Assembly: GCF_037977385.1 (NCBI RefSeq)
Contig: NZ_CP150277.1
Span: 2,147,001 to 2,211,000, forward strand
Length of the DNA: 64,000 nucleotides
Direction of reading: 5' to 3'
DNA from: Terribacillus sp. FSL K6-0262
GTDB taxonomy: Bacteria > Bacillota > Bacilli > Bacillales > Amphibacillaceae
In this document: piece by piece, positions 1 through 64,000 of the stretch
Numbering within the stretch: position 1 is the first letter of the stretch
How the letters are laid out: each line of letters starts with the position of its first letter
Program-made: the position numbers and the translations under genes
The notes under the pieces: model-generated
What the model was told of the DNA's origin: nothing
Seen by the model: only the letters and a program-made list of their open reading frames with translations
Databases searched by the model: none

Positions 1-143
1 TGGACGATACATTGGTTAGTAGGATCCATTCACGCGGAATGCGTATCATGCCATGGACGGTCCGGGCACCGGGGGAAGTCCAGCCGCTGATCCGAGCAGG
101 TGTCGATGGTATCATCACAGATTATCCGAATTATGTGAAATGA
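1..143 (+). CDS. glycerophosphodiester phosphodiesterase family protein, 3' end only
   Basis: Only the last 46 codons lie in the window; the frame runs from base 3 to a TGA at 141-143. The peptide carries the typical GDPD C-terminus: a W-T-V strand (MPWTVRAP), then a helix and the closing GVDGIITDYP strand that ends the TIM barrel. The family hydrolyses glycerophosphodiesters to glycerol-3-phosphate and an alcohol. Whether this copy is secreted or cytoplasmic cannot be seen because the N-terminus is missing. A large hairpin follows directly. Confidence 0.8.
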   Translation, partial: DDTLVSRIHSRGMRIMPWTVRAPGEVQPLIRAGVDGIITDYPNYVK

Positions 144-144
144 G

Positions 145-224
145 AAAAGGAGACCTATTTTGAACTGCCTCCCCAAAAGTTTTGGTAACTTCTGGGGGGC
201 ACACCATTTTACGGGTCTCCTTTT
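145..224. terminator. nested bidirectional hairpin between convergent genes
   Basis: An outer inverted repeat (AAAAGGAGACC at 145-155, GGTCTCCTTTT at 214-224) encloses a second inverted repeat (about 167-181 with 187-200, loop 182-186). The outer arms supply a T-run in both directions, so it can end the glycerophosphodiesterase gene (plus) and the tiny gene at 232-372 (minus). The inner arms resemble terminal sequences of IS150-type elements, but no transposase is present. Confidence 0.55.
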
Positions 225-231
225 GCATGTA

Positions 232-372
232 TCATCTATTCTGAACGAGTCGAAGCAATTCGAATGCTTTATCCCCAGCGAGTGCTGCGAGATCTTCCCA
301 GCACTCATCGCGCTTCAGGTCGAGTTCCACAATCTGTTTGGCTAAATCAAGGGCTTCCTGATCATATGCCAC
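232..372 (-). CDS. very small acidic helical protein of unknown function (46 aa)
   Basis: A GTG start at 372-370 is preceded by GGAAAGGAG with about 10 bases spacing; the frame ends at TGA 234-232, just before the bidirectional hairpin at 145-224. The peptide (start VAYDQEALDLAKQIVELD, then a Cys-Trp, ending LLRLVQNR) is leucine- and acid-rich and looks like two amphipathic helices. There is no signal peptide or membrane segment. It has a good ribosome site and a terminator and fills the gap in a gene-dense region, so I think it is real, but I recognise no family. Confidence 0.5.
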   Translation of the reverse strand: MAYDQEALDLAKQIVELDLKRDECWEDLAALAGDKAFELLRLVQNR

Positions 373-484
373 GTGCAAGACGCTCCTTTCCGGTATCTCT
401 TTTTGCTGTTACGTTCAGTATACGTATATCCAAATTGCCATGCATCAAACATGTAAGCGATGCTGACGAACTTTTTTTGTTGTT

Positions 485-535
485 TGTTAGGTTTCCTTAC
501 ATAATACTAGGATGAATGGAAAGTTGCGGTATAAT
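485..535 (+). promoter_or_regulatory. TnrA box and promoter of tnrA
   Basis: At 485-501 there is a near match (15 of 17) to the TnrA/GlnR box TGTNANAWWWTNTNACA. A perfect TATAAT lies at 530-535, which puts the box centre about 49 bases upstream of the expected start, the spacing known for TnrA-activated promoters. No good -35 precedes this -10, as expected for an activated promoter. A second possible promoter (TTGTTG 477-482, CATAAT 500-505) overlaps the box. Positive autoregulation of tnrA is known in B. subtilis; here it is inferred. Confidence 0.6.
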
Positions 536-569
536 GTTAAGTAACAGCACATGGTGATGAGGTGAACAG

Positions 570-896
570 ATGAGTAATGAGCCTTCTTATAAGAACAGGA
601 AAGTGATCACAATCGGCATTGTGAGCGAGCTGACTGGTCTGACTGAACGCAAGATTCGTTATTACGAGGAACGCAAGCTCATTTTTCCGGAACGTTCAGC
701 GAAGGGAAATCGCAAGTACTCTTTTTCGGATGTAGAGCAATTGATCGAAATCGCCAACAAAAGGGAAGAGGGTGTGCAAACCTTCGAAATTCGTCAGCAG
801 ATGCTGAGAGACAAGAGGAAGGAAGCGGAACGGGAAAGCCGCCAGCAAATGCTGCGTGGTCAAATCAATGCCCGCTTTGGCATACAAAGAGAATAG
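570..896 (+). CDS. tnrA: nitrogen-responsive MerR-family regulator TnrA
   Basis: This 108-residue protein has a MerR-type winged helix-turn-helix (about residues 12-70: ITIGIVSELTGL, then the hallmark RKIRYYEERKLIFP) and ends in QMLRGQINARFG, the C-terminal segment by which TnrA binds feedback-inhibited glutamine synthetase. Length and both ends fit TnrA rather than GlnR, whose C-terminus is longer and different, and no glnA follows. In Bacillus TnrA activates nitrogen-scavenging genes and represses others when nitrogen is limiting. Start ATG at 570 follows GGTGATGAGGTG. A TnrA box lies upstream, and another perfect box occurs in this window at 10029-10045, before an ABC transporter. Confidence 0.92.
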   Translation: MSNEPSYKNRKVITIGIVSELTGLTERKIRYYEERKLIFPERSAKGNRKYSFSDVEQLIEIANKREEGVQTFEIRQQMLRDKRKEAERESRQQMLRGQINARFGIQRE

Positions 897-934
897 CTGT
901 GTGTACGTATGTGTTGGGAGGCCTTGTACACAGG

Positions 935-966
935 AGAGCCGGATGTCTGACATCCGGCTCTTGTTC
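935..966 (+). terminator. intrinsic terminator of tnrA
   Basis: An 11-bp stem AGAGCCGGATG / CATCCGGCTCT with a 5-base loop, followed by a short T-rich tract. Confidence 0.75.
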
Positions 967-1311
967 ATCTTTTCCGGCTATGGATGAATTTTTTATGCGC
1001 TCCTTGACGCTGATGCATATTTAGGATGAACCGACCATTCGCGCAGGAATTCAGGGGTGATTCTTTTGCCTTTTCGCTCTTCCGCAAATATATCAAATTT
1101 ATGATAATAGTAGTCATATCGGAGAGCGGATTTCAGGATGGACATGAAAAAGAAGCGGGATCCTGTCGCTCTTTGGGAATTGATCAATCGCTCGTTTGAT
1201 GCCGTACATGAATCGTTGCGGAACCATACAGCCAAACAAATCCCATTATCTTTTCGGATGACGGGACTACCAGGGAAACGGGATAATTTTTCTATTATTT
1301 TTGAAATTATA
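967..1311. other. 345-base stretch with no firmly supported gene
   Basis: Two opposed short frames occupy it. The plus frame from ATG 1138 (peptide starting MDMKKKRDPVALWELINRSF) runs to 1368, through the following promoter and into the riboswitch aptamer, so its end cannot be genuine as it stands. The minus frame from 1142 down to 993 (starting MSILKSALRYDYYYHKF) would give about 50 residues. Neither has a convincing ribosome site. The codon choice of the plus frame looks gene-like for its first 40 codons, so a decayed gene fragment is possible. Confidence 0.3.
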
Positions 1312-1340
1312 TTGACAACGTTTGGATTGGGAGGTAAAGT
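1312..1340 (+). promoter_or_regulatory. SigA promoter of the met transporter operon
   Basis: Perfect -35 TTGACA at 1312-1317, 17-base spacer, -10 TAAAGT at 1335-1340. Transcription would start about 25-30 bases before the S-box aptamer. Confidence 0.75.
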
Positions 1341-1373
1341 AACAAACAGATCAACAACAAAAGTATAATGAAA

Positions 1374-1490
1374 TTCTTATCAAGAGTGGCGGAGGAACAG
1401 GTCCTATGAAGCCCGGCAACCAGATCAGTGATCAGGTGCTAATTCCTGCAGACGGCGAAAAGCCGTACTGAGAGATAAGAGAATTAGTGC
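1374..1490 (+). promoter_or_regulatory. SAM-I (S-box) riboswitch aptamer
   Basis: Conserved S-box blocks occur in order: CTTATCAAGAGTGGCGGAGG, then CCTATGAAGCCCGGCAACC, then AGGTGCTAATTCCTGCAG, closing with GAGATAAGAGAATT, which pairs with the 5' AATTCTTAT to form P1. In this class SAM binding favours the downstream terminator (1504-1536), so methionine sufficiency shuts off metQNI. Confidence 0.95.
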
Positions 1491-1503
1491 ATATGTATAC
1501 CAT

Positions 1504-1536
1504 GCGCCTCTCTTAATCCGGAGAGGCGCTTTTTTA
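1504..1536 (+). terminator. S-box expression-platform terminator
   Basis: Stem GCGCCTCTC / GAGAGGCGC with an 8-base loop, followed by seven T residues. It lies 40 bases before the metQ start. Confidence 0.9.
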
Positions 1537-1575
1537 TTGTAGTTGATAACAGCGAAGGAAAAAGGGGAGAGCAAC

Positions 1576-2385
1576 ATGAAAAAAATCTTAAGTTTTGGAC
1601 TTATCGGATTATTGGCGTTATTTTTAGCAGCGTGCGGCAATGATAAATCTGCTGCGCTGGCAAATGATAAAATTTTGGTGGGTGTCAGCGGGGGACCGCA
1701 TGAGCAAGTCATGGAAAAAGTAAAAGAATTGGCAGCGGATGAAGGAATCGATGTCGAAATCAAGACATTCAATGATTACAATACACCAAACAGTGCGCTG
1801 GATGATGGCAGTCTGGATGCGAACAGCTATCAGACACTTCCTTTCCTGGAAGATCAAGTGAAGAATCAAGGATATGAATTAGAGGAAGTATTCAAGACCT
1901 TGACTTTCCCGATGGGGATTTATACAGATAAGATTTCGGATATTTCCGAGTTGAAAGAGGGAGACAAAATCGCTGTACCGAATGACCCTGCCAACGAATA
2001 TCGTGCGTTGAAACTCTTTGAGTCGGCAGGCGTATTGAAAGTGGATCCGGAGGCGGAAAACTCCGCAACGGCTAAAGATGTCGTAGAAAATCCGCTGAAT
2101 CTGGAAATCGTCGAATTGGATGCTTCCCAGCTTCCGGCTCAGCTTCCGGAAGTGGCGGCAGCGGCAATAAATACAAACTTTGCAATGGGAGCTGATTTGA
2201 ATATCAATGATGATGCTATCTTTGCAGAGGAATCGGAAAACAATCCATGGTCCAATTACTTTGTTGTAAGATCAGCGAACAAGGACGATGAAATTGTGAA
2301 GAAGATTCAAGAAATCTACCAGTCCGATGAAGTAAAACAGTTTGTGGAAGATGAATTCCAGGGATCTGTCGTTCCAAGCTGGTAA
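1576..2385 (+). CDS. metQ: methionine ABC transporter substrate-binding lipoprotein MetQ
   Basis: A 269-residue NlpA/MetQ-family protein. The signal peptide MKKILSFGLIGLLALFLAAC has a lipobox (L-A-A-C, Cys20), so it is a membrane-anchored extracellular binding protein. The mature part shows the family pattern (VGVSGGPHEQVMEKVKELA, DDGSLDANSYQ, NPWSNYFVVR). Start ATG 1576 follows AAAGGGGAG; an in-frame ATG further upstream lacks a ribosome site. It binds L-methionine (and often D-methionine or the sulfoxide) and delivers it to MetI/MetN encoded directly downstream. An S-box riboswitch and terminator precede it, so it should be induced when SAM is scarce. Confidence 0.93.
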   Translation: MKKILSFGLIGLLALFLAACGNDKSAALANDKILVGVSGGPHEQVMEKVKELAADEGIDVEIKTFNDYNTPNSALDDGSLDANSYQTLPFLEDQVKNQGYELEEVFKTLTFPMGIYTDKISDISELKEGDKIAVPNDPANEYRALKLFESAGVLKVDPEAENSATAKDVVENPLNLEIVELDASQLPAQLPEVAAAAINTNFAMGADLNINDDAIFAEESENNPWSNYFVVRSANKDDEIVKKIQEIYQSDEVKQFVEDEFQGSVVPSW

Positions 2386-2397
2386 GGGGGAAGCAAT

Positions 2398-3411
2398 ATG
2401 ATTGAATTGAAGAATGTATCGAAAACCTTTACCACCGGCAAGAAAAAAGTGGAGGCGTTGAAAGACGTCTCCTTGAAAATCAATAAAGGTGAAATCTATG
2501 GCATAATCGGATTCAGCGGAGCAGGGAAAAGCACCCTGATCCGCTGTGCCAATTTATTGGAACGTCCGACTCAAGGGGAAGTATTCGTCGACGGCGTGGA
2601 ACTCACGACGCTTAAGAAGGCTCAGCTTCGTAAGGCAAGAGGGAAAATCGGTATGATATTCCAGCATTTCAATCTGCTGACGACGGCTACGGTATACGAG
2701 AACGTTGCCAGACCTTTGAAGCTGAGTAAAGTGCCGAAGGATGAAATCAAAGGGCGCGTTGATAAATATTTGAAGATAGTGGGCCTTGAGGAAAAGAAGA
2801 ATGTCTATCCAGCTCAATTATCCGGCGGTCAGAAGCAGCGGGTGGCTATTGCAAGAGCACTTGCGCAAGAGCCGGAAGTGCTGCTGAGTGACGAAGCGAC
2901 GAGTGCTTTGGATCCGAATACAACGTCTTCCATCCTTGAATTATTGCTCCGCGTGAATAAGGAGCTTGGCATCACCATCTTCTTGATCACACATGAGCTG
3001 GATGTCATCCAGCGCATATGTGACCGTGTCGGTGTCATGCATCAAGGAGAGCTGGTGGAAGAAGGATCCGTCATCGATGTCTTCACCAAGCCGAAGCATC
3101 CGCAGACCCGGAAATTTGTCTTTGATGAAGCGAACTTCGAAATTCCTGATAGTGTGAAGGAAGGGCTGTCTGCAACAGGGCGTCTCGTTTCACTGACGTT
3201 CATCGGGGAAGCTTCGAATGAGCCGTTCCTTGCGGCCATCACAAAGAAATTCGATGTCGTTCCGAGTATACTGGCAGGAGGAATCGATCAGCTGAAAGCG
3301 AGCTCCGTCGGCAAATTGCTTATTCACTTGCAGGGAGATAAAACGGAAGTGGAGAAGGCGATTGCGTATTTGGAAGCACAGCATGTAACGGTTGAGGAGG
3401 TGGCGTCATGA
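2398..3411 (+). CDS. metN: methionine ABC transporter ATP-binding protein MetN
   Basis: A 337-residue ABC ATPase with Walker A GFSGAGKST (38-46), Q-loop, signature LSGGQKQR, Walker B with the SDEATSALD variant, and the H-loop histidine in ITHELDV. About 90 C-terminal residues beyond the ATPase form the NIL domain that senses methionine and gates transport in this family. The gene is 12 bases after metQ and overlaps metI by four bases (ATGA), so the three are surely co-transcribed and translationally coupled. Confidence 0.94.
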   Translation: MIELKNVSKTFTTGKKKVEALKDVSLKINKGEIYGIIGFSGAGKSTLIRCANLLERPTQGEVFVDGVELTTLKKAQLRKARGKIGMIFQHFNLLTTATVYENVARPLKLSKVPKDEIKGRVDKYLKIVGLEEKKNVYPAQLSGGQKQRVAIARALAQEPEVLLSDEATSALDPNTTSSILELLLRVNKELGITIFLITHELDVIQRICDRVGVMHQGELVEEGSVIDVFTKPKHPQTRKFVFDEANFEIPDSVKEGLSATGRLVSLTFIGEASNEPFLAAITKKFDVVPSILAGGIDQLKASSVGKLLIHLQGDKTEVEKAIAYLEAQHVTVEEVAS

Positions 3412-4073
3412 TCGCCGAGTTCTGGACGGAATGGGGTACGGACATCACGGAGGCGTTTTGGCAGACATTGCTGATGACAGGTATTTCATTGGCTATTTCC
3501 ATCGTGATCGGACTTCCATTGGGTATTTTGCTGGTCATGACAAGAAAAGGCGGACAAGCTGAGAACCGCGTATTTTATTCGATTGTGAACACGGTCATCA
3601 ACATTATCCGATCCATCCCTTTCATCATCCTTTTGTTCCTGCTCCTGCCTTTGACGAGAGCGGTGGTTGGGACAACGATCGGAGTCCAGGGCGTAATCCT
3701 GCCGCTCGTTGTTTATACAGCACCTTATATTGCGCGCTTGATGGAATCGGCATTACTGGAGGTCAATAAAGGTGTCATCGAGGCGTATGAATCCATGGGC
3801 ATTTCCACAAGCAAGATAATTTGGAGTGTCATCATAAGGGAAGCACGTTCCACGATGATTTTGGGATTGACCATTGCAACAATCGGTTTAATCGGGGCTA
3901 CGGCAATGGCTGGCCTGGTAGGTGCCGGCGGCCTTGGGGATTTGGCCTATCAATATGGCCACCTGCGTTTTGAGCCTGAAGTCATGTATGTAGTCATCAT
4001 CATCCTGATCATACTTGTACAAGCAATGCAGACGCTGGGAAATGTCTTGGCAAGACGGTTGCGAAAAGATTAA
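3408..4073 (+). CDS. metI: methionine ABC transporter permease MetI
   Basis: This 221-residue MetI-type permease has about five hydrophobic membrane helices and the EAA-type loop (EAYESMGISTSKIIWSVIIREA) that docks onto MetN. The C-terminal GATAMAGLVGAGGLGDLAYQYG is highly typical of the D-methionine permease family. The start ATG overlaps the metN stop and is preceded by GAGGAGGTGG. A terminator follows. Confidence 0.94.
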   Translation: MIAEFWTEWGTDITEAFWQTLLMTGISLAISIVIGLPLGILLVMTRKGGQAENRVFYSIVNTVINIIRSIPFIILLFLLLPLTRAVVGTTIGVQGVILPLVVYTAPYIARLMESALLEVNKGVIEAYESMGISTSKIIWSVIIREARSTMILGLTIATIGLIGATAMAGLVGAGGLGDLAYQYGHLRFEPEVMYVVIIILIILVQAMQTLGNVLARRLRKD

Positions 4074-4107
4074 AAAAACACGCTTGGTTATCTCCAAGCG
4101 TGTTTTT
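4074..4107. terminator. bidirectional terminator between metI and pit
   Basis: Stem AAACACGCTTGG / CCAAGCGTGTTT with flanking A- and T-runs, so it serves metI (plus) and pit (minus). Confidence 0.85.
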
Positions 4108-4113
4108 GCTGTA

Positions 4114-5112
4114 TCAGAAGAAGATGTTCAAGATGAAATACATCAGTCCGCCCAGGCAAGCTGTGATCGGCAGCGTGATGAACCATGTGATGACCATCCG
4201 TTTCGCTGTTCCCCAGTTTACACCTTTGCGGCGATGTGCTGCACCAACCCCCATGATGGAGGAGGAGATGACATGCGTCGTACTTACCGGCAGATGAATA
4301 TAAGTGGCGCCGAAAATGATGAACGCACCAGTCAAATCGGCAGCAACACCATTCACTGGACGGATTTTCATGATTTTTCCGCCAACTGTTTTGATGATTT
4401 TCCAACCACCTACGGAAGTACCAAGCCCCATTGCAGTCGCACAGGCTGCTTGTACCCATAATGGGATATCTGTCGAAGAATGCAGGTCGGCTGTGATCAA
4501 TGCCATCGTGATGATCCCCATTGCTTTTTGGGCATCGTTTGTCCCATGGGTGAATGATTGCAATGCTGCAGTCAGGATTTGCACACGACGGAAATTCTTA
4601 TTCGTCTTCGGCAAGTTCTTTTCCCTGAAAATCAGCTTGATGATGTTATAAAGAATGAAACCTACAACAAAAGCCAGGATCGGGGAAAGGATCAATGCTT
4701 CCAGGATATTCAGGAACCCTTCCAAATTCAAGATGGCAAAGCCGCTCGACGCGATGACAGCACCTGCCAGGGAACCGATGATCGCATGGGAAGAACTACT
4801 CGGGATACCGTAGTACCAGGTAATCAGATTCCAGGCAATCCCGGCGATCAGTGCAGCAAGGATGACGACAGAGCCATTGACGATTTCGTTCGGATTGGCA
4901 ATATCACTTGTGATTGTTTTCGCCACGCCGGTAAAAGTCATGGCACCGACGAAATTCATGACCGCAGCCAAAATGATGGCATGCCTTGGTTTCAAAGCCT
5001 TTGTCGAAACGGAAGTGGCGATGGCGTTGGCTGTATCATGGAATCCGTTGATGAAGTCGAATGCAAGGGCAAAGATGACGGTTAGAATGGTCAGTACTAA
5101 TAATACATCCAT
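4114..5112 (-). CDS. pit: PiT-family inorganic phosphate transporter
   Basis: A 332-residue polytopic protein. The duplicated PiT signature is plain: DFINGFHDTANAIATSVST near the N-terminus and SFTHGTNDAQKAMGI in the second half, together with PISTTH-like PVSTTHV and PSSSSHA segments. PiT proteins are low-affinity, ion-coupled phosphate importers. It lies 10 bases downstream of a DUF47 gene in the same direction, the usual Pit/DUF47 pairing in Firmicutes, where the partner is thought to modulate transport. Confidence 0.9.
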   Translation of the reverse strand: MDVLLVLTILTVIFALAFDFINGFHDTANAIATSVSTKALKPRHAIILAAVMNFVGAMTFTGVAKTITSDIANPNEIVNGSVVILAALIAGIAWNLITWYYGIPSSSSHAIIGSLAGAVIASSGFAILNLEGFLNILEALILSPILAFVVGFILYNIIKLIFREKNLPKTNKNFRRVQILTAALQSFTHGTNDAQKAMGIITMALITADLHSSTDIPLWVQAACATAMGLGTSVGGWKIIKTVGGKIMKIRPVNGVAADLTGAFIIFGATYIHLPVSTTHVISSSIMGVGAAHRRKGVNWGTAKRMVITWFITLPITACLGGLMYFILNIFF

Positions 5113-5122
5113 TGTTTATGCC

Positions 5123-5740
5123 TCACGAATTCTTCATGATGATTGTTTCAAGATTATTCGCAACAGATTGACAGCTGTCGGCGATTTCTTCCAGGATATA
5201 GTACAATTCCTTGTACTGAATCACTTTGATAGGATCCTTTTCCTTCTGGAAGAGCTGTTTCAAGGATTTACGGAAAATCGTATCGCAATTCTGCTCGTGC
5301 GCCTTGATTTTGATTGCGTGTTCTTGGATCTCTTTCAGCTTGTTATGGGATAGCAGATCGACGGTGATCAAGATTTCCTTGGCACAGGAACGAATTTCAT
5401 CTGTAAATTGATCGATGAAGCTGTCGGAAGAATAGATGCCGTAAGTATCCATCATACCTGAGAATTCTTCCATCCCATCCAGGACATCATCCAAGCTGTT
5501 CGTAAGCTGAAGGATGTCTTCCCGTTCGATTGGTGTTATGAAGGCATGGTTCAGTTCTTTGATGATTGTATGTACATGCTTATCACCTTTTACTTCGAAT
5601 TCCTTTAATTTATTGGAGAACTCAGATAATGTAGACTCATCTTTTACTTTATAAGTAACAAAATACTCTGCAGTCTCATCAATATTCTTTGCTATATCAG
5701 CTAAAAGCAAAGAGAATTTGTCTTGTTTCTTCTTGAACAT
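5123..5740 (-). CDS. DUF47 family protein, Pit accessory (YkaA-like)
   Basis: This 205-residue, wholly helical protein is of the DUF47/PhoU-like family, first gene of the unit with pit. It begins MFKKKQDKFSLLLADIAKNI and contains the conserved TPIEREDILQL and DDVLDGMEEF segments. PhoU-related proteins bind metal and act on phosphate transporters, so a regulatory or chaperone role for the adjacent Pit is likely but not proven. The start is preceded by CGGAGG. The closest B. subtilis relative by memory is YkaA. Confidence 0.85.
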   Translation of the reverse strand: MFKKKQDKFSLLLADIAKNIDETAEYFVTYKVKDESTLSEFSNKLKEFEVKGDKHVHTIIKELNHAFITPIEREDILQLTNSLDDVLDGMEEFSGMMDTYGIYSSDSFIDQFTDEIRSCAKEILITVDLLSHNKLKEIQEHAIKIKAHEQNCDTIFRKSLKQLFQKEKDPIKVIQYKELYYILEEIADSCQSVANNLETIIMKNS

Positions 5741-5821
5741 TACAAAACCTCCGAATGGTGTTTGAATAAGGTCGTTCCTGGGAACATATAATGATAATTT
5801 TTTGTAAACTTCCCTCTAGAG

Positions 5822-5850
5822 ATTGTAAACTTTTTATTAATATTTATCAA
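5822..5850 (-). promoter_or_regulatory. promoter of the DUF47-pit operon
   Basis: On the minus strand: -35 TTGATA (5850-5845), 17-base spacer, -10 TACAAT (5827-5822). A 10-base direct repeat TTGTAAACTT (5802-5811 and 5823-5832, period 21) covers the -10 and start region and could be a regulator site. Confidence 0.5.
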
Positions 5851-5925
5851 CGATTTCACGTGATTTTTGTCGGATGAGGTACACTTTGTCACTATTTGTT
5901 ATAGTTGTATAGAAGGGGTGAAATT

Positions 5926-6222
5926 ATGCAAATCTCCGTTACAAAGCCTGCATCGAATTGGTTCGTTCAGGAAATGGATCTTGAACCAGGCAGCGCGGTG
6001 CGTTTTTATGTCCGCTATGGCGGTTTCGGTGGCATTAAAGAAGGGTTCTCACTCGGCATTACAGCTGAAATGCCAAATGATCCGATTGCGAGTGAAGAAG
6101 TGCAAGGGATTACGTACTTTGTCGAACGTTCGGATGCGTGGTATTTCGAAGGGGTGGACTTGAATGTCAAGTATTCACGCAAATGGGATGATATCCAATA
6201 TGAATATCCTCCGCATAATTGA
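5926..6222 (+). CDS. HesB/IscA-like protein of the YneR type
   Basis: A 98-residue protein with the HesB-like fold pattern (VRFYVRYGGFGG, KEGFSLGI, GITYFVERSDAWYFEG). It contains no cysteine, so the iron-sulfur ligand residues of IscA/SufA are absent, as in the Bacillus YneR subgroup. Its role is therefore unclear. The start follows AGAAGGGGTG. It appears to be a single-gene unit, ended by a terminator shared with the convergent peptidase gene. Confidence 0.8.
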   Translation: MQISVTKPASNWFVQEMDLEPGSAVRFYVRYGGFGGIKEGFSLGITAEMPNDPIASEEVQGITYFVERSDAWYFEGVDLNVKYSRKWDDIQYEYPPHN

Positions 6223-6263
6223 AAAATGAGCAAGGACCGCATTAGCGGTCCTTGCTCATTTTT
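6222..6263. terminator. bidirectional terminator
   Basis: A 19-bp perfect stem (6222-6240 with 6245-6263, loop ATTA) with A and T tracts at the ends. The stop codon of the minus-strand peptidase (6256-6258) lies inside the right arm. Confidence 0.88.
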
Positions 6264-7506
6264 GTTCCCGGATAGGCAGTAATGGAGCAATGGTATCTTT
6301 GATGCCGACCATACCGAGTAAGGAAAGCAGAATTCGCTGCGGTCCATAAAAAGCATCGGTGGGATCAAAGAATTCCTCGAGCGTATGATGTCCGCCGCTT
6401 GTACCGCCTCCGCCGAGTGTCAGGGCGGGGATGCCAAGACTGATCGGCACATTTGCATCGGTACTCAATGGCTCTTCCCGTTCGACCTCGATGCCCAGGG
6501 CATCGGCAGCCTGCAGGGCGATCTGACGAATCGGAGCATCCTTTGGCTGGCTGCCTGCAGGTCTGTCCCCGACAAGTTCTATCGTCACCGAGATACTGCC
6601 AGGCTGCTGCCATGCTTCGCCCTCTGCCTGGGCAGCCTCTTCGATATGTGCCAATGCAATTTCCTCCAATTCAGCCAGAGCCTCGCTTGATACAGAGCGT
6701 AAATCAAGCTGGAAGCCGGCATGCTGGGCGATGGTATTGATGGATGTGCCGCCATGGATTGTTCCGACATTGTATGTCGTCTTTGGATCCTCGGGAACAG
6801 TCATATCCGCCAATGCAGCGATAGCTCTCCCGGCTGCATGGATGGCGCTCGACGTGCCGAAGTCCCCAAAGCTATGACCGCCCTTCCCTTTAAAGGTGAC
6901 ATTATAACGCTTGCTTCCGACACCGCAATAAATCAAGTCGCCAGGAGCACCCGGCTCCACGGAGATGAAGCCATCCACATTTGTGTTTTCGCGGAAAAAT
7001 GCCTTCATCCCGCGTAAATCCCCTAAACCTTCTTCCCCGACATCCGCCAGGAAGATGATGTCGCCTTCTGTTTCGATCTTATTTTCTTCCAAGCTGCGCA
7101 GCAATGTCAGCAATACAGCCAAACCGCGGCCGTCATCTCCGATCCCCGGGGCATGCACAATGCCATCCTCGATAGTTGCCTTCACCTTCGTTCCGGCAGG
7201 GAAGACGGTATCCAGATGGGCTGCAATGACAACTGTAGGTCCGCTGCCGCTGCCCTTTCGTATACCATATACATTTCCTTCGGCATCTGTATTCAAATTT
7301 TCCAAGCCGTATGCAGCCATTTTCTCTTTAAAAAAGGCGGCGCGTGTGTCCTCATGGAATGGAGGGGCCTCCACTTCGGTCACCTCTATTTGATCCTTGG
7401 TTGTCTGTTCATTATCCTGTTTGAGAAAATAAAGTGCATCACGGACTTGCTGAAGTTCTATCAGCCACTCGAATTCCTTGGCAAAAGTGTCGCTGGTCGC
7501 TGTCAT
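6256..7506 (-). CDS. M20-family zinc metallopeptidase (PepT/ArgE-like)
   Basis: This 416-residue protein is of the dinuclear-zinc M20 family. Visible motifs are AAHLDTVFP (first metal His and catalytic Asp), GIGDDGRG (bridging Asp), GEEG (general base and metal Glu), the dimerisation domain with GKGGHSFG, and a C-terminal GGGGTSGGHHTLEE (last metal His). It most resembles tripeptidase-like members, so cytoplasmic peptide or N-acyl-amino-acid hydrolysis is likely; the exact substrate cannot be read. The start has GCGGGGAGACAT directly upstream. Confidence 0.82.
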   Translation of the reverse strand: MTATSDTFAKEFEWLIELQQVRDALYFLKQDNEQTTKDQIEVTEVEAPPFHEDTRAAFFKEKMAAYGLENLNTDAEGNVYGIRKGSGSGPTVVIAAHLDTVFPAGTKVKATIEDGIVHAPGIGDDGRGLAVLLTLLRSLEENKIETEGDIIFLADVGEEGLGDLRGMKAFFRENTNVDGFISVEPGAPGDLIYCGVGSKRYNVTFKGKGGHSFGDFGTSSAIHAAGRAIAALADMTVPEDPKTTYNVGTIHGGTSINTIAQHAGFQLDLRSVSSEALAELEEIALAHIEEAAQAEGEAWQQPGSISVTIELVGDRPAGSQPKDAPIRQIALQAADALGIEVEREEPLSTDANVPISLGIPALTLGGGGTSGGHHTLEEFFDPTDAFYGPQRILLSLLGMVGIKDTIAPLLPIREQK

Positions 7507-7617
7507 ATGTCTCCCCGCTTTCCTTTGGTATATCTGTACTGTAACATAAAATCACAATTTACTGATAATTTAAAATGCGGGAATAGTCGAAAAGGAAGGA
7601 TTAGTTCTATTTTTATA

Positions 7618-7646
7618 TTTACAAGACATAGGATGTTATGTAAAAT
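7618..7646 (+). promoter_or_regulatory. SigA promoter of amino-acid ABC operon
   Basis: -35 TTTACA (7618-7623), 17-base spacer, -10 TAAAAT (7641-7646), about 70 bases before the binding-protein start. Confidence 0.6.
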
Positions 7647-7717
7647 AAATGAACCAGAATGAATATTTATAGATTTTATTGCAAGTTTACAATATAGATA
7701 GAAAAGGGAGATCGATT

Positions 7718-8524
7718 ATGAAATCAGTAAAGAAGCTCATGGCAGCGGCTGGCCTTATCTGTGTTTTATTTTTAAGTGCATGTATATCCAATGAAGAATC
7801 AAGCGGATCCGGCGAGGGGAAGCTCACGATCGGTACAGAAGCGACATTCGCTCCTTTTGAATCGATGGAAGGAGATAAAATCGTCGGATTTGATGCCGAT
7901 TTGCTGGATGCAATCATGAAAGAAGCAGGGCTGGATTATGAATATAAAAACACAGGCTGGGATCCGATGCTTGTTGGAGTGGAGGATGAAACGCTGCAGG
8001 CAGGGATGGCTGGTATAACAATAACGGATGAAAGAAAAGAAACGTATGATTTCTCTGTGCCTTATTTCGAAGCAACACAAGTCATCGCGGTACCGGAGGG
8101 AACGGATATCCAGTCTGCTGAAGATATCAAAGGAATGAAAATCGGCGTACAGAATGGTACGACTGGTGATGAGGCAGCACAGAAACTGGTTGGGGATAAC
8201 AGCAGTGATCTGTCAAAATACGATTCATCTGCAGCAACAATGATGGCATTGCAGAACGGTGATGTGGAAGCTGTGGTGACGGATATTGCCGTAGCACAGC
8301 ATTATGCGAAAAACAATCCTGATGCCAATCTTAAACTGATTGAAGATGAAGATAATTTCGAGAAGGAATATTACGGTATGCTGCTTCCGAAAGACAGCGA
8401 GCATAAGGAAAAGATAGACGAAGCTATACAAACGATCATGGAAGACGGAACGTATGAGGAAATCTATCAAGAATGGTTTGAAGGCACTCCGGATATCGAA
8501 GCTCTTGAGAGTGCGCAGCCATAA
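7718..8524 (+). CDS. polar amino-acid ABC transporter binding lipoprotein
   Basis: A 268-residue family-3 solute-binding protein. The signal peptide ends in a lipobox (L-S-A-C). The mature protein shows LTIGTEATFAPFES, VGFDADLLDAI and AGMAGITITDERKETYDFSVPYF, the classical amino-acid-binding pattern (glutamine, arginine or cystine type). The start ATG 7718 is preceded by AAAAGGGAG. A 13-bp hairpin separates it from the permease gene, an arrangement that lets binding protein be made in excess. Confidence 0.87.
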   Translation: MKSVKKLMAAAGLICVLFLSACISNEESSGSGEGKLTIGTEATFAPFESMEGDKIVGFDADLLDAIMKEAGLDYEYKNTGWDPMLVGVEDETLQAGMAGITITDERKETYDFSVPYFEATQVIAVPEGTDIQSAEDIKGMKIGVQNGTTGDEAAQKLVGDNSSDLSKYDSSAATMMALQNGDVEAVVTDIAVAQHYAKNNPDANLKLIEDEDNFEKEYYGMLLPKDSEHKEKIDEAIQTIMEDGTYEEIYQEWFEGTPDIEALESAQP

Positions 8525-8532
8525 GGAGGATC

Positions 8533-8566
8533 ATATAGCGTAACGATCATATCCGTTACGCTATAT
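8533..8566 (+). terminator. intra-operon hairpin after the binding-protein gene
   Basis: A perfect 13-bp stem (8533-8545 with 8554-8566) with an 8-base loop and only a weak T tract. It probably acts as a partial terminator or mRNA 3'-end stabiliser inside the operon. Confidence 0.6.
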
Positions 8567-8604
8567 TTACGTTTTGTTTTATCAGTTATACTGAGGTGAA
8601 AAAA

Positions 8605-9318
8605 ATGGATTTTAGATGGGAAATTATTGGAGAGTATTTGCCTTTCTTCATGAGAGGCCTTGGCTACACGATATTGGCATCATTGATTGGATTCCTCATC
8701 GGGGCTGTCATCGGTTTGCTGATCGGAATGGGGAAGAGCCTTTCCAATCCGATTCTTCGCCTGCCGTTCATTTGGTATGTGAATATTTTCAGGGGCACGC
8801 CGCTGCTCGTACAGATTTTCTTGATTCACTTTGCGGTGATGCCTATTTTCATCAAGCCGCCAGAGCCGCTGATATCCTTGATTGTGGCATTGGCATTGAA
8901 TTCTGCTGCTTACATTGCAGAGATTTTCCGTGCCGGTATCAATTCGATAGATAAGGGGCAGCGTGAGGCTGCATACAGTCTCGGAATGAATCACGCACAA
9001 GTGCTGCGGCATGTTGTACTGCCACAGGCATTCAAGCGGATGATTCCGCCGCTGGGCAACGAATTCATCGTCTTGGTGAAGGATTCTTCACTTGGAGCGG
9101 TCATTGCAGCGCCGGAGCTATTTTACTGGGGCAGGGTGGCAGTTGGCGCATATTCCCGGGTCTGGGAGCCATATTTGGCAGTGGCGGTTTTGTATTTTGT
9201 CGTTTGTTTAGTATTATCATATGTACAGGGCTTTTTAGAAAGGAAGTATGCGACAGATGATCAGCGTAAAAAACCTAAAAAAAACCTTCGGCGATCTCGA
9301 GGTGCTGCGGGACATTAA
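8605..9318 (+). CDS. polar amino-acid ABC transporter permease
   Basis: This 237-residue permease is of the HisM/GlnP family: hydrophobic helices, FRGTPLLVQ, and the EAA loop [38 protein letters not shown] 8605 is chosen because GAGGTG lies six bases before it; a GTG nine bases earlier overlaps that site. The last 20 residues are strongly basic and are read through the start of the ATPase gene, giving an unusually long 62-base overlap. Confidence 0.87.
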
Positions 9319-9979
9319 TGTCGAAATCAAGGAAAAGGAAGTAGTCGTGGTCATCGGTCCTTCCGGTTCCGGTAAATCCACTTTCATTCGCTGTCTCAAC
9401 CGCATCGAGGATATTACGGATGGTCACGTCTATATAGAAGGAACGGACATCTCTGATAAAAAAGTGAATATCAATAAGGTACGGACAGACGTAGGCATGG
9501 TATTTCAGCAGTTCAATCTGTTCCCTCATAAAACGGTGCTGGAGAACATCATGCTTTCCCCGATGGTCGTCCGCAAGTGGAAAAGGAAGGACGCGGAAGA
9601 AAAGGCGCTGGCGCTGCTGCGAAAGGTTGGCCTGGAAGATAAGGCAGGTGTTTATCCTGAGTCCCTATCCGGCGGACAAAAGCAGCGGGTTGCCATTGCC
9701 CGTGCCTTGTGCATGGAGCCGAAGGTGATGCTGTTCGATGAACCGACGTCTGCACTTGATCCGGAAATGGTCGGGGAGGTGCTGGAGGTCATGAAACAGC
9801 TCGCCAGGGAAGGGATGACGATGATCGTTGTCACGCACGAAATGGGCTTCGCTCGCGAAGTCGGTGATCGTGTCTTGTTCATGGATGGCGGTTATATCGT
9901 GGAGGAAGCGAAACCGGGGGATATTTTCAACAATCCGAAGGAAGAACGGACGAAGGCTTTCTTGAGTAAAGTATTATGA
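9257..9979 (+). CDS. polar amino-acid ABC transporter ATP-binding protein (GlnQ-like)
   Basis: A 240-residue ATPase with Walker [11 protein letters not shown]-loop in [12 protein letters not shown], signature LSGGQKQR, Walker [16 protein letters not shown] and H-loop VVTHEMGF. Together these are diagnostic of the polar amino-acid subfamily. Start ATG 9257 has AAGGAAG ten bases upstream, inside the end of the permease gene. Glutamine, arginine and cystine importers are hard to separate by sequence alone, so I give no gene name. Confidence 0.9.
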
Positions 9980-9984
9980 CATTT

Positions 9985-10018
9985 ACAGCCAGTGCAAACA
10001 TGCGCTGGCTGTTTTCTT
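9985..10018 (+). terminator. terminator of the amino-acid ABC operon
   Basis: Stem ACAGCCAGTGC / GCGCTGGCTGT (one G-U pair), loop AAACAT, then TTTTCTT. Confidence 0.82.
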
Positions 10019-10028
10019 GTAAAAAGGG

Positions 10029-10045
10029 TGTCATATAATCTTACA
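10029..10045 (+). promoter_or_regulatory. perfect TnrA/GlnR box
   Basis: TGTCATATAATCTTACA matches every fixed position of TGTNANAWWWTNTNACA. Its centre (10037) is about 50 bases before the start expected from the extended -10 at 10072-10080, the geometry of TnrA-activated promoters. Confidence 0.75.
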
Positions 10046-10071
10046 AATTTGCTGTCATCCTATATTCCCTA

Positions 10072-10080
10072 TGCTAAAGT
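10072..10080 (+). promoter_or_regulatory. extended -10 element of the NitT/TauT-type operon
   Basis: TGCTAAAGT: a TGN extension directly before TAAAGT (10075-10080). No good -35 is present, consistent with dependence on an activator at the TnrA box. A start near 10087 is predicted. Confidence 0.5.
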
Positions 10081-10086
10081 AAGGGT

Positions 10087-10241
10087 AAGATTTTCGGGTA
10101 ACTAACGAACTGTAACCAAACATTCGTCATGTTCTCGGTTAATCCCTCTCATTTGCAAGCAGAATGCATTGTTCGGCTTGTCTTACAGCTTGTACAGATG
10201 ATATGTTGCGTGGCATATCCGACTGTGCGGGCTGTTTTTTT
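10087..10241 (+). promoter_or_regulatory. structured leader RNA with attenuator-like terminator
   Basis: Three structures can be drawn. P1 pairs 10096-10102 with 138-141/144-146 and 107-110 with 131-134. P2 is CAAGC-A-GAA (10156-10164) with TTC-G-GCTTG (10172-10180). The third is a terminator of 13 pairs (10185-10197 with 10223-10235) with an internal hairpin GATATG/CATATC and seven T residues (10235-10241). CAAGC of P2 could instead pair with GCTTG at 10188-10192 in the terminator arm, a possible antiterminator. I do not recognise the consensus of TPP, SAM, purine, guanidine or preQ1 riboswitches. From 10242 to 10349 I see only the ribosome site. Confidence 0.55.
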
Positions 10242-10349
10242 GTGCTTTTTGCTGAAATAAGGGAATTTATGCTGGACATGCCAATAATTTGTAATCATTC
10301 AGCACCCTCCTGCGTATGATGGGTCTATAGAAATGACAGGAGTGGCGCC

Positions 10350-11126
10350 ATGTATAAATTAAAAGTCATAGATGCCAGTAAGATATTCAGACGCGACGGT
10401 CAGGAAGTGGTTGCATTGCAGGAGACGACAATGCAAATACCTGCAGGACGTTTTGTCAGTATCATTGGCCCCAGCGGCTGTGGCAAATCGACACTCTTCA
10501 ATATGATTGCCGGGCTTATCAAGCCCACCACTGGAAAGATTCTTTTGGATGGAGAGAATATCGTCGGCAAGAGTGGCTATGTCGGTTATATGCTTCAGAA
10601 GGATCTGCTGCTGCCGTGGAGGACGATCTTGGATAATGTGATTCTTGGCTTGGAAGTAAAGGGTATATCGAAACGGGAGGCGAGGAAAAGGGCGCAGCCA
10701 TTACTTGAAAGGTATGGGTTGCAAGGCTTTGAAAACAATTATCCTCCGGAGTTATCAGGAGGTATGCGTCAGCGGGCCGCATTGCTGCGGACGCTTTTGT
10801 ATGACCAGGACATCATCTTGCTGGATGAACCATTCGGAGCATTGGATGCACAGACTAGGCTGCAGATGCAAGAGTGGCTGCTTCGTATCTGGGAGGATTT
10901 CCAGAAAACGATTCTTTTCATCACACATGATATAGACGAAGCGATTTTCTTATCGGATGACATCTATGTTTTGTCTCAGCGGCCAGGAAAACTGAAGGCA
11001 AAAATCAATGTGGAACTGGAGCGGCCTCGTACAGAGGAAACATTGTTATCGGATAAATTCATATCATTAAAGCAAACATTGCTGGATTTGCTTAGAGAGG
11101 AACCGAAAGAGAATGGCAAAACCTGA
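10350..11126 (+). CDS. NitT/TauT-family ABC transporter ATP-binding protein
   Basis: This 258-residue ATPase is of the SsuB/TauB/NrtD type: Walker [10 protein letters not shown], the typical MLQKDLLLPWRTILDNVILGLE Q-loop region, signature LSGGMRQRAALLRTLL, Walker B IILLDEPFGALDAQTR and H-loop FITHDIDEA. These couple to permeases importing nitrate, sulfonates, cyanate or pyrimidine precursors. Start ATG follows CAGGAGTGGCGCC. It overlaps the permease gene by 14 bases. A TnrA box and structured leader lie upstream, which points to a nitrogen-containing substrate. Confidence 0.9.
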   Translation: MYKLKVIDASKIFRRDGQEVVALQETTMQIPAGRFVSIIGPSGCGKSTLFNMIAGLIKPTTGKILLDGENIVGKSGYVGYMLQKDLLLPWRTILDNVILGLEVKGISKREARKRAQPLLERYGLQGFENNYPPELSGGMRQRAALLRTLLYDQDIILLDEPFGALDAQTRLQMQEWLLRIWEDFQKTILFITHDIDEAIFLSDDIYVLSQRPGKLKAKINVELERPRTEETLLSDKFISLKQTLLDLLREEPKENGKT

Positions 11127-11928
11127 AAAAAAACGCTACATCGAGGATGAGAAAAAACGCCAGCAGCGAATGAAGCGGATAGTGTTTGGAGGTCAGATCG
11201 GTCTCGGTGTGCTCGTGATTATCTTATGGGAGGTCCTGACACGATATGAAGTGATGGATCCATATTATTGGAGCAGTCCGAGTACAATCTATGAAACTGC
11301 CAAGGTTGCTTTCCTGGAAGGCACGCTTTGGAGTGATTTGGTCTATACATCGCTTGCTACTTTGGCTGGATTTGCGTCCGGGACGCTTATCGGTTCACTG
11401 GTCGGGCTGTCTTTTTGGTGGTCCGCTTACTATTCACGAATATCAGAACCATACTTGATTGCTTTCAATGCGATTCCGAAACTGGCGCTTGGTCCGGTCA
11501 TTGTCATTTTGTTTGGCATCGGGTTCTTTTCCAAGGTGATGCTTGCATTCCTGATGACTGTCATCGTCACAGCACTGGCTGCTCATAGCGGCATCAAAGC
11601 AGTCGATAAGGATTTGGAAAAACTGCTGTATTCCTTAGGAGCCAAACGCAGACATGTTTTTACGAAAGTGGTCGTTCCGACAACGATGCCTTGGATTGTA
11701 AGCAGTCTGCGCATCAATATTGCATTGGCGCTTGCGGGAACGATCGTCGGGGAGTTCATCAGCTCCCGTCAAGGAATTGGCAGGATGATCTTATATGCAG
11801 GTCAAATTTTGGATATCGACCTTGTGTGGGTCGGTGTCGTCGTATTGTCGATATTGTCTTTGCTCATGTATGCAGGGACGGTCAGCTTGGAAAAATTATT
11901 GCTTCGAGGTCAAGAGCCAAAACAATAG
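11113..11928 (+). CDS. NitT/TauT-family ABC transporter permease
   Basis: A 271-residue SsuC/TauC-like permease: about six hydrophobic helices, a charged N-terminal tail (KPEKKRYIEDEKKRQQ), AFNAIPKLALGPVIVILFGIG, the EAA loop (YSLGAKRRHVFTKVVVPTTMPWI), and the family ending with GTIVGEFISSRQGIG. It overlaps the ATPase gene and lies 10 bases before the binding-protein gene, so the three form one operon. Confidence 0.9.
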   Translation: MAKPEKKRYIEDEKKRQQRMKRIVFGGQIGLGVLVIILWEVLTRYEVMDPYYWSSPSTIYETAKVAFLEGTLWSDLVYTSLATLAGFASGTLIGSLVGLSFWWSAYYSRISEPYLIAFNAIPKLALGPVIVILFGIGFFSKVMLAFLMTVIVTALAAHSGIKAVDKDLEKLLYSLGAKRRHVFTKVVVPTTMPWIVSSLRINIALALAGTIVGEFISSRQGIGRMILYAGQILDIDLVWVGVVVLSILSLLMYAGTVSLEKLLLRGQEPKQ

Positions 11929-11938
11929 GAGGTGTCCC

Positions 11939-12949
11939 ATGAAAAAAGCACGGTGGTTTGGCGTGTTCTTTTTGGCTGTCCTGCTTGGTATCCTGGCAGG
12001 ATGTGCAGGTGGCGGCAGTGAGAAAGAGGAGCTGAAGAAAATAACCATTGCAGAACCGGTGCATTTGACTGGCTATCTGCCGCTCTATGCAGCTATACAT
12101 GAAGGGTATTTTGAAGAGGAAGGTTTGGATGTGGAAGTGGTCACTGCAACTGGCGGAGCGCATGTAACGACTGTCGTAAGCGGGGATGCCTGGGGGAATA
12201 TCGCCGGTCCGGATTCCAATGCACTCGCCAATATCGACTCGAATGATCCCATTGTATCGGTCGTCAATGTCGTCAATCGGGCCAATGTCTACTTGATGGC
12301 TGGCGGCGATACACCTCCGGCAGGTGCATCGGAGGAAGTATTGGCAGCTTATCTCGAAGGGAAGACAATTGCAGCAGGGCGCTATGGAGGCAGCCCGAAC
12401 TTGCTGACACGTTACTTGATCATGGAGTTGGGGATGGAGCCAGGCAAAGACGTATTCCTTGAAGAGCCTGCCGATGCAAGTGCCGTTGTATCCTTGGTGG
12501 AGAATGGCCAGGCAGATATTGCCAATGGAGCCGAACCGCAAATATACGATGGCATTGAAAAGGGAGTCTGGAATGAACCGTTCTATGGATTTCCTAGTTT
12601 GGGAGATTACCCATACAGCGTCATCAGTGTAAAGCAATCCACGATTGAAGAGGATCCTGAAACAGTCCAGAAGTTTGTAAGAGCTATCACGAAAGCTTTA
12701 AAAGCGGTAGATGAGGATAAGGAAATGGCTATGGAGGTTTTGAAAAAGGAGTTCCCGACAACAGAGGAAGCGAGTCTGCAAGCATCACTGGACCGGGCTT
12801 ATGCTGATGAACTTTGGAGCAAGGATGGCTATATCACAAAGGAAGCAACGGATAAAACGATGGATGTAGTGACGAAGACCGGTGTATACAAAGGAGATTA
12901 TAAATACGAAGAGCTAGTCAATATGGAGTTCGTCGAGGCATTGGAATAG
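11939..12949 (+). CDS. NitT/TauT-family ABC transporter substrate-binding lipoprotein (NMT1-like)
   Basis: A 336-residue lipoprotein with lipobox L-A-G-C (Cys22). The mature part has the NMT1/SsuA fold signature: YLPLYAAIHEGYFEEEGLDVEVV, then GGAHVTTVVSGDAWGNIAGPDSNALA, and a later ADIANGAEPQ. Family members bind pyrimidine precursors, sulfonates, nitrate or riboflavin-like ligands; the ligand cannot be read. ATG 11939 has ATAGGAGG upstream. The gene order ATPase-permease-binding protein and the TnrA box suggest a nitrogen source. Confidence 0.88.
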   Translation: MKKARWFGVFFLAVLLGILAGCAGGGSEKEELKKITIAEPVHLTGYLPLYAAIHEGYFEEEGLDVEVVTATGGAHVTTVVSGDAWGNIAGPDSNALANIDSNDPIVSVVNVVNRANVYLMAGGDTPPAGASEEVLAAYLEGKTIAAGRYGGSPNLLTRYLIMELGMEPGKDVFLEEPADASAVVSLVENGQADIANGAEPQIYDGIEKGVWNEPFYGFPSLGDYPYSVISVKQSTIEEDPETVQKFVRAITKALKAVDEDKEMAMEVLKKEFPTTEEASLQASLDRAYADELWSKDGYITKEATDKTMDVVTKTGVYKGDYKYEELVNMEFVEALE

Positions 12950-12954
12950 GCAGG

Positions 12955-12983
12955 GCTGGCAATCCAATTGCCAGCTTTTTTTC
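12955..12983 (+). terminator. terminator of NitT/TauT-type operon
   Basis: Stem GCTGGCAA / TTGCCAGC with a 5-base loop and a T7 tract. Confidence 0.85.
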
Positions 12984-13044
12984 TTGTCAACTTAAGCAAG
13001 TCACCGCCATATAGTAGGAAAGGAATCGGAACTTCCATGTTTAT

Positions 13045-13076
13045 AAGTTTCCACTAGGAAACTTTATTGTTATGAT
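13045..13076 (+). promoter_or_regulatory. MntR-like operator and promoter of the ZIP transporter
   Basis: A perfect inverted repeat AAGTTTCC-ACTA-GGAAACTT (13045-13064) overlaps the -35 (TTTCCA, 13048-13053); -10 TATGAT at 13071-13076, spacer 17. The repeat resembles the B. subtilis MntR sites of mntH and mntA, which end in AAGGAAAC. Confidence 0.5.
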
Positions 13077-13121
13077 GCATAATAAAAGGAAGTAGATTGT
13101 AGCAGGACGAGGAGGGCAACG

Positions 13122-13922
13122 ATGGACGAAAATGTATTACTGGCCTTGGGTTTGACCCTGATGGCAGGGCTTGCAACAGGAATAGGCAGTCTGATGGGAT
13201 TTTTCACTTCCACAACGAATACAAAATTCTTATCACTCAGTCTCGGGTTTTCTGCTGGGGTGATGATTTATGTGTCGATGGTGGAAATCTTCGTCAAGGC
13301 AAAGGATGCCTTGACCGGGGCCATCGGCATCCAAGCAGGCAACTGGGCGACGGTAGGCGGGTTCTTTGGCGGGATGCTCCTCATCGCACTGATTGATAAA
13401 GTGATACCGAAGCAATCCAATCCGCATGAGGGCAAAAAAGTCGAGGAGATGGACAGCCTGGTTCAAAATCAGGCCTTGCTTAAAATGGGTACTTTCACTG
13501 CGCTGGCAATAGCCATCCATAATTTTCCGGAGGGTATAGCCACCTTCACTTCTGCCTTGCAGGATCCTTCCCTTGGGGTAGCCATTGCCATCGCCATCGC
13601 GATCCATAATATCCCGGAGGGGATTGCAGTCGCTGTTCCAGTCTATTTTGCGACAAACAATAAGAAGAAGGCTTTCGGTCTTTCTTTCTTATCGGGTCTG
13701 TCGGAACCAGTTGGAGCCATACTTGCGTACCTCGTTTTGATGCCGTTTTTGAACGATATCATGTTTGGGATCATCTTTGCCGCCGTGGCTGGGATCATGG
13801 TGTTCATTTCACTCGATGGATTATTGCCGGCTGCCAAGAAATATGATGAAGGACATACTTCGATTTATGGATTGATCAGCGGCATGATGGTGATGGCAAT
13901 CAGTTTGCTTCTGTTTATCTGA
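13122..13922 (+). CDS. zupT: ZIP-family divalent metal transporter ZupT-like
   Basis: A 266-residue polytopic protein with about eight membrane helices. The two metal-binding helices carry HNFPEGIATF and HNIPEGIAVAVPVY, the ZIP hallmark. ZupT-type proteins import zinc but also iron, cobalt or manganese. Here the promoter carries a palindrome resembling a manganese-repressor (MntR) site rather than a Zur site, so manganese may be the main substrate; this is inference. The start follows GACGAGGAGGGC. Confidence 0.87.
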   Translation: MDENVLLALGLTLMAGLATGIGSLMGFFTSTTNTKFLSLSLGFSAGVMIYVSMVEIFVKAKDALTGAIGIQAGNWATVGGFFGGMLLIALIDKVIPKQSNPHEGKKVEEMDSLVQNQALLKMGTFTALAIAIHNFPEGIATFTSALQDPSLGVAIAIAIAIHNIPEGIAVAVPVYFATNNKKKAFGLSFLSGLSEPVGAILAYLVLMPFLNDIMFGIIFAAVAGIMVFISLDGLLPAAKKYDEGHTSIYGLISGMMVMAISLLLFI

Positions 13923-13929
13923 ATCTGGA

Positions 13930-13955
13930 ACCGTCTGCTTAAGCGGGCGGTTTCT
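13930..13955 (+). terminator. terminator of zupT
   Basis: Stem ACCGTCTGC / GCGGGCGGT (with G-U pairs), loop TTAA, then TTTCTTT. Confidence 0.7.
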
Positions 13956-13991
13956 TTGTGTATAATAGAGAGAAACAGGAGGGATGTCCGA

Positions 13992-14942
13992 ATGGGAAGT
14001 AAATTGGTGGACAATAGCAGGAATGCCTTGATCAGCAGCTTGGCACTGAGAGAGGAAGAAACATTGCTGATCGTCACGGATGACAGTAAAAAGGAGCTGG
14101 CGGAAGCTCTCTATGCAGCCGGCAGATCCATTGGCGCTGAAATATTGCTGCTTATCATGCAGGACAGGGAGAAATCCGGTCAGGAACCGCCAAGCGTCAT
14201 TGCTGAAGCAATGAAGCATTGTGATGCAGCTGTATGCATCACGGAGCATTCCCTGACACATACACAGGCGAAAAAGGATGCCGTAGCCGCTGGGGTCCGT
14301 GTGGCGACGATGCCTGGGATTACATACGATATGTTCCTGGAAGGTGCCATCAGTGCAGACTACGATCAAGTCGAAAAAATGACATTTGAAGTTACGGAAA
14401 AATTGAGTCAAACAAAAGAAGTGATAATCAGCAAGGGTGGAGAAGAGCTGACATTCTCGATCAAGGGCCGCAGCGGTGTCCCCAGTACGGGCATATACCG
14501 GAAAAAGGGACAGTCCGGAAATCTGCCGTCGGGTGAAGCGTTCATCGCGCCAGTGGAAGGTACTGCTTCAGGGCGGATATGGATTGATGGCTCCATTTCA
14601 GGACTTGGCAAGGTGGAGGAACCGATTCTGCTTACAATCGAGGAAGGCCGTTTGACGGCAGCTACCGGCAGGCAAGGAGATATGCTGCTGCGAATGCTTG
14701 GTGACGGAGATGGTCGCAATGTAGCGGAATTCGGTGTCGGCACAAATGATAAAGCGCGGATAACAGGAAATGTCCTGGAAGATGAGAAAGTGTATGGGAC
14801 GATCCACATCGCCTTTGGAAGCAATAATACATTTGGCGGGACTGTCGCAGCTGGTGTCCATATTGATTGCGTAGTGAAGGCCCCGACAGTCTTCCTCGAT
14901 GAGGTGCTGCTGTTGGAAGATGGGGATATGAAGCGTGGCTAA
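13992..14942 (+). CDS. M29-like aminopeptidase-related protein (COG2309 type)
   Basis: A 316-residue protein related to the aminopeptidase T/NicX group. The N-terminal half has an alpha/beta pattern (EETLLIVTDDSKKELAEALYAAG), and the C-terminal half has EFGVGTNDKARITGN and GTIHIAFGSNNTFGGT followed by HIDCVVKAPTV, matching the metal-site region of this group. It is clearly shorter than the 409-residue M29 aminopeptidase at 50261-51490. Whether it is a peptidase or a ring-cleavage enzyme related to NicX cannot be decided from sequence. The ATG at 13992 follows CAGGAGGG. Confidence 0.7.
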   Translation: MGSKLVDNSRNALISSLALREEETLLIVTDDSKKELAEALYAAGRSIGAEILLLIMQDREKSGQEPPSVIAEAMKHCDAAVCITEHSLTHTQAKKDAVAAGVRVATMPGITYDMFLEGAISADYDQVEKMTFEVTEKLSQTKEVIISKGGEELTFSIKGRSGVPSTGIYRKKGQSGNLPSGEAFIAPVEGTASGRIWIDGSISGLGKVEEPILLTIEEGRLTAATGRQGDMLLRMLGDGDGRNVAEFGVGTNDKARITGNVLEDEKVYGTIHIAFGSNNTFGGTVAAGVHIDCVVKAPTVFLDEVLLLEDGDMKRG

Positions 14943-14969
14943 GCTGCGCTTCTTTGGCATAACGCACAA

Positions 14970-14983
14970 TAAAAGCGCTTACA
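14970..14983. promoter_or_regulatory. candidate CcpA (cre) site upstream of msmX
   Basis: Read on the minus strand this is TGTAAGCGCTTTTA, 13 of 14 to the cre consensus TGWAANCGNTNWCA. It lies 75 bases before the msmX start. A similar GCGCTTACAT recurs at the ribosome site. Confidence 0.45.
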
Positions 14984-15057
14984 TTTTGTGCAAGTGCCAA
15001 ATGGTATGAAAATCCAAAAAGAGGTAAAGTAAAGATATACAAAAAGGAGGCGCTTAC

Positions 15058-16182
15058 ATGGCGAAGATACAGTTGAAGAATATCCAAAAGGTTTATGATA
15101 AGAACGTGACGGCGGTAGAAGATTTCAATTTAGAGATAGATGACAAAGAATTCATCGTTTTCGTTGGTCCCTCCGGATGCGGAAAATCGACCACCTTACG
15201 TATGATTGCCGGTTTGGAAGAAATCTCAGGCGGCGACTTCTATATGGATGGAGAACGAATGAACGACGTTCCGCCAAAGGATCGGGATATCGCCATGGTA
15301 TTCCAGAATTATGCCCTTTACCCTCATATGAACGTGTACAACAATATGGCCTTCGGCTTGAAACTCCGCAAATTCAAGAAGGATGAAATCGACAAACGTG
15401 TCCAGGAAGCCAGTCGGATCCTCGGGCTTACAGATTATCTGAATCGGAAACCAAAAGCGCTATCCGGCGGTCAGCGCCAGCGGGTGGCCCTTGGACGTGC
15501 GATTGTCCGGGATGCGAAAGTATTCCTCATGGATGAGCCGCTTTCCAACTTGGATGCAAAGCTGCGGGTGCAAATGCGTGCAGAAATCCAGAAATTGCAT
15601 CAGCGCTTGCAGACAACCACAATTTATGTAACCCATGACCAGACAGAAGCAATGACGATGGCGAGCCGGCTGGTTGTCATGAAAGACGGCATCATCCAGC
15701 AGGTGGGGGCGCCAAAGGATGTTTATGATAATCCGAATAATATGTTCGTCGGCGGCTTCATCGGCTCACCTTCCATGAACTTCCTCAACGTGACCATTCA
15801 AGACGGCAAAGCTAAACTGGGGGATGTCACCTTCCAGCTTCCGCCCGCTAAAAAGAAGATGCTGCAGGAAGCTGGGTACGGCAGCGGAGAAGTCGTAATG
15901 GGAATCAGGCCGGAGCATATCCATGATGCCGATTATGAAGAAAGCCTGGAGTATGCCCATGAAGTGGAAGCGACAATCAATGTTGTCGAATTGATGGGTG
16001 CTGAAAGCTTCCTCTACGCCGATATGGCTGGACAGGAGTTCGTGGCCAGGGTGGATGCCCGTTCCGATATCAAAGGCAAGGATAAGCGCAAGCTGCTATT
16101 CGATATGAGTCAGGTGCATTTCTTCGATAAAGAGACGGAAGGCCGAATCACCGAAGCGAACGCAGCCTCTCAGGTTTCCTGA
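15058..16182 (+). CDS. msmX: shared sugar ABC transporter ATPase MsmX
   Basis: This 374-residue ATPase is of the MalK/UgpC/MsmX class: Walker [11 protein letters not shown]-loop [16 protein letters not shown], signature LSGGQRQR, Walker [17 protein letters not shown], then a C-terminal OB/TOBE domain with GIRPEHI. It stands alone without permease genes, like B. subtilis msmX, whose product energises several oligosaccharide importers. AAAAAGGAGG precedes the ATG, and a likely cre site lies upstream. Confidence 0.88.
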
Positions 16183-16183
16183 T

Positions 16184-16213
16184 AAAACTGTGCCCATGGG
16201 GCGCAGTTTTTTT
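16184..16213 (+). terminator. terminator of msmX
   Basis: Stem AAACTGTGCCC / GGGCGCAGTTT with one G-U pair, loop ATG, followed by a T7 run. Confidence 0.85.
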
Positions 16214-16247
16214 ATGGTAAAATCAGAATCAATGAAGGAGGGGTTTG

Positions 16248-16766
16248 ATGGACAGTAGATATCCGATCGGTAAGTTTCACTTGGAAGGACCTATATCGGA
16301 AGCACAGATAAGACGATGGATAGATGAAATCAGCCAGCTGCCCGAGCAGCTGAACCTGCTTGTGAAGGGGCTGTCAGAGTCTGAATTCCTCTATACATAT
16401 CGGGAAGGCGGATGGAATATCAAGCAGCTGCTGCATCACTTAGCGGATAGCCATCTCAATTCTTACATCCGCTTCAAATTGGCGCTGACAGAAGAAAATC
16501 CAATCATAAAACCTTACGAAGAATCGGAATGGGCGAAGCTTGCGGATTATGAAATGCCTCCTCGATCAGCTATGGATCTGCTTGCAGCCATCCATCGAAA
16601 ATGGGTTGTTTTACTGTGTTCGCTCCGTGCTGAACAGCTTGAACGAACATTCCGGCATCCGGAATCGGGGGAAGTGAGTTTGAAGGAGAACATCGGCATC
16701 TATGCTTGGCATGGCAAGCATCATTTGGCACATATACGTTCAGCCTTGGAAAACGATAATCAATAG
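16248..16766 (+). CDS. yfiT: YfiT-type DinB-fold metal-dependent enzyme, putative bacillithiol transferase
   Basis: A 172-residue protein closely like B. subtilis YfiT: YPIGKFHLEGPIS, YREGGWNIKQLLHHLADSHLNSYIRFKLALTEE and a C-terminal WHGKHHLAHI. The spaced histidines (HHLADSH and H...HHLAH) are the three-histidine metal site of the DinB/YfiT fold. Relatives include bacillithiol S-transferases (BstA), so conjugation of bacillithiol to electrophiles is plausible. Start ATG 16248 is six bases after AGGAGG; the preceding in-frame TTG is too close to it. Confidence 0.85.
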   Translation: MDSRYPIGKFHLEGPISEAQIRRWIDEISQLPEQLNLLVKGLSESEFLYTYREGGWNIKQLLHHLADSHLNSYIRFKLALTEENPIIKPYEESEWAKLADYEMPPRSAMDLLAAIHRKWVVLLCSLRAEQLERTFRHPESGEVSLKENIGIYAWHGKHHLAHIRSALENDNQ

Positions 16767-16817
16767 AGGAAATACACCGGGCAATCAGGGCTTCAGATCA
16801 GCCGTTATCCCGGCGTC

Positions 16818-16880
16818 CAGCCTGAAATAAAACCGAACTTGCGTGAATCCTTCTCGCAAGTTCGGTTTTATTTCGGGCTG
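16818..16880. repeat. 26-bp near-perfect intergenic hairpin
   Basis: Bases 16818-16843 pair with 16855-16880 over 26 positions with a single G-U; the loop is 11 bases (16844-16854). Internal A4/T4 tracts could let the inner part terminate transcription in both directions, but there is no T tract beyond the full stem. The stem is much longer than the other terminators in the window. Confidence 0.7.
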
Positions 16881-16973
16881 ATTCCACTTTGTCGCCCCCT
16901 TTTCTAGAAGGGTGTTTTACTTGGGGCGCAGTAAGGAAATAACTATATAAATAGATAAGGAGTGGATGACCGG

Positions 16974-17759
16974 ATGGATGGATCATTGGACGGGAAAACA
17001 GCAGTGGTGACCGGAGCAGGATCTGGTATCGGAAAAGCAGCTGCAAGGATGCTCGCTGAGAATGGAGTCCGGGTAGGGTTATTCGATATGGATACCAGCG
17101 CTCTGGAGCAAACCGCTGCTGAAATCGCGAAAGCGGGTGGATCGGCTATGGCAGTGAAAGTCGATGTTACTGATAGCAGCCAGCTGAAGCAGGGATACCG
17201 GCAAGTGCTTGATGCGTTCGGGCGGCTGGATATCGTCTTTGCCAATGCAGGGATCAATGGTATGCTCTCCCCTATTGAACATTTATCGGATGAAGACTGG
17301 GATAAGACACTTGGTACGAATGCAAAAGGGACCTTCCTGACCGTCAAGTTCGCCATACCGCATATGAAAGAGCGGGGCGGGAGCATCATCATTACCAGTT
17401 CGATAAATGGGAACCGGACATTCTCCGGCTTTGGGATGAGTGCCTATAGTGCATCCAAGGCGGCACAGACGGCTTTCGGTAAGATGGCTGCGTTGGAGCT
17501 GTCTGCTTACCGTATCAGGGTGAATATCGTCTGTCCGGGAGGGATCGAGACCAATATCGATGAACGGACGAAGAAGGATGAAGAGCATCTGGCTGAAATC
17601 ACGATTCCAAAAATTTTCCCTGAGGGACAGCATCCATTGAAAGGGAGACCAGGAAAGCCGGAAGATGTTGCTTCTATTGTCTGTTTCCTGGCTTCTGACG
17701 CTTCGGGTCATATGTCTGGCAGTGTCCTTTATGCTGACGGGGCGGAAACATTGCTGTAA
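16974..17759 (+). CDS. SDR-family NAD(P)-dependent oxidoreductase
   Basis: A classical 261-residue short-chain dehydrogenase: cofactor motif TGAGSGIG (about 13-20), NAG motif (FANAGING), catalytic Ser in ITSSING, and YSASK (Tyr about 159, Lys about 163). The acidic residue after the second strand (LFDMD) suggests NAD preference. ATG 16974 lies 11 bases after AAGGAG; a GTG at 16962 overlaps that site. It is followed 33 bases later by a flavoprotein gene, probably in the same unit. The substrate is unknown. Confidence 0.85.
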   Translation: MDGSLDGKTAVVTGAGSGIGKAAARMLAENGVRVGLFDMDTSALEQTAAEIAKAGGSAMAVKVDVTDSSQLKQGYRQVLDAFGRLDIVFANAGINGMLSPIEHLSDEDWDKTLGTNAKGTFLTVKFAIPHMKERGGSIIITSSINGNRTFSGFGMSAYSASKAAQTAFGKMAALELSAYRIRVNIVCPGGIETNIDERTKKDEEHLAEITIPKIFPEGQHPLKGRPGKPEDVASIVCFLASDASGHMSGSVLYADGAETLL

Positions 17760-17792
17760 ACATCGGGAACATGAATGATGGGAGGCGAATAT

Positions 17793-18695
17793 ATGTATGA
17801 TGTAATCATTATAGGCGGTGGAATTGCAGGTACGCAGGCAGCCATCCAATTCGGACGCTATAAGCGGGATGTCCTCGTTCTGGATAAGCCGAACGACGGC
17901 AGGTCCCATTGGTGTAAAAGCTATCATAACTTGATTGGCTGGCCGGATGGTGTCTCGGGTGATCATTTGCTGGAGCTTGGCAGGAAGCAGATGGAATCGT
18001 ACGGCTGTATCGCAGTCGAGCATCAAAAAGCAGTTGAAGTGGAGAATTGGAAACAAGGCTTTACGGTTAAAACAGAAGACGGCAAAACATATGACAGCAG
18101 ACTGCTGCTATTTGCCACGGGAGTGACGGACCGGATACCGATCAAAGAACTGTATCCGCTGCTTGGTACAGATGTTTATGTTTGCCCTGATTGTGATGGA
18201 TATGAGATCAGCGGAAAGCGGACAGCAGTGACTGGATCAGGGGAAGCCGGGGCGAATTTGGCTGTCATGCTTTCCTATTGGTCGAGTGATATTGTCTATA
18301 TCAATCATGAGCAGGAGCCGGTTTCTGAGGAAATCTTCGAGAAATTGAAAAAGCACTCCATTGAGTATTATGAACAGCCGGTGCAAGAAGTCGTGCTCGA
18401 TGAAGAGGAGCAGTTGGAAGGCTTCCTGTTACAAGATGGGGAGAAACTGTGGACGGAGAAAGCCTTTGTCGCTTTCGGAAAGAACCAGGTGAACAGCAAG
18501 CTGGCTGAATCATTGGGTGTGGAGCTTCATAAGAACAGACATATCGAAAATAATCCCCGTACGAAGGAAACGAGTATAGAAGGTGTCTGGGCCGCCGGGG
18601 ATATCACAGTCCATTCCGAGCAAGTCAGCATCGCAATGGGGGATGGTATGCAGGCAGCTATTTGGATGCATAAGCGTCTGCTGAAAACAAAATGA
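17793..18695 (+). CDS. thioredoxin-reductase-like FAD/NAD(P) flavoprotein with CPDC centre
   Basis: This 300-residue two-domain flavoprotein has an FAD motif IIGGGIAG near the N-terminus, a second nucleotide motif TGSGEAGAN, and the C-terminal FAD motif EGVWAAGD. Between them Cys131-Pro-Asp-Cys134 sits where thioredoxin reductase has its CxxC disulfide (commonly CATC). It is therefore a low-molecular-weight TrxR homologue with an altered centre; true thioredoxin reductases, bacillithiol-disulfide reductases and orphan oxidoreductases belong here. ATG 17793 follows GGGAGG. The usual trxB neighbours are absent. Confidence 0.82.
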   Translation: MYDVIIIGGGIAGTQAAIQFGRYKRDVLVLDKPNDGRSHWCKSYHNLIGWPDGVSGDHLLELGRKQMESYGCIAVEHQKAVEVENWKQGFTVKTEDGKTYDSRLLLFATGVTDRIPIKELYPLLGTDVYVCPDCDGYEISGKRTAVTGSGEAGANLAVMLSYWSSDIVYINHEQEPVSEEIFEKLKKHSIEYYEQPVQEVVLDEEEQLEGFLLQDGEKLWTEKAFVAFGKNQVNSKLAESLGVELHKNRHIENNPRTKETSIEGVWAAGDITVHSEQVSIAMGDGMQAAIWMHKRLLKTK

Positions 18696-18725
18696 AAAGA
18701 CAGAGCGCTTATGCTCTGTCTTTTT
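18695..18725. terminator. bidirectional terminator between flavoprotein gene and mtlD
   Basis: Stem AAAAGACAGAGC / GCTCTGTCTTTT with T and A tracts. The mtlD stop codon (18709-18711) lies in the loop. Confidence 0.85.
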
Positions 18726-19860
18726 GGAGTTCATATTTTTCAATCGCTTTCGTCACCAGCGCGCTGTCTTTGGACTGTCCGCTGATATGGGATAAAGCAG
18801 AGGCTGCTCCTTCGGCTTTGATGCGTTCTTGCAATTCTTTTGCTTCATCATCGCCTTCTGGATCGAATTCCAATGCATAAGCGATGGTGGTAAGCAGCGC
18901 ATCAGCGGATTTGCCTTTATCCAGCAATGCCTGTGCTGGATAAACCAATCTATCTTTCGGTCCAAGCTTACGGATCGGTCCGCGGCCTACACGTGTCAGC
19001 CTATCGGAAATGTATGGATTTTGATAGCGCTGCAGGATTTTCGCGATATAGTGGGTCAAGTCATCTTCGTCAAAGCCCCATTTTTCCTGCAGCAAGTAAC
19101 TTGTCTCTTCCAGAGCCTGTTTCGCAAGACCGAGGATTTCCCCATCCTTTATTGCTTCGATGATGGTGGCATAACCTTTCGCATACCCTGCGTAGGCAAT
19201 GGCGGCATGGCCAGTGTTGACTGTAAGCAGCTTTCTTTCGATATAAGGCTCCAGGTCATCGACGAAGGTGATGGCATCTATTGCCGGAAGTTCACCTTGC
19301 CAGTTTTTCTTCTCCACGACCCATTCGAAATAAGGCTCCACTTGAACAGTCAGCAAGTCCTTGTGCTCCTGTATTGGTACGATCCGGTCAACTGCAGCAT
19401 CACAGAATGCGGTATAGCCTTCGACCTGTTCCTTATCCTGTTCATCTACATGTGCCATGACAAACTCACGCAATTGACTCGAACCGCGGATCATATTTTC
19501 GCATGCGATTACGTGGATCGGCTTGGGCTGTTTGGCGCGCTGGACAAGTCCTTTGGCGATGACAGGTGCGACGTGCGGCAGGATGGATGGACCTACTGCT
19601 GTAGTCACCAGATCCGCCTCTGCAATAGCCTTGATGACAGCTTCCTCTTCTGTGGCACTGTTCAAGCCCGTAACGCCGGTAATCATTTCGGAATGCGCTT
19701 CTTCCTGTGCATAGACAACTTCATACTGTTGCTTTTCTTTCAGGGCGGAGATGATGTCTCTGTTCACATCCGCGAAAGTCACTTGGACATCGGCATGGGA
19801 GAGAAGGGCGCCGATAAATCCCCTGCCGATATTGCCGGCACCAATGTGTACGCTTTTCAT
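18709..19860 (-). CDS. mtlD: mannitol-1-phosphate 5-dehydrogenase
   Basis: A 383-residue long-chain polyol dehydrogenase. The N-terminus HIGAGNIGRGFIG is the NAD-binding motif. It has the MtlD pattern ITFVDDLEPYIERKLLTVNTGHAAIAYAGY, carrying the catalytic Lys and His. It oxidises mannitol-1-phosphate to fructose-6-phosphate. It is the last gene of the mannitol operon; its ATG overlaps the mtlF stop (TAATG). Confidence 0.95.
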   Translation of the reverse strand: MKSVHIGAGNIGRGFIGALLSHADVQVTFADVNRDIISALKEKQQYEVVYAQEEAHSEMITGVTGLNSATEEEAVIKAIAEADLVTTAVGPSILPHVAPVIAKGLVQRAKQPKPIHVIACENMIRGSSQLREFVMAHVDEQDKEQVEGYTAFCDAAVDRIVPIQEHKDLLTVQVEPYFEWVVEKKNWQGELPAIDAITFVDDLEPYIERKLLTVNTGHAAIAYAGYAKGYATIIEAIKDGEILGLAKQALEETSYLLQEKWGFDEDDLTHYIAKILQRYQNPYISDRLTRVGRGPIRKLGPKDRLVYPAQALLDKGKSADALLTTIAYALEFDPEGDDEAKELQERIKAEGAASALSHISGQSKDSALVTKAIEKYELQKDRA

Positions 19861-20291
19861 TACGCATCCACCTCGGAGAACATGTCCATGATCTCTTGTT
19901 TGCTTGTTGCATTGACAAGCTTATCGATGTTTTCCTCCTCTGAGCAAACGATTGCGATTTGCGAAAGGATATCCAGGTGTTCGTTATTTTTGCCGGCAAT
20001 GCCGAAGACAAGCTTCACTTCATTGCCATCGAATGTAACGCCTTCAGGTGCCTGGATCACAGAGATACCGGAAGCAAGCACTTCCTCTTTTGCCTCTTCT
20101 GTACCGTGGGGGATTGCCACGAAATTTCCCATATAAGTCGATGTCAATGCTTCGCGTTCGATCATTTTGTCCACATAGGTTTCGTTTACATAGCCATTAT
20201 CCACAAGGATTTGCCCTGCCTTGCGGATGGCATCCTCCTGGTTATCCAATTTTGTGTTCAGTAAAATGTTCGCTTCTTGTAGTACTTGCAT
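19860..20291 (-). CDS. mtlF: mannitol-specific PTS enzyme IIA
   Basis: A 143-residue EIIA of the mannitol/fructose class. The phosphorylated histidine is His62 in VAIPHGTEEAK. It passes phosphate from HPr to the IIB domain of MtlA and, in this group, can also phosphorylate MtlR. It is translationally coupled to mtlD downstream and lies two bases after mtlR. Confidence 0.95.
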   Translation of the reverse strand: MQVLQEANILLNTKLDNQEDAIRKAGQILVDNGYVNETYVDKMIEREALTSTYMGNFVAIPHGTEEAKEEVLASGISVIQAPEGVTFDGNEVKLVFGIAGKNNEHLDILSQIAIVCSEEENIDKLVNATSKQEIMDMFSEVDA

Positions 20292-20293
20292 GA

Positions 20294-22396
20294 TTACCCT
20301 CCTAAATGATCTGTGAATTGCTGGATGTGGGCAGTGAACAGCTGTGCCAATTCCTTGCTGAGTGCTTCTTGGTCTGCAGCGCGGATCAGAGGCTGAATTT
20401 GCTCTTCCAGAATGAAAATACTGATCTTGCTGAATAGCTCATAACAGCTCAAAGGCAAATTGTCCGGTGCAGCAAGGATGAAAAGGCGGTCAGCCTCCAT
20501 CGCTTTATTATCCATCCCCTTTATCCTGATAGGGGAGGAGAGCGCCATCATCCAAAATGCAGGCTGTTCGATTTTGCTGTTGCGGCTGTGGTACAAGGCC
20601 ATTTTAGTTTCAGGGATCCCCATTCCTCCGAGTCGATCTCTTTGTTCAAGGAGAGGGGCGAGTAGCCCTTGGCTTCCGATGATGCCAAGATCTGCAGCTT
20701 GTTCATCGATATGTGTAAATAGGTCCATCTGCTGCGGGTGATAGGTTTCGTCGATCTTGAAATTATCCCAAACCTTTCGTATCACAGCTGTCAAAGTCTT
20801 CAGTTCCTCTAATTTGGACTCAAAAGCTGATATGGCCGGAAGGGATGCCGGAACGGATTCAGCTGGTTCCGTTTGTTTTCTCTTTTTATAAATGGCCGGC
20901 AGCTCTTGCTGGATGAATGCATCTACGCGTTTGACATCGGGACCAGGCAGAAGCGGATTGACAAGCAAGTATTCCCGATGGAATTGATCAAGGCTGATCG
21001 TCGAGATCAGCAAATCGAACCTTTCCAAGTCCATCTCCCTCAATTCCAGGAAGGATGATAATGTGACCTGTGTAATTTCGGGAAATTCATTTTGTAATCT
21101 GCTGGCCAGCATCTTGGAAGTGCCAATTCCGCTTGCGCATACAACCAAGGCATGCAGACGCTGTCTGCTGCGCTGTCTTTCCCGTGCAGAAGCAAAGTGC
21201 AATGCCAGGAAGGCGACCTCGCCTTGCCCAAAACGAAAAGTGGGGAACACTGTCTCAAGGGCTTGCCGGACAGCAGCCACGATCTCCTGGTAGTCTTGCT
21301 CGATCTTTTCTGTAAGCGGATTGTACGTTTGGATGCCTTCTCTTGCACGGCTGATCGCTGGTTCGATATGGGCGAGCAGACCTTCTGTGAATGTCTCATC
21401 CTTTTCCAGCTGGGGCAGCTGGATCTCATCTGTGACCATCTGGATGAAAGCTTGCACCTGGAGCTCGAGCAGCGGGTCGGAACGATGTATCGTTTCATTC
21501 CGCTTCGCCCCTTGGATCTGTACCGCGATATAACTGATTTCCGAAGCAGGAAATGCAATGGAGAAGGTAGTTTCCAATTCCCTGCTCAGCGCTGCGGCAA
21601 TCGCATATTCTTCCGTTTTTTGTAAAGATTCAAGCAAAGGATCTGATAAGGTCACAAATTTATGCTGCCGTATTCTCTGAATCGTAATGCTGATATAGGT
21701 GATAAGCGCAACATAAGCGTTATCTGCGATGGAATAGGACAGTTTGGTCAAATGATCCATTACATATTTCTCCACCGTTGTCATACTCTGTTCCTTGATG
21801 ATGTTTTGCAGGAACTGATGCAATGTCTGTTCTTCATAGTCATTCGTGAAGGAATAGATGGATGCTTGATCCAGCTGCTCCATCATGAGCTGGACAAGGA
21901 TCTTCCTCTTTTCATTTTCTTCGCCTTCCAGCTCAACTCCAACACCCCGGCGCCTTTTGATGGACAGCGAATAATCATTCAGTCTGGCTTCCAATGCATC
22001 CAAATATACAGATATCGCTGTTTTGGATAATTGCACTTCATTTGCCAGATAGGCAACTTTGACAGGCTCGGCAGCTTCAACGAGTAAATAAAGCAAATGG
22101 AGCAGCCGCTCTTCCTGTGTCGTGTCCACTTCGACGGCGTCACGCAGCTGTTCCTGCATCGCTTCCATATGAGCTTTTTCTCCTTCTATCCGGATGCCAG
22201 ATCCGGTGACACGCAGTAAGGACAGCTTATTCTCAGCGAGTGTCCGCTCCACTTGCTTCAATTCCCGATGAATGGTTCGAGAGCTGACATTCAAATGCTC
22301 TGCCAGCTCTCGGATGGAGATGAATTGGTGTCTGGAACGTAGCAAATGCAGGATCATTCTTCTTTCTCTGCTGCTGACCAATTCCAATTCAATCAC
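20294..22396 (-). CDS. mtlR: mannitol operon activator MtlR (PRD-containing)
   Basis: A 700-residue modular regulator: N-terminal helix-turn-helix domains (about 1-80, ISIRELAEHLNVSSRTIHRELKQVE), two PTS regulation domains (about 190-400), an EIIB-Gat-like domain with the phosphorylatable Cys in VVCASGIGTSKM (about 418), and a C-terminal EIIA-like domain (about 550-700). In Bacillus and Geobacillus MtlR activates the mtl operon and integrates HPr and EII phosphorylation. Its position between mtlA and mtlF follows the Geobacillus order. Confidence 0.93.
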   Translation of the reverse strand: MIELELVSSRERRMILHLLRSRHQFISIRELAEHLNVSSRTIHRELKQVERTLAENKLSLLRVTGSGIRIEGEKAHMEAMQEQLRDAVEVDTTQEERLLHLLYLLVEAAEPVKVAYLANEVQLSKTAISVYLDALEARLNDYSLSIKRRRGVGVELEGEENEKRKILVQLMMEQLDQASIYSFTNDYEEQTLHQFLQNIIKEQSMTTVEKYVMDHLTKLSYSIADNAYVALITYISITIQRIRQHKFVTLSDPLLESLQKTEEYAIAAALSRELETTFSIAFPASEISYIAVQIQGAKRNETIHRSDPLLELQVQAFIQMVTDEIQLPQLEKDETFTEGLLAHIEPAISRAREGIQTYNPLTEKIEQDYQEIVAAVRQALETVFPTFRFGQGEVAFLALHFASARERQRSRQRLHALVVCASGIGTSKMLASRLQNEFPEITQVTLSSFLELREMDLERFDLLISTISLDQFHREYLLVNPLLPGPDVKRVDAFIQQELPAIYKKRKQTEPAESVPASLPAISAFESKLEELKTLTAVIRKVWDNFKIDETYHPQQMDLFTHIDEQAADLGIIGSQGLLAPLLEQRDRLGGMGIPETKMALYHSRNSKIEQPAFWMMALSSPIRIKGMDNKAMEADRLFILAAPDNLPLSCYELFSKISIFILEEQIQPLIRAADQEALSKELAQLFTAHIQQFTDHLGG

Positions 22397-22403
22397 TCCT
22401 TAC

Positions 22404-23891
22404 TTATGCTTGATGCTTTTTGAGGTTCTCGATCAGTTCTGCATATTTTGGACTGTTCAAGAAGTTTTCCACTGAGATATGCTCAGCATCCGGTCGTTTA
22501 TTGCGTGCGCGGTCTGTCAGATTCTTCTGCGTGATGACGATATCGGCATCATCCTGGATATTGGAAATGGCTGCATTATCGACTGTTATTTCAGTCAATC
22601 CGGCATCCTTCATCTTCTTCCGCAGAAGGGATGCACCCATTGCACTGGATCCCATTCCGGCATCACAGGCAAACGTGATTTTGTTTACATTACTGTAATC
22701 AAATGCACCGTCGTCCTGCTCTTTGTGCTGTACAGCTGTATCCAATGTTTCAGCAGCTTCATCCGCTGCACCGCCAGTTTGGTTGATGCCGACTGCGGCT
22801 GCAGGTTTTGTTCCTTTCATTTCTTTAGATTTTGCAGTTGCTTCTTCGATATTTGTTTCGGTAGCTTTGCTGCTCTTCATGATGACTGCAGAGATAGCGA
22901 ATGATACGGCAGCCGCACCAAGAATACCAAGTGCCAGGCCGAGATAGTCGCTTGGGTTGCCCATCAGGAAGATGGCGATGATACTGCCTGGTGAAGCCGC
23001 GGCGCGAAGGCCGACATCCATCAGGGAGAATATAAGCGTTCCGGTTACACCGCCGCCGATTGCCGCTACAATCAGGAATGGTTTCATCAGGATATACGGG
23101 AAGTAGATCTCATGGATCCCCCCGAAGAAATGGATGATAGCTGCACCTGGTGCTGATGCTCTTGCGCTTCCTTTTCCAAAAATGATGAATGCAAGCAGGA
23201 TACCCAATCCTGGGCCTGGGTTGGCTTCCAATAGGAAAAGAATGGATTTGCCGACTTCTGCCGATTGCTCCAGGCCAAGCGGTGTGAAAATACTATGGTT
23301 GATTGCATTGTTAAGGAACAATACTTTTGCTGGTTCGATCAATATGTTGACAAGCGGGAGGAGACCCAGTCCTACAAGCCAGTCAACGCCGGCTGCCAAT
23401 ATATTTGTCAATCCTTCAAGCAGCGGACCTACAAAGTAGATAGCGCCGATTGCCAAAGCGCCGCCGATGATACCTGCAGAGAAGTTGTTGACCAGCATTT
23501 CAAAGCCGGAGCGCACTTTGGAACCGATATACTGGTCAAATAGCTTGATGGTATATCCGCCAAGCGGCCCCATTGCCATCGCTCCCAGGAACATCGGTGT
23601 ATCCGGCGAGCCGACAATCGCCCCCATTGTGACGATGGCCCCGACGACACCGCCTCGAATATCATGGACGAGACGACCGCCGGTAAAACCGATCAGCAGC
23701 GGGAGCAAATACGTGATCGAAGGATCTACGATTGCTGCAATCGTTTCATTCGGGAAATACCCATCTGGTATGAATAATGCGGTAATAAGACCCCATGCGA
23801 TAAATGCGCCGATGTTCGGCATGACCATGCTGCTCAAATAAGAACCGAACTTTTGAACTCGAGCGCGGACACTGGTTTTTTCCTGTGCCAT
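22404..23891 (-). CDS. mtlA: mannitol-specific PTS enzyme IICB
   Basis: A 495-residue protein: an N-terminal membrane IIC domain (about 1-345, with GAFIAWGLITALF and GGIHEIYFPYILM) and a C-terminal IIB domain with the phosphocysteine in ITFACDAGMGSSAMGASLL (about 406). A linker rich in Ala, Thr and Glu separates them. There is no fused IIA; that is MtlF. It is the first gene of mtlA-R-F-D, with GGGGGA before the ATG and a perfect cre site upstream. Confidence 0.95.
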   Translation of the reverse strand: MAQEKTSVRARVQKFGSYLSSMVMPNIGAFIAWGLITALFIPDGYFPNETIAAIVDPSITYLLPLLIGFTGGRLVHDIRGGVVGAIVTMGAIVGSPDTPMFLGAMAMGPLGGYTIKLFDQYIGSKVRSGFEMLVNNFSAGIIGGALAIGAIYFVGPLLEGLTNILAAGVDWLVGLGLLPLVNILIEPAKVLFLNNAINHSIFTPLGLEQSAEVGKSILFLLEANPGPGLGILLAFIIFGKGSARASAPGAAIIHFFGGIHEIYFPYILMKPFLIVAAIGGGVTGTLIFSLMDVGLRAAASPGSIIAIFLMGNPSDYLGLALGILGAAAVSFAISAVIMKSSKATETNIEEATAKSKEMKGTKPAAAVGINQTGGAADEAAETLDTAVQHKEQDDGAFDYSNVNKITFACDAGMGSSAMGASLLRKKMKDAGLTEITVDNAAISNIQDDADIVITQKNLTDRARNKRPDAEHISVENFLNSPKYAELIENLKKHQA

Positions 23892-23926
23892 GCTTTTTCC
23901 CCCTTTTATATGTGGACAAATGATGA

Positions 23927-24001
23927 ATTATATAGTGCTTGTTTTTATCTTACTCGCTATGTAATCGATTACACAATACAAACAAACACTACCTTTGTCA
24001 C
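23927..24001 (-). promoter_or_regulatory. mtl promoter region: -10, cre site, MtlR half-site
   Basis: On the minus strand a perfect TATAAT (23932-23927) has no matching -35, as expected for an activator-dependent promoter. A perfect cre TGTAATCGATTACA lies at 23960-23973. A TTGTCAC half-site at 23995-24001 resembles one arm of the MtlR operator TTGNCACANNNNTGTGNCAA. Bases 24002-24146 show nothing I can name. Confidence 0.65.
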
Positions 24002-24146
24002 TTGTCTTCCTGCCAATCGTGTCCATTCACTCTCAAGATAGCCTTAGGTAAAGCTGTAGAGTATATACGGATGAATCTAAATATGACACTTTTGTTACTG
24101 ATTTCCTCTTAGGCTGGAAAAGAAACGTAAAGTTTATGAAAAAACA

Positions 24147-24173
24147 TACAGATTTTATGAATGTATCCGATAT
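24147..24173 (+). promoter_or_regulatory. SigD-type flagellar promoter of motAB
   Basis: TACA (24147-24150), 15-base spacer, TCCGATAT (24166-24173), close to the SigD consensus TAAA-N15-GCCGATAT. Confidence 0.6.
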
Positions 24174-24208
24174 TAAGAGTAATCAAAAATTTTTAGGAGA
24201 ATGGAAAT

Positions 24209-25000
24209 ATGGATAAATCATCAATCATTGGTGTCATATTGGGCTTAGTTGCTGTCGGAGTCGGTATGGTATTGAAAGGCGTAAGTCCAACCGCTCTTAT
24301 CAATCCTGCGGCCATACTGATCATCATAGTCGGTACAGCGGCCTCGGTTACTTTGGCATTTCCGGGAAATGAATTGAAACGATTCCCGAAACTGCTGGGC
24401 GTAGTTTTTAAGAATAAGCAGGAGTTCGACACAAAAGAGCTTGTACGTATGTTCTCGGAATGGTCGCAGATCAGTCGGAAGGAAGGACTGCTGGCACTGG
24501 AGAATAGCGCTCGTGATGTAGAAGATGACTTTTTGCGTAATGGACTGAGCATGGCTGTCGATGGAGAATCACCGGAATATATCCGCAATGTGCTGAATGA
24601 AGAAGTCGATGCGCTGGAGGAGCGGCATGCAATTGGTGCTGCTATCTTCACACAGGCCGGTACCTATGCACCTTCACTGGGGGTTTTGGGAGCCGTTATC
24701 GGTCTTATTGCGGCCCTTGGGGATATTTCGGATATCGATAAGCTGAGTCATGCAATTGCCGCTGCTTTTGTTGCGACCCTGATGGGGATTTTCACCGGAT
24801 ATGTCATCTGCCACCCGATCGCCAACAAACTGAAGCGCAAGACCCAGCAGGAAGTGCAGCATAAGCTGCTGATGATAGAAGGTATCCTCTCCATATTGGA
24901 AGGGGAGACGCCGCGCATGCTGGAACAAAAACTTCTGGCGTACTTGCCTGGCAAGGAAAAAGCTGAATTCGCCGAAGCCGAAGAGGAAGTGGCAGTATGA
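24209..25000 (+). CDS. motA: flagellar motor stator protein MotA
   Basis: A 263-residue protein with four membrane helices (two N-terminal, two near the middle: GVLGAVIGLIAALGDI, ATLMGIFTGYVI) and a large cytoplasmic loop. It has the MotA signature AAAFVATLMGIFTGY and a Pro-containing channel helix. With MotB it forms the proton-driven stator that turns the flagellum. GGAG precedes the ATG. It overlaps motB by four bases and follows a SigD-like promoter. Confidence 0.93.
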   Translation: MDKSSIIGVILGLVAVGVGMVLKGVSPTALINPAAILIIIVGTAASVTLAFPGNELKRFPKLLGVVFKNKQEFDTKELVRMFSEWSQISRKEGLLALENSARDVEDDFLRNGLSMAVDGESPEYIRNVLNEEVDALEERHAIGAAIFTQAGTYAPSLGVLGAVIGLIAALGDISDIDKLSHAIAAAFVATLMGIFTGYVICHPIANKLKRKTQQEVQHKLLMIEGILSILEGETPRMLEQKLLAYLPGKEKAEFAEAEEEVAV

Positions 25001-25800
25001 GCCGTAAGCGCAAGCGCAAAAAGCATGAAGAACATGTGGATGAATCCTGGCTGCTTCCGTATGCCGATCTTCTGACCCTGCTGCTGGCGCTGTTCATCGT
25101 CCTTTTTGCAAGCAGCTCGATTGATGCGCAGAAGTTCAATCAGATTTCTGATACTTTCAGCAGTATCGTTCATGGCGGTGAAGGGTTATTGGATTCCAAT
25201 ACGAACATGACACCGGAAAATGAAACGAGCTCTGCTGTGAGCGATCAAAATGATGAGGAAGAAAAGAAAGAAGCTGCGGAGGATACAGAAAAAGAGAAGG
25301 ATAGCGAAGCTGACTTGGAAGCAGCGGAGAGGGAAGAACTGAAGAAAATCCAGAAGAAAATCGAGACCTATATCGAGGATAAGGATCTTAGTGATAAGTT
25401 CTCGACCGATTTGACGGACGAGGGCTTGCTGCTGACGATCAATGATAATGTCCTGTTCAACTCCGGAAGCAGCGAGGTCAGTGTCAAGGATGAGGAGATT
25501 GCAAAAGAGATTTCCGACTTACTTGTCATGGATCCGCCCCGGGAAGTGATCATCAGCGGACATACCGATAACGTACCGATCAGCACGTCATCGTATAACT
25601 CCAACTGGGAGCTCAGCGTGATGAGGTCTGTCAACTTCATGAAGCTGGTATTGGAGAATGATAAGCTTGATCCGCGCTGGTTCAGCGCCAAAGGGTACGG
25701 AGAGTACAAGCCGATAGCATCGAATGATACAGCAGAAGGCAGGGAGAAGAACCGCCGAGTCGAAGTCTTGATTCTGCCGAGAACTGCTAAAACCGAATGA
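24997..25800 (+). CDS. motB: flagellar motor protein MotB
   Basis: This 267-residue stator component has a basic N-terminus and one membrane helix containing the essential Asp in SWLLPYADLLTLLLALFIVLF. A long Glu/Asp/Lys-rich linker (about 70-110) follows, then an OmpA-like peptidoglycan-binding domain (SGHTDNVPIS, NRRVEVLI). The helix sequence matches the proton-type MotB rather than the sodium-type MotS. It overlaps the motA stop; a terminator follows. Confidence 0.93.
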   Translation: MSRKRKRKKHEEHVDESWLLPYADLLTLLLALFIVLFASSSIDAQKFNQISDTFSSIVHGGEGLLDSNTNMTPENETSSAVSDQNDEEEKKEAAEDTEKEKDSEADLEAAEREELKKIQKKIETYIEDKDLSDKFSTDLTDEGLLLTINDNVLFNSGSSEVSVKDEEIAKEISDLLVMDPPREVIISGHTDNVPISTSSYNSNWELSVMRSVNFMKLVLENDKLDPRWFSAKGYGEYKPIASNDTAEGREKNRRVEVLILPRTAKTE

Positions 25801-25826
25801 CAGCCCGTATAGGGCTGTCGTTTTTT
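25799..25826 (+). terminator. terminator of motAB
   Basis: Stem ACAGCCC / GGGCTGT with a 5-base loop, then a T6 run. Confidence 0.85.
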
Positions 25827-25933
25827 ATGGATGAAATGAAACTGCTTACAAAAGAATAGGGAAATAAGGTAGGATTGAGTTAGGGGAATTTGTGAAATAC
25901 TAGCTATAAGCAGGAAAGAACGGAGGAAAAAGC

Positions 25934-26740
25934 ATGATTACAAAAGAAACGCTACCAGAGCCGGTGGCTGCTGCATCCGAGCGCAGCCGCCAACAGGACG
26001 ATGAACGGATTGACGTTTGTCCTGCAGTCTGCAAGGACAGCCAGATACCAATCCATTATTATTTCACGTTCATGCCAAGCAACGAGCATTTGCTTGTAGC
26101 AGAGGACGGCAGGATACCTGCACAGGACGAAGTGGAAGAACTGGCAGCCCGTTATTATCGGTATATGACCAGCGTCCAGATGATACGGAGACTGACTTCC
26201 GATAATGGCGTCAAATTGACGGATAATCGCTATCACTCTTTTCGTCAGCTGCTGGAGGCTGTTGAAAAGAACGTCATGCATCTGGCAACGGATATCATTC
26301 AGCAAGCATTTGCCAGATTCTTTGAGCTTCTGGATACGATTCGGCAGGAACAGCAGACCATATTGAAGCATACAGCCGAAGCGGAAAAACTGCTGGATGA
26401 GACGATCGGCAAGGGTACATTCACGACGGCAGAACAAGAATTGATGGAACAGCATCTAAACAAAGTCGTACAGGCGCAGTATGCGATTGCGCAGAAGAAA
26501 GAGGAGACGACAGCAAGCCAGGCAGAAGTATTTGAATTCTTCAAAGAAGAGATGTGGCTTGATCTCAAACTGATGTTTTATTATGTAAGGCTGCGGGTCC
26601 TGAAAAGGGAGCTATGGAGCGATGAAGAGGCGTACATGCAAAATCCTGGCCATGCGGCATTGCTGCCGGATGGCCAGGATGAGCAATTCAAGGCATTCAT
26701 CAAACAAAAATTGCGTAATGAAAAGAAAATATTAGCCTAG
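25934..26740 (+). CDS. uncharacterised cytoplasmic helical protein (268 aa)
   Basis: I do not recognise a family. There is no signal peptide or membrane segment. Residues about 25-50 contain two cysteines and IPIHYYFTFMPS; about 65-130 are mixed helices; about 130-200 look like a coiled coil (repeated E/K/Q with leucines: EQQTILKHTAEAEKLLDE, then AQKKEETTASQ); the C-terminal third is aromatic and basic. A good GGAGG precedes the ATG at 25934. The 3' end overlaps the convergent histidinol-phosphatase gene by nine bases. Its place after motAB may be incidental because a terminator intervenes. Confidence 0.75.
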   Translation: MITKETLPEPVAAASERSRQQDDERIDVCPAVCKDSQIPIHYYFTFMPSNEHLLVAEDGRIPAQDEVEELAARYYRYMTSVQMIRRLTSDNGVKLTDNRYHSFRQLLEAVEKNVMHLATDIIQQAFARFFELLDTIRQEQQTILKHTAEAEKLLDETIGKGTFTTAEQELMEQHLNKVVQAQYAIAQKKEETTASQAEVFEFFKEEMWLDLKLMFYYVRLRVLKRELWSDEEAYMQNPGHAALLPDGQDEQFKAFIKQKLRNEKKILA

Positions 26741-27523
26741 AGATACAGCTTTTGGCTCGCGTTTATCAAACTGATATATATGGGTGAAACCGCATTGCTT
26801 CGCTATTTGCTGTGCCTCTTTTATACCGGCGCCGACTGTCTCGGCCTTATGGGAATCGGAGCCAAGTGTCAGGATCTGTCCGCCTAAATCACGGTAAAGC
26901 GATACAATTTGCGGTGTCGGAAGAGCTTCTCCAAGGGTACTCCGGAGGCCCGATGTGTTGATTTCGATACCGATACCGCGCTGTATCGCTTTTTCCAATA
27001 TAGCGGCAATCTGGTCCTTATACTGCTCAAATACATAAACCTCATGCCCTTCCTGGACAGCATACCGCTTCATCAAATCGATATGTGCGAGTACGTCGAT
27101 ATCCGCATCAGAAACAAGCTTGTACATTTCCGCGAAGTAGTCATCATAGAAGGTATCCCGATTCGCACGCAAATGCAGCCTCAGTTTTTGGTTGTTGATA
27201 TTATGCACAGACCCCATGATGAAATCAAATGGAATGGGGCTAAGCTCTTTCTCGTATACATCCATCATCAAATGCGGCTCGCATAATTCAATCCCCATCT
27301 TGATGGTCAATTGATCACCGTAGGATTCCTGGGAATCCCTGATATCCTGCTGATATTTAGCGAAATCCATATGCCCGTAGGTCGGTGCATCCGGATTTAC
27401 GGAAAAATGCTCGGTGAAACAAATTTCTTTGATTCCCTTGCTGATCGCCTGTTCGCACACATCCTGCATGACAGCTTTGGAATCGATTGAGTTATTCGTG
27501 TGATGATGGTAATCCATATACAT
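26732..27523 (-). CDS. PHP-family histidinol-phosphatase (HisJ-like)
   Basis: A 263-residue PHP-domain phosphoesterase: N-terminal metal motif DYHHHTNNSID, FTEHF, GIELCEPH, GSVHNI, AHIDLMKR and the closing GSDSHKAE. These are the metal-binding segments of HisJ/YtvP-type histidinol phosphatases, which make histidinol in histidine synthesis. No other his gene is present. I start at the Met at 27523, after AGAAGG; an in-frame ATG 33 bases earlier lies right beside a DnaA-box palindrome and lacks a ribosome site. Confidence 0.82.
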   Translation of the reverse strand: MYMDYHHHTNNSIDSKAVMQDVCEQAISKGIKEICFTEHFSVNPDAPTYGHMDFAKYQQDIRDSQESYGDQLTIKMGIELCEPHLMMDVYEKELSPIPFDFIMGSVHNINNQKLRLHLRANRDTFYDDYFAEMYKLVSDADIDVLAHIDLMKRYAVQEGHEVYVFEQYKDQIAAILEKAIQRGIGIEINTSGLRSTLGEALPTPQIVSLYRDLGGQILTLGSDSHKAETVGAGIKEAQQIAKQCGFTHIYQFDKREPKAVSLG

Positions 27524-27562
27524 ATCTCTAATCTGCCTTCTTTCCGTTTCGAACATATTAGG

Positions 27563-27580
27563 TTATCCACATGTGGATAA
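27563..27580. promoter_or_regulatory. perfect inverted pair of DnaA boxes
   Basis: TTATCCACA (27563-27571) is directly followed by TGTGGATAA (27572-27580): two consensus DnaA boxes back to back, extended by one matching base each side. It sits about 40 bases upstream of the histidinol-phosphatase start. Confidence 0.6.
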
Positions 27581-27647
27581 CAACCACGGAATAGTATAAC
27601 AAATTTATTGTATATATGCGATACCAATTATATGAAACAAGGCTCGA

Positions 27648-28580
27648 TTATGCTTTCATCAAGGAGAGGATATAAGAGAAGAAAGCATCATGATCCACAT
27701 CATGCACCAATTGGATTTCCTTCCCGTTTTTATCTTCATATGTACGTCCCTGCGAAGGGCCGTTAGCCTCGACGCTTACTCGGACAGCCTTTTTCTGCAC
27801 CAATGAACTGTTGCCTACAGAAGCTGTCGTAAGCACATCCCATAAATAATACGTCGAATTTGTCTCAAAGTGTACGAGCGGCGGTACGGCAGCATAGCTT
27901 TGACCGACGAAATCCACACCTTCATGCTTGCGGTTGCGTGCCCATTCTTCCCGGATATCCACAGTCAACGGTACTTGATTGGTGCTTTCCAGCGCTACCA
28001 TGTCAATTAGTATGTCACTTTTCCAAACGATGTCCATCGCTTCCGGATCCCAAAAAGCATTCCATTCTGCTGTTCCATCATGCTCTGGCTCTTCGACGTT
28101 TCCTGTCGGAAGCAATGTGCCGCCCATCCATACAAGCTTCTCGATATGCTGCACGATGGAGGGATCGATTTCCAAAGCACGAGCCAAGTCAGTAAGCGGT
28201 CCGATGAAGATAAGGGTTGTTTTCTCTTCCTGGGCTTTCAATTTATCTATCATATCCAGATGGGCTGGTTTCTCGGCAACCTTTGTACGAACTGGCAGAT
28301 GCTCGTTGAGAATCGGCAGGGCATCGACAAAAAAGGCGTGCATGCGCCAATCTTTCGGAAATGGGTTTTTGCCTCGTGAAGTAGATGCCGCAATCTCAAG
28401 TGTTTCGGCACTGCCAAAGCGATCATTGATTTTTCGGCTCGCCGACAGAGCAGGCTCCAAATAGCAGTCTGCCGGAATGACAGAACAGCCGATGAGGCGC
28501 ACATTCTCCATTTTCAATAAAAGATATAGTGAAATCAGATCGTCTACTCCGCCATCGTGATTCAAATAAACGTTTTTCAT
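27648..28580 (-). CDS. inosine-uridine type nucleoside hydrolase
   Basis: A 310-residue nucleoside hydrolase. The N-terminal calcium motif reads NHDGGVDDLISLYLLL (family DxDxxxDD with the first Asp shifted by the NHDGG variant). Also present are FIGPLTDLARAL, WMGGTLLPTGNVEEPEHDGTAEWNAFWDPEA (active-site loop) and a C-terminal HDVDHDAFF. It releases ribose from nucleosides. The start follows AAAGGGAG. Ribokinase (35566) and adenine deaminase (55271) in the window could process the products. Confidence 0.85.
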   Translation of the reverse strand: MKNVYLNHDGGVDDLISLYLLLKMENVRLIGCSVIPADCYLEPALSASRKINDRFGSAETLEIAASTSRGKNPFPKDWRMHAFFVDALPILNEHLPVRTKVAEKPAHLDMIDKLKAQEEKTTLIFIGPLTDLARALEIDPSIVQHIEKLVWMGGTLLPTGNVEEPEHDGTAEWNAFWDPEAMDIVWKSDILIDMVALESTNQVPLTVDIREEWARNRKHEGVDFVGQSYAAVPPLVHFETNSTYYLWDVLTTASVGNSSLVQKKAVRVSVEANGPSQGRTYEDKNGKEIQLVHDVDHDAFFSYILSLMKA

Positions 28581-28677
28581 TAGTATGACTCCCTTTCTTC
28601 TATGCTGTCTGACTTTCTTACTATATCATAGAAAGAGAGATTCAATTTTGAGTATTCGAAAAAAGGAGAGGATTTGG

Positions 28678-29622
28678 ATGAGGCTGGTAGCTTATAAAGT
28701 TGGCAAAGATCTTAATCCGTATCGGATCGGCAGCAGGGCAGAAGGACGTATCATCGATTTACAAGAAGCATACCGTCAGTATCTCCTGGCAGAGCAGGAG
28801 GCGGATTTGGCGATGACGGTCGAGAGTCTGCTTCCTGCCGATCCGAACGCTTTCTACAGCATGGGTCCCCATGCAATGAAACGTGCTTTTCGGGCAGAAG
28901 CATTTGCATTGGCGGAAGGACTGGAGGAAGTGCAGTACAGAGCGGAAGAAGTCAAGCTCGGACCTCCTGTACCCAAGCCTGGCAAGATTGTCTGTGTCGG
29001 TTTGAATTATCGGGATCATATCGAGGAAATGGGGCGTGAGCTGCCGGAATATCCGGTACTTTTCGGAAAGTTCTCCAATGCCGTCTGTGCACATGAACAA
29101 GGTGTATATCATTCGAAGCTGACTGAAAAGCTTGACTATGAAGGGGAGCTTGCTGTCATCATCGGAAGAAGGGCGCAAGAAGTACCGGAAAGCGAGGCGC
29201 TGGACTACATAGCGGGATATACGGTTGCCAATGATGTATCGGCCCGGGACCTGCAGCGGCGCACTCCGCAATTCCTGCAAGGGAAAACACTGGATCGCAG
29301 TGCGCCGATGGGTCCGCATCTAGTCACTGCCGATGAAATAGAGGATGTATCCAGCCTCTCGATACGGACATTCGTCAATGGGGAAAAACGACAGGATTCC
29401 AATACGAAGCACCTCATCTTCCCGGTTCCGCACTTAGTGTCCTTTATCTCGGGCATCATGACATTGGAGCCTGGGGATGTAATCATGACAGGAACGCCGA
29501 ATGGTGTCGGATTCGCCATGGACCCTCCGCAATTCTTAAAAGAGGGAGACGTTGTCGAAATCGAAATCGAGGGAATTGGTCAGCTGCGGAATACCATCAT
29601 TCCGAAGCCTTCCCGGCCTTAA
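28678..29622 (+). CDS. fumarylacetoacetate hydrolase family protein
   Basis: A 314-residue FAH-fold enzyme: a variable N-terminal domain (about 1-95), then KIVCVGLNYRDHIEEMG, LDYEGELAVIIG (metal Glu pair), NDVSARDLQ, GKTLDRSAPMGP and the final DVIMTGTPNGVGFAM. The family includes acylpyruvases, oxaloacetate decarboxylases (YisK-like) and isomerases of aromatic degradation. The substrate cannot be assigned. ATG 28678 has AAAGGAGAG upstream; longer frames upstream lack a site. Confidence 0.82.
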   Translation: MRLVAYKVGKDLNPYRIGSRAEGRIIDLQEAYRQYLLAEQEADLAMTVESLLPADPNAFYSMGPHAMKRAFRAEAFALAEGLEEVQYRAEEVKLGPPVPKPGKIVCVGLNYRDHIEEMGRELPEYPVLFGKFSNAVCAHEQGVYHSKLTEKLDYEGELAVIIGRRAQEVPESEALDYIAGYTVANDVSARDLQRRTPQFLQGKTLDRSAPMGPHLVTADEIEDVSSLSIRTFVNGEKRQDSNTKHLIFPVPHLVSFISGIMTLEPGDVIMTGTPNGVGFAMDPPQFLKEGDVVEIEIEGIGQLRNTIIPKPSRP

Positions 29623-29624
29623 TG

Positions 29625-29661
29625 AAAAAAGACAGCCCTGCATGCGGGAGCTGTCTTTTTT
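29625..29661. terminator. bidirectional terminator
   Basis: Stem AAAAAAGACAGC / GCTGTCTTTTTT with an inner stem-loop. It serves the FAH gene and the convergent HPr-like gene. Confidence 0.85.
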
Positions 29662-29666
29662 CGGTA

Positions 29667-29921
29667 TTATTTATTACTGATTTCCACAGGCAGACCGTTA
29701 CTTAAAAATACATCCCGCATCGCCTTTTTTGCCTCCTCGGCGTCTTCACCATATATCTCCAAGCGGAAGAAATCTGACGTCAGTACACTATTGGACAGCC
29801 CCAGCATACTTTTGGCATCTACCACTTTATTATCCATCACTAGTACAATGCTTGATTTAAACTGATTCGCAGTCTGATTGATATCTACTGCAGCATGGAT
29901 GAGTGTTTTTTTCGATCGCAT
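29667..29921 (-). CDS. degenerate HPr/Crh-like protein lacking the active-site loop
   Basis: An 84-residue HPr-fold protein. From residue 15 on it aligns well with Crh/HPr: QTANQFKSSIVLVMDNK, then DAKSMLGLSNS (aligning with the NAKSIMGLMSL segment holding regulatory Ser46), then IYGEDAEEAKKAM. Upstream of this it is about seven residues shorter than Crh, and the HARPA/QARPA loop with His15 is missing. It cannot be phosphorylated on His15 but keeps the Ser46 position (Ser37 here), suggesting regulation by HPr kinase or a purely structural role. A perfect cre site lies in its promoter region. Confidence 0.7.
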   Translation of the reverse strand: MRSKKTLIHAAVDINQTANQFKSSIVLVMDNKVVDAKSMLGLSNSVLTSDFFRLEIYGEDAEEAKKAMRDVFLSNGLPVEISNK

Positions 29922-29997
29922 AGGCCCATTCTCCTTTATCTAGCAATTTGCCATACCAAATTTTACAGCAGCAGCAGAAAAGTGCAAGCGTTATATA

Positions 29998-30054
29998 TGA
30001 TAACGCTTACAATATTGCTTGGTAGCAGTATAACATATTGCATGGCAAGTGCAA
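29998..30054 (-). promoter_or_regulatory. promoter and cre site of the HPr-like gene
   Basis: On the minus strand: -35 TTGCAC (30054-30049), 16-base spacer, -10 TATACT (30032-30027), then a perfect cre TGTAAGCGTTATCA (30011-29998) just downstream of the expected start, a position suited to CcpA repression. AAGCGTTAT/ATAACGCTT (29986-30008) is also a perfect inverted repeat. Bases 30055-30196 show nothing I can name. Confidence 0.6.
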
Positions 30055-30196
30055 TGATTTTAAGGAGAAACTGCCCTTTCCATCAAAACTGAAATATCTT
30101 TTCCTCTGATGGAAACTACCAGATGGCTATGAGAACATCATTTGAAGTCTGGAAGGATTGCAGGAAGGGTGCACAGGTTAAATTTTCATCTTACCC

Positions 30197-30226
30197 ATTG
30201 AATAAAAATGCACACTAAAGTATAAT
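30197..30226 (+). promoter_or_regulatory. argC promoter with ARG box
   Basis: -35 TTGAAT (30198-30203), 17-base spacer, -10 TATAAT (30221-30226). TTGAATAAAAATGCAC (30198-30213) resembles the Bacillus ARG box CATGAATAAAAATTCA, placing an ArgR/AhrC site over the -35. Confidence 0.7.
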
Positions 30227-30265
30227 TACTAACTAATTCATACTTGTTCACAGGAGGTTACATTC

Positions 30266-31303
30266 GTGAAAGTCGCAATAATTGGCGGTACAGGTTATGG
30301 AGCGGTGGAATTGCTTCGGCTTTTACATATACATCCATATGCAGAAGTGAAGGCAATCATCTCCCATTCCAGTGCGGGTAAATCATTGACGGAATTGTAT
30401 CCGCACACGGACGGTTTCATAAAAGGGAAAATGGAGGCATTTGATGTTGCAGCCCTGAAAGAGCAAGTGGACTTTGCATTCTTTGCGGCTCCGCCAGGGG
30501 TGAGCAGAGAGTTGCTCCCGCAGCTGGTCGAGGCGGGTATCCGCTGTGTGGATTTGGCGGGGGATTTCCGGTTGAAGGACCCTGCAGTTTACGAACAGTG
30601 GTATAAAGTGAAGCCAGCTTCACTGGCACTATTGGAAAAGGCCGTTTACGGATTGCCTGAATGGAATGAAAAAGAGATAGCGGAAGCGGACTTTGTAGCC
30701 AATCCTGGCTGTTATCCGACTGCGTCCTTGCTTGGTTTGTTGCCGGCTGTACATAATGGCCTGATCGATCCGGCATCTATCATCATCGATGCCAAGTCAG
30801 GTCTATCCGGAGCGGGAAAGTCCCCGAATGCCATCGCGCACTATAGTGAAATCAATGAAAATATGAAAGCTTATAAGCTAGGCGAGCATAAGCATATCCC
30901 TGAAATCGAACAGCTGTTGGCAGAAGCGGGTGGTTCGCAGCAGCCTGTCAGTTTTTCCACACAGCTGGTGCCGATGACCCGCGGAATCATGGCAACCATT
31001 TATGCCGATCTGCAAACGGAATCATCAGAGGAAGAATTATTGGAATCATATGAAATTTATTATGAAGCTCACCCATTTGTCCGAATCAGGCCTCAGGGCA
31101 CATGGCCGGCGACTAAGGAAGTGGCAACAAGTAATTTCTGTGATATCGGGTTGCACTTGGATAAACGGACAAATAGGCTGACTATCGTTTCAGTCATCGA
31201 CAATCTGGTAAAAGGAGCGGCAGGTCAGGCCATCCAGAACATGAATATCATGCAGGGCTGGGAGCAGACAACAGGTCTACGGATGCTGCCGGTTTATCCA
31301 TAA
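30266..31303 (+). CDS. argC: N-acetyl-gamma-glutamyl-phosphate reductase
   Basis: A 345-residue reductase: N-terminal NADP motif IIGGTGYGAVELLRLL, active-site cysteine in FVANPGCYPTASLLGLLP (about 150), SGLSGAGK, and the C-terminal RGIMATIYA and KGAAGQAIQNMNIMQG. It reduces N-acetylglutamyl phosphate to the semialdehyde, third step of arginine synthesis. The start follows CAGGAGG. First gene of argC-J-B-D, with an ARG box at the promoter. Confidence 0.96.
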   Translation: MKVAIIGGTGYGAVELLRLLHIHPYAEVKAIISHSSAGKSLTELYPHTDGFIKGKMEAFDVAALKEQVDFAFFAAPPGVSRELLPQLVEAGIRCVDLAGDFRLKDPAVYEQWYKVKPASLALLEKAVYGLPEWNEKEIAEADFVANPGCYPTASLLGLLPAVHNGLIDPASIIIDAKSGLSGAGKSPNAIAHYSEINENMKAYKLGEHKHIPEIEQLLAEAGGSQQPVSFSTQLVPMTRGIMATIYADLQTESSEEELLESYEIYYEAHPFVRIRPQGTWPATKEVATSNFCDIGLHLDKRTNRLTIVSVIDNLVKGAAGQAIQNMNIMQGWEQTTGLRMLPVYP

Positions 31304-31317
31304 AGGAGAGGGATCAA

Positions 31318-32541
31318 ATGATAAAGACAGAACAGGCGGACTACACAGTTATAGAAAACGGAACGATCACAAGCCCGGCTGGCTTCCAGGCAGGTGGTGT
31401 CGCCATCGGCATCCGCAAGCATAACAAACTGGATCTGGGGTGGGTCTCTTCGGAATCTCCAGCAGCTGCTGCGGGAGTATATACGTTGAATGCTTTTCGG
31501 GCAGCTCCGCTTCTTGTGACGGAGGAAAGCATCGGTTTCGAGGGCAAACTGCAGGGGATTGTGGTCAATAGCGGGATTGCCAATGCTTGTACAGGAGAAG
31601 AAGGCTTGGCGAATGCTTATGCGATGCGTAAAGCTTTTGCTGAGAAGCTCGGGATTCAAACCCAGCATGCGGCGGTAGCATCGACTGGGTTGATTGGTGT
31701 CCAGCTGCCGATGGATAAAGTGATGTCGGGTATCCATGCGATAAAAGGGGCCGGCAAGGCAGATGAATTCGCCACAGCCATCCTGACGACGGATACATGC
31801 ACAAAGCAGATTGCTGTCAGCGTGGAAATAGATGGCATGCCGATCACCATCGGCGGGGCTGCCAAAGGATCAGGCATGATTCATCCAAATATGGCGACGA
31901 TGCTGGCGTTCGTGACGACGGATGCCGCTATTCCAAGTGATACGCTGGAACAGCTGCTGAAAAAAACGACGGATGGATCCTATAATATGATCACGGTTGA
32001 TGGAGATACGAGCACGAACGATATGGTGCTTGCACTGGCAAACGGAAAAGCAGGCAATAAAGAGCTGACCCCGTCACATCCAGAATGGGAGAAATTTTCC
32101 GCGGCCTTCCAATATGTCTCGCAAGAATTAGCAAAGAAAATCGCTCGTGATGGAGAAGGAGCCACGAAGCTCGTCGAGGTTCGTGTACAGAATGCCAAAT
32201 CCGAAGCAGAGGCGAGAAAGATAGGCAAGGCAGTCGTCGCCTCCAGCCTGGTGAAAGCAGCAGTATATGGAGCTGATCCGAATTGGGGCCGTATCATTAC
32301 GGCAGCAGGATACAGCGGTGCCTCCTTCTCCCCTGATAAGATCTCGGTTTGGCTTGGAGATAGCGTGGTCGTCCAGAACGGCAGTCCCGTGGTGTTCGAT
32401 GAAGCAGAAGCTAGCAAACACTTGAAACAGGAAACGGTCCTGATCACGATCGATCTGCAGGATGGAGATGGGGAAGCGACTGCCTGGGGCTGTGATTTGT
32501 CATACGATTATGTCAAAATCAATGCTTCCTATCGGACGTAA
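31318..32541 (+). CDS. argJ: bifunctional ornithine acetyltransferase / N-acetylglutamate synthase
   Basis: A 407-residue ArgJ. The autoproteolytic site is in KGSGMIHPNMATML, with cleavage before the Thr (about 195), giving two subunits. DGDTSTNDM and the C-terminal CDLSYDYVKINASYRT are typical. It transfers the acetyl group from N-acetylornithine to glutamate, making the pathway cyclic. It starts 14 bases after argC, with AAAGGAGAGG upstream. Confidence 0.96.
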   Translation: MIKTEQADYTVIENGTITSPAGFQAGGVAIGIRKHNKLDLGWVSSESPAAAAGVYTLNAFRAAPLLVTEESIGFEGKLQGIVVNSGIANACTGEEGLANAYAMRKAFAEKLGIQTQHAAVASTGLIGVQLPMDKVMSGIHAIKGAGKADEFATAILTTDTCTKQIAVSVEIDGMPITIGGAAKGSGMIHPNMATMLAFVTTDAAIPSDTLEQLLKKTTDGSYNMITVDGDTSTNDMVLALANGKAGNKELTPSHPEWEKFSAAFQYVSQELAKKIARDGEGATKLVEVRVQNAKSEAEARKIGKAVVASSLVKAAVYGADPNWGRIITAAGYSGASFSPDKISVWLGDSVVVQNGSPVVFDEAEASKHLKQETVLITIDLQDGDGEATAWGCDLSYDYVKINASYRT

Positions 32542-32554
32542 AGGGGGAGGCTGG

Positions 32555-33355
32555 ATGAAATTCCTGGTTATAAAATGCGGCGGCAGCATCATCGATCAGC
32601 TGCCTGATAATTTCTATGATAATATCGCGGCTATTCAAAAGCAGGGTGATTGGAAGCCTGTCATTGTGCATGGAGGAGGGAAGCTGATCAATGACCTGCT
32701 GCAGCAGACAGGGGTAAAGACGGAATTCGTCGACGGTTTGCGGGTGACGACCGAAGAGGTGCTTGATGTGGTCGAGATGGCACTGAGCGGGGCGGTGAAC
32801 AAGTATCTGGTACGAAAGCTGATGGCCAGGACCGATGCCTATGGCGTAAGCGGGCTGGACGGCAAGCTGCTGTATGCAGAACCTGTTGCGAATGCGGATA
32901 AGCTCGGCCTTGTCGGCACCGTGACAGAAGTGAATACGGCTTTGATCGAACAGATTGTTTCCCAGGGTAATATTCCGGTCATCTCACCGCTGGCTGGAGG
33001 GGAAGGCAATTCCCGCTTCAACATCAACGCCGACCTTGCGGCATCAGCCATCGCGCGGGCACTGCATGCAGAGCTATGCTTCATAAGCGACATTCCGGGA
33101 ATTTATCGCCAGGAGCAAGGAAAGAAGCAAATGCTCACCGATGTAACGGACAGGGAATTGAAGCAGATGATCGATGATGGACTCATCAAAGACGGTATGA
33201 TCCCGAAGGTGCGTGCAGCATTGGAAGCTTTGGTGCATGGGGCTGGGAAAGTCACCATCGTCAATGGCCTTGCAGCAGACAGTTTGTTGCAGCTGGTGGA
33301 AGGTAAAGTCGCAGGAACAACCATCACATTATCAGGGGAGGCCCATCATGTCTGA
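32555..33355 (+). CDS. argB: N-acetylglutamate kinase
   Basis: This 266-residue amino-acid kinase-fold enzyme has KCGGSII at the N-terminus, VHGGGKLINDLL (substrate and ATP loops), LAGGEGNSRFNINADLAASAIA, and ISDIPGIY. It phosphorylates N-acetylglutamate. Start ATG 32555 is preceded by AAGGGGGAGG. It overlaps argD by eight bases. Confidence 0.95.
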   Translation: MKFLVIKCGGSIIDQLPDNFYDNIAAIQKQGDWKPVIVHGGGKLINDLLQQTGVKTEFVDGLRVTTEEVLDVVEMALSGAVNKYLVRKLMARTDAYGVSGLDGKLLYAEPVANADKLGLVGTVTEVNTALIEQIVSQGNIPVISPLAGGEGNSRFNINADLAASAIARALHAELCFISDIPGIYRQEQGKKQMLTDVTDRELKQMIDDGLIKDGMIPKVRAALEALVHGAGKVTIVNGLAADSLLQLVEGKVAGTTITLSGEAHHV

Positions 33356-34526
33356 AACGAATACAGCTATTTCATCTGTCATGCCGACTTACAGCAGGTT
33401 TCCGATTTCCATTACAAAAGGGGCAGGGAGCTATGTCTGGGATGATAAAGGCAAACGATATCTTGATTACACTGCCGGAATCGCTACTTGCAATTTAGGG
33501 CATGCCCCGGCAGCCGTCAAAGAAGCTGTCAAGGAGCAGCTGGATACCCTTTGGCATTGTTCCAACCTTTATCATATCCCGATTCAGGAACAGCTGGCAG
33601 AACAGCTGGCGAGCTGTACATTTGCCGATCAAGTTTTTTTTGGCAATAGTGGTGCAGAGGCGAATGAAGCAGCAATCAAGCTGGCACGCAGCTATGCCCA
33701 GAAGGTAAAGGGAACCAAGGCTTTCGAGGTCGTCACGTTCAGCCGATCATTCCACGGCCGGACGCTCGCGACACTGGCAGCAACGGGGCAGGAAAAGATC
33801 CAAAAAAACTTCGCCCCGCTGGCACAGGGCTTCCGATATCTTCCTTATAATGATGTAGAAGCCCTGGATGAGCTGATCGGACCTGATACATGCGGCGTTT
33901 TATTGGAGCTCGTCCAAGGGGAAGGCGGTGTGATCCCTGCCGATCCTGCATGGGTGAAGGAAGTGGAACGGATTTGTAAGGAAAACGATGTCCTGTTCAT
34001 GCTGGATGAAGTGCAAACTGGCGTCGGGCGTACTGGTACGCTTTATGCCTATGAGCAATATGAGGTGGAGCCGGATGTGCTGACTACCGCGAAAGGGCTG
34101 GCTTCGGGCATCCCGATCGGAGCTATGCTTGCTTCGGGGAAAGCGGCGCAAGCATTTGAAGCCGGCAGCCACGGCAGCACTTTCGGAGGTAATCCTGTGG
34201 CGGCTGCAGCTGGGAAGGCCACCTTGGAAGTGATCACAAATCCTGCATTTTTGAGGGAAGTGCAAGAGACCGCGGATTACTTCCGGGGTAAGCTGGAAAC
34301 GATCGCTGCCGAGTCCGGTGCGTTCACGGATGTGCGCGGGAAGGGCTTGCTGCTTGGCCTTGGTACGACAGGGAAAGCGATCGAGCTTGTGCATCAGGCC
34401 CGGGAGCTCGGGTTGCTTGTTCTGGTAGCTGGTGAGCAGGTGCTGCGGATCCTGCCGCCGCTTAATACAACCAGGGCGGAAGTGGATTTCTGTATCGAGG
34501 CCTTGAAGCAGATCGCAGATGTATAA
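33348..34526 (+). CDS. argD: acetylornithine aminotransferase
   Basis: A 392-residue PLP aminotransferase of class III: FGNSGAEANEAAIKLAR, SFHGRTLATLAATGQ, LDEVQTGVGRTG, PLP lysine in TTAKGLASGIPIGAML (about 250), and HGSTFGGNPVAAAA. It converts N-acetylglutamate semialdehyde to N-acetylornithine. The ATG lies within the end of argB with AGGGGAGG upstream. argF and carAB, often next in B. subtilis, are absent here; a terminator follows. Confidence 0.95.
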   Translation: MSETNTAISSVMPTYSRFPISITKGAGSYVWDDKGKRYLDYTAGIATCNLGHAPAAVKEAVKEQLDTLWHCSNLYHIPIQEQLAEQLASCTFADQVFFGNSGAEANEAAIKLARSYAQKVKGTKAFEVVTFSRSFHGRTLATLAATGQEKIQKNFAPLAQGFRYLPYNDVEALDELIGPDTCGVLLELVQGEGGVIPADPAWVKEVERICKENDVLFMLDEVQTGVGRTGTLYAYEQYEVEPDVLTTAKGLASGIPIGAMLASGKAAQAFEAGSHGSTFGGNPVAAAAGKATLEVITNPAFLREVQETADYFRGKLETIAAESGAFTDVRGKGLLLGLGTTGKAIELVHQARELGLLVLVAGEQVLRILPPLNTTRAEVDFCIEALKQIADV

Positions 34527-34550
34527 AGAGACGCATCCCCCATACAATAC

Positions 34551-34586
34551 ATACGATTCCAGACTAGTTGGGATCGTATTTTTTTG
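34551..34586 (+). terminator. terminator of the arg operon
   Basis: Stem ATACGATTCC / GGGATCGTAT (one G-U), 9-base loop, then a T7 run. Confidence 0.85.
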
Positions 34587-34599
34587 TCATGATTTTCTG

Positions 34600-34628
34600 T
34601 TGTCGAAATAAGTTACAATCGTTAAGAT
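34600..34628 (+). promoter_or_regulatory. promoter of purU-rbsK
   Basis: -35 TTGTCG (34600-34605), 17-base spacer, -10 TAAGAT (34623-34628). Confidence 0.45.
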
Positions 34629-34651
34629 AGAAGAATATTAGGAGGTTAGCC

Positions 34652-35551
34652 ATGTCCGCACATTATCTAGAAAAAATCAAAGCTTTCCAGCAGCAGAATG
34701 AAAACAGATATCGGATCGTCATTTCCTGTCCTGATCAGCCGGGAATTGTCGCAGCAGTTTCCGAGTTCCTTTATAAACAGCAAGCAAATATCATGGAATC
34801 CAATCAATATACAACCGATCCGGATGGAGGGGAGTTCTTCCTTCGGATTGAATTCGAATGCCGACAGGACGGCGATACGCAGCAGATGCTGGAGCAAGGC
34901 TTCCGGCAGATAGCGGAGCATTTCCGGATGGAGTGGCAGCTTGTGCGTGTACGCGACCTGAAAAAACTGGCTCTGTTCGTATCGAAGGAATTGCATTGCC
35001 TGCAGGAGATTCTTTGGGAGTATCAAAGCGGCAACCTCATGGCCGACCTTGCAGTGATCGTCAGCAATCATGAGGATGCGCGTGAACTGGCGGAAGCCCA
35101 TGATATCCCCTTCCACCATATCCCTGCCAATAAGGATATCCGTCAGCAAGCAGAGCGTCAGCAGCTTGAGCTGTTGGCGCAATATGATATCGACACCGTC
35201 ATTCTCGCGAGGTATATGCAGATCCTGACACCTGCATTCCTGGAGAATTATAAAAATAAAATCATCAATATCCATCATAGCTTCCTTCCAGCCTTCATCG
35301 GCGCCAAACCATATGAGCGTGCCTTTGAACGGGGGGTGAAGCTGATCGGGGCAACAAGCCATTACGTGACATCGGATCTGGATGAAGGTCCGATCATCGA
35401 GCAGGATATCCATCGGGTCAATCATAAGGATAAAGCGGAAGATCTGAAGCGTGTCGGACGTCTTGTCGAACGCAGTGTACTCATGCGTGCAATCAAATGG
35501 CATGTGGATGATCGCGTGATTGTATTCGGCAATAAAACGATCGTATTTTAA
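34652..35551 (+). CDS. purU: formyltetrahydrofolate deformylase
   Basis: A 299-residue PurU: an N-terminal ACT domain (about 18-95, RIVISCPDQPGIVAAVSEFLY) and a formyltransferase-like domain with VILARYMQIL, INIHHSFLPAF (catalytic Asn/His) and DLDEGPIIEQ (catalytic Asp). It hydrolyses 10-formyl-THF to formate and THF, balancing one-carbon units. TAGGAGG precedes the ATG. A ribokinase gene follows 14 bases later, so the two are probably co-transcribed. Confidence 0.94.
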   Translation: MSAHYLEKIKAFQQQNENRYRIVISCPDQPGIVAAVSEFLYKQQANIMESNQYTTDPDGGEFFLRIEFECRQDGDTQQMLEQGFRQIAEHFRMEWQLVRVRDLKKLALFVSKELHCLQEILWEYQSGNLMADLAVIVSNHEDARELAEAHDIPFHHIPANKDIRQQAERQQLELLAQYDIDTVILARYMQILTPAFLENYKNKIINIHHSFLPAFIGAKPYERAFERGVKLIGATSHYVTSDLDEGPIIEQDIHRVNHKDKAEDLKRVGRLVERSVLMRAIKWHVDDRVIVFGNKTIVF

Positions 35552-35565
35552 AAGGAGGACTGGGC

Positions 35566-36450
35566 ATGGTACCGAAGATAACGGTAATCGGCAGTCTGAA
35601 TATGGATTTGACTGCCACCTCAGCTAAACGTCCTGCAGCTGGTGAAACAATACTGGGGGAGCGCTTTGAAACTTTCCCTGGCGGTAAAGGTGCCAATCAA
35701 GCTGTCGCTGCCGCCAGGCTAGGGGCGGATGTCGCCATGATCGGTATGGTCGGTCGGGATCCTTTCGGGGATGAGCTCACGCAGGTTCTCCGCCGGGAAG
35801 GGGTCCGGACGGAGCATATTGGCAGAGCGGGCACTTCTTCGGGTGTTGCCGTCATCCAGGTGGTGGATGGAGATAACAGCATCACTGTCATCCCGGGAGC
35901 CAATTTTCAGCTCACACCGGATTATATCGGAACGAAACGGAGTGTCATCGCAGAAAGCGACATGGTCCTGATTCAATTGGAGATTCCGCTCGAGTCAGTG
36001 GCAGCTGCAGCCAAATGCTGTCAGGAGGCGGATGTACCATACATACTGAATCCTGCACCAGCACAGCTGCTTTCCCGCGAGGTCATCGATCAGGCAGCGT
36101 ACATCACGCCGAATGAATCAGAGGCTGCCATTCTTTTTGACGATATACAAAAGGCATTAAAGGAATATACCGATAAGCTTGTCATCACAAAAGGGGAAGA
36201 GGGCATTGTGTATAGCGGCGGGCGTGTACCGGCTTTTTCCGTCGAGCCAGTTGACACGACCGGAGCCGGAGACACATTCAACGCTGCACTTGCACTTAAG
36301 CTGGCAAGCGGCAGTCCGCTGGATGAAGCTTGCCGCTATGCCAACGCAGCAGCAGCCTTGCAGATAGGCTTCCCAGGTGCACAAGCCGGCATGCCGACAA
36401 ATGATGAAGTCATCAGCTTCATGAGACAAAATGGACAAAATCCTTTATAA
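35566..36450 (+). CDS. rbsK: ribokinase
   Basis: This 294-residue PfkB-family kinase has the N-terminal GSLNMDL, the di-glycine ribose-binding segment FPGGKGANQAVAAARLGA, and the C-terminal catalytic DTTGAGDTFNAAL. It is closest to RbsK. There is no rbs transporter nearby. With the nucleoside hydrolase and the secreted nucleotidase in this window it could salvage ribose released from nucleosides. Linkage to purU is close (14 bases) and AAAAGGAGG precedes the ATG. Confidence 0.9.
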   Translation: MVPKITVIGSLNMDLTATSAKRPAAGETILGERFETFPGGKGANQAVAAARLGADVAMIGMVGRDPFGDELTQVLRREGVRTEHIGRAGTSSGVAVIQVVDGDNSITVIPGANFQLTPDYIGTKRSVIAESDMVLIQLEIPLESVAAAAKCCQEADVPYILNPAPAQLLSREVIDQAAYITPNESEAAILFDDIQKALKEYTDKLVITKGEEGIVYSGGRVPAFSVEPVDTTGAGDTFNAALALKLASGSPLDEACRYANAAAALQIGFPGAQAGMPTNDEVISFMRQNGQNPL

Positions 36451-36489
36451 TAAGGAGCGCTTGTTAAAAAGCAGCAAGGAGGAATACAA

Positions 36490-36987
36490 ATGGCAGGAAG
36501 AAAGCCAGAAGAAATGGAAGACATAACATTGCTTGGCAACAAAAACAATGTCTACGATTTCGATTACAAACCTGAGGTTCTCGAAACCTTTGATAATAAA
36601 CACACGTACCGTGATTACTTCGTGAAATTCAATTGCCCGGAATTCACGACACTATGCCCGATCACGAATCAGCCGGACTTCGGTACGGTGTACATCAGCT
36701 ACATCCCGGATGAGAAGATGGTGGAAAGCAAATCGCTGAAGCTGTACCTATTCAGCTTCCGCAACCATGGTGATTTCCACGAAGACTGCATGAACATCAT
36801 CCTGAACGACCTGAAGGAACTGATGAACCCGCGCTACATCGAAGTATGGGGCAAGTTCACACCACGCGGTGGAATAAGCATCGATCCATACGTCAACTAC
36901 GGCCGCCCAGGCACGAAGTATGAGCAGATGGCAGATCATCGCATGATGAATCATGATATGTATCCGGAGAAAGTGGATAATAGATAA
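36490..36987 (+). CDS. queF: NADPH-dependent preQ0 reductase QueF
   Basis: A 165-residue unimodular QueF: nucleophile Cys56 in [12 protein letters not shown] with Asp63 as proton donor, then [17 protein letters not shown] (QueF motif) and a C-terminal [11 protein letters not shown]. It reduces 7-cyano-7-deazaguanine to preQ1 in queuosine synthesis. No queCDE genes and no preQ1 riboswitch are seen just upstream; the 39-base gap to rbsK holds only AAGGAGG. Confidence 0.95.
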
Positions 36988-37046
36988 GCAGTGATAAATT
37001 GTATAATCATAGGAAGAATAAATCATTATGATTAAAAGAGTTTAGG

Positions 37047-37078
37047 AAAAGGCATCCCTGAAGTGGGGTGCCTTTTTT
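37047..37078 (+). terminator. terminator after queF
   Basis: Stem AAAAGGCATCCC / GGGGTGCCTTTT with a 6-base loop and a T6 tract. Confidence 0.85.
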
Positions 37079-37241
37079 AGTGCATGCTATTAATGGAATT
37101 AGTGGAAATGGTGAAGGAGTATATTGTTCGGGTGGTATAATTTATAGTGATTAGAATCATCAGAGTGAAGATAGAATGAATGGTATTACCGACGGATCTC
37201 AGCATGTTAGCAAGGTGTCAATACAAAGGAGGCAAAACAAT

Positions 37242-37628
37242 TTGAAAATCATTGTTACGAGTATATTTGTAGAAGATCAAGACAAAGCATTGGAATTTTA
37301 TACGGGAACACTCGGGTTTGTAAAAAAGCATGACGAGCCAGCTGGAGAATTCAGATGGATAACTCTAGTTTCTCCTGATGAGCAAGAAGGTACTGAACTT
37401 TTATTGGAACCGAATAATAATCCGATAGCCAAGGAGTATCAAGAAAAGTTGTTTATGCAAGGCATCCCAGTAACTATGTTTGGTGTTTCAGATATTGAAT
37501 CAGAGTATAGACGGTTATTGGACCAAGGTGTGAAGTTTACAATAGAACCAACCAAAATGGGACAAGTCACATTGGCTGTCTTTGACGATACATGCGGCAA
37601 CCTTATCCAAATAGTAGAGAACGATTAA
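37242..37628 (+). CDS. VOC-superfamily (glyoxalase-like) protein
   Basis: A 128-residue VOC protein: SIFVEDQDKALEFYTGTLGF, then FRWITLVSPDEQEGTELLLEP and DTCGNLIQIVE, two beta-alpha-beta-beta-beta units. TTG at 37242 is chosen as start because AAAGGAGG lies eight bases upstream; the only in-frame ATG (37176) has no site. The gene and its flank (37080-37630) look more AT-rich than the neighbours. Function unknown; relatives include antibiotic-binding and dioxygenase-like proteins. Confidence 0.75.
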   Translation: MKIIVTSIFVEDQDKALEFYTGTLGFVKKHDEPAGEFRWITLVSPDEQEGTELLLEPNNNPIAKEYQEKLFMQGIPVTMFGVSDIESEYRRLLDQGVKFTIEPTKMGQVTLAVFDDTCGNLIQIVEND

Positions 37629-37630
37629 AG

Positions 37631-37666
37631 AAAAAAGCCTGACAGTGTACAAGCTGTCAGGCTTTT
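37631..37666. terminator. bidirectional terminator
   Basis: Stem AAAAGCCTGACAG / CTGTCAGGCTTTT with an 8-base loop, between convergent genes. Confidence 0.85.
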
Positions 37667-37669
37667 GCA

Positions 37670-38677
37670 TCATTCCTCTTCTGCCACTTTCACTAATTGT
37701 TTCCCTAAATTCTCTCCCTTGAACAATCCAAGGAAAGCATCGGGCACATTCTCAAAGCCTTCCACGACATTTTCTTCGAATGTAAGCTTGTCCTGCTTGA
37801 ACCATTCGGACAGCTGTTTCTTTCCTTCGGCGAAGCGATCGCCATAGTCGCCGACGATGAAGCCTTGCATTTTGGCTTTCGATTTGACGAGGTAGCCGTG
37901 GACGCGTGGTCCTTGATCTTCTTTTTTGTTGTAAGAAGAAATGCTGCCGCAAAGCGGAATGCGGGCATGTGCATTAAGCAATGGATAGACTGCGTCTGAC
38001 ACTGGGCCGCCGACGTTGTCGAAATAGACATCCACGCCGTCAGGGCAGGCTTTCTCAAGAGCTTTCGCTACATCGTCTTCTTTATAATTGATGACTTCAT
38101 CGGCGCCAAGTGTATGTTTGACATAGTCGAGTTTTTTGGGGGATCCGGCGATGCCGACGACGCGGGCACCGATGATTTTGGCAATCTGGACGACGGTGGA
38201 TCCGACTGCGCCAGCTGCTCCGGAAACGACGACCGTTTCACCGGCTTTTGGTTCGCCGATATCCATCAAACCGAAGTACGCAGTGAGACCCGGCATGCCC
38301 AGTACACCTAATGCCGTAGAGATTGGGCCGAGATCGGGATCGACCTTTTGCAGGTTATTCGGATCCGCTGCGTTATAACGGGCCCAAGGCAAATTGCCGA
38401 GTACAAAATCGCCTTTTTGGAACTTATCCGATGTGGATTCGGTAACTTGACCGACAATACCGCCAGCAATCGGTGCATCCAGCTCATACGGAGGCACGTA
38501 GGATTTCGTATCATTCATCCGGCCGCGCATATATGGATCGACACTGATATAGATGCTTTTGATGAGCACTTGTCCTTCCTCGAGTGCTGGGATTTCTGTT
38601 TCGACAAAACGAAAAGTATCTTTCGTCGGCATGCCTTCCGGACGTTCTGCCAATTGGATTTCTTCATTTTTCGCCAT
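37670..38677 (-). CDS. yfmJ: YfmJ-type NADP-dependent oxidoreductase (MDR family)
   Basis: A 335-residue zinc-free medium-chain reductase of the curcumin/leukotriene reductase type: SVDPYMRGRMNDTKSY, GMPGLTAYFGLMDIGEPKAGETVVVSGAAGAVGS (NADP motif), YFDNVGG. It is very similar in layout to B. subtilis YfmJ and probably reduces alpha,beta-unsaturated carbonyls. AAAGGAG precedes the ATG. A promoter lies upstream on the minus strand. Confidence 0.87.
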   Translation of the reverse strand: MAKNEEIQLAERPEGMPTKDTFRFVETEIPALEEGQVLIKSIYISVDPYMRGRMNDTKSYVPPYELDAPIAGGIVGQVTESTSDKFQKGDFVLGNLPWARYNAADPNNLQKVDPDLGPISTALGVLGMPGLTAYFGLMDIGEPKAGETVVVSGAAGAVGSTVVQIAKIIGARVVGIAGSPKKLDYVKHTLGADEVINYKEDDVAKALEKACPDGVDVYFDNVGGPVSDAVYPLLNAHARIPLCGSISSYNKKEDQGPRVHGYLVKSKAKMQGFIVGDYGDRFAEGKKQLSEWFKQDKLTFEENVVEGFENVPDAFLGLFKGENLGKQLVKVAEEE

Positions 38678-38707
38678 GGGGCATCATCTCCTTTTGATAA
38701 TACGATA

Positions 38708-38737
38708 ATTGTAAGACGGCGGCAGGAACTTACACAA
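38708..38737 (-). promoter_or_regulatory. promoter of yfmJ
   Basis: Minus strand: -35 TTGTGT (38737-38732), 18-base spacer, -10 TACAAT (38713-38708). TGTAAG and CTTACA flank the spacer as an inverted repeat. Confidence 0.5.
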
Positions 38738-38753
38738 CTCATTTGCTTTTCGC

Positions 38754-38778
38754 GTTTCATGGTCACAGGGAGGGGAAT
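38754..38778 (+). promoter_or_regulatory. SigB-type general-stress promoter
   Basis: GTTTCA (38754-38759), 13-base spacer, GGGAAT (38773-38778), each one base off the SigB consensus GTTTAA / GGGTAT. Confidence 0.6.
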
Positions 38779-38814
38779 AGGGACTATATAAACAATCGCA
38801 AAGGAGTTTTTAGC

Positions 38815-39252
38815 ATGCCATGGACGATGGACGACTATCCTGCTTCGCTGAAAAATTTGGACAAACCAGTCAAAAAGAAAGTTATTGAGATTGCCAATGC
38901 GATGGTGGATGAAGGCTATGATGAAAGCAGGGCCATTCCGATTGCGACCAGTCAGGCGAAAGAGTGGCATGAGAATGCCTCCGAAAGCGAAGTGAGGGAC
39001 TTCATGGAAAATGATGATCCGACAGAACGTGATTCTGATGGATCTGGCAGTAATCCGGATTTGATAGACAATGCGGAGGAGGTCGTGCCTCATGATGATG
39101 GCTGGGCAGTTCAAGCCAAGGGCTCGAAACGGCCGTCCCAGGTATTTGATAAAAAACAGGACGCTGTGAAGCGGGCCAAGGAGATTGCAAAAAATAAAGG
39201 AACAGAGACGATCATCCACAAGAAGGATGGTTCTGTTCAGAAACGTGCTTAA
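38815..39252 (+). CDS. ydaT: YdaT-like general stress protein with DUF2188 domain
   Basis: A 145-residue protein with two parts: an N-terminal ChaB-like segment MPWTMDDYPASLKNLDKPVK with KVIEIANAMVDEGYDESRAI, and a C-terminal DUF2188 domain (HDDGWAVQAKGSKRPSQVF, KQDAVKRAKEIAKNKGTE) joined by an acidic linker. This is the layout I recall for B. subtilis YdaT, a SigB-regulon member of unknown function. The SigB-type promoter upstream agrees. Start ATG 38815 follows AAAGGAG. Confidence 0.8.
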   Translation: MPWTMDDYPASLKNLDKPVKKKVIEIANAMVDEGYDESRAIPIATSQAKEWHENASESEVRDFMENDDPTERDSDGSGSNPDLIDNAEEVVPHDDGWAVQAKGSKRPSQVFDKKQDAVKRAKEIAKNKGTETIIHKKDGSVQKRA

Positions 39253-39254
39253 TG

Positions 39255-39288
39255 AAAGGGCTGCATCGGTCAAGGATGCGGCCTTTTT
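39255..39288 (+). terminator. terminator of the ydaT-like gene
   Basis: Stem AAAGGGCTGCATC / GATGCGGCCTTT (slightly imperfect) plus T tract. Confidence 0.75.
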
Positions 39289-39411
39289 GCTTGTCTGTGC
39301 TTTTTGGGGATATACGACCAGGGACGCAGGACAAGTTAAGACTTTATTTATTTCCATAAAAGCTTATAATGAGGAAAGCAAGACCATTTTGAAGAAAAGG
39401 TGGATCATTCC

Positions 39412-40323
39412 ATGAGAAGGTTAACCAAAAGCATGATGGCATGTGCAGCATTGGTCCTGATGCTCAGCTTTGCCTTTTCCGATGTTGTATCCGCAAATAC
39501 AGGAAAGAACACGGATAGTATCAATGAGAAATTCGGCTTGCCGATTGTCGTAGTTGGAGATTCGTTATCAGAAGCACAAAAAGAACAGGTCAGGGAAGAC
39601 CTTGGTGTTACAAATACAGATAATGTAGAGGAAATTCCGGTTACTGCCGAGGATATCGTGAAGTACATAGATGGGGATGCCAATTCCAGGATGTATTCCT
39701 CGGCAATGATCACAAGGGAAGATGAAGGCCACGGACTGGATGTCCAGATTGTCACGCCTGACAATATCACGCAGGTGACAGTCGATATGTATAAGAACGC
39801 ATTGCTTACTGCTGGTATCGAGGATGCTACAGTGGAAGTCGCTTCCCCGGTGAAAGTCAGCGGTCATTCCGCTTTGACCGGTATTTATAAAGCCTATGAT
39901 ACAGCAGATGGCAACCTGGATCCGGAACGGACGGAAGTTGCCAATGATGAGCTCGATCTGGCGACGGATTTGGCGCAGAAGGAAGGGCTGGATAACGAGA
40001 AAGTCACGCAGCTTTTAACGGATATCAAACAGGAAATTGCGGAGCAGAACCCTGCCACGCGCGAAGATGTCGAGCAGATCGTTTCCGACCAGCTGAGCAA
40101 GCTGGAAATCAGCTTAAGCGATGAAGATCGTCAGCTGCTTATCGATCTTTTCGATAAGATGCGCCAGCTGGATATCGATTTCGAAGGTGTGAAATCACAG
40201 CTGGATGATATTGCCGCGACGATCCAGGACAAGATAGATGAAGTAGCTGGAAATGAAGGCTTCTGGCAAAGTGTGAAGGATTTCTTCAAGTCGATTGGTG
40301 ACTTCTTCAAAAATCTATTTTAA
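39412..40323 (+). CDS. ypuA: secreted DUF1002 protein (YpuA-like)
   Basis: A 303-residue exported protein with a signal peptide MRRLTKSMMACAALVLMLSF ending near VVSANTG. The DUF1002 pattern follows (GLPIVVVGDSLSEAQKEQVREDLG, MYSSAMITR, SGHSALTGIYKAY). Residues about 195-275 are helical and acidic. The last 20 residues, FWQSVKDFFKSIGDFFKNLF, form an aromatic amphipathic helix without a sortase motif. Function of YpuA is unknown. ATG 39412 follows AAAAGGTGG. It lies 15 bases before ridA. Confidence 0.82.
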   Translation: MRRLTKSMMACAALVLMLSFAFSDVVSANTGKNTDSINEKFGLPIVVVGDSLSEAQKEQVREDLGVTNTDNVEEIPVTAEDIVKYIDGDANSRMYSSAMITREDEGHGLDVQIVTPDNITQVTVDMYKNALLTAGIEDATVEVASPVKVSGHSALTGIYKAYDTADGNLDPERTEVANDELDLATDLAQKEGLDNEKVTQLLTDIKQEIAEQNPATREDVEQIVSDQLSKLEISLSDEDRQLLIDLFDKMRQLDIDFEGVKSQLDDIAATIQDKIDEVAGNEGFWQSVKDFFKSIGDFFKNLF

Positions 40324-40338
40324 ATAGGGGAGATACGT

Positions 40339-40725
40339 ATGCGTAATATCATTCAAACCGACAAAGCACCACAAGCGATCGGTCCATATTCCCAGGCAGT
40401 GGAAACAGCCGGGACAGTTTATATTTCAGGGCAGATCCCGCTGGATCCGGCTACAGGGGAGATGGCAGACAGTATCGAGGAACAGACGGATCAAGTGATG
40501 AAGAATCTGTCTGCTATTTTGGAGGAAGCGAATTTGTCATTCGATCAAGTTGTCAAGACAACGATATTCCTTACCTCGTTGGATGATTTTGCAGCCGTGA
40601 ATGAAGTGTATGGACGCCATTTGTCCGAGCCATATCCGGCACGTGCGACCGTGGAGGTTTCCAAACTGCCAAAAGGGGCGAAAGTGGAGATCGAAGCGAT
40701 TGCTGTCCGCAGCTTCAATATGTAA
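40339..40725 (+). CDS. ridA: RidA family enamine/imine deaminase
   Basis: This 128-residue RidA/YabJ protein has TDKAPQAIGPYSQAV, VYISGQIPLDP, the catalytic Arg in YPARATVEVSKLPKGAKVEIEAIA. RidA hydrolyses reactive 2-aminoacrylate-type imines from PLP enzymes. It probably shares a transcript with the DUF1002 gene (15-base gap) and is followed by a strong terminator. Confidence 0.93.
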   Translation: MRNIIQTDKAPQAIGPYSQAVETAGTVYISGQIPLDPATGEMADSIEEQTDQVMKNLSAILEEANLSFDQVVKTTIFLTSLDDFAAVNEVYGRHLSEPYPARATVEVSKLPKGAKVEIEAIAVRSFNM

Positions 40726-40727
40726 AA

Positions 40728-40760
40728 AAAAAGGATTGCCGATGTTCGGCAATCCTTTTT
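40728..40760. terminator. bidirectional terminator
   Basis: Perfect 15-bp stem AAAAAGGATTGCCGA / TCGGCAATCCTTTTT with a 3-base loop. Confidence 0.9.
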
Positions 40761-41982
40761 AAATGGAAGAAGTCTCCGCCCGTGAGCGGCCATTTTTAAT
40801 ATGAGCAGTAAGCAATGTGATACCGCAAATGATAAGCAGGGCGCTTGTCATATAGAAAACGGCCGAGAAGCCGAAATAACCAGCCATCATACCGCCCAAT
40901 ATCGGACCGATGAAGTTCCCGAGGAACCGAAGGCTGTTATTATATCCGAGTACTTCTCCTTGCATGGTAAGCGGAGCGGCATGCCGGATGTAAGCGACTC
41001 GCAGCGGGATGATACCGCCGATGGCCATGCCCAGAAGCAGGCGGATGATTGCTAGTTCCCAGACCGAGCCGACCATTGCACCGGGTATATAAACGATACC
41101 TGCGGCAATGATGAGTCCTATCAGGATCTTGACATATCCGATGCGGTCGCCAAGCTTTCCCCAAGTCCTTGTCATGAGCAGATTTCCCAGTCCGGCTGCC
41201 GAAAAGGCAATACCGGAGTAGAATGCTAGATTCTCAGGCCCATGCAGTTCCCGGACATATAAAGATAGGATTGGCTGGACGCTGAAATTGGCAATCTGGA
41301 TCAATGAGCTTAAAAGGAGTACGACTAGTAAAATCGGATCCTTCAGGATATGTGTGAGCACTTCCTTGGAAGTATAATGTGATTTCTCCCCTTTTTGAAC
41401 CTTCACTGGGTATTCCTTCGTTCCGAACGTGACGAGTACGGCAGAGATGAAGACGCTTATCGATACAAGCAGGAATGTTCCATGAAAGCCGATGCTGTCG
41501 GCCAGGATGCCGCCGATCATCGGACCGAAGAGCATACCAGTGATGCTGCCGGTCTGTAAGGTGCCGAGCACGCGTCCGGCAATGTGACTGGGAGTCTGTG
41601 TCGAAATGAACGCTTGGGATATTCCGATGAATCCGGTGAAGATTCCCATGAATACACGGAGCATGAATAACTGCCACACATTTTCGGTGAATCCGAGCAG
41701 GAGAATGGAAACCCCCATGCCGAAGGAAGATATGATCAAAATAAGCTTCCGTCCGTATCGGTCGCCGATTTTCCCCCAGAATGGCGAGCATATGAATGCG
41801 GTAACAAAAGTCACCCCGAAAATGATGCCTGACCAGCTTTGGACCTCCCGATCGGATAATGTACCGAATGATGAAATATATAAGGAGAGGAATGGCATGA
41901 TCATACTCAAGCTCGCCGAGATGAAGAAATTGGCGAACCACATGATAAACAGGTTGCGTTTTGCGAGCTGTTCGTCCGTCAT
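40759..41982 (-). CDS. MFS drug-efflux type transporter (DHA1, MdtG-like)
   Basis: A 407-residue, 12-helix major facilitator protein. Motif A appears as GKIGDRYGRKLIL after helix 2 and again as GKLGDRIGYVK in the second half; the antiporter motif C region reads SITGMLFGPMIGGILAD in helix 5. These mark drug:proton antiporters. The substrate cannot be told. The start has only a weak AAGAAG about 11 bases upstream. Confidence 0.83.
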   Translation of the reverse strand: MTDEQLAKRNLFIMWFANFFISASLSMIMPFLSLYISSFGTLSDREVQSWSGIIFGVTFVTAFICSPFWGKIGDRYGRKLILIISSFGMGVSILLLGFTENVWQLFMLRVFMGIFTGFIGISQAFISTQTPSHIAGRVLGTLQTGSITGMLFGPMIGGILADSIGFHGTFLLVSISVFISAVLVTFGTKEYPVKVQKGEKSHYTSKEVLTHILKDPILLVVLLLSSLIQIANFSVQPILSLYVRELHGPENLAFYSGIAFSAAGLGNLLMTRTWGKLGDRIGYVKILIGLIIAAGIVYIPGAMVGSVWELAIIRLLLGMAIGGIIPLRVAYIRHAAPLTMQGEVLGYNNSLRFLGNFIGPILGGMMAGYFGFSAVFYMTSALLIICGITLLTAHIKNGRSRAETSSI

Positions 41983-42097
41983 TATGTGAAAAACACTTCT
42001 TTCGCATTAATATTTCGTTTCCCTAACTAATTATACACACGAATGGAAGGGATATGCAAAGGGGTGGCTTGTAAATGGCAGGAAGGATAGAGAAAAA

Positions 42098-42126
42098 TTG
42101 CAGGGGAACAATGAACATGATAAAAT
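42098..42126 (+). promoter_or_regulatory. promoter of helD
   Basis: -35 TTGCAG (42098-42103), 17-base spacer, -10 TAAAAT (42121-42126); a roughly 90-base AT-rich leader follows. Confidence 0.55.
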
Positions 42127-42221
42127 AGAGGATGTTCTGCTAATATAACATAATTTAGCAAACCATATAAAATTATACTTTATTTCAATATAAATGTCAA
42201 ATGTTTTGGAGGGACGCCGGT

Positions 42222-44534
42222 ATGACTGAAGAGGAGAAGGATTTAAAGGACGAACAAGCCCGCGTGGCCCGGGTCCAGGAAACGATCGAAAAGAAACGGG
42301 AAAAAACCGCAGGAATGATTCAAGGGCTCCGGGAGAAAGTGATCGATTTGCGCAAGAATTTCTGGGAGGATGTAACTGTCAACCTGGATGAGCCGGATGA
42401 TGTGAATGAAACGCAGGCCAGCCTGAAGCAGCAGGCTGAGCTTCTTGGTGAACGGGAGCGGACCCATCAGCAGATCCATAATGAAGTGAAAACATTGGAC
42501 CGCTTGCAGCGCAACCCTTATTTCGGCCGTATCGATTTCCGGGAAACGGGTGCTGATCATGAGGAGGAAATCTATGTCGGGCTGGCGAGTCTGATGGATG
42601 AGAAGGAAGAGGATTTCCTCATCTATGATTGGCGGGCGCCGATCTCCAGCATGTATTATGATTTTTCACCTGGAGAGGCTTCCTACGAAACGATCGAAGG
42701 CAGGATACAAGGGGAAATGACGCTGAAACGCCAGTTCATCATCCGTAATGGGAAGCTGGTTGCTTTGTTTGATACAGGGGTGACGATCGGTGACAGTCTC
42801 CTGCAGTATGTACTTGGCGGGAATGCGAGTACCGAGATGAAAAGCATCGTTGCGACCATCCAGAAAGAGCAGAATCAAATCATCCGTAACGAATCTGCCG
42901 CTAATTTGATTGTACAAGGTGCAGCGGGGAGCGGCAAAACATCGGCGGCGCTGCAGCGGGTGGCATACTTGCTGTATCACTATCGCGATCGCATCTCGGC
43001 TGAGAATATCGTGCTGCTGTCCCCGAACCCGCTGTTCAACAGCTATGTATCCAATGTCTTGCCGGAGCTTGGGGAAGATAATATGAAGCAGGCTACTTTC
43101 TATGCCCATATGGATGCCCAGCTGGAGGGCAGGGAGACGATCGAGACGCCATTTGAACAAATGGAATATATGCTGCTTGCTTCCGGGGAGGAAAAGGAGC
43201 GGAGGCTTGCTGGTATCCAGTATAAAGCAAGCTTGGATTTCAAGCATTACATCGATGACAAGCTGGACGAATTCAAGCGTGCCGGCCTCATTTTCAAGGA
43301 TGTCAGCTTCCGTAAGCAGCGCATCGTGAGCAAGCAGGAAATCCAGTCTTATTTTTACAGCCTGTCCAATACTTTGCCGATTTCCAACCGGGCCGAGCTG
43401 ACTGCGGCTTGGATCGTCGAAAAACTCCAGCTGTGGGGTGAATGGGAAACACGGAAGGATTGGGTTCGGGAAGAAGTCGAGCTGATGGAAAAAGAGGACT
43501 ATGTCGAAGCATTTGCCGAGCTCCAGAAGAAAGAACGCTCAGAAACGGACGATTTTGAGGAGAACAAACAGGAAGAAGAAATTCTCCGGAAATGGGTTGT
43601 CGAACGGAAGCTTCGTCCCTTGATCAAGAAAGTCCGTAAGCATGCCTTCATCAATGTCAAAAAGTCATACTTGCGTATGCTGGCAGCCGAAAGACGGCCG
43701 GAAATGCCAGCTTCGTGGCCAGAGCTATATGAAACGACGAAGCAGAATCTCATGCGGAAATATATGAGCTGGGAAGATGTGACGCCATTCGTATATTTCC
43801 GTGATAAGGTGCTGGGGGATCGCTCGGATAAGTCCATCCGTTATGTGCTCATCGATGAAGCGCAGGATTATTCGGCGTTCCAGTTCGCCTATTTGCAGCA
43901 GGCTTTCCCGAATGCGAGGATGACATTGCTTGGTGATATCAATCAGGCGATTCAGGCGCATGCTTTGACAGGGGAGAATGTGCTCTCTGGCAATACAGCC
44001 GACAGTCATCGAATCGAGCTGTGGCGCAGCTATCGTTCGACAAGGCAGATAGTCGACTTCACGAAGGAGCTCTTGGATAACGCCAAGGATATACAGCCTT
44101 TCAACCGCGATGGTGATTTGCCGACAGTGATAAAAGCAGCTGACGAGCAGGAAAGGCGCCGGCTGATTCTGGAGAAGATCCGATCTTTGCAGGAAGCTGG
44201 TTACGAAACGATTGCAGTGATTGGCAAGACCAGCAAGGAGAGCAAAGAAGCGCATGATTGGATCAAGGAAGAAATGGAAGCAGATCTGATTACCGAAACG
44301 ACTTCCCAATACAAAAAAGGTTTATCGGTGATCCCGGCATATCTGGCCAAGGGTATCGAATTCGATGCTGTCCTATTGTATGATGTCTCGGATGAGTCGT
44401 ACGGCCATGAATCGGAGCGTACCTTGCTTTACACAGCATGTACAAGAGCGATGCATGAATTGCATATGTATACTGTCAGGAACTTGAGTCCATTTATCAA
44501 AGCGGCAGCTGCCGAAACGTATGCAGTCAAATAA
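42222..44534 (+). CDS. helD: RNA polymerase recycling motor HelD
   Basis: This 770-residue superfamily-1 helicase-like ATPase has an N-terminal coiled coil (about 5-90, EEEKDLKDEQARVARVQ...) that enters the RNAP secondary channel, then Walker A in VQGAAGSGKTSAAL (about 233-240), a long HelD-specific insertion, Walker B in YVLIDEAQDYS, and C-terminal motifs TLLGDINQAI, SYRSTRQIV and TLLYTACTRAMHEL. HelD frees stalled RNA polymerase. ATG 42222 follows GGAGGG. The gene stands alone. Confidence 0.92.
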   Translation: MTEEEKDLKDEQARVARVQETIEKKREKTAGMIQGLREKVIDLRKNFWEDVTVNLDEPDDVNETQASLKQQAELLGERERTHQQIHNEVKTLDRLQRNPYFGRIDFRETGADHEEEIYVGLASLMDEKEEDFLIYDWRAPISSMYYDFSPGEASYETIEGRIQGEMTLKRQFIIRNGKLVALFDTGVTIGDSLLQYVLGGNASTEMKSIVATIQKEQNQIIRNESAANLIVQGAAGSGKTSAALQRVAYLLYHYRDRISAENIVLLSPNPLFNSYVSNVLPELGEDNMKQATFYAHMDAQLEGRETIETPFEQMEYMLLASGEEKERRLAGIQYKASLDFKHYIDDKLDEFKRAGLIFKDVSFRKQRIVSKQEIQSYFYSLSNTLPISNRAELTAAWIVEKLQLWGEWETRKDWVREEVELMEKEDYVEAFAELQKKERSETDDFEENKQEEEILRKWVVERKLRPLIKKVRKHAFINVKKSYLRMLAAERRPEMPASWPELYETTKQNLMRKYMSWEDVTPFVYFRDKVLGDRSDKSIRYVLIDEAQDYSAFQFAYLQQAFPNARMTLLGDINQAIQAHALTGENVLSGNTADSHRIELWRSYRSTRQIVDFTKELLDNAKDIQPFNRDGDLPTVIKAADEQERRRLILEKIRSLQEAGYETIAVIGKTSKESKEAHDWIKEEMEADLITETTSQYKKGLSVIPAYLAKGIEFDAVLLYDVSDESYGHESERTLLYTACTRAMHELHMYTVRNLSPFIKAAAAETYAVK

Positions 44535-44569
44535 AAAACAGGAATCCGTGAAGGATTCCTGTTTTTTTT
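44534..44569. terminator. bidirectional terminator
   Basis: Stem AAACAGGAATCC / GGATTCCTGTTT, loop GTGAA, long A and T runs; the yflS-like stop codon lies at its right end. Confidence 0.88.
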
Positions 44570-46001
44570 ACCATAGACCGATCAGTTTCCACCACAGTCC
44601 GCCAATTCCGATCCAGACGATAAGGTGGATGATGGAGATGAGGAAACCAAGCCCCCACCATTTTTGCTGGGAAACGAAGCCTGCGCCGAAGAATACCGGG
44701 GCAGGGCCGCTGCCATAGTGTGTCAGACAGCCGAACAAGTTGCTGAAGAAAGCCAGCAATAACGCTGATAATAATGGCGGCGCGCCAGCTGCCACAACGA
44801 CGGAAAGGAAGGCGGCATACATCGCGCTGACGTGGGCTGTGTTACTCGCAAAGAAGTAATGGGAGTAGAAATACACGACAGCCAAAATCAGCAATGCAAC
44901 CGGCCAGGATAGTGTGCTTACGACATCACTCATGATATCGCTGAACCAAGGTACAAGACCAAGTTCATTCAGGTAATTCGCCATCATGACAAGCACGGCG
45001 AACCAAACGAGTGTATCCCATGCACCTTGTTCCTGCTTGATATCGGACCAAGTCAATACTTCCGTAAGCAATAGCACGACAAGACCGATGAAAGCGGCAG
45101 TCGTAGAACCGATACCGAAGTTTTCGCCGAAAATCCATAATACAAGCAGCAATAGGAAAACAGCGATCATATACCATTCGGAACGCTTCAGCTTGCCCAT
45201 GCTCTGCAGTTTCACGGTTGCCATTTCAGTCGCCTTCGGTGTCTCCTTGATTTCAGGAGGATACAGCTTGAAGATGACGAATGGAATGACGATCAAACTG
45301 ATGATACCAGGGACGATGGAAGCAAGGATCCAGCTTCCCCATGAGATCGATTGACCAGTGACGCTTTCCGCAGCGCTGGCTGCCAATGGGTTTGCTGCCA
45401 TTGCTGTCAGGAACATGGCGGAAGTGATGCCGTTTCCTTGATAGGACGTGAAAGTCAGGAAGGAACCGATTTTCCGCTCCGTGCCATCTCCGCTCCTGGA
45501 TCCATAGGAATTGGACAATGACTGGATGATCGGGAAGATGATACCGCCGGCACGTGCTGTATTGGACGGCATAGCCGGTGACAGGATCAAATCACTTCCG
45601 ATCAAGGAATAAGACAAGCCCAATGTCTTTTTACCAAACAGGCGGACGAATAAATAAGCAATCCTTGATCCGAGTCCTGTTTTGATAAAGCCTCTGGAAA
45701 TGAAGAAGGCAATGACGATGAGCCAGATCGTGCTGTTCTGGAATCCGCTCAGTGCTTCCTCCAGACCAAGTGTTTTTGTCAGCACAATCGCTGTCAAAGA
45801 TAGGATGGCGACGCTTCCCATCGGCATTGGTTTAATGATCAAACCGATGATCGTCGCGACGAAGATGGCGAACAGATGCCATGCTTCGGCTTTTACACCA
45901 TCTGGTGAAGGGATGAACCAAAGGATTACGCCGATCAATATGGTGATCAGAAGTGGAATCCATTTGACTTCCCGTTTTGATTTGCTTGATGAATCAGCCA
46001 T
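44568..46001 (-). CDS. yflS: DASS-family dicarboxylate:sodium symporter (YflS-like)
   Basis: A 477-residue polytopic transporter of the divalent-anion:sodium group, plant DiT1/YflS branch: ILSLTAIVLTKTLGLEEALSGFQNSTIWLIVIAFF, PSNTARAGGIIFP (SNT motif 1) and SNTAHVSAMYAAF (SNT motif 2). It should import or exchange 2-oxoglutarate, malate or similar acids. AAAGGGG precedes the ATG. No DctSR-type regulator is adjacent. Confidence 0.85.
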   Translation of the reverse strand: MADSSSKSKREVKWIPLLITILIGVILWFIPSPDGVKAEAWHLFAIFVATIIGLIIKPMPMGSVAILSLTAIVLTKTLGLEEALSGFQNSTIWLIVIAFFISRGFIKTGLGSRIAYLFVRLFGKKTLGLSYSLIGSDLILSPAMPSNTARAGGIIFPIIQSLSNSYGSRSGDGTERKIGSFLTFTSYQGNGITSAMFLTAMAANPLAASAAESVTGQSISWGSWILASIVPGIISLIVIPFVIFKLYPPEIKETPKATEMATVKLQSMGKLKRSEWYMIAVFLLLLVLWIFGENFGIGSTTAAFIGLVVLLLTEVLTWSDIKQEQGAWDTLVWFAVLVMMANYLNELGLVPWFSDIMSDVVSTLSWPVALLILAVVYFYSHYFFASNTAHVSAMYAAFLSVVVAAGAPPLLSALLLAFFSNLFGCLTHYGSGPAPVFFGAGFVSQQKWWGLGFLISIIHLIVWIGIGGLWWKLIGLW

Positions 46002-46260
46002 GATGAAGACCCCTTTAGAAAGTTATTAAATTAAGAAAACAATAATTATATTAGCACAAAAATATTGATATGAAAGTATTCAGTATAAGCAAAATTACAT
46101 TTTATCTGATTTAAAAAATTTAATAAATCATTCAGATTAAAATGATTATAATGTAATGGAAATAAGCGAAAAAATGGTTCACACAGATTAAGTAACCTCC
46201 CGCTTCGTATCCTGCACCTTGTTAATATGCCAATGTTAATTAAAAAAAATAAATGAGAAT
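46002..46260. other. AT-rich intergenic region with imperfect palindrome
   Basis: It holds the yflS-like promoter region on the minus strand (TATAAT at 46054-46049, poor -35). About 40 bases further upstream is an interrupted inverted repeat: ATCTGATTTA (46104-46113) against TAAATCA-TTCAGAT (46124-46137). The rest shows nothing I can name. Confidence 0.4.
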
Positions 46261-46289
46261 AAAAAAAGAATCCGAAAAAATTCGGATTC
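46261..46289 (-). terminator. terminator of the hydroxyacid dehydrogenase gene
   Basis: Minus strand stem GAATCCGAA / TTCGGATTC, then a T7 run. Confidence 0.85.
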
Positions 46290-46304
46290 CGTGTCATTTT
46301 TGGG

Positions 46305-47165
46305 TCAATCCCTTGCCAAAAGTGCATAAACGGCGGCGACATCTTGCTTGCCATAGCCGTTCTTTTTCGCCAATGCGTACAGTTCCTTGACGCTGTTGGT
46401 CATCGGGAGGGGAGCACCTGCTTCATAGGCTGTTTCTGAAATCTGCTGTAAGTCCTTGTATGCATGTTCCAAAGGGAATTGGGGGTCGAAATCTTGATTG
46501 AGAATCGTATCCCGCTTACCGGCTTGGATATCACTCGTCACTGGCAAGGCAAGCAGGACATCCATCAAATGCTCCCGATCCAGACCGACTGCTTCACCGA
46601 AGCTGACAGCTTCAGATAAACCGGTCAAGGATTGGACGAGCAGCATATTGACTGCCAATTTGGTAGCTGAACCATTGCCATTTCCACCCATGTATTGGAT
46701 GCTTTGTCCCATTTTCTCAAGCAGTGGGGTGATTTCTTTTACATCCTTTTCATCACCGCCGACAAGGAAGTGCAGCTTTCCTTGCTGAGCCGGTGCCTTG
46801 GATCCGGAAACGGGTGCATCGACAAAGCGGATATCATGAGCTCGAGCTGCTTTTGCCATCTCCTTCGTGAAAGCGGGCTTGACAGTGCTCGCATCGACCC
46901 ATAAGCCATTCTTTTTCATGCCGCTGAAAAGTCCGTCTTCACCAAAGATGACAGCTTGGACTGCTCCTGGATCTGTCAGCATCGTAAATACGATATCAGC
47001 TTGCTCCCCGACTTCACGAGGCGAGTCAGCCCAGACAGCACCTTTGTCCATCAACGCGTGTGCTTTCTCTTTTGTACGGTTGAAAACGACTAATCGCTCT
47101 CCCTTTTCCAGCAGATTGGCAGCCATGTTTTCTCCCATTATTCCTAGTCCGATAAATCCGATCAT
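46305..47165 (-). CDS. beta-hydroxyacid dehydrogenase (3-hydroxyisobutyrate/tartronate-semialdehyde type)
   Basis: A 286-residue enzyme: Rossmann motif GFIGLGIMGENMA, FVDAPVSGSKAPAQQGKL (substrate loop), catalytic Lys in GNGSATKLAVNML (about 170), and NRTKEK after the second strand, suggesting NADP use. Relatives act on 3-hydroxyisobutyrate, tartronate semialdehyde or succinic semialdehyde (GLYR). No pathway neighbours narrow this down. AAAGGATGG precedes the ATG. Confidence 0.85.
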   Translation of the reverse strand: MIGFIGLGIMGENMAANLLEKGERLVVFNRTKEKAHALMDKGAVWADSPREVGEQADIVFTMLTDPGAVQAVIFGEDGLFSGMKKNGLWVDASTVKPAFTKEMAKAARAHDIRFVDAPVSGSKAPAQQGKLHFLVGGDEKDVKEITPLLEKMGQSIQYMGGNGNGSATKLAVNMLLVQSLTGLSEAVSFGEAVGLDREHLMDVLLALPVTSDIQAGKRDTILNQDFDPQFPLEHAYKDLQQISETAYEAGAPLPMTNSVKELYALAKKNGYGKQDVAAVYALLARD

Positions 47166-47269
47166 ATAAGCACCATCCTTTATATTGGAGTCTTTTCTAG
47201 CATACAGAAAAACGGATTGTTTTTAAAAGTCTTTCGCACAGGATATGATACAAAGAAGGAGTGAAGAAA

Positions 47270-48277
47270 ATGAAGCTTAGTATATTGGATCAATCCCGGA
47301 TCAAAGAAGATGGCAGTGCGGCAGAAGCACTGGAGGAAACGGTGCGGCTGGCTGAGCTGGCGGATCAGCTTGGCTATACACGATTCTGGGTTTCCGAGCA
47401 TCACAGCGGCAGCCTGGCGCATAGCAGTCCAGAGCTTATGATGGGTCATCTGGCTGCACGGACGAGCCGCATCCGTATCGGTTCAGGCGGTGTCATGCTG
47501 CCTCATTATAGTGCGTATAAAGTGGCAGAAAATGCAAGATTGCTTGAAGCGCTCCATCCAGGAAGAATCGATCTTGGCATCGGAAGGGCGCCTGGTGGTA
47601 TGCCGGCTGCGAAAAGAGCATTGCAGGAGCATAAATCTGTGCCGGAGGATTGGTATGATCAGCAGATACGGGACCTGCTTCATTACCTGGATATAAGAAA
47701 AGAAGACAAGCATCGGTTCGGCGACTTGCGGGCGATGCCTGAAATCGGCACCGCCCCATCTGTATGGCTGCTCGGCGGCAGTGCCGGAAGTGCAGGGCTT
47801 GCTGCGTATCATGGAATCGGATTCGCCTATGCGCAATTCATCCGTGGGGAAAAGGATGCAGCGGTGCTGGATGTATATCGAAAATCCTTCCGGAAGAATG
47901 AACAGGAGCCGCAAATGATGGTCAGTCTCTTCCTTTTCTGTGCAGAAACGACGGAAGCTGCAGAAGCCTTGGCCAAAAGTCATGAGGTTGCCTCGCTTTT
48001 GCAGGAGCAGGGAAGACCAGTGAAAGGGATGCTCCGCCCGGATACAGCGTCAGCCTATAAGCTGTCTCCTTATGAAAAGGAGCGCCTGGAAGACAACCGC
48101 CCGACCATGGTGATCGGGACACCTGATGAAGTACTTCAGCAATTGGATGAGCTGGAGAACTATTACGGAGCGGAGGTCGAGTTCATGCTGACCAGCCCCG
48201 TTTATGAAGAGAAAGCAAGACAAAATGGGTTCCGCCTGTTGATGGAGGCCCATCGGCGCCGCAGTTATTCTGTTTGA
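47270..48277 (+). CDS. LLM-class flavin-dependent monooxygenase (type MsnO-like)
   Basis: A 335-residue luciferase-like protein beginning KLSILDQSRI, with RLAELADQLGYTRFWVSEHH, SGGVMLPHYSAYKVAENARLLEALHPGRIDLGIGRAPGG and VIGTPDEVLQQLDEL. These are the group-1 LLM hallmarks and FMN-binding region. ATG 47270 is used because AAGAAGGAG ends just before it; a GTG at 47261 overlaps that site. Substrate unknown. Its stop codon overlaps the -35 of the next unit. Confidence 0.82.
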   Translation: MKLSILDQSRIKEDGSAAEALEETVRLAELADQLGYTRFWVSEHHSGSLAHSSPELMMGHLAARTSRIRIGSGGVMLPHYSAYKVAENARLLEALHPGRIDLGIGRAPGGMPAAKRALQEHKSVPEDWYDQQIRDLLHYLDIRKEDKHRFGDLRAMPEIGTAPSVWLLGGSAGSAGLAAYHGIGFAYAQFIRGEKDAAVLDVYRKSFRKNEQEPQMMVSLFLFCAETTEAAEALAKSHEVASLLQEQGRPVKGMLRPDTASAYKLSPYEKERLEDNRPTMVIGTPDEVLQQLDELENYYGAEVEFMLTSPVYEEKARQNGFRLLMEAHRRRSYSV

Positions 48278-48303
48278 ATCGGACACCGCTATTCTGGTAT
48301 AGT
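48274..48303 (+). promoter_or_regulatory. SigA promoter before the second S-box
   Basis: -35 TTGAAT (48274-48279), 18-base spacer, -10 TATAGT (48298-48303). Confidence 0.65.
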
Positions 48304-48321
48304 AAGAGTGATAATTCATAA

Positions 48322-48440
48322 GAAGTCTTATAACGAGTGGCGGAGGGAAAGGCCCGATGAAGCCCGGCAACCCACTGCAGGAGGGCAGTCCTGCAGGAAG
48401 GTGCTACGACCTGCAGCAAAAGCTGCGTGATAAGATGACG
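48322..48440 (+). promoter_or_regulatory. SAM-I (S-box) riboswitch aptamer
   Basis: S-box blocks in order: CTTAT-AACGAGTGGCGGAGGG, CCCGATGAAGCCCGGCAACC, a stem CTGCAGG/CCTGCAG, AAGGTGCTACGACCTGCAG, and closing GATAAGATGAC pairing with the 5' GTCTTAT. It controls the sulfonate/sulfone-type monooxygenase gene downstream. Confidence 0.93.
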
Positions 48441-48456
48441 ACGGCTGCAAACAATG

Positions 48457-48483
48457 GCTTCTTCTCATCGAAGAAGCTTTTTT
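48457..48483 (+). terminator. S-box expression-platform terminator
   Basis: Stem GCTTCTTC / GAAGAAGC, loop TCATC, then a T6 run, 56 bases before the gene. Confidence 0.88.
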
Positions 48484-48539
48484 AGTAGATTTGATGTGTC
48501 GTTCGGTAGGATTTCCTATGTGCAAAAGGAGTAATAACA

Positions 48540-49559
48540 ATGAAATATGCATACTGGCAGCCAGTTTCAAACAGCTGGCTGCGTCATGTGGAGGATGGGG
48601 GGCCGCTGCGTTTGACGTGTGTCCAAGAAATAGCGCATATGGCGGAAACCTTGGGGTTCGATGCCGTATTCCTTCCAGATACTTACCTATACCAAGGGAA
48701 AAATGCCGATCAGAAGCTGGACTTTTGGGAAACGGCTGGAGCGATAGCAGAAGCAACCGATAAATTGCATATCATGGCAGCGGTCCGGCCCAGTATCGAT
48801 CAGCCGGCAGAAGCTGCCAAGCAGGCGGTGAAGATCGACGGAATCAGCAATAGCCGCTTTTCCCTGGCAGTCGTTTCATTTCTGCGTGAAGAGGAAAGAA
48901 AGCGTCAAGCTGGCGATATAGAAGGAACGGAGGAATTCTATCTCCAGACAGAAGAATTCTTCGAAGTACTGCGGGGAGTCTGGACTGCCGGCAGCTACAC
49001 ATACGATGGGCTGTACTATCAAGTGGAGCATGTCGATCATTTGCCTGCCGGAAAGAAAAAAGAGATTTCCCCTTTATATGCAGGCGGGGAAAGCGACTAC
49101 TTACGACAGACAATTGCCGAGACATGTGATGCGTATGTCATGAAGGGCGGCACAGTGCAGGAAGTGGCCAGTATGATTGCCGATATGCAGATTCGCCGGG
49201 AAGCATCTGGCAAGTCCGCGTTCACGGAGTTTGGCATGACAGCTTATGTCATATGCCGTGACTCAGAGGAAGAAGCCATCCAGGAATGGGAAAGGATTAC
49301 CAGTTCCGACTATGAAGCATATGTAACGGAGGAGGAGCTGGCGCAGAAAAGCAGGATAAGTGACGATGCTGTTTCTGCCAGAGGACTGCGGCCAAACTTT
49401 GTCGGGACACCGATGCAGATTGCACAGCGGATACTGGCTTATGAGCACGCAGGTGTCAGCCTATTGCTGCTTCAGTTTTCCCCGCAAAAACGAGAGATGG
49501 AGCGTTTCGCCAAAGAAGTCATCCCATTGGTGGAGGAAATGCGGGAAGATTCCATTTAA
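48540..49559 (+). CDS. FMNH2-dependent sulfone/sulfonate monooxygenase-like protein (SfnG/SsuD type)
   Basis: A 339-residue luciferase-like monooxygenase resembling the dimethyl-sulfone monooxygenase SfnG and alkanesulfonate monooxygenase SsuD: KYAYWQPVSNSWLRHVEDGGP, GFDAVFLPDTYL, MAAVRPSIDQPAEAAKQAVKIDGIS, FYLQTEEFFEVLRGVWT, YAGGESDYLRQ. The S-box riboswitch directly upstream ties it to sulfur or methionine supply, agreeing with C-S bond cleavage of an organosulfur compound. No ssu transporter or flavin reductase is adjacent, so FMNH2 must come from elsewhere. AAAAGGAG precedes the ATG. Confidence 0.8.
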   Translation: MKYAYWQPVSNSWLRHVEDGGPLRLTCVQEIAHMAETLGFDAVFLPDTYLYQGKNADQKLDFWETAGAIAEATDKLHIMAAVRPSIDQPAEAAKQAVKIDGISNSRFSLAVVSFLREEERKRQAGDIEGTEEFYLQTEEFFEVLRGVWTAGSYTYDGLYYQVEHVDHLPAGKKKEISPLYAGGESDYLRQTIAETCDAYVMKGGTVQEVASMIADMQIRREASGKSAFTEFGMTAYVICRDSEEEAIQEWERITSSDYEAYVTEEELAQKSRISDDAVSARGLRPNFVGTPMQIAQRILAYEHAGVSLLLLQFSPQKREMERFAKEVIPLVEEMREDSI

Positions 49560-49631
49560 TTGGGAATGAGCGGTGGACAATCTTATTTTTATCGCGTACA
49601 TTAGAAAAAAAGAGTGAGTATGGGGGAAACT

Positions 49632-50222
49632 ATGGAGCTATTGACGATTTTCGATGGGCAGCACCGGGAAATAGGAGTGAAAGAAAGACAGGCAGTCCAT
49701 CGCGATGGGGACTGGCATGAGACTTTCCACTGCTGGTTCGTGGAGCATGATGGTACAGAACCATACATTTATCTACAGCAGCGTTCTGCTAATAAAAGCG
49801 AATTTCCCGGGAAATACGACATTACTGCAGCTGGTCATCTGGGAAGCGGCGAAACGCCCGTAATAGGCGGCTTACGTGAGATACAGGAAGAATTGGGTGT
49901 CACGCTTCAGGAAAGTGATCTATTTTATAAAGGTATCATCCAAGAGGAATTATTCGCCAAGGATCTGATCGATCGGGAGTTCTGTCATCAATTTTTCTAT
50001 TACTTGGAAGAATTGCCGGAGATCTTGCTGAATGAAGAAGTGATACAGATTGTCAGGATGAAGGTGAATGACTTGGAAAGACTCGTGGAAGGCAAAGCGA
50101 AAAGCGTGGAAGCGGAAATCGTTGCGGGAGCTCCCTGTCAGCGAATCGAGATTACACATGAAGAACTTTGCCCTCATCAGCTTGATTATTATCGGGAAGT
50201 CATCATGATCTGCCATACATAA
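49632..50222 (+). CDS. NUDIX hydrolase
   Basis: A 196-residue protein with a perfect Nudix box GHLGSGETPVIGGLREIQEELGV (G-x5-E-x7-REUXEEXGU) and an N-terminal ELLTIFDGQHREIGVKERQAVH segment as in the IPP-isomerase-like or YfcD group. It hydrolyses a nucleoside diphosphate linked to X; the substrate is unknown. ATG 49632 follows GGGGGAAAC. Confidence 0.85.
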   Translation: MELLTIFDGQHREIGVKERQAVHRDGDWHETFHCWFVEHDGTEPYIYLQQRSANKSEFPGKYDITAAGHLGSGETPVIGGLREIQEELGVTLQESDLFYKGIIQEELFAKDLIDREFCHQFFYYLEELPEILLNEEVIQIVRMKVNDLERLVEGKAKSVEAEIVAGAPCQRIEITHEELCPHQLDYYREVIMICHT

Positions 50223-50254
50223 AAAAGGAACAGCAATGCCGCTGTTCCTTTTTT
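50221..50254. terminator. bidirectional terminator
   Basis: Perfect 14-bp stem AAAAAAGGAACAGC / GCTGTTCCTTTTTT with loop AATGCC. Confidence 0.9.
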
Positions 50255-50260
50255 ATTTCA

Positions 50261-51490
50261 TCAGAAAGCCCAATTCCCTTTTTCGAAGATGGGTTCGATT
50301 GTGCCATCCGGCGTTTCGCCTGTGATGGATAATTCCCCGGAACCGACCATGAAATCAACATGTGCCAGACTGTAGTTGAATCCGATCGACTCCAATTCCT
50401 CTTTCGATTTGCTGCGGGCATCCTTCACGCACATGCCGATTGCTTGTCCAAGTGCCAAATGGCAGGAAGCATTCTCATCGAATAATGTGTTGTTGAAGAC
50501 GATGCCGGATTGGGAAATCGGTGATTGATGCGGCACGAGCGCAACCTCCCCAAGGAAGCGTGCGCCTTCATCGGTATCCAGCAGATTCTTGAGCGTGTCA
50601 TAGCCTTTTTCTGCTGAGAAATCGACGACTTTGCCATTTTCGAAAGTTAGTGAAAAGTTCTCAAGCAAAGTGCCGGCATAATTCAAAGGTTTCGTACTGC
50701 TGACTGTCCCATTCACTCCATTTTTTACCGGAATGGTAAAAACTTCTTCTGTTGGAAGGTTTGGTATATATGTAGAGCCATCTTCTTTCATGAATTCTGC
50801 ACAAGTCCAGAAGGATTCCGGATGCAGTTCAATCGTCAAATCGGTTCCAGGACCGGTATAATGCAGCTTGCGATAGTCGCGTGCATTCAAATGATCAGCG
50901 TTTTTCTTCATTGCCGCGACATGCTGTTCCCATAGCTCGACCGTATTTTCCTGATCGGAGCGGGTAGTGAAGAAGATTGCATCCCATAGCTTATCGACTG
51001 CTGCTTGTCCTTTCCGATCAGGGAAGACCGATTCAGCCCATTCGACAGTCGGAACGGAAGCGATGAGCCAGTTGACGCGTCCATTCGTCTTGTGAGCTTG
51101 ATAGCCTTGTCTGGCTGCGCCCATTGCTTTCGTATAGCGGGCGACCCTTTCCGGATCGATACCATCAAAAAGAGATGGATTCGGCGTCTTCAGCTCCAGG
51201 AAGGCAGTATCGGCTGCTGCCAATTCTTCATAGACACGGCCGCGGAAAGGTGTGAAGTAATCCAAGTCCTCTTTCCGGGCATGCTTCACTTTTGCTTTCG
51301 TGATGTTATCATCCTGATAATCGACGATGACATCCCGCAAGCCAGCTTCATAGGCTTTCTCGGCAACGATCTTTGTAAATGGCGCAGCTGCCAAATCTGC
51401 AACTATCATCAGATCCTGCCCTTGCTTTACATTCAAGCCGATGTGCAGTAAAAGCTCGGCGTACTTTGCTAATTTTTGTTCGAATTGCAT
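50261..51490 (-). CDS. M29-family metal-dependent aminopeptidase (AmpS/PepS type)
   Basis: A 409-residue aminopeptidase, the full family length: KYAELLLHIGLNVKQGQDLMIVADLAAAPF, then the C-terminal catalytic region NLPTEEVFTIP, GRFLGEVALVPHQSPIS-like GARFLGEVALVPHQSP, NTLFDENASCHLALG and HVDFMVGSGELSITG with metal-binding Glu, His and Asp. A leucyl/seryl-type cytoplasmic aminopeptidase is likely. Start: AAGGGGGAT before the ATG. Confidence 0.9.
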   Translation of the reverse strand: MQFEQKLAKYAELLLHIGLNVKQGQDLMIVADLAAAPFTKIVAEKAYEAGLRDVIVDYQDDNITKAKVKHARKEDLDYFTPFRGRVYEELAAADTAFLELKTPNPSLFDGIDPERVARYTKAMGAARQGYQAHKTNGRVNWLIASVPTVEWAESVFPDRKGQAAVDKLWDAIFFTTRSDQENTVELWEQHVAAMKKNADHLNARDYRKLHYTGPGTDLTIELHPESFWTCAEFMKEDGSTYIPNLPTEEVFTIPVKNGVNGTVSSTKPLNYAGTLLENFSLTFENGKVVDFSAEKGYDTLKNLLDTDEGARFLGEVALVPHQSPISQSGIVFNNTLFDENASCHLALGQAIGMCVKDARSKSKEELESIGFNYSLAHVDFMVGSGELSITGETPDGTIEPIFEKGNWAF

Positions 51491-51542
51491 GAGAATCCCC
51501 CTTTAATCAACCTATCTTCATCATTTTACCAGAAAATTATGA

Positions 51543-52049
51543 CTAGAGGCGGAACTCCAGGGAGAATTTTGCAATCGGATCAAAATGGGACGAGTGTTTG
51601 ATATGACGCGGGAAGATCCAGCGCCGGGAAAGCTGTTTTGCCGCACTGGTCAAATCGGTGCCGGAACCGCTCCAAAAGGCCTGCCAGACGAACTTTGTGC
51701 AATAATTCCAATCTGTATCCTCCAGGGTGCGGCTGAATCTGTATCCTTTCATCAAGCTGATGGATTTCTCCGCCCATGCAGCTGCTCCTGTTGGATCCTT
51801 TTTTGGCCGGAGCAGGGTGATCGTTCCGCCATAGCGGTGGCGAGACAGGTAAGCGGCCAGAGATTCGGTGATCCCGCCGGATGGATGTGCATGAAAAATG
51901 CGACCATCAGGACCGGCAATGCCGGCATGGCTGAAGAAAAAGGTGGAGGGGCCAATCGAGCTGTAGAGTACATCTCCGGTCTGAAGCATCGTCTGTATGC
52001 TGTCAGCGGTTTGGTATAGATTTTCCATTTCTGCTTTGGATTTCCTCAT
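51543..52049 (-). CDS. YiiX/NlpC-P60-like papain-fold hydrolase
   Basis: This 168-residue protein has the permuted NlpC/P60 (YiiX, YycO) pattern: GDVLYSSIG, then SHAGIAG with the catalytic His early, HAHPSGGI, and the catalytic Cys late in DWNYCTKFVWQAFW. There is no signal peptide, so it is probably cytoplasmic. Members include lipid- or peptidoglycan-acting cysteine hydrolases. The start is the Met at 52049, eight bases after AAGGAG, rather than an upstream Met overlapping it. Confidence 0.72.
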   Translation of the reverse strand: MRKSKAEMENLYQTADSIQTMLQTGDVLYSSIGPSTFFFSHAGIAGPDGRIFHAHPSGGITESLAAYLSRHRYGGTITLLRPKKDPTGAAAWAEKSISLMKGYRFSRTLEDTDWNYCTKFVWQAFWSGSGTDLTSAAKQLSRRWIFPRHIKHSSHFDPIAKFSLEFRL

Positions 52050-52157
52050 CGGGGTCACTCCTTGTTCAAATGTCACAAAATCTCAATCGAAAGCATGTTC
52101 CTTTAACCCTGCATGTATTATGATAGAGAAAGATTCTAGATTTGTGGAGGTTTAAGC

Positions 52158-52910
52158 ATGCATGCATTAAAGAAACAAGGATACAGCATATATGATTTAC
52201 AAAAGGATCTCGCGTATGACGGGATGGAGAAGGATTTAGCCGAGATACAGGCTGTTTTTGATACATTGCCTGCCGACAGCTATGCACCGGAACTGAACCG
52301 TTACCGCCGTTACTCCCGGGCAATCATCTTCGATAAAGACAATCGATTGGAATGGCTGCCGGGGATCGAACGGGAGAATGGAAGCATGGCGCAGTATTTC
52401 CAGGGCCGCTTCAATCCGGAATATGTCGATTCATATCGGGAATTCCCATCACTTCCCGACCATATCCTGGAAAATGAACTGTTGCAGAAAATCATCATGC
52501 ATGATTATCACGAAACATTCTGGCGTAAAGAGGATCTGATCCTGCCGGTTCATGCTGGTGTTCATTTTGTCAAGCTTGAGGTGACGGAGGATGGACAAGA
52601 GGGTGTATCCTCCCCGAACTTGATCCATCAGGACGGTGAGCCATTCACATTCGCCCATCTTATCAAACGCGACAATGTGGTTGGGGGCCTTAATATCATT
52701 GCGACTCCTGAATGTGCTGGCAAGCTGCCGGAAGATGCAGATTCCAGTCAATTCCACGAGAGCTTCGAGATTCATCGGCCGCTGGAGTCCTACGGGGTAC
52801 ATGACGAGGCAGTCAGTCACTACGTGAGCCCGATCAGAAAAGGGGACGCAAACCGCCCGGGTGTCCGTGCTGTCCTCTTGATCGATTTCCAGCCGACTGT
52901 ACTGGCCTGA
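52158..52910 (+). CDS. Fe(II)/2-oxoglutarate dioxygenase of the IDO (amino-acid hydroxylase) family
   Basis: A 250-residue 2OG-Fe dioxygenase resembling the Bacillus L-isoleucine 4-hydroxylase (IDO/BsmA) group. The iron triad is visible as His157-x-Asp159 in NLIHQDGEPFTFAHLI and a distal His221 in SHYVSPI, followed by Arg237 in PGVRAVLLIDF for 2-oxoglutarate. The group hydroxylates free amino acids or sulfoxidises methionine. TGGAGG precedes the ATG. A GNAT acetyltransferase gene follows after 19 bases, likely in the same transcript. Confidence 0.8.
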   Translation: MHALKKQGYSIYDLQKDLAYDGMEKDLAEIQAVFDTLPADSYAPELNRYRRYSRAIIFDKDNRLEWLPGIERENGSMAQYFQGRFNPEYVDSYREFPSLPDHILENELLQKIIMHDYHETFWRKEDLILPVHAGVHFVKLEVTEDGQEGVSSPNLIHQDGEPFTFAHLIKRDNVVGGLNIIATPECAGKLPEDADSSQFHESFEIHRPLESYGVHDEAVSHYVSPIRKGDANRPGVRAVLLIDFQPTVLA

Positions 52911-52929
52911 GCCCAGAAAGGGGATAGGG

Positions 52930-53439
52930 ATGACAGCAACCATACGTGAAGCGAAGATGGCTGATTGTGGAAGGATCGGGGAAATCAGTACAAAAAGCTG
53001 GCGATTTGCTTATCAAAATATCTTGCCGGCTGACTATTTGGCTGCCATTCGTCCGGAAGATAGAGCAGCGCGCTTTGAAAAAGTACTTGCATCCGGCTCC
53101 CTTATGCTGGTTGCGGAAGTGGACGGAAGGATTGTCGGATTCCTCAGCGGGGGAAGATCCCGGGAAGATTTGCATCCGGATTATGCCGGTGAAGTATATG
53201 CCATATATCTTGATCCCGATCAAACGCAGCGCGGAATCGGCAAGATGCTTATACAATCTTTGGAGAAGCAGCTTGCTGCTGAAGGGATTCAGGGGATATT
53301 TGCTTGGATGCTTGCCGGTAATGATGCCCGGTACTTCTATGAAGCCCTTGGCGGAAAGAAGATCGCCGAGGGAAAGCTTGAGATAGAAGGTATCTCTTAT
53401 CCCGAAATTGCATATGGATGGAAAATAGCGGACAGATGA
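52930..53439 (+). CDS. GNAT family N-acetyltransferase
   Basis: A 169-residue GNAT: TIREAKMADCGRIGEI at the N-terminus, acetyl-CoA motif A with VYAIYLDPDQTQRGIGKMLIQSLEKQL, and FYEALGGKKI (motif B). The acceptor is unknown. It follows the IDO-like dioxygenase by 19 bases with AAAGGGG upstream of the ATG, so it may act on the same metabolite. Its stop codon lies in the loop of a terminator hairpin. Confidence 0.82.
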   Translation: MTATIREAKMADCGRIGEISTKSWRFAYQNILPADYLAAIRPEDRAARFEKVLASGSLMLVAEVDGRIVGFLSGGRSREDLHPDYAGEVYAIYLDPDQTQRGIGKMLIQSLEKQLAAEGIQGIFAWMLAGNDARYFYEALGGKKIAEGKLEIEGISYPEIAYGWKIADR

Positions 53440-53455
53440 TGTCCGCTATTTTTTT
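53422..53455. terminator. bidirectional terminator overlapping both gene ends
   Basis: Stem AAATAGCGGACA / TGTCCGCTATTT with A and T tracts; the GNAT stop (53437-53439) lies in the loop and the phosphatase stop in the right arm. Confidence 0.82.
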
Positions 53456-53994
53456 AGGCGCAGGGACTCTGCCTGTATGTATCGCCGGCCATCAAAGGTG
53501 AGTTTCCAGATGGCTGGCATCGGCAGCTGCTTCCAGAAGGCATAATCAAATCCATCATCGTAATGGCCCATGGCAAGCACCATCAGATTTCCATGCGTCC
53601 CGATGGCAATCCGTTTACCGGGATGAGCAGCAAGTATATCCTCCAATGCATCCACAACCCTCCGCCTTGCCGTCATATTCGATTCACCGCCAGGAAATTG
53701 GTACTCCTCATCAGACCATAAACGGTCCATGGCTCCCTGGAAGTCTTTTACCGGAGCGGGCGCAATCTGTCTTTCACGGAGCCGCTCATCCAGAGCAGCA
53801 GCGGATGGATCAGTTACGATTGTTTCCCATGCCCTCCGGTAAGGGCTGGAGATATATGTATCCACCTGTTCTGCTGCCAATAGTTTCCGGACTATCTTTG
53901 CGTCTGCATAACCTTGCTCGGATAATGTCCGGTTCCGTTCATCCGGCGTATAGATCGTGTGTGCGTGGCGTACAAGATACATCATTGTCAGCAT
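53446..53994 (-). CDS. histidine phosphatase family protein (phosphoglycerate-mutase-like)
   Basis: A 182-residue histidine phosphatase: LVRHAHT (phosphohistidine in RHA), SSPYRRAWET, FPGGESNM and IGTHGNL (second His). The RHG motif is RHA here, common in the family. The substrate is unknown; probably a small phosphate ester. GGGAGG precedes the ATG. Confidence 0.85.
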   Translation of the reverse strand: MLTMMYLVRHAHTIYTPDERNRTLSEQGYADAKIVRKLLAAEQVDTYISSPYRRAWETIVTDPSAAALDERLRERQIAPAPVKDFQGAMDRLWSDEEYQFPGGESNMTARRRVVDALEDILAAHPGKRIAIGTHGNLMVLAMGHYDDGFDYAFWKQLPMPAIWKLTFDGRRYIQAESLRLKK

Positions 53995-54041
53995 AGCAAT
54001 CCTCCCTTATGTATCATTCTATCAAATATAAAGGAAGGTAT

Positions 54042-54082
54042 TTGCAATTTCATATGATCTAAGTTACATTTTGTAAGTAACT
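54042..54082 (+). promoter_or_regulatory. promoter with overlapping palindromic operator
   Basis: -35 TTGCAA (54042-54047), 17-base spacer, -10 TACATT (54065-54070). The -10 is buried in a palindrome with arms AGTTAC (54062-54067) and GTAACT (54077-54082), the inner part being TTACA-TTT-TGTAA. It looks like an HxlR/DUF24-type (YodB, CatR class) site. Confidence 0.5.
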
Positions 54083-54112
54083 GATAAATCGTTCGTTTAG
54101 GAGGCGGAGCAG

Positions 54113-55081
54113 ATGATGGAGCTTCACGGTATTCACCATGTGTCAGCCATAACAGCAAATGCGGCAAATAACTATGATTTTTATACAAGAGTGATGGGGA
54201 TGCGCTTGGTCAAAAAGACTGTCAATCAAGACGACCCGTCCATGTATCATCTATTCTATGCTGACAAGCTTGGCAGTCCAGGAACGGATCTGACTTTTTT
54301 TGAGATTCACCGGGCGGGCAGGACATACATAGGCAACAATAGTATCTCCCTGACTTCCCTGCGTGTGGCATCGGATGAAGCAATCCGATATTGGGCCGGC
54401 AGATTGCAGGAATATGATATCCAGACCGAAGAGGCGGATCTGCAGGGCCGCAAAGTTCTCTTCTTTGAGGATCCGGAAAAGCAAAGGCTTATGCTTGTGT
54501 CCGATGAACGGAATGAAGGCGAAGCACCGGGCGTTCCCTGGGATGGAGCGGATGTACCGGCTGCGTTTGCCATTATCGGTCTTGGACCGGTGAAGCTGAC
54601 TGTTCCCGAGCTTGAGCCGACAGAGCGTGTCTTACTGGAATTGATGGGATTCCGTAAAAAAGCAGAAGAGCAGCTTGCCGACGGGACCAACCTGCATATT
54701 TACGAAGTGGGGGCAGGCGGCACTGGAGCCGAGGTAATGGTAGAGGTCGTCCCTGGATTGCAGCGGGAGCGTCCTGGACGCGGAAGCGTGCATCATGTAG
54801 CTTTCCGGGTGAAAGACAGGGAAGAGCTGGAGCGCGCAAAGAAAATACTCTATGCTGCGCATCTGCCGAATTCGGGACTGATAGATAGATATTACTTTCA
54901 ATCGCTTTATTTCAAGGAACCAAATGGTATTTTGTTCGAGCTTGCGACAGATGGTCCTGGCTTTGCTGCCGATGAAGATCCGGATGCATTGGGAGAGACT
55001 TTGGCACTGCCGCCGTTTCTCGAACAACAGCGGGATACGATTGAAGCGAGATTGACCCCGCTTGATACAAAAAGGAAATGA
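54113..55081 (+). CDS. ring-cleaving dioxygenase, quinone/catechol detoxification type (MhqO/MhqA-like)
   Basis: A 322-residue protein of two VOC modules: GIHHVSAITANAANNYDFYTRVMGMRLVKKTVNQDDPSMYHLFYADKLGSPGTDLTFFEI, then RGSVHHVAFRVKD and SLYFKEPNGILFELATDGPGF. These keep the metal His and Glu residues of extradiol-type enzymes. B. subtilis MhqA, MhqE and MhqO are close relatives induced by quinones. TAGGAGG precedes the ATG, and the promoter carries a palindrome that could bind a quinone-sensing repressor. Confidence 0.87.
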   Translation: MMELHGIHHVSAITANAANNYDFYTRVMGMRLVKKTVNQDDPSMYHLFYADKLGSPGTDLTFFEIHRAGRTYIGNNSISLTSLRVASDEAIRYWAGRLQEYDIQTEEADLQGRKVLFFEDPEKQRLMLVSDERNEGEAPGVPWDGADVPAAFAIIGLGPVKLTVPELEPTERVLLELMGFRKKAEEQLADGTNLHIYEVGAGGTGAEVMVEVVPGLQRERPGRGSVHHVAFRVKDREELERAKKILYAAHLPNSGLIDRYYFQSLYFKEPNGILFELATDGPGFAADEDPDALGETLALPPFLEQQRDTIEARLTPLDTKRK

Positions 55082-55088
55082 CTTCTGC

Positions 55089-55117
55089 GAAACCGCCTCC
55101 TGCTGGCGGTTTTTTTG
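55089..55117 (+). terminator. terminator of the ring-cleaving dioxygenase gene
   Basis: Stem AAACCGCC / GGCGGTTT with a 7-base loop and T7 tract. Confidence 0.85.
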
Positions 55118-55191
55118 CAGGCGGGGTTGACGCATAAAGCGGATATATGATTTTATAGATAGAAATATATATATACATATTGCTAAGGCTC

Positions 55192-55250
55192 TCCCGGGCA
55201 GCGTTCATGGCACGGGAATTTTTTGCACGTTTATGGGCATAACGTATAAG
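55192..55250 (+). promoter_or_regulatory. adenine deaminase leader: terminator-like hairpin and promoter
   Basis: A hairpin TCCCG-G-GC / GC-A-CGGGA (55192-55217) is followed by T6 (55219-55224). Directly after it comes a possible promoter TTGCAC (55223-55228), 16-base spacer, TATAAG (55245-55250), overlapping an inverted repeat ACGTT-ATG/CAT-AACGT (55227-55245). A further -35-like TTGACG is at 55127-55132. I see no purine riboswitch consensus. Confidence 0.4.
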
Positions 55251-55270
55251 GATAATAGGAGTTGAAGACA

Positions 55271-57064
55271 GTGGGAAAAAGAACAAAATTATTTGAAGCG
55301 GCAAAGCGTTTGGGTGAGGTTGCATTGGGAAAGCGTCCCGCTGATTTAATTATCCGAGATGGTGTGCTGGTCAACGTATTTACAGGAGAACTGCTGGAGC
55401 ATACAGATGTCGTCATTTCAGGCGATCGGATAGCATTGGTCGGAAAAGCTTTGCCGGAGCATGAAGGACCGGAGACCAAAGTCATTACCGCAAATGGTCG
55501 CTATCTTGTACCAGGTCTGATCGATGGCCATATGCATGTGGAGAGCACGATGCTTTCGGTAACGGAATTTTCCAAGGCGGCTCTTGCCAAAGGGACAACG
55601 ACTGTTTTCATGGATCCGCATGAGATTGCGAATGTATTCGGTATCAAAGGTGTACGCTATATGCATGAGGAAGGGCAGCAGCTGCCGCTGAAAGTATATA
55701 CGACATTCCCATCCTGTGTGCCGGCAACCGATGATTTGGAGGATGCCGGAGCCAGTCTGAGTGTAGCCGATATACAGGAAGGGCTGAGCTGGGAAAATGT
55801 CCAAGGACTGGGTGAAGTGATGAATTTCCCTGGTGTGGTTCATGGGGATGGCAAGATGCTTGGCGAGATTGGCGAAACAATCAAAGCGGATAAGGTCGTA
55901 ACGGGGCATTTCCCGTCAGAGGATCCTTACGCGCTGCAAGCATATATCGCCGCAGGTGTTACATCCGACCATGAAACGATTGCCAAGGAAGATGCATTGG
56001 CGAAACTGCGTGCCGGCCTTCATGTACAGATTCGAGAGGGGTCGGCATGGCGCGATGTGAAGGAAGTAATCAAAGTCATCACGGAATATAAAGTGGATAC
56101 ACGCAATATCTCCTTGGTGACAGATGATGTTTATCCAGAGACATTGATCACGAAGGGACATATGAATCATGTTGTCCGTCGGGCGATCGAGGAAGGGCTT
56201 GATCCAGTAACGGCGATTCAGCTGGCAACGATCAATTCTGCCCGGTATTTCCATATGGAAAATGATATCGGCAGTATCAGTGCCGGCAAATTTGCGGACT
56301 TGCTGCTGATCGAGGATTTGCAGCAGATGGAGGCTTCCATCGTCATTGCGGACGGCAGTATACAGTTCGAAAATGGTGAACTGCAGCAAGCATTCCCGAC
56401 GTATACGTATCCGGAAGCTGTACGCAGCTCAGTGCACCTGGCCGGCGAAATGAAAGCCGATGATTTTCTTTATCGGACGGATCGTCCGGACGGGGAAGTC
56501 AGGGTGAATGTAGTAGGTGCGATCGAGGGAAGTGCACGGACAGAGAAGAAAACGGCTGTCCTGCAAGTCAAGGATGGAGTGATCCAGATCGATAAGGATC
56601 AGGATATCATCCATTTGTCTTGTATCGAACGGCATAAAGGAACCGGACAAATATCCAATGTCTTTGTCAGCGGCTTCCAGTTCCAGCGCGGAGCAGTTGC
56701 TTCGACTGTGGCGCATGACAGTCATAATTTGCTCGTGATGGGCGTCGACAGGGAAGATATGGCTATTGCTGCTAATCGGCTGGCGGAAATCGGCGGAGGT
56801 CTCGTGGCTGTTTTGAACGGTGAGACTTTGGCTGAATTGCCGATGCCGATTGCCGGATTGATGTCCGATCAGCCTTTGGAAACAGTTGCCGGACAAGTCG
56901 GGGAGCTGGTTAAAGCATGGGAGAAGCTGGGATGCAGCATAACGGATCCAATCATGACATTTTCATTGATAGCTCTGCCGGTGATCCCGGAAATCCGTGT
57001 GACGAACCGCGGCCTTGCCGATGTCACGACATTCAAGCTCATTGATGTGATCATAGCCGAATAG
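55271..57064 (+). CDS. adeC: adenine deaminase
   Basis: A 597-residue amidohydrolase-fold adenine deaminase: RPADLIIRDGVLVNVFTGE, metal motif LIDGHMHVEST, FMDPHEIANVFG, SLVTDDVYPETL, and the C-terminal adenine-deaminase domain VASTVAHDSHNLLVMG. It converts adenine to hypoxanthine and ammonia for purine salvage. GTG at 55271 is chosen, nine bases after AATAGGAG; the TTG at 55262 abuts that site. Confidence 0.93.
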   Translation: MGKRTKLFEAAKRLGEVALGKRPADLIIRDGVLVNVFTGELLEHTDVVISGDRIALVGKALPEHEGPETKVITANGRYLVPGLIDGHMHVESTMLSVTEFSKAALAKGTTTVFMDPHEIANVFGIKGVRYMHEEGQQLPLKVYTTFPSCVPATDDLEDAGASLSVADIQEGLSWENVQGLGEVMNFPGVVHGDGKMLGEIGETIKADKVVTGHFPSEDPYALQAYIAAGVTSDHETIAKEDALAKLRAGLHVQIREGSAWRDVKEVIKVITEYKVDTRNISLVTDDVYPETLITKGHMNHVVRRAIEEGLDPVTAIQLATINSARYFHMENDIGSISAGKFADLLLIEDLQQMEASIVIADGSIQFENGELQQAFPTYTYPEAVRSSVHLAGEMKADDFLYRTDRPDGEVRVNVVGAIEGSARTEKKTAVLQVKDGVIQIDKDQDIIHLSCIERHKGTGQISNVFVSGFQFQRGAVASTVAHDSHNLLVMGVDREDMAIAANRLAEIGGGLVAVLNGETLAELPMPIAGLMSDQPLETVAGQVGELVKAWEKLGCSITDPIMTFSLIALPVIPEIRVTNRGLADVTTFKLIDVIIAE

Positions 57065-57074
57065 GGAGAGGGGG

Positions 57075-57099
57075 AACCAGCAGGAATGCTGGTTTTTCT
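57075..57099 (+). terminator. terminator of adeC
   Basis: Stem AACCAGC / GCTGGTT, 6-base loop, then TTTCTT. Confidence 0.8.
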
Positions 57100-57205
57100 T
57101 ATGTATGGAATTTTACGATAACTTCGATTTTCATTGACAAAAAGCTGGATCATCTGTTATTGTACTTTAATACTTTACCATAATAAAGTGATGGAGGAAT
57201 TTGAA

Positions 57206-58531
57206 GTGAACGCAGTCGTTATAGCAGTTCTTGCAGTTTTGATCCTCAGCTTGCTGCGGATCAATGTCGTTTTTTCATTGATATTGGGCTCCCTCATCGG
57301 CGGTTTGGTCGGAGGGCTTGGAATAGATGGAACGCTCAGCGCGTTCACGGATGGAGTGGGAGGAGGAGCGAATGTTGCGCTTAGCTATGCGATGCTCGGC
57401 GGATTCGCTGTTGCGATTGCCAGCACAGGTCTGCCAGAAGCGATGGTGAGAGGGATCATTTCCCTCAGCGGGAAGAAGGACACAGCCTATGCTAAAAAGC
57501 GTACACGCGCACTCATCCTCATCTTGATTTTGATCATGGCTTGCTTTTCTCAGAATGTGATTCCAGTGCATATTGCTTTTATACCTTTATTGATTCCTCC
57601 GCTTTTGAAAATCATGTCTGAATTACAGATTGATCGACGTCTGACAGCGACGATCCTGACATTCGGTTTGGTTACACCGTATATGCTGCTGCCGGCAGGA
57701 TACGGACAAATATTTCATGATATCATAGCAACGAATATGACGTCGAGCGGTTTGGAAGTCAATCCAGATCAAGTGACAAATGCGATGATGATACCGTCGC
57801 TTGGCATGGTCGTGGGTCTGATCATTGCTTTATTTTCTTATCGGAAGCCAAGAATATACAAGGACATTGATTTACCTGTCCCGGATGAAGTAAAAGAAGA
57901 AAATGGTACGTTGAAGCCTGCCGCCTTGATCTTTTCGATTGCTGCGATCGTTGCAGCATTGGCTGTACAGATCTGGACCGATTCGATGGTGTTCGGTGCG
58001 CTGGCTGGTATCATCGTGCTTTATATTACGAGAACAGTCAAATGGAAAGAAGCAGATACCATTCTTACCAACGGGATGCGTCTGATGGCCTTCATCGGAT
58101 TCGTCATGATTGCAGCTTCCGGCTTCTCCAGTGTCATCAATGCCACCGGAGAGGTGGAGTCCCTTGTCCAGGATGCGGCGGCTGCCATTAATGGCAGTCA
58201 GGCACTGGGAGCTTTGCTGATGCTTATTGTCGGCTTGCTCGTGACGATGGGGATTGGGTCTTCATTCTCCACGGTACCAGTAATCGCGACGATTTTTGTT
58301 CCTTTGGCCATCGAACTGGGCTTCAGCCCGATGGCCATCGTCGCACTCGTCGGTACAGCAGGCGCCCTTGGCGATGCGGGATCGCCTGCCTCCGACTCCA
58401 CACTCGGACCGACATCCGGCTTGAATGCGGACGGCCAGCATGACCATATGTGGGATACAGTCGTTCCGACATTCCTCCATTACACCTTGCCTGTCATCGT
58501 CTTTGGCTGGATTGCCGCGATGATCCTCTGA
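57206..58531 (+). CDS. yuiF: YuiF-type Na+/H+ antiporter family transporter
   Basis: A 441-residue, about 11-helix transporter very like B. subtilis YuiF: NVVFSLILGSLIGGLVGGLG, CFSQNVIPVHIAFIPLLIPPLLKI, and GALGDAGSPASDSTLGPTSGLNADGQHDHMWDTVVPTF. The family is annotated as Na+/H+ antiporter or amino-acid permease without firm proof. The GTG at 57206 has GGAGG eight bases upstream; an ATG 15 bases earlier includes that GGAGG and lacks its own site. Confidence 0.85.
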   Translation: MNAVVIAVLAVLILSLLRINVVFSLILGSLIGGLVGGLGIDGTLSAFTDGVGGGANVALSYAMLGGFAVAIASTGLPEAMVRGIISLSGKKDTAYAKKRTRALILILILIMACFSQNVIPVHIAFIPLLIPPLLKIMSELQIDRRLTATILTFGLVTPYMLLPAGYGQIFHDIIATNMTSSGLEVNPDQVTNAMMIPSLGMVVGLIIALFSYRKPRIYKDIDLPVPDEVKEENGTLKPAALIFSIAAIVAALAVQIWTDSMVFGALAGIIVLYITRTVKWKEADTILTNGMRLMAFIGFVMIAASGFSSVINATGEVESLVQDAAAAINGSQALGALLMLIVGLLVTMGIGSSFSTVPVIATIFVPLAIELGFSPMAIVALVGTAGALGDAGSPASDSTLGPTSGLNADGQHDHMWDTVVPTFLHYTLPVIVFGWIAAMIL

Positions 58532-58587
58532 TGGTTGAACGAGGGACACGCTAGCGTTATGATACGTACAGAGGATGAAAAGGGGCG

Positions 58588-59994
58588 ATGACAGTGAAAG
58601 GCAAAACAGTACGCGAACTAGTGACGGATATCAAGAATAAGGAAATCTCACCTGTTGAGGTGGCCTCCTATTATCTGGAGCAAACAGAGAAGTCCAATGG
58701 TGATATCAATGCTTTCGTCACGATGAATGAAAACTTGATTGCTGACGCCAAGGAAGCGGAAGCAGCAGTGATGCGCGGTGAAAAAACAGGATTGCTGCAT
58801 GGTATACCGATCGGCATCAAGGACTTGACACCGGTGAAAGGGATGCGGACGACTTTCGGTTCGCCTGCTTTCAAGGACAATATTGCAGATCGGGATGCGA
58901 CCATCGTCACGCGGCTCCGCCAAGCGGGTGCTCTGATCATGGGCAAGACGAATACGCCTGAATTCGGTCATAAAGGTACTACTGACAATCTTGTTTTCGG
59001 GGCGACCGTAAACCCTTGGGACCATACGAAAACCGCAGGCGGATCAAGCGGCGGTGCAGCTGCTGCAGTGGCTGCCGGCATGGTGCCGCTGGCAGAAGGA
59101 AGCGATGGCGGAGGCTCCATCCGCATTCCGGCCAGCCTATGCGGCGTTTTCGGCTTCAAGCCGACATATGGGCGGATCCCGATGGATAATAATCTGGGGA
59201 ATGTCTTCGGATCCAGCTCCCCGTTCGTCAACCATGGACCGTTGTCGAACAATCCGGATGACAGTGCGCTATTCCTGGAAGCTGTACAGGGACCTTCCAC
59301 GACCGATCCATTCAGCCTCCCGCTTTTGGACAGCCAAATCGGCTCTTCCTATCTGGAGGAACAGGCGCAGGGTCTTCGGATTGCTTATACACCGGATTTC
59401 GGAATGTATGCCGTCGATCCGGAAGTACGCCAGGTTGTGGAGGCGACATTTGATAACTGGCGCGCACTCGGCATGTCTGTGGAAACAGTGGAACTGGATT
59501 TCGATATGGATCGGCGCGGGTTCAATGGATTCTTCACAAGCATGTGGTATGCTTCATCGGCGGCTGGCAGCGCCAAGCTGCTTGAAAGCAATCCGGAATG
59601 GGTGTCCGATTCCTATCGCGATATGATCGAAAAGGGCAAAGCCTTGATGGCCTCTGATTATCGTGCTTATGAACGGAATCGTACGACGGTCTGGAACAGG
59701 CTGCAGACGGTGCTGCAGGATTATGATTTGGTATTGTCACCGACATTGGCAGTTCCAGCCTTCGACCATCACTTATTGGGACCTTCAGTCATAGACGGGC
59801 AGCAAGTGAAGGAAGATGCAGACTGGATGATGACACATGCTTATAATGTGACAGGTCTTCCGGCAGCATCACTTCCGGCCGGCCTTTCACAGGGAAGGCT
59901 GCCGATCGGTATGCAGATTGCCGCCAATCGCTTCGAGGACGCCCGTGTCCTTCGTACAGCCAAAGCTTATATGGATGCCTATCCATTACGTTGA
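58588..59994 (+). CDS. amidase signature family hydrolase
   Basis: A 468-residue amidase with the full Ser-cisSer-Lys triad: Lys in PIGIKDLT (about 78), TAGGSSGGAAAAVAAGM (cis-Ser about 154) and GSDGGGSIRIPAS (nucleophile Ser about 178). The substrate cannot be told; members include GatA-like, nylon-oligomer, and aryl-acyl amidases. It has no GatB/GatC neighbours, so it is not the tRNA enzyme. A GTG two codons downstream (58594) is better spaced from AAAGGGG and could be the true start. Confidence 0.87.
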   Translation: MTVKGKTVRELVTDIKNKEISPVEVASYYLEQTEKSNGDINAFVTMNENLIADAKEAEAAVMRGEKTGLLHGIPIGIKDLTPVKGMRTTFGSPAFKDNIADRDATIVTRLRQAGALIMGKTNTPEFGHKGTTDNLVFGATVNPWDHTKTAGGSSGGAAAAVAAGMVPLAEGSDGGGSIRIPASLCGVFGFKPTYGRIPMDNNLGNVFGSSSPFVNHGPLSNNPDDSALFLEAVQGPSTTDPFSLPLLDSQIGSSYLEEQAQGLRIAYTPDFGMYAVDPEVRQVVEATFDNWRALGMSVETVELDFDMDRRGFNGFFTSMWYASSAAGSAKLLESNPEWVSDSYRDMIEKGKALMASDYRAYERNRTTVWNRLQTVLQDYDLVLSPTLAVPAFDHHLLGPSVIDGQQVKEDADWMMTHAYNVTGLPAASLPAGLSQGRLPIGMQIAANRFEDARVLRTAKAYMDAYPLR

Positions 59995-60019
59995 AAAGCA
60001 GCTTCGGCTGCTTTTTTTC
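59994..60019 (+). terminator. terminator of the amidase gene
   Basis: Stem AAAAGCAGC / GCTGCTTTT with a TTCG tetraloop and T8 run. Confidence 0.88.
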
Positions 60020-60037
60020 TTTTGTCCAGGAAATCCC

Positions 60038-60060
60038 GGTTATTTTACATAAAATTAACC
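60038..60060 (+). promoter_or_regulatory. palindrome / Pho-box-like repeats before the YhcR-like gene
   Basis: GGTTATTTTA (60038-60047) and TAAAATTAACC (60050-60060) form an almost perfect palindrome. The same bases hold TTTACA (60044) and TTAACC (60055), hexamers with the 11-base period of PhoP half-sites. Either reading is tentative. Confidence 0.3.
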
Positions 60061-60166
60061 AGAATCATGCCTATCCTCCTATTTCGGGAAGGGGAGGTTC
60101 CCGCTAGTATGGTAGATGACGGAGTTCGCCGCTATTTGCCGAACTTACTATTATTTTGGGGGAATC

Positions 60167-63100
60167 ATGTTAATGGGCAAAAGAGCAGTATCTGTTTTTG
60201 CAATAGTCGCACTTATCTGTTCCGGTATCATGCCGGGCTTCGCCTCTGTATCACAGGCGGCGGAGCGTATCGCGGCGCCGATTCTATCGGAGTATGCAGA
60301 AGGAAGCTCCTATGATAAGGCAATTGAGCTTTATAATCCGACAGATGAACCAATCGATCTCAGTCAATTCGAGCTGGCAGGATATTTCAATGGCAATACA
60401 AAAGCAACCGCTTCGTTTACCTTGTCGGGTACATTGGCGCCGGCTGATACATATGTCATTGTGAATCCGCGTGCAAGCGAAGCCCTGCTGGCCAAAGCGG
60501 ATCAGACAAACGGGAGTGTCATCAATTTCAATGGGAATGATGCAGTAGCCCTGCAGAAGGATGGAGCGATCCTTGATGTCGTAGGTGAAATCGGAAACGA
60601 TCAGGACACGGCCAAGGATATCGGCCTCATCCGGTCTGCTGACGTGACCGAGGGCAGCCCGGCCTTTGTTTCGGAGCAGTGGGAAGAGACAGCGAAGGAT
60701 GCCTTTGAAACGATCGGATCCCATGGACAGGAGCCTCCTGCGGATGAGCCGGGGGAAGAGCCTGAACCAGGCGAAGTCCAGTCGATTGCCGATATAAAGA
60801 GCAAGACAGGAGAAACGGTGACTGTGGAAGGGATAGCAACCGCAGATAATGGAAGTATCGGCGGAGGCAAGCTATCTGTCTACATCCAAGATGACACAGC
60901 TGGAATCAATATCTATCATGCTGATGAAGCCGCCTTTCCGGAGGTGAAAGAAGGGGATCTTATCCGTGTGACAGGAGAAATCACTAATTATCGAGGTTTG
61001 ACAGAGATTGCACCTGAAGCGGATGGTATGACTGTCATTTCCCAAGATAATGAGCTTCCCCTTCCAAAAGAGCTGACAATCGGTCAGCTCCAGGCTGAGG
61101 AAACAGCTGAACCGGCAGAAGGGAAGCTGATCCGGGTGTCCGGCTACATCAAAGATATCCCGGAAAGCCCAGCTGGCGGCGGTTACAATATCCAGTTCAT
61201 CAACGAAAACTATGAATCTGTCACATTGCGGATCATGGAATCTGCCATGGACATGTCAGCTGTCGAAGAAGGAAAGTGGTATACCGTTACCGGCATCCTG
61301 AGTCAATACGACAGCTATCAAATCCTCCCTCGCAAACAAGAGGATATGCAGGCGGCACAGGAACAGCCGGAGCCTCCAAAGGCAGAGGGAGAGTACACGG
61401 CGATTGTGGAATCTGTAACGGATGGTGATACGATTCGCTTGCAGGAACCTGTTTTAGGCTCGGATCGGGTCCGCTTTGTAAATGCGGATACGCCAGAGAC
61501 ATTCCACAGTGTCAAAAATGAATTGGACCAAAACCAGATGGATCACGGCAAAGCAGCCTCTGACTATTTGAAATCCAAGCTGTCCGAAGGTGACGAAATC
61601 ACAGTGAAAGTAGGAGAAGAGCCGACGGATGATTACGGTCGACTGCTGGCGCAGGTAATTACTGCCGATGGCGAAAATTTGAATCTTGAACTGGTGAGGG
61701 AAGGTTTGGCCGTTACTTACTTCATCGCACCGATTGGGAATGAGGGAGAGTACGAGACCTATCAGCGAGCAGTGGCAGAAGCAAAAAGTCAGCAAAAAGG
61801 AATCTGGAGGCCAGACTCTCCATTGGAGGAGCTGCCATTTGAATTCCGTGCTCGTTATGATGGCGGCGGACTGGATAAATATGTCGGGAATTCGGATACA
61901 AAGCAATATGTCGTTCCTGATCAGTGGGAGTCCATTCCGGTAGACAAGCGTATTTTCTTCTGGACAGAACAGGATGCAATCGAGGCGGGCTATGAAACCG
62001 CTGGTGAAATGCAGCCACCTGCCCAGGAAGATACCCTCTCTGTGCAGCTTCTGGGCATGAACGATCTTCACGGCAAGATCGATCAGCAATATGAATTGGA
62101 TACAGACGGAGATGGCACGACAGATGGCACTTTCGGACGTATGGATTACACAGCGGCAGCCATTAAACAGCGGGAAGCTGAAAATCCGAATAGCTTGCTT
62201 GTGCATGCAGGGGACATGATTGGCGGCAGCTCTCCTGTTTCGGCATTGCTGCAGGATGAGCCTACAATCGAAATCATGGAAGCGATGGGCTTCGACGTGG
62301 GTACGATCGGCAATCATGAACTGGATGAAGGTACAGAGGAGCTGCTGCGTATCGTACATGGAGGGGAGCATCCGAACGGTACTCCGGGCTATGATGGAAT
62401 GGACTTTCCGACATTATGTGCCAACTGCGTGTATAAAGACAGCGGCGAAACGATTTTGCCTCCTTACAGCATCGAGGAAGTCGATGGAGAGAAAATTGGT
62501 TTTATCGGTGTGAATACAACCGCATCGCTTGGGATGGTCATGCCGGAAGGAATTCAGGATATCACCATCACCGATGAGGTGGAAGCAGTCAATAAAGCAG
62601 CGGCTGAATTGAAGGAAAAAGGCATCAAGGCAATTGTCGTCCTGTCCCATATGCCAGCTGAGCAAAGCGGGGATGGCGCGACGGGTGATGCAGCGGAGAT
62701 GGCCAATGCTGTGGATGATGAAGTGGATATCATCTTCGCTGCCCATAACCATGCTGTTGTGAATGCAATGGTGGATGATAAACTGATCGTTCAGGCATCG
62801 GAATACGGAAAAGCTTTTTCGGATGTGGATGTCGAAATCGATCGCGAGACAGGCGACATTGTTTCCAAGCAAGCAGAAATAGTCTGGGCAGATCAGGCAG
62901 TCCTTACGCCTGATCCGACAGTCGGGGCAATCTTGGCTGGATATGCCGAAGAAGTGGCACCAATCATGGATGAAGTCGTTGGTATCGCAGCCAATACCAT
63001 GACTGGCGGTTATGCTGTAAAAGGAGAAGCAGGGGACAATGCCCTTGGGAATTTGATCGCTGATGGCATGAGGGAGGCAATGGATAGTGATTTTGCCATG

Positions 63101-63700
63101 ATGAACGGCGGAGGGATCAGGGATGATTTGCTGGAAGGCGATATTACTTGGGGTGAACTCTTCAATATCCAGCCATTCAATAATACGCTCATGACATTCG
63201 AGATTGACGGGGCGGATCTGGAGGAAATCCTGAATGCGCAGATCACTTCCTATGGTCCTGATTACAGCATCAGCGGTTTTACGTATACATGGAATGGGGA
63301 AACCAATCAGGTTATGGATATCAAGCTTCCCGATGGTTCTTCGATTGCGGAGGATAAAGTATATACGCTGACTGTGAATAACTTCATGGGTACCTCGCAA
63401 GGAGATAAGTATCGCCCGATCAGTGAGCTGGGCCGCAACCCTGTCATGGGGCCGGAGGATTTGGAAGCAACCGTTGCATTTGTAAGGGGCTTCGAAATGG
63501 AGCCGATCGCTTATGAAGCAGAGGGACGCATTTCAGAAGTAAGCGGGGATGCACCAGTGGATCCTCCGTCCGGTCCCGAGGAGCCGCCGGCAGATCCGGA
63601 GGAACCACCAGCAGATCCGGATCATCCGATTGCAGATTTCGTAAAAGGTATCATCGGTACGGTATGGAATTGGGTGAAGCAGCTGTTCTGGCGCTGGTAA
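60167..63700 (+). CDS. secreted multidomain nuclease / 5'-nucleotidase (YhcR-like)
   Basis: An 1177-residue exported protein with a signal peptide (about 1-32, cut near SQAAERI). Domains: lamin-tail-like (about 32-150); Pro/Glu linker; two OB-fold repeats (about 200-390); staphylococcal-nuclease (about 408-560, VTDGDTIRL, RFVNADTPE); then 5'-nucleotidase (about 624-1120: LLGMNDLHGKID, GNHELDEG, FAAHNHAVV, NGGGIRDD). B. subtilis YhcR is a sugar-nonspecific calcium nuclease with this architecture and a sortase signal. Here there is instead a Pro/Glu-rich spacer and an aromatic tail IGTVWNWVKQLFWRW with no LPxT. ATG 60167 follows TGGGGG; a second ATG is two codons on. Confidence 0.85.
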   Translation: MLMGKRAVSVFAIVALICSGIMPGFASVSQAAERIAAPILSEYAEGSSYDKAIELYNPTDEPIDLSQFELAGYFNGNTKATASFTLSGTLAPADTYVIVNPRASEALLAKADQTNGSVINFNGNDAVALQKDGAILDVVGEIGNDQDTAKDIGLIRSADVTEGSPAFVSEQWEETAKDAFETIGSHGQEPPADEPGEEPEPGEVQSIADIKSKTGETVTVEGIATADNGSIGGGKLSVYIQDDTAGINIYHADEAAFPEVKEGDLIRVTGEITNYRGLTEIAPEADGMTVISQDNELPLPKELTIGQLQAEETAEPAEGKLIRVSGYIKDIPESPAGGGYNIQFINENYESVTLRIMESAMDMSAVEEGKWYTVTGILSQYDSYQILPRKQEDMQAAQEQPEPPKAEGEYTAIVESVTDGDTIRLQEPVLGSDRVRFVNADTPETFHSVKNELDQNQMDHGKAASDYLKSKLSEGDEITVKVGEEPTDDYGRLLAQVITADGENLNLELVREGLAVTYFIAPIGNEGEYETYQRAVAEAKSQQKGIWRPDSPLEELPFEFRARYDGGGLDKYVGNSDTKQYVVPDQWESIPVDKRIFFWTEQDAIEAGYETAGEMQPPAQEDTLSVQLLGMNDLHGKIDQQYELDTDGDGTTDGTFGRMDYTAAAIKQREAENPNSLLVHAGDMIGGSSPVSALLQDEPTIEIMEAMGFDVGTIGNHELDEGTEELLRIVHGGEHPNGTPGYDGMDFPTLCANCVYKDSGETILPPYSIEEVDGEKIGFIGVNTTASLGMVMPEGIQDITITDEVEAVNKAAAELKEKGIKAIVVLSHMPAEQSGDGATGDAAEMANAVDDEVDIIFAAHNHAVVNAMVDDKLIVQASEYGKAFSDVDVEIDRETGDIVSKQAEIVWADQAVLTPDPTVGAILAGYAEEVAPIMDEVVGIAANTMTGGYAVKGEAGDNALGNLIADGMREAMDSDFAMMNGGGIRDDLLEGDITWGELFNIQPFNNTLMTFEIDGADLEEILNAQITSYGPDYSISGFTYTWNGETNQVMDIKLPDGSSIAEDKVYTLTVNNFMGTSQGDKYRPISELGRNPVMGPEDLEATVAFVRGFEMEPIAYEAEGRISEVSGDAPVDPPSGPEEPPADPEEPPADPDHPIADFVKGIIGTVWNWVKQLFWRW

Positions 63701-63702
63701 TG

Positions 63703-63744
63703 AAAAGAACCTTCAAGCAATCATTTGCTTGAAGGTTCTTTTTT
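63703..63744. terminator. bidirectional terminator
   Basis: Perfect 18-bp stem (63703-63720 with about 63725-63742), short loop, A4 and T6 ends; the nhaC stop codon lies at its right edge. Confidence 0.88.
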
Positions 63745-64000
63745 AGCTTTCGACTGGGCTTTTATCTTTGTTATACCAGATGAACTTTCCAGTGTACCCG
63801 TAGATGATGGCAAGTCCGAGAGCTACAAAGCTCAGCCACATGAATGGCAGATAGGAGAAGGTCGAAACACCAAGAATGCCAGCCATGTAAATACCATTGT
63901 CCGACCAAGGCACCATACCGGAAGTCAAAGTGCCCCCGACTTCTGTGTTACGGGAAAGGACGCGTCGGTCAAGCTGCTGCTTGTCATACGTTTTTTCCAT
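63743..64000 (-). CDS. nhaC: Na+/H+ antiporter NhaC, C-terminal part (cut by window edge)
   Basis: The last 85 codons lie in the window. The peptide has LSRNTEVGGTLTSGMVPWSDNGIYMAGILGV, typical of the NhaC family C-terminus, then a final membrane helix and a charged tail KDKSPVES. The gene continues past the right end of the window. A bidirectional terminator shared with the YhcR-like gene ends it. Confidence 0.85.
   Translation of the reverse strand: MEKTYDKQQLDRRVLSRNTEVGGTLTSGMVPWSDNGIYMAGILGVSTFSYLPFMWLSFVALGLAIIYGYTGKFIWYNKDKSPVES

Follow-up and report, generated by a model that had tools for sequence, protein, structure and literature searches.

A conserved leader before an NMT1-type importer operon in Terribacillus as a candidate genus-restricted transcription attenuator outside the known classes

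In the genome of Terribacillus sp. FSL K6-0262, an operon for a putative importer is preceded by a leader of roughly 260 bases that contains its own terminator. Does this leader decide whether the polymerase reaches the importer genes, and if so, what kind of element is it? We addressed this question in a stretch of 64,000 nucleotides (contig NZ_CP150277.1, positions 2,147,001 to 2,211,000), which we call the window and whose numbering is used here. Upstream of the leader lies an amino-acid importer of the glutamine/cystine type (ATPase 9248-9979). The original prediction had described two stem-loops and a 13-pair terminator with an internal hairpin and a T7 run, all of which we found on the sequence as described. 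The positions given there for CAAGC (10156-10160) and for the two copies of GCTTG (10176-10180 and 10188-10192) are exact. This structural observation is right, and the conservation of the leader is stronger than was claimed at the time. In our best reading, the leader is a candidate transcription attenuator, or orphan riboswitch, that is restricted to the genus and falls outside any known class. We put a probability of about 0.6 on the leader attenuating transcription of the importer operon in cis, in Terribacillus alone as judged from the genomes sampled. The features are listed in Table 1.

Table 1. Coordinates of the leader elements and of the importer genes in the window.
Feature	Position	Strand	Remarks
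Putative sigma-A promoter	10052..10080	+	CTGTCA-17-TGCTAAAGT (extended -10); predicted start ~10087; consensus only
P1	10089..10144	+	Long hairpin with internal loops; basal GAUU/AAUC, UCGGG/CUCGG, AAC/GUU
Unpaired C/U-rich stretch	10145..10154	+	CCTCTCATTT, invariant; partly paired in the antiterminator
P2	10155..10181	+	GCAAGC/GCUUGU and inner GAAU/GUUC; competitor of the antiterminator
Alternative antiterminator	10149..10201	+	UCAU 10149-10152 with AUGA 10198-10201; UGCAAGC 10154-10160 with GCUUGUA 10188-10194
Intrinsic terminator	10185..10241	+	13-pair stem, 10185-10197 with 10223-10235, with U.G wobbles; encloses an 8-pair inner hairpin; apical hairpin 10200-10219; U tract (T's) to 10241
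Remainder of the 5' region	10242..10349	+	Conserved in part; AGGAG as ribosome-binding site; promoter scores not above chance
Importer ATPase	10350..11126	+	Nitrate/sulfonate/taurine type, below curated cut-offs
Importer permease	11113..11928	+	BPD_transp_1
Substrate-binding lipoprotein	11939..12949	+	NMT1-like

Using computed folds, we found that the RNA through the terminator is more stable than its dinucleotide shuffles in three genomes (z -4.1 to -4.8), as is the 5' part without the terminator (z -2.5 to -2.7). The outer six pairs of P2 form with a probability of 0.85-1.0. A simple consensus terminator scan listed only the terminator of the neighbouring amino-acid importer (9985-10012); the leader terminator is missing from that list because the scan accepts loops of 3-8 bases. 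Six bases at the apex of P1 are present in the nine relatives and missing from the window's genome (10118-10119); this part of the loop therefore seems to be dispensable.

The original prediction had regarded the leader as unrecognised and had proposed a search against Rfam, and this search matched no known class. None of the riboswitch and leader families of Rfam release 15 reached its gathering threshold at the leader, and a T-box was found there neither at gathering nor at E values up to 10. A cmscan of 9960-10420 with E up to 10 returned mir-21 alone (E 4.6, 13.3 bits compared to a gathering threshold of 52). The HMP-PP (thiS) riboswitch gave no match in the search of 4227 Rfam families at E up to 10, a set that may include thiS. 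In the whole window, cmscan reported just two SAM riboswitches, at 1374-1481 (79.9 bits) and 48325-48436 (67.5 bits).

The conservation of the leader is far beyond chance. A DNA search of 61 genomes detected it in all ten Terribacillus genomes, each time in front of the same importer, and in none of the 51 others. Across these ten genomes 132 of the 153 positions of 10089-10241 are invariant, compared to 16 of 79 four-fold degenerate sites in the adjacent ATPase gene (Fisher p 1.6e-23, a value that ignores relatedness and linkage). One invariant run covers 40 positions (10123-10162). The unpaired stretch does not vary at any of its ten positions and P2 only at one of 27, while P1 is invariant at 45 of 56, with 10 of the 11 changes located in its upper part. 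Terminator loops normally drift freely; here, 18 of the 20 positions of the apical hairpin are invariant. In the terminator of the amino-acid importer, about 200 bases upstream, 4 of 28 positions are invariant, partly because four genomes are gapped there.

To look further afield, we built a covariance model (R1) on 10089-10184 and applied it to 159 genomes of the family (46 genera, E up to 1), 397 of the order (135 genera, E up to 0.1) and 378 of the class (141 genera, E up to 0.01). These samples overlap, and the stricter filters used lose weak matches. The model found one strong copy per Terribacillus genome, in all ten of the family search, in four of the order sample and in two of the class sample, and no copy outside Terribacillus in the sampled genomes. 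Five weak matches were rejected. One lies in sense orientation inside a coding gene (L101; gene names by eye), one is antisense to a coding gene (L103), one is antisense inside a peptide-synthetase-like gene (L197, by eye) and one is a mere terminator-like hairpin between genes (L119). The fifth (L102, G164:C7:252031-252137) is antisense to a lipoprotein-like gene and was judged to be due to chance, despite its likeness at many conserved positions.

Alignment and covariation had also been suggested as a check, and the two parts of it came out differently. The leader is strongly conserved in the ten Terribacillus genomes, but a two-sided change occurs in just one of 54 pairs, in one genome, and a score as high as the observed one is seen in 41 of 500 shuffles. 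In the alignment 98.7% of the cells are paired, compared to 98.3% in shuffles. In most cases a changed pair is retained as a wobble. Breaks affect three pairs, of which two are in P1 (in one and in three genomes, respectively) and the third is pair 2 of the terminator (in three genomes). Covariation is uninformative for the leader because almost nothing varies.

The best sigma-A-like site upstream of the leader, CTGTYA-17-TGnTAAAGT, is found at the same place in all ten genomes (-37 from P1), with TG and TAAAGT invariant. Base shuffles match its score at a frequency of 0.04-0.06 where the first hexamer reads CTGTCA (four genomes) and of 0.24-0.29 where it reads CTGTTA (six genomes); the scoring goes by the sigma-A consensus only. 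Past the terminator, no sigma-A-like site beats shuffles (0.42-0.69). A stricter promoter scan did not list the site before P1 and reported a single site, 10333-10360, where 1.3 are expected by chance. Overall, the placement of the promoter-like site tends to favour read-through into the importer over a stand-alone small RNA. Between the terminator and the ribosome-binding site 65 of 89 positions are invariant, including TATGAT at 10315-10320, which as a sequence might possibly serve as a promoter. In the same region, before the ATG, TGCTGGACATGC (10270-10281) is invariant in the ten genomes and AATTTGTMATCATT (10286-10299) has one variable position; neither block matched an assignable operator or promoter.

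It had been claimed that CAAGC can pair either within P2 or with the terminator arm. This alternative pairing is present and even longer than proposed, with 11 of 11 pairs forming in each of the ten genomes and no two-sided changes. Taken by itself, the duplication of GCTTG exceeds chance only weakly, since an equally good upstream partner for the terminator arm appears in 168 of 2000 shuffles. Before the 3' arm of the terminator is made, P2 and the antiterminator lie within 1.4 kcal/mol of each other in all ten nascent RNAs, with P2 ahead by 1.3 kcal/mol in seven genomes and the antiterminator by 1.4 in three. Once the 3' arm is made, the terminator is ahead by 13-20 kcal/mol, and the probability of the antiterminator in the full-length window RNA is 0.0. 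Switching would therefore have to be kinetic. In the middle of the terminator stem, U.G wobbles persist on the 5' arm and the sole change affects the 3' arm, consistent with a constraint on the 5' arm to pair with GCAAGC as well.

From these parts, their conservation, the placement of the promoter-like site and the near-equal computed energies, we infer that switching occurs, as well as its direction and its signal, in the following way. Transcription would start at about 10087, straight at P1. P1, the unpaired CCTCTCATTT and P2 would act together as the sensor of a small ligand, as in an orphan riboswitch, or of a protein. When the polymerase passes 10200, the GCAAGC strand would be held either in P2 or, as the antiterminator, on the 5' arm of the terminator. 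A stable P2 would allow the terminator to form and keep the importer off, whereas an antiterminator that persists until the polymerase has cleared the 3' arm would let the importer be read. Such a mechanism is plausible and has partial support from the promoter placement and the energies. The attenuator logic of the original prediction thus keeps its components, namely a promoter-like site, P2 in competition with the antiterminator, a terminator and the lack of a clear second promoter, but the switching itself is deduced from them. A more specific version, which we offer as a tentative possibility, is a riboswitch class confined to one genus. Its sensor would span the 5' domain and the conserved hairpin of the terminator, so that the terminator would be part of the binding site, and it would sense the substrate of the NMT1-type importer.

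The importer itself gives few hints towards this substrate. By sequence, the nearest solved structures to the binding protein are 4nmy (1.3e-8), 3qsl (3.7e-8), NrtA (1.9e-5) and the ThiY-type protein 3ix1 (4e-5). No substrate can be named, because the solved NMT1-like proteins are too distant. The earlier proposal of a nitrogen compound as the signal found no support, the binding protein being broadly NMT1/SsuA-like at most; a nitrogen compound as substrate or signal is possible. Orthologous importers with a binding protein of 66-71% identity were found at six loci in Gracilibacillus, Aquibacillus, Sporolactobacillus and Alkalicoccobacillus. The operon extends in Gracilibacillus (L017) and Aquibacillus (L018), where an isochorismatase-family hydrolase and an MFS transporter are encoded (domains scanned in L017). 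The Terribacillus leader is absent from all six loci, and a terminator with a competing hairpin also precedes four of these importers and two further ones.

At these four (L017:3164-3211, L018:3131-3179, L019:3057-3105 and L022:3169-3215) we found a hairpin of about 45 nt, GAC-U-GGU...ACC-GUC, with a conserved internal loop. Its ACCGUC strand is used again by the terminator that directly follows. In the remaining two (L020, L021), a pattern search for the hairpin gave no match. Using the models R2 and R3, the element was kept at 22 loci, including L122:1502-1550, L123:1502-1545, L160:1501-1546 and 15 further ones. Six of them precede an NMT1-type importer and 16 precede DUF34/NIF3-like genes; the domain scan for NIF3 covers L123, and the other genes are named by resemblance. 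In L123, the gene after that of the DUF34/NIF3-like protein (1624-2646) encodes, by eye, a nucleoside-recognition-type membrane protein, and DUF34/NIF3-like genes are likewise located 3' of the element in L160-L169. By a strict test, the terminator reuses the hairpin strand in 20 of the 22 loci. A DUF2294/MpsC-like gene is located directly upstream, also in 20 of 22, with the element at the end of the gene (Bacilli), and the two genomes without an adjacent one have a homologue elsewhere (E 4e-27 and 9e-28). The scores of the two scanned DUF2294-like proteins against Pfam MpsC (21.0 and 17.3 bits) do not reach its cut-off of 23, and the DUF2294-like profile had no significant match to PDB by sequence (best E 0.27).

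The 22 loci were selected as follows. With E values of up to 1, the order sample contained 65 matching genomes; 30 loci were read and ten were kept (L120-L127, L130, L133), of which L120 and L121 are counted as L017 and L019, where the same elements occur. L128, L129, L131, L132 and L134-L149 were dropped by eye, as they had no matching terminator or were inside genes. From the class sample we kept the best 10 of 19 genomes at E up to 0.01 (L160-L169), and dropped L170-L178 as coding or without terminator. The count leaves out a second, weaker match in G079 (L185). In the alignment of the 22 loci (21 distinct), which was fitted to the model and in which 16 of 21 rows lack one of the assumed pairs, two-sided changes occur in 5 of 13 pairs and the covariation of 0.219, compared to 0.128 +/- 0.016, was reached by none of 500 shuffles. 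The number of pair types is not above shuffles (167/500). A MAFFT alignment of 11 sequences (10 distinct), on which the structure was drawn, gave 4 of 13 pairs and 0.205 compared to 0.119 +/- 0.019 (1/500 shuffles). The element was found in none of the ten Terribacillus genomes at E <= 0.1 (model R3). Rfam had no match for it at gathering in L017, L018, L019, L022, L122-L127, L130 or L133, and L018 searched with E up to 10 gave nothing beyond noise from animal miRNA, Y RNA and snoRNA. L019 carries a SAM riboswitch elsewhere (Rfam hit). Among the titles listed in PMC, nothing relevant was found on DUF2294, on MpsC antitermination, on riboswitch candidates with isochorismatase or NIF3 in Bacillus, or on riboswitches in Terribacillus, and a term search of PMC11109978 gave no relevant passage. 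The position of the element beside DUF2294/MpsC-like genes suggests that the small DUF2294-like proteins could be RNA-binding antiterminators.

How do other explanations of the Terribacillus leader compare? It could be a stand-alone small RNA gene (about 155 nt) that has both a promoter and a terminator of its own, in which CCTCTC is a C/U-rich seed for the ribosome-binding sites of other mRNAs, while the importer has a promoter further downstream. The thermodynamic dominance of the terminator would agree with this, as would the invariance of the unpaired CCTCTCATTT in all ten genomes and the conservation that continues past the terminator and includes TATGAT. However, the downstream promoter that it needs does not stand out from shuffles, P2 and the antiterminator are almost isoenergetic, and the single strong copy per genome always stands before the importer. 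Several orthologous importers are likewise located behind conditional-looking terminators, and taken together we consider a small RNA unlikely.

Control by a protein would use the same anatomy, with an RNA-binding protein instead of a ligand stabilising or breaking P2, and a possible source of such a protein is the DUF2294/MpsC-like gene that often lies next to the importer leader in other genera. The Terribacillus leader, however, has no adjoining regulator gene. Pfam MpsC occurs in nine of the ten Terribacillus genomes and the DUF2294-like profile in five, but neither is present in the window's genome, so that an MpsC/DUF2294-like protein (PF10057 or the DUF2294-like profile) is not required for the leader and is ruled out as its obligatory partner. 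A protein-controlled attenuator in general seems to us quite unlikely, slightly more so than the small RNA. We rejected attenuation by a leader peptide, where a stalled ribosome would determine the fold, as highly improbable. Two plus-strand frames (MFSVNP... and MHCSAC...) start alike in eight of ten genomes, but their lengths vary (19-52 and 30-51 codons) with indels in T runs, and none of the plus-strand frames of at least 15 codons has a ribosome-binding motif; no translated plus-strand frame with a conserved ribosome-binding site was found. A minus-strand frame of 18-21 codons (MTN.../MTK...) does have a GAGG-type motif upstream in all ten genomes, but diverges past the first codons between two species groups, and a regulatory codon run was not seen by eye. 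An ordinary terminator with incidental hairpins would be in line with the whole 263-nt span of the original prediction, which folds slightly better than shuffles (z -1.67; 12 of 200 equally good), but it is contradicted by the conservation of the whole leader, including unpaired bases and the terminator loop, and is just as improbable as the leader peptide.

A transcription attenuator in front of the importer, if operated by a ligand, would give a direct biochemical handle on the NMT1-type importer, and would show how young and narrow a class of regulatory RNA can be. The DUF2294-linked element is much wider in the Bacilli and may be the more general discovery of the two; it would give a testable function to relatives of the family that Pfam names MpsC.

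Among known systems, ribonucleic antiterminators of the RAT/LicT type form a hairpin that excludes the terminator, as we propose for the leader, whereas no antiterminator gene of this type was noticed near it. The DUF2294-linked element resembles the leader in preceding the orthologous importers and in a hairpin strand that overlaps the 5' arm of the terminator, but with about 45 nt it has another sequence and another fold. The NMT1 motif, a xanthine riboswitch, has merely the name NMT1 in common with the domain of the binding protein. As characterised in PMC7373994, it is a two-stem junction from Proteobacteria with almost no terminators, and Rfam did not match it at the leader. Another parallel in anatomy is the HMP-PP (thiS) riboswitch. 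As described by Atilho et al. (PMC6478431), thiS is embedded in the terminator and associated with thiamin genes, whereas the Terribacillus leader has a separate 5' domain of about 95 nt before its terminator. According to the same paper, an abnormally conserved terminator loop and a mutually exclusive alternative fold were clues to its discovery, and G-U wobbles are mentioned in its terminator stem; the Terribacillus leader shares the conserved loop of the terminator hairpin and the wobbles, and has a predicted mutually exclusive fold.
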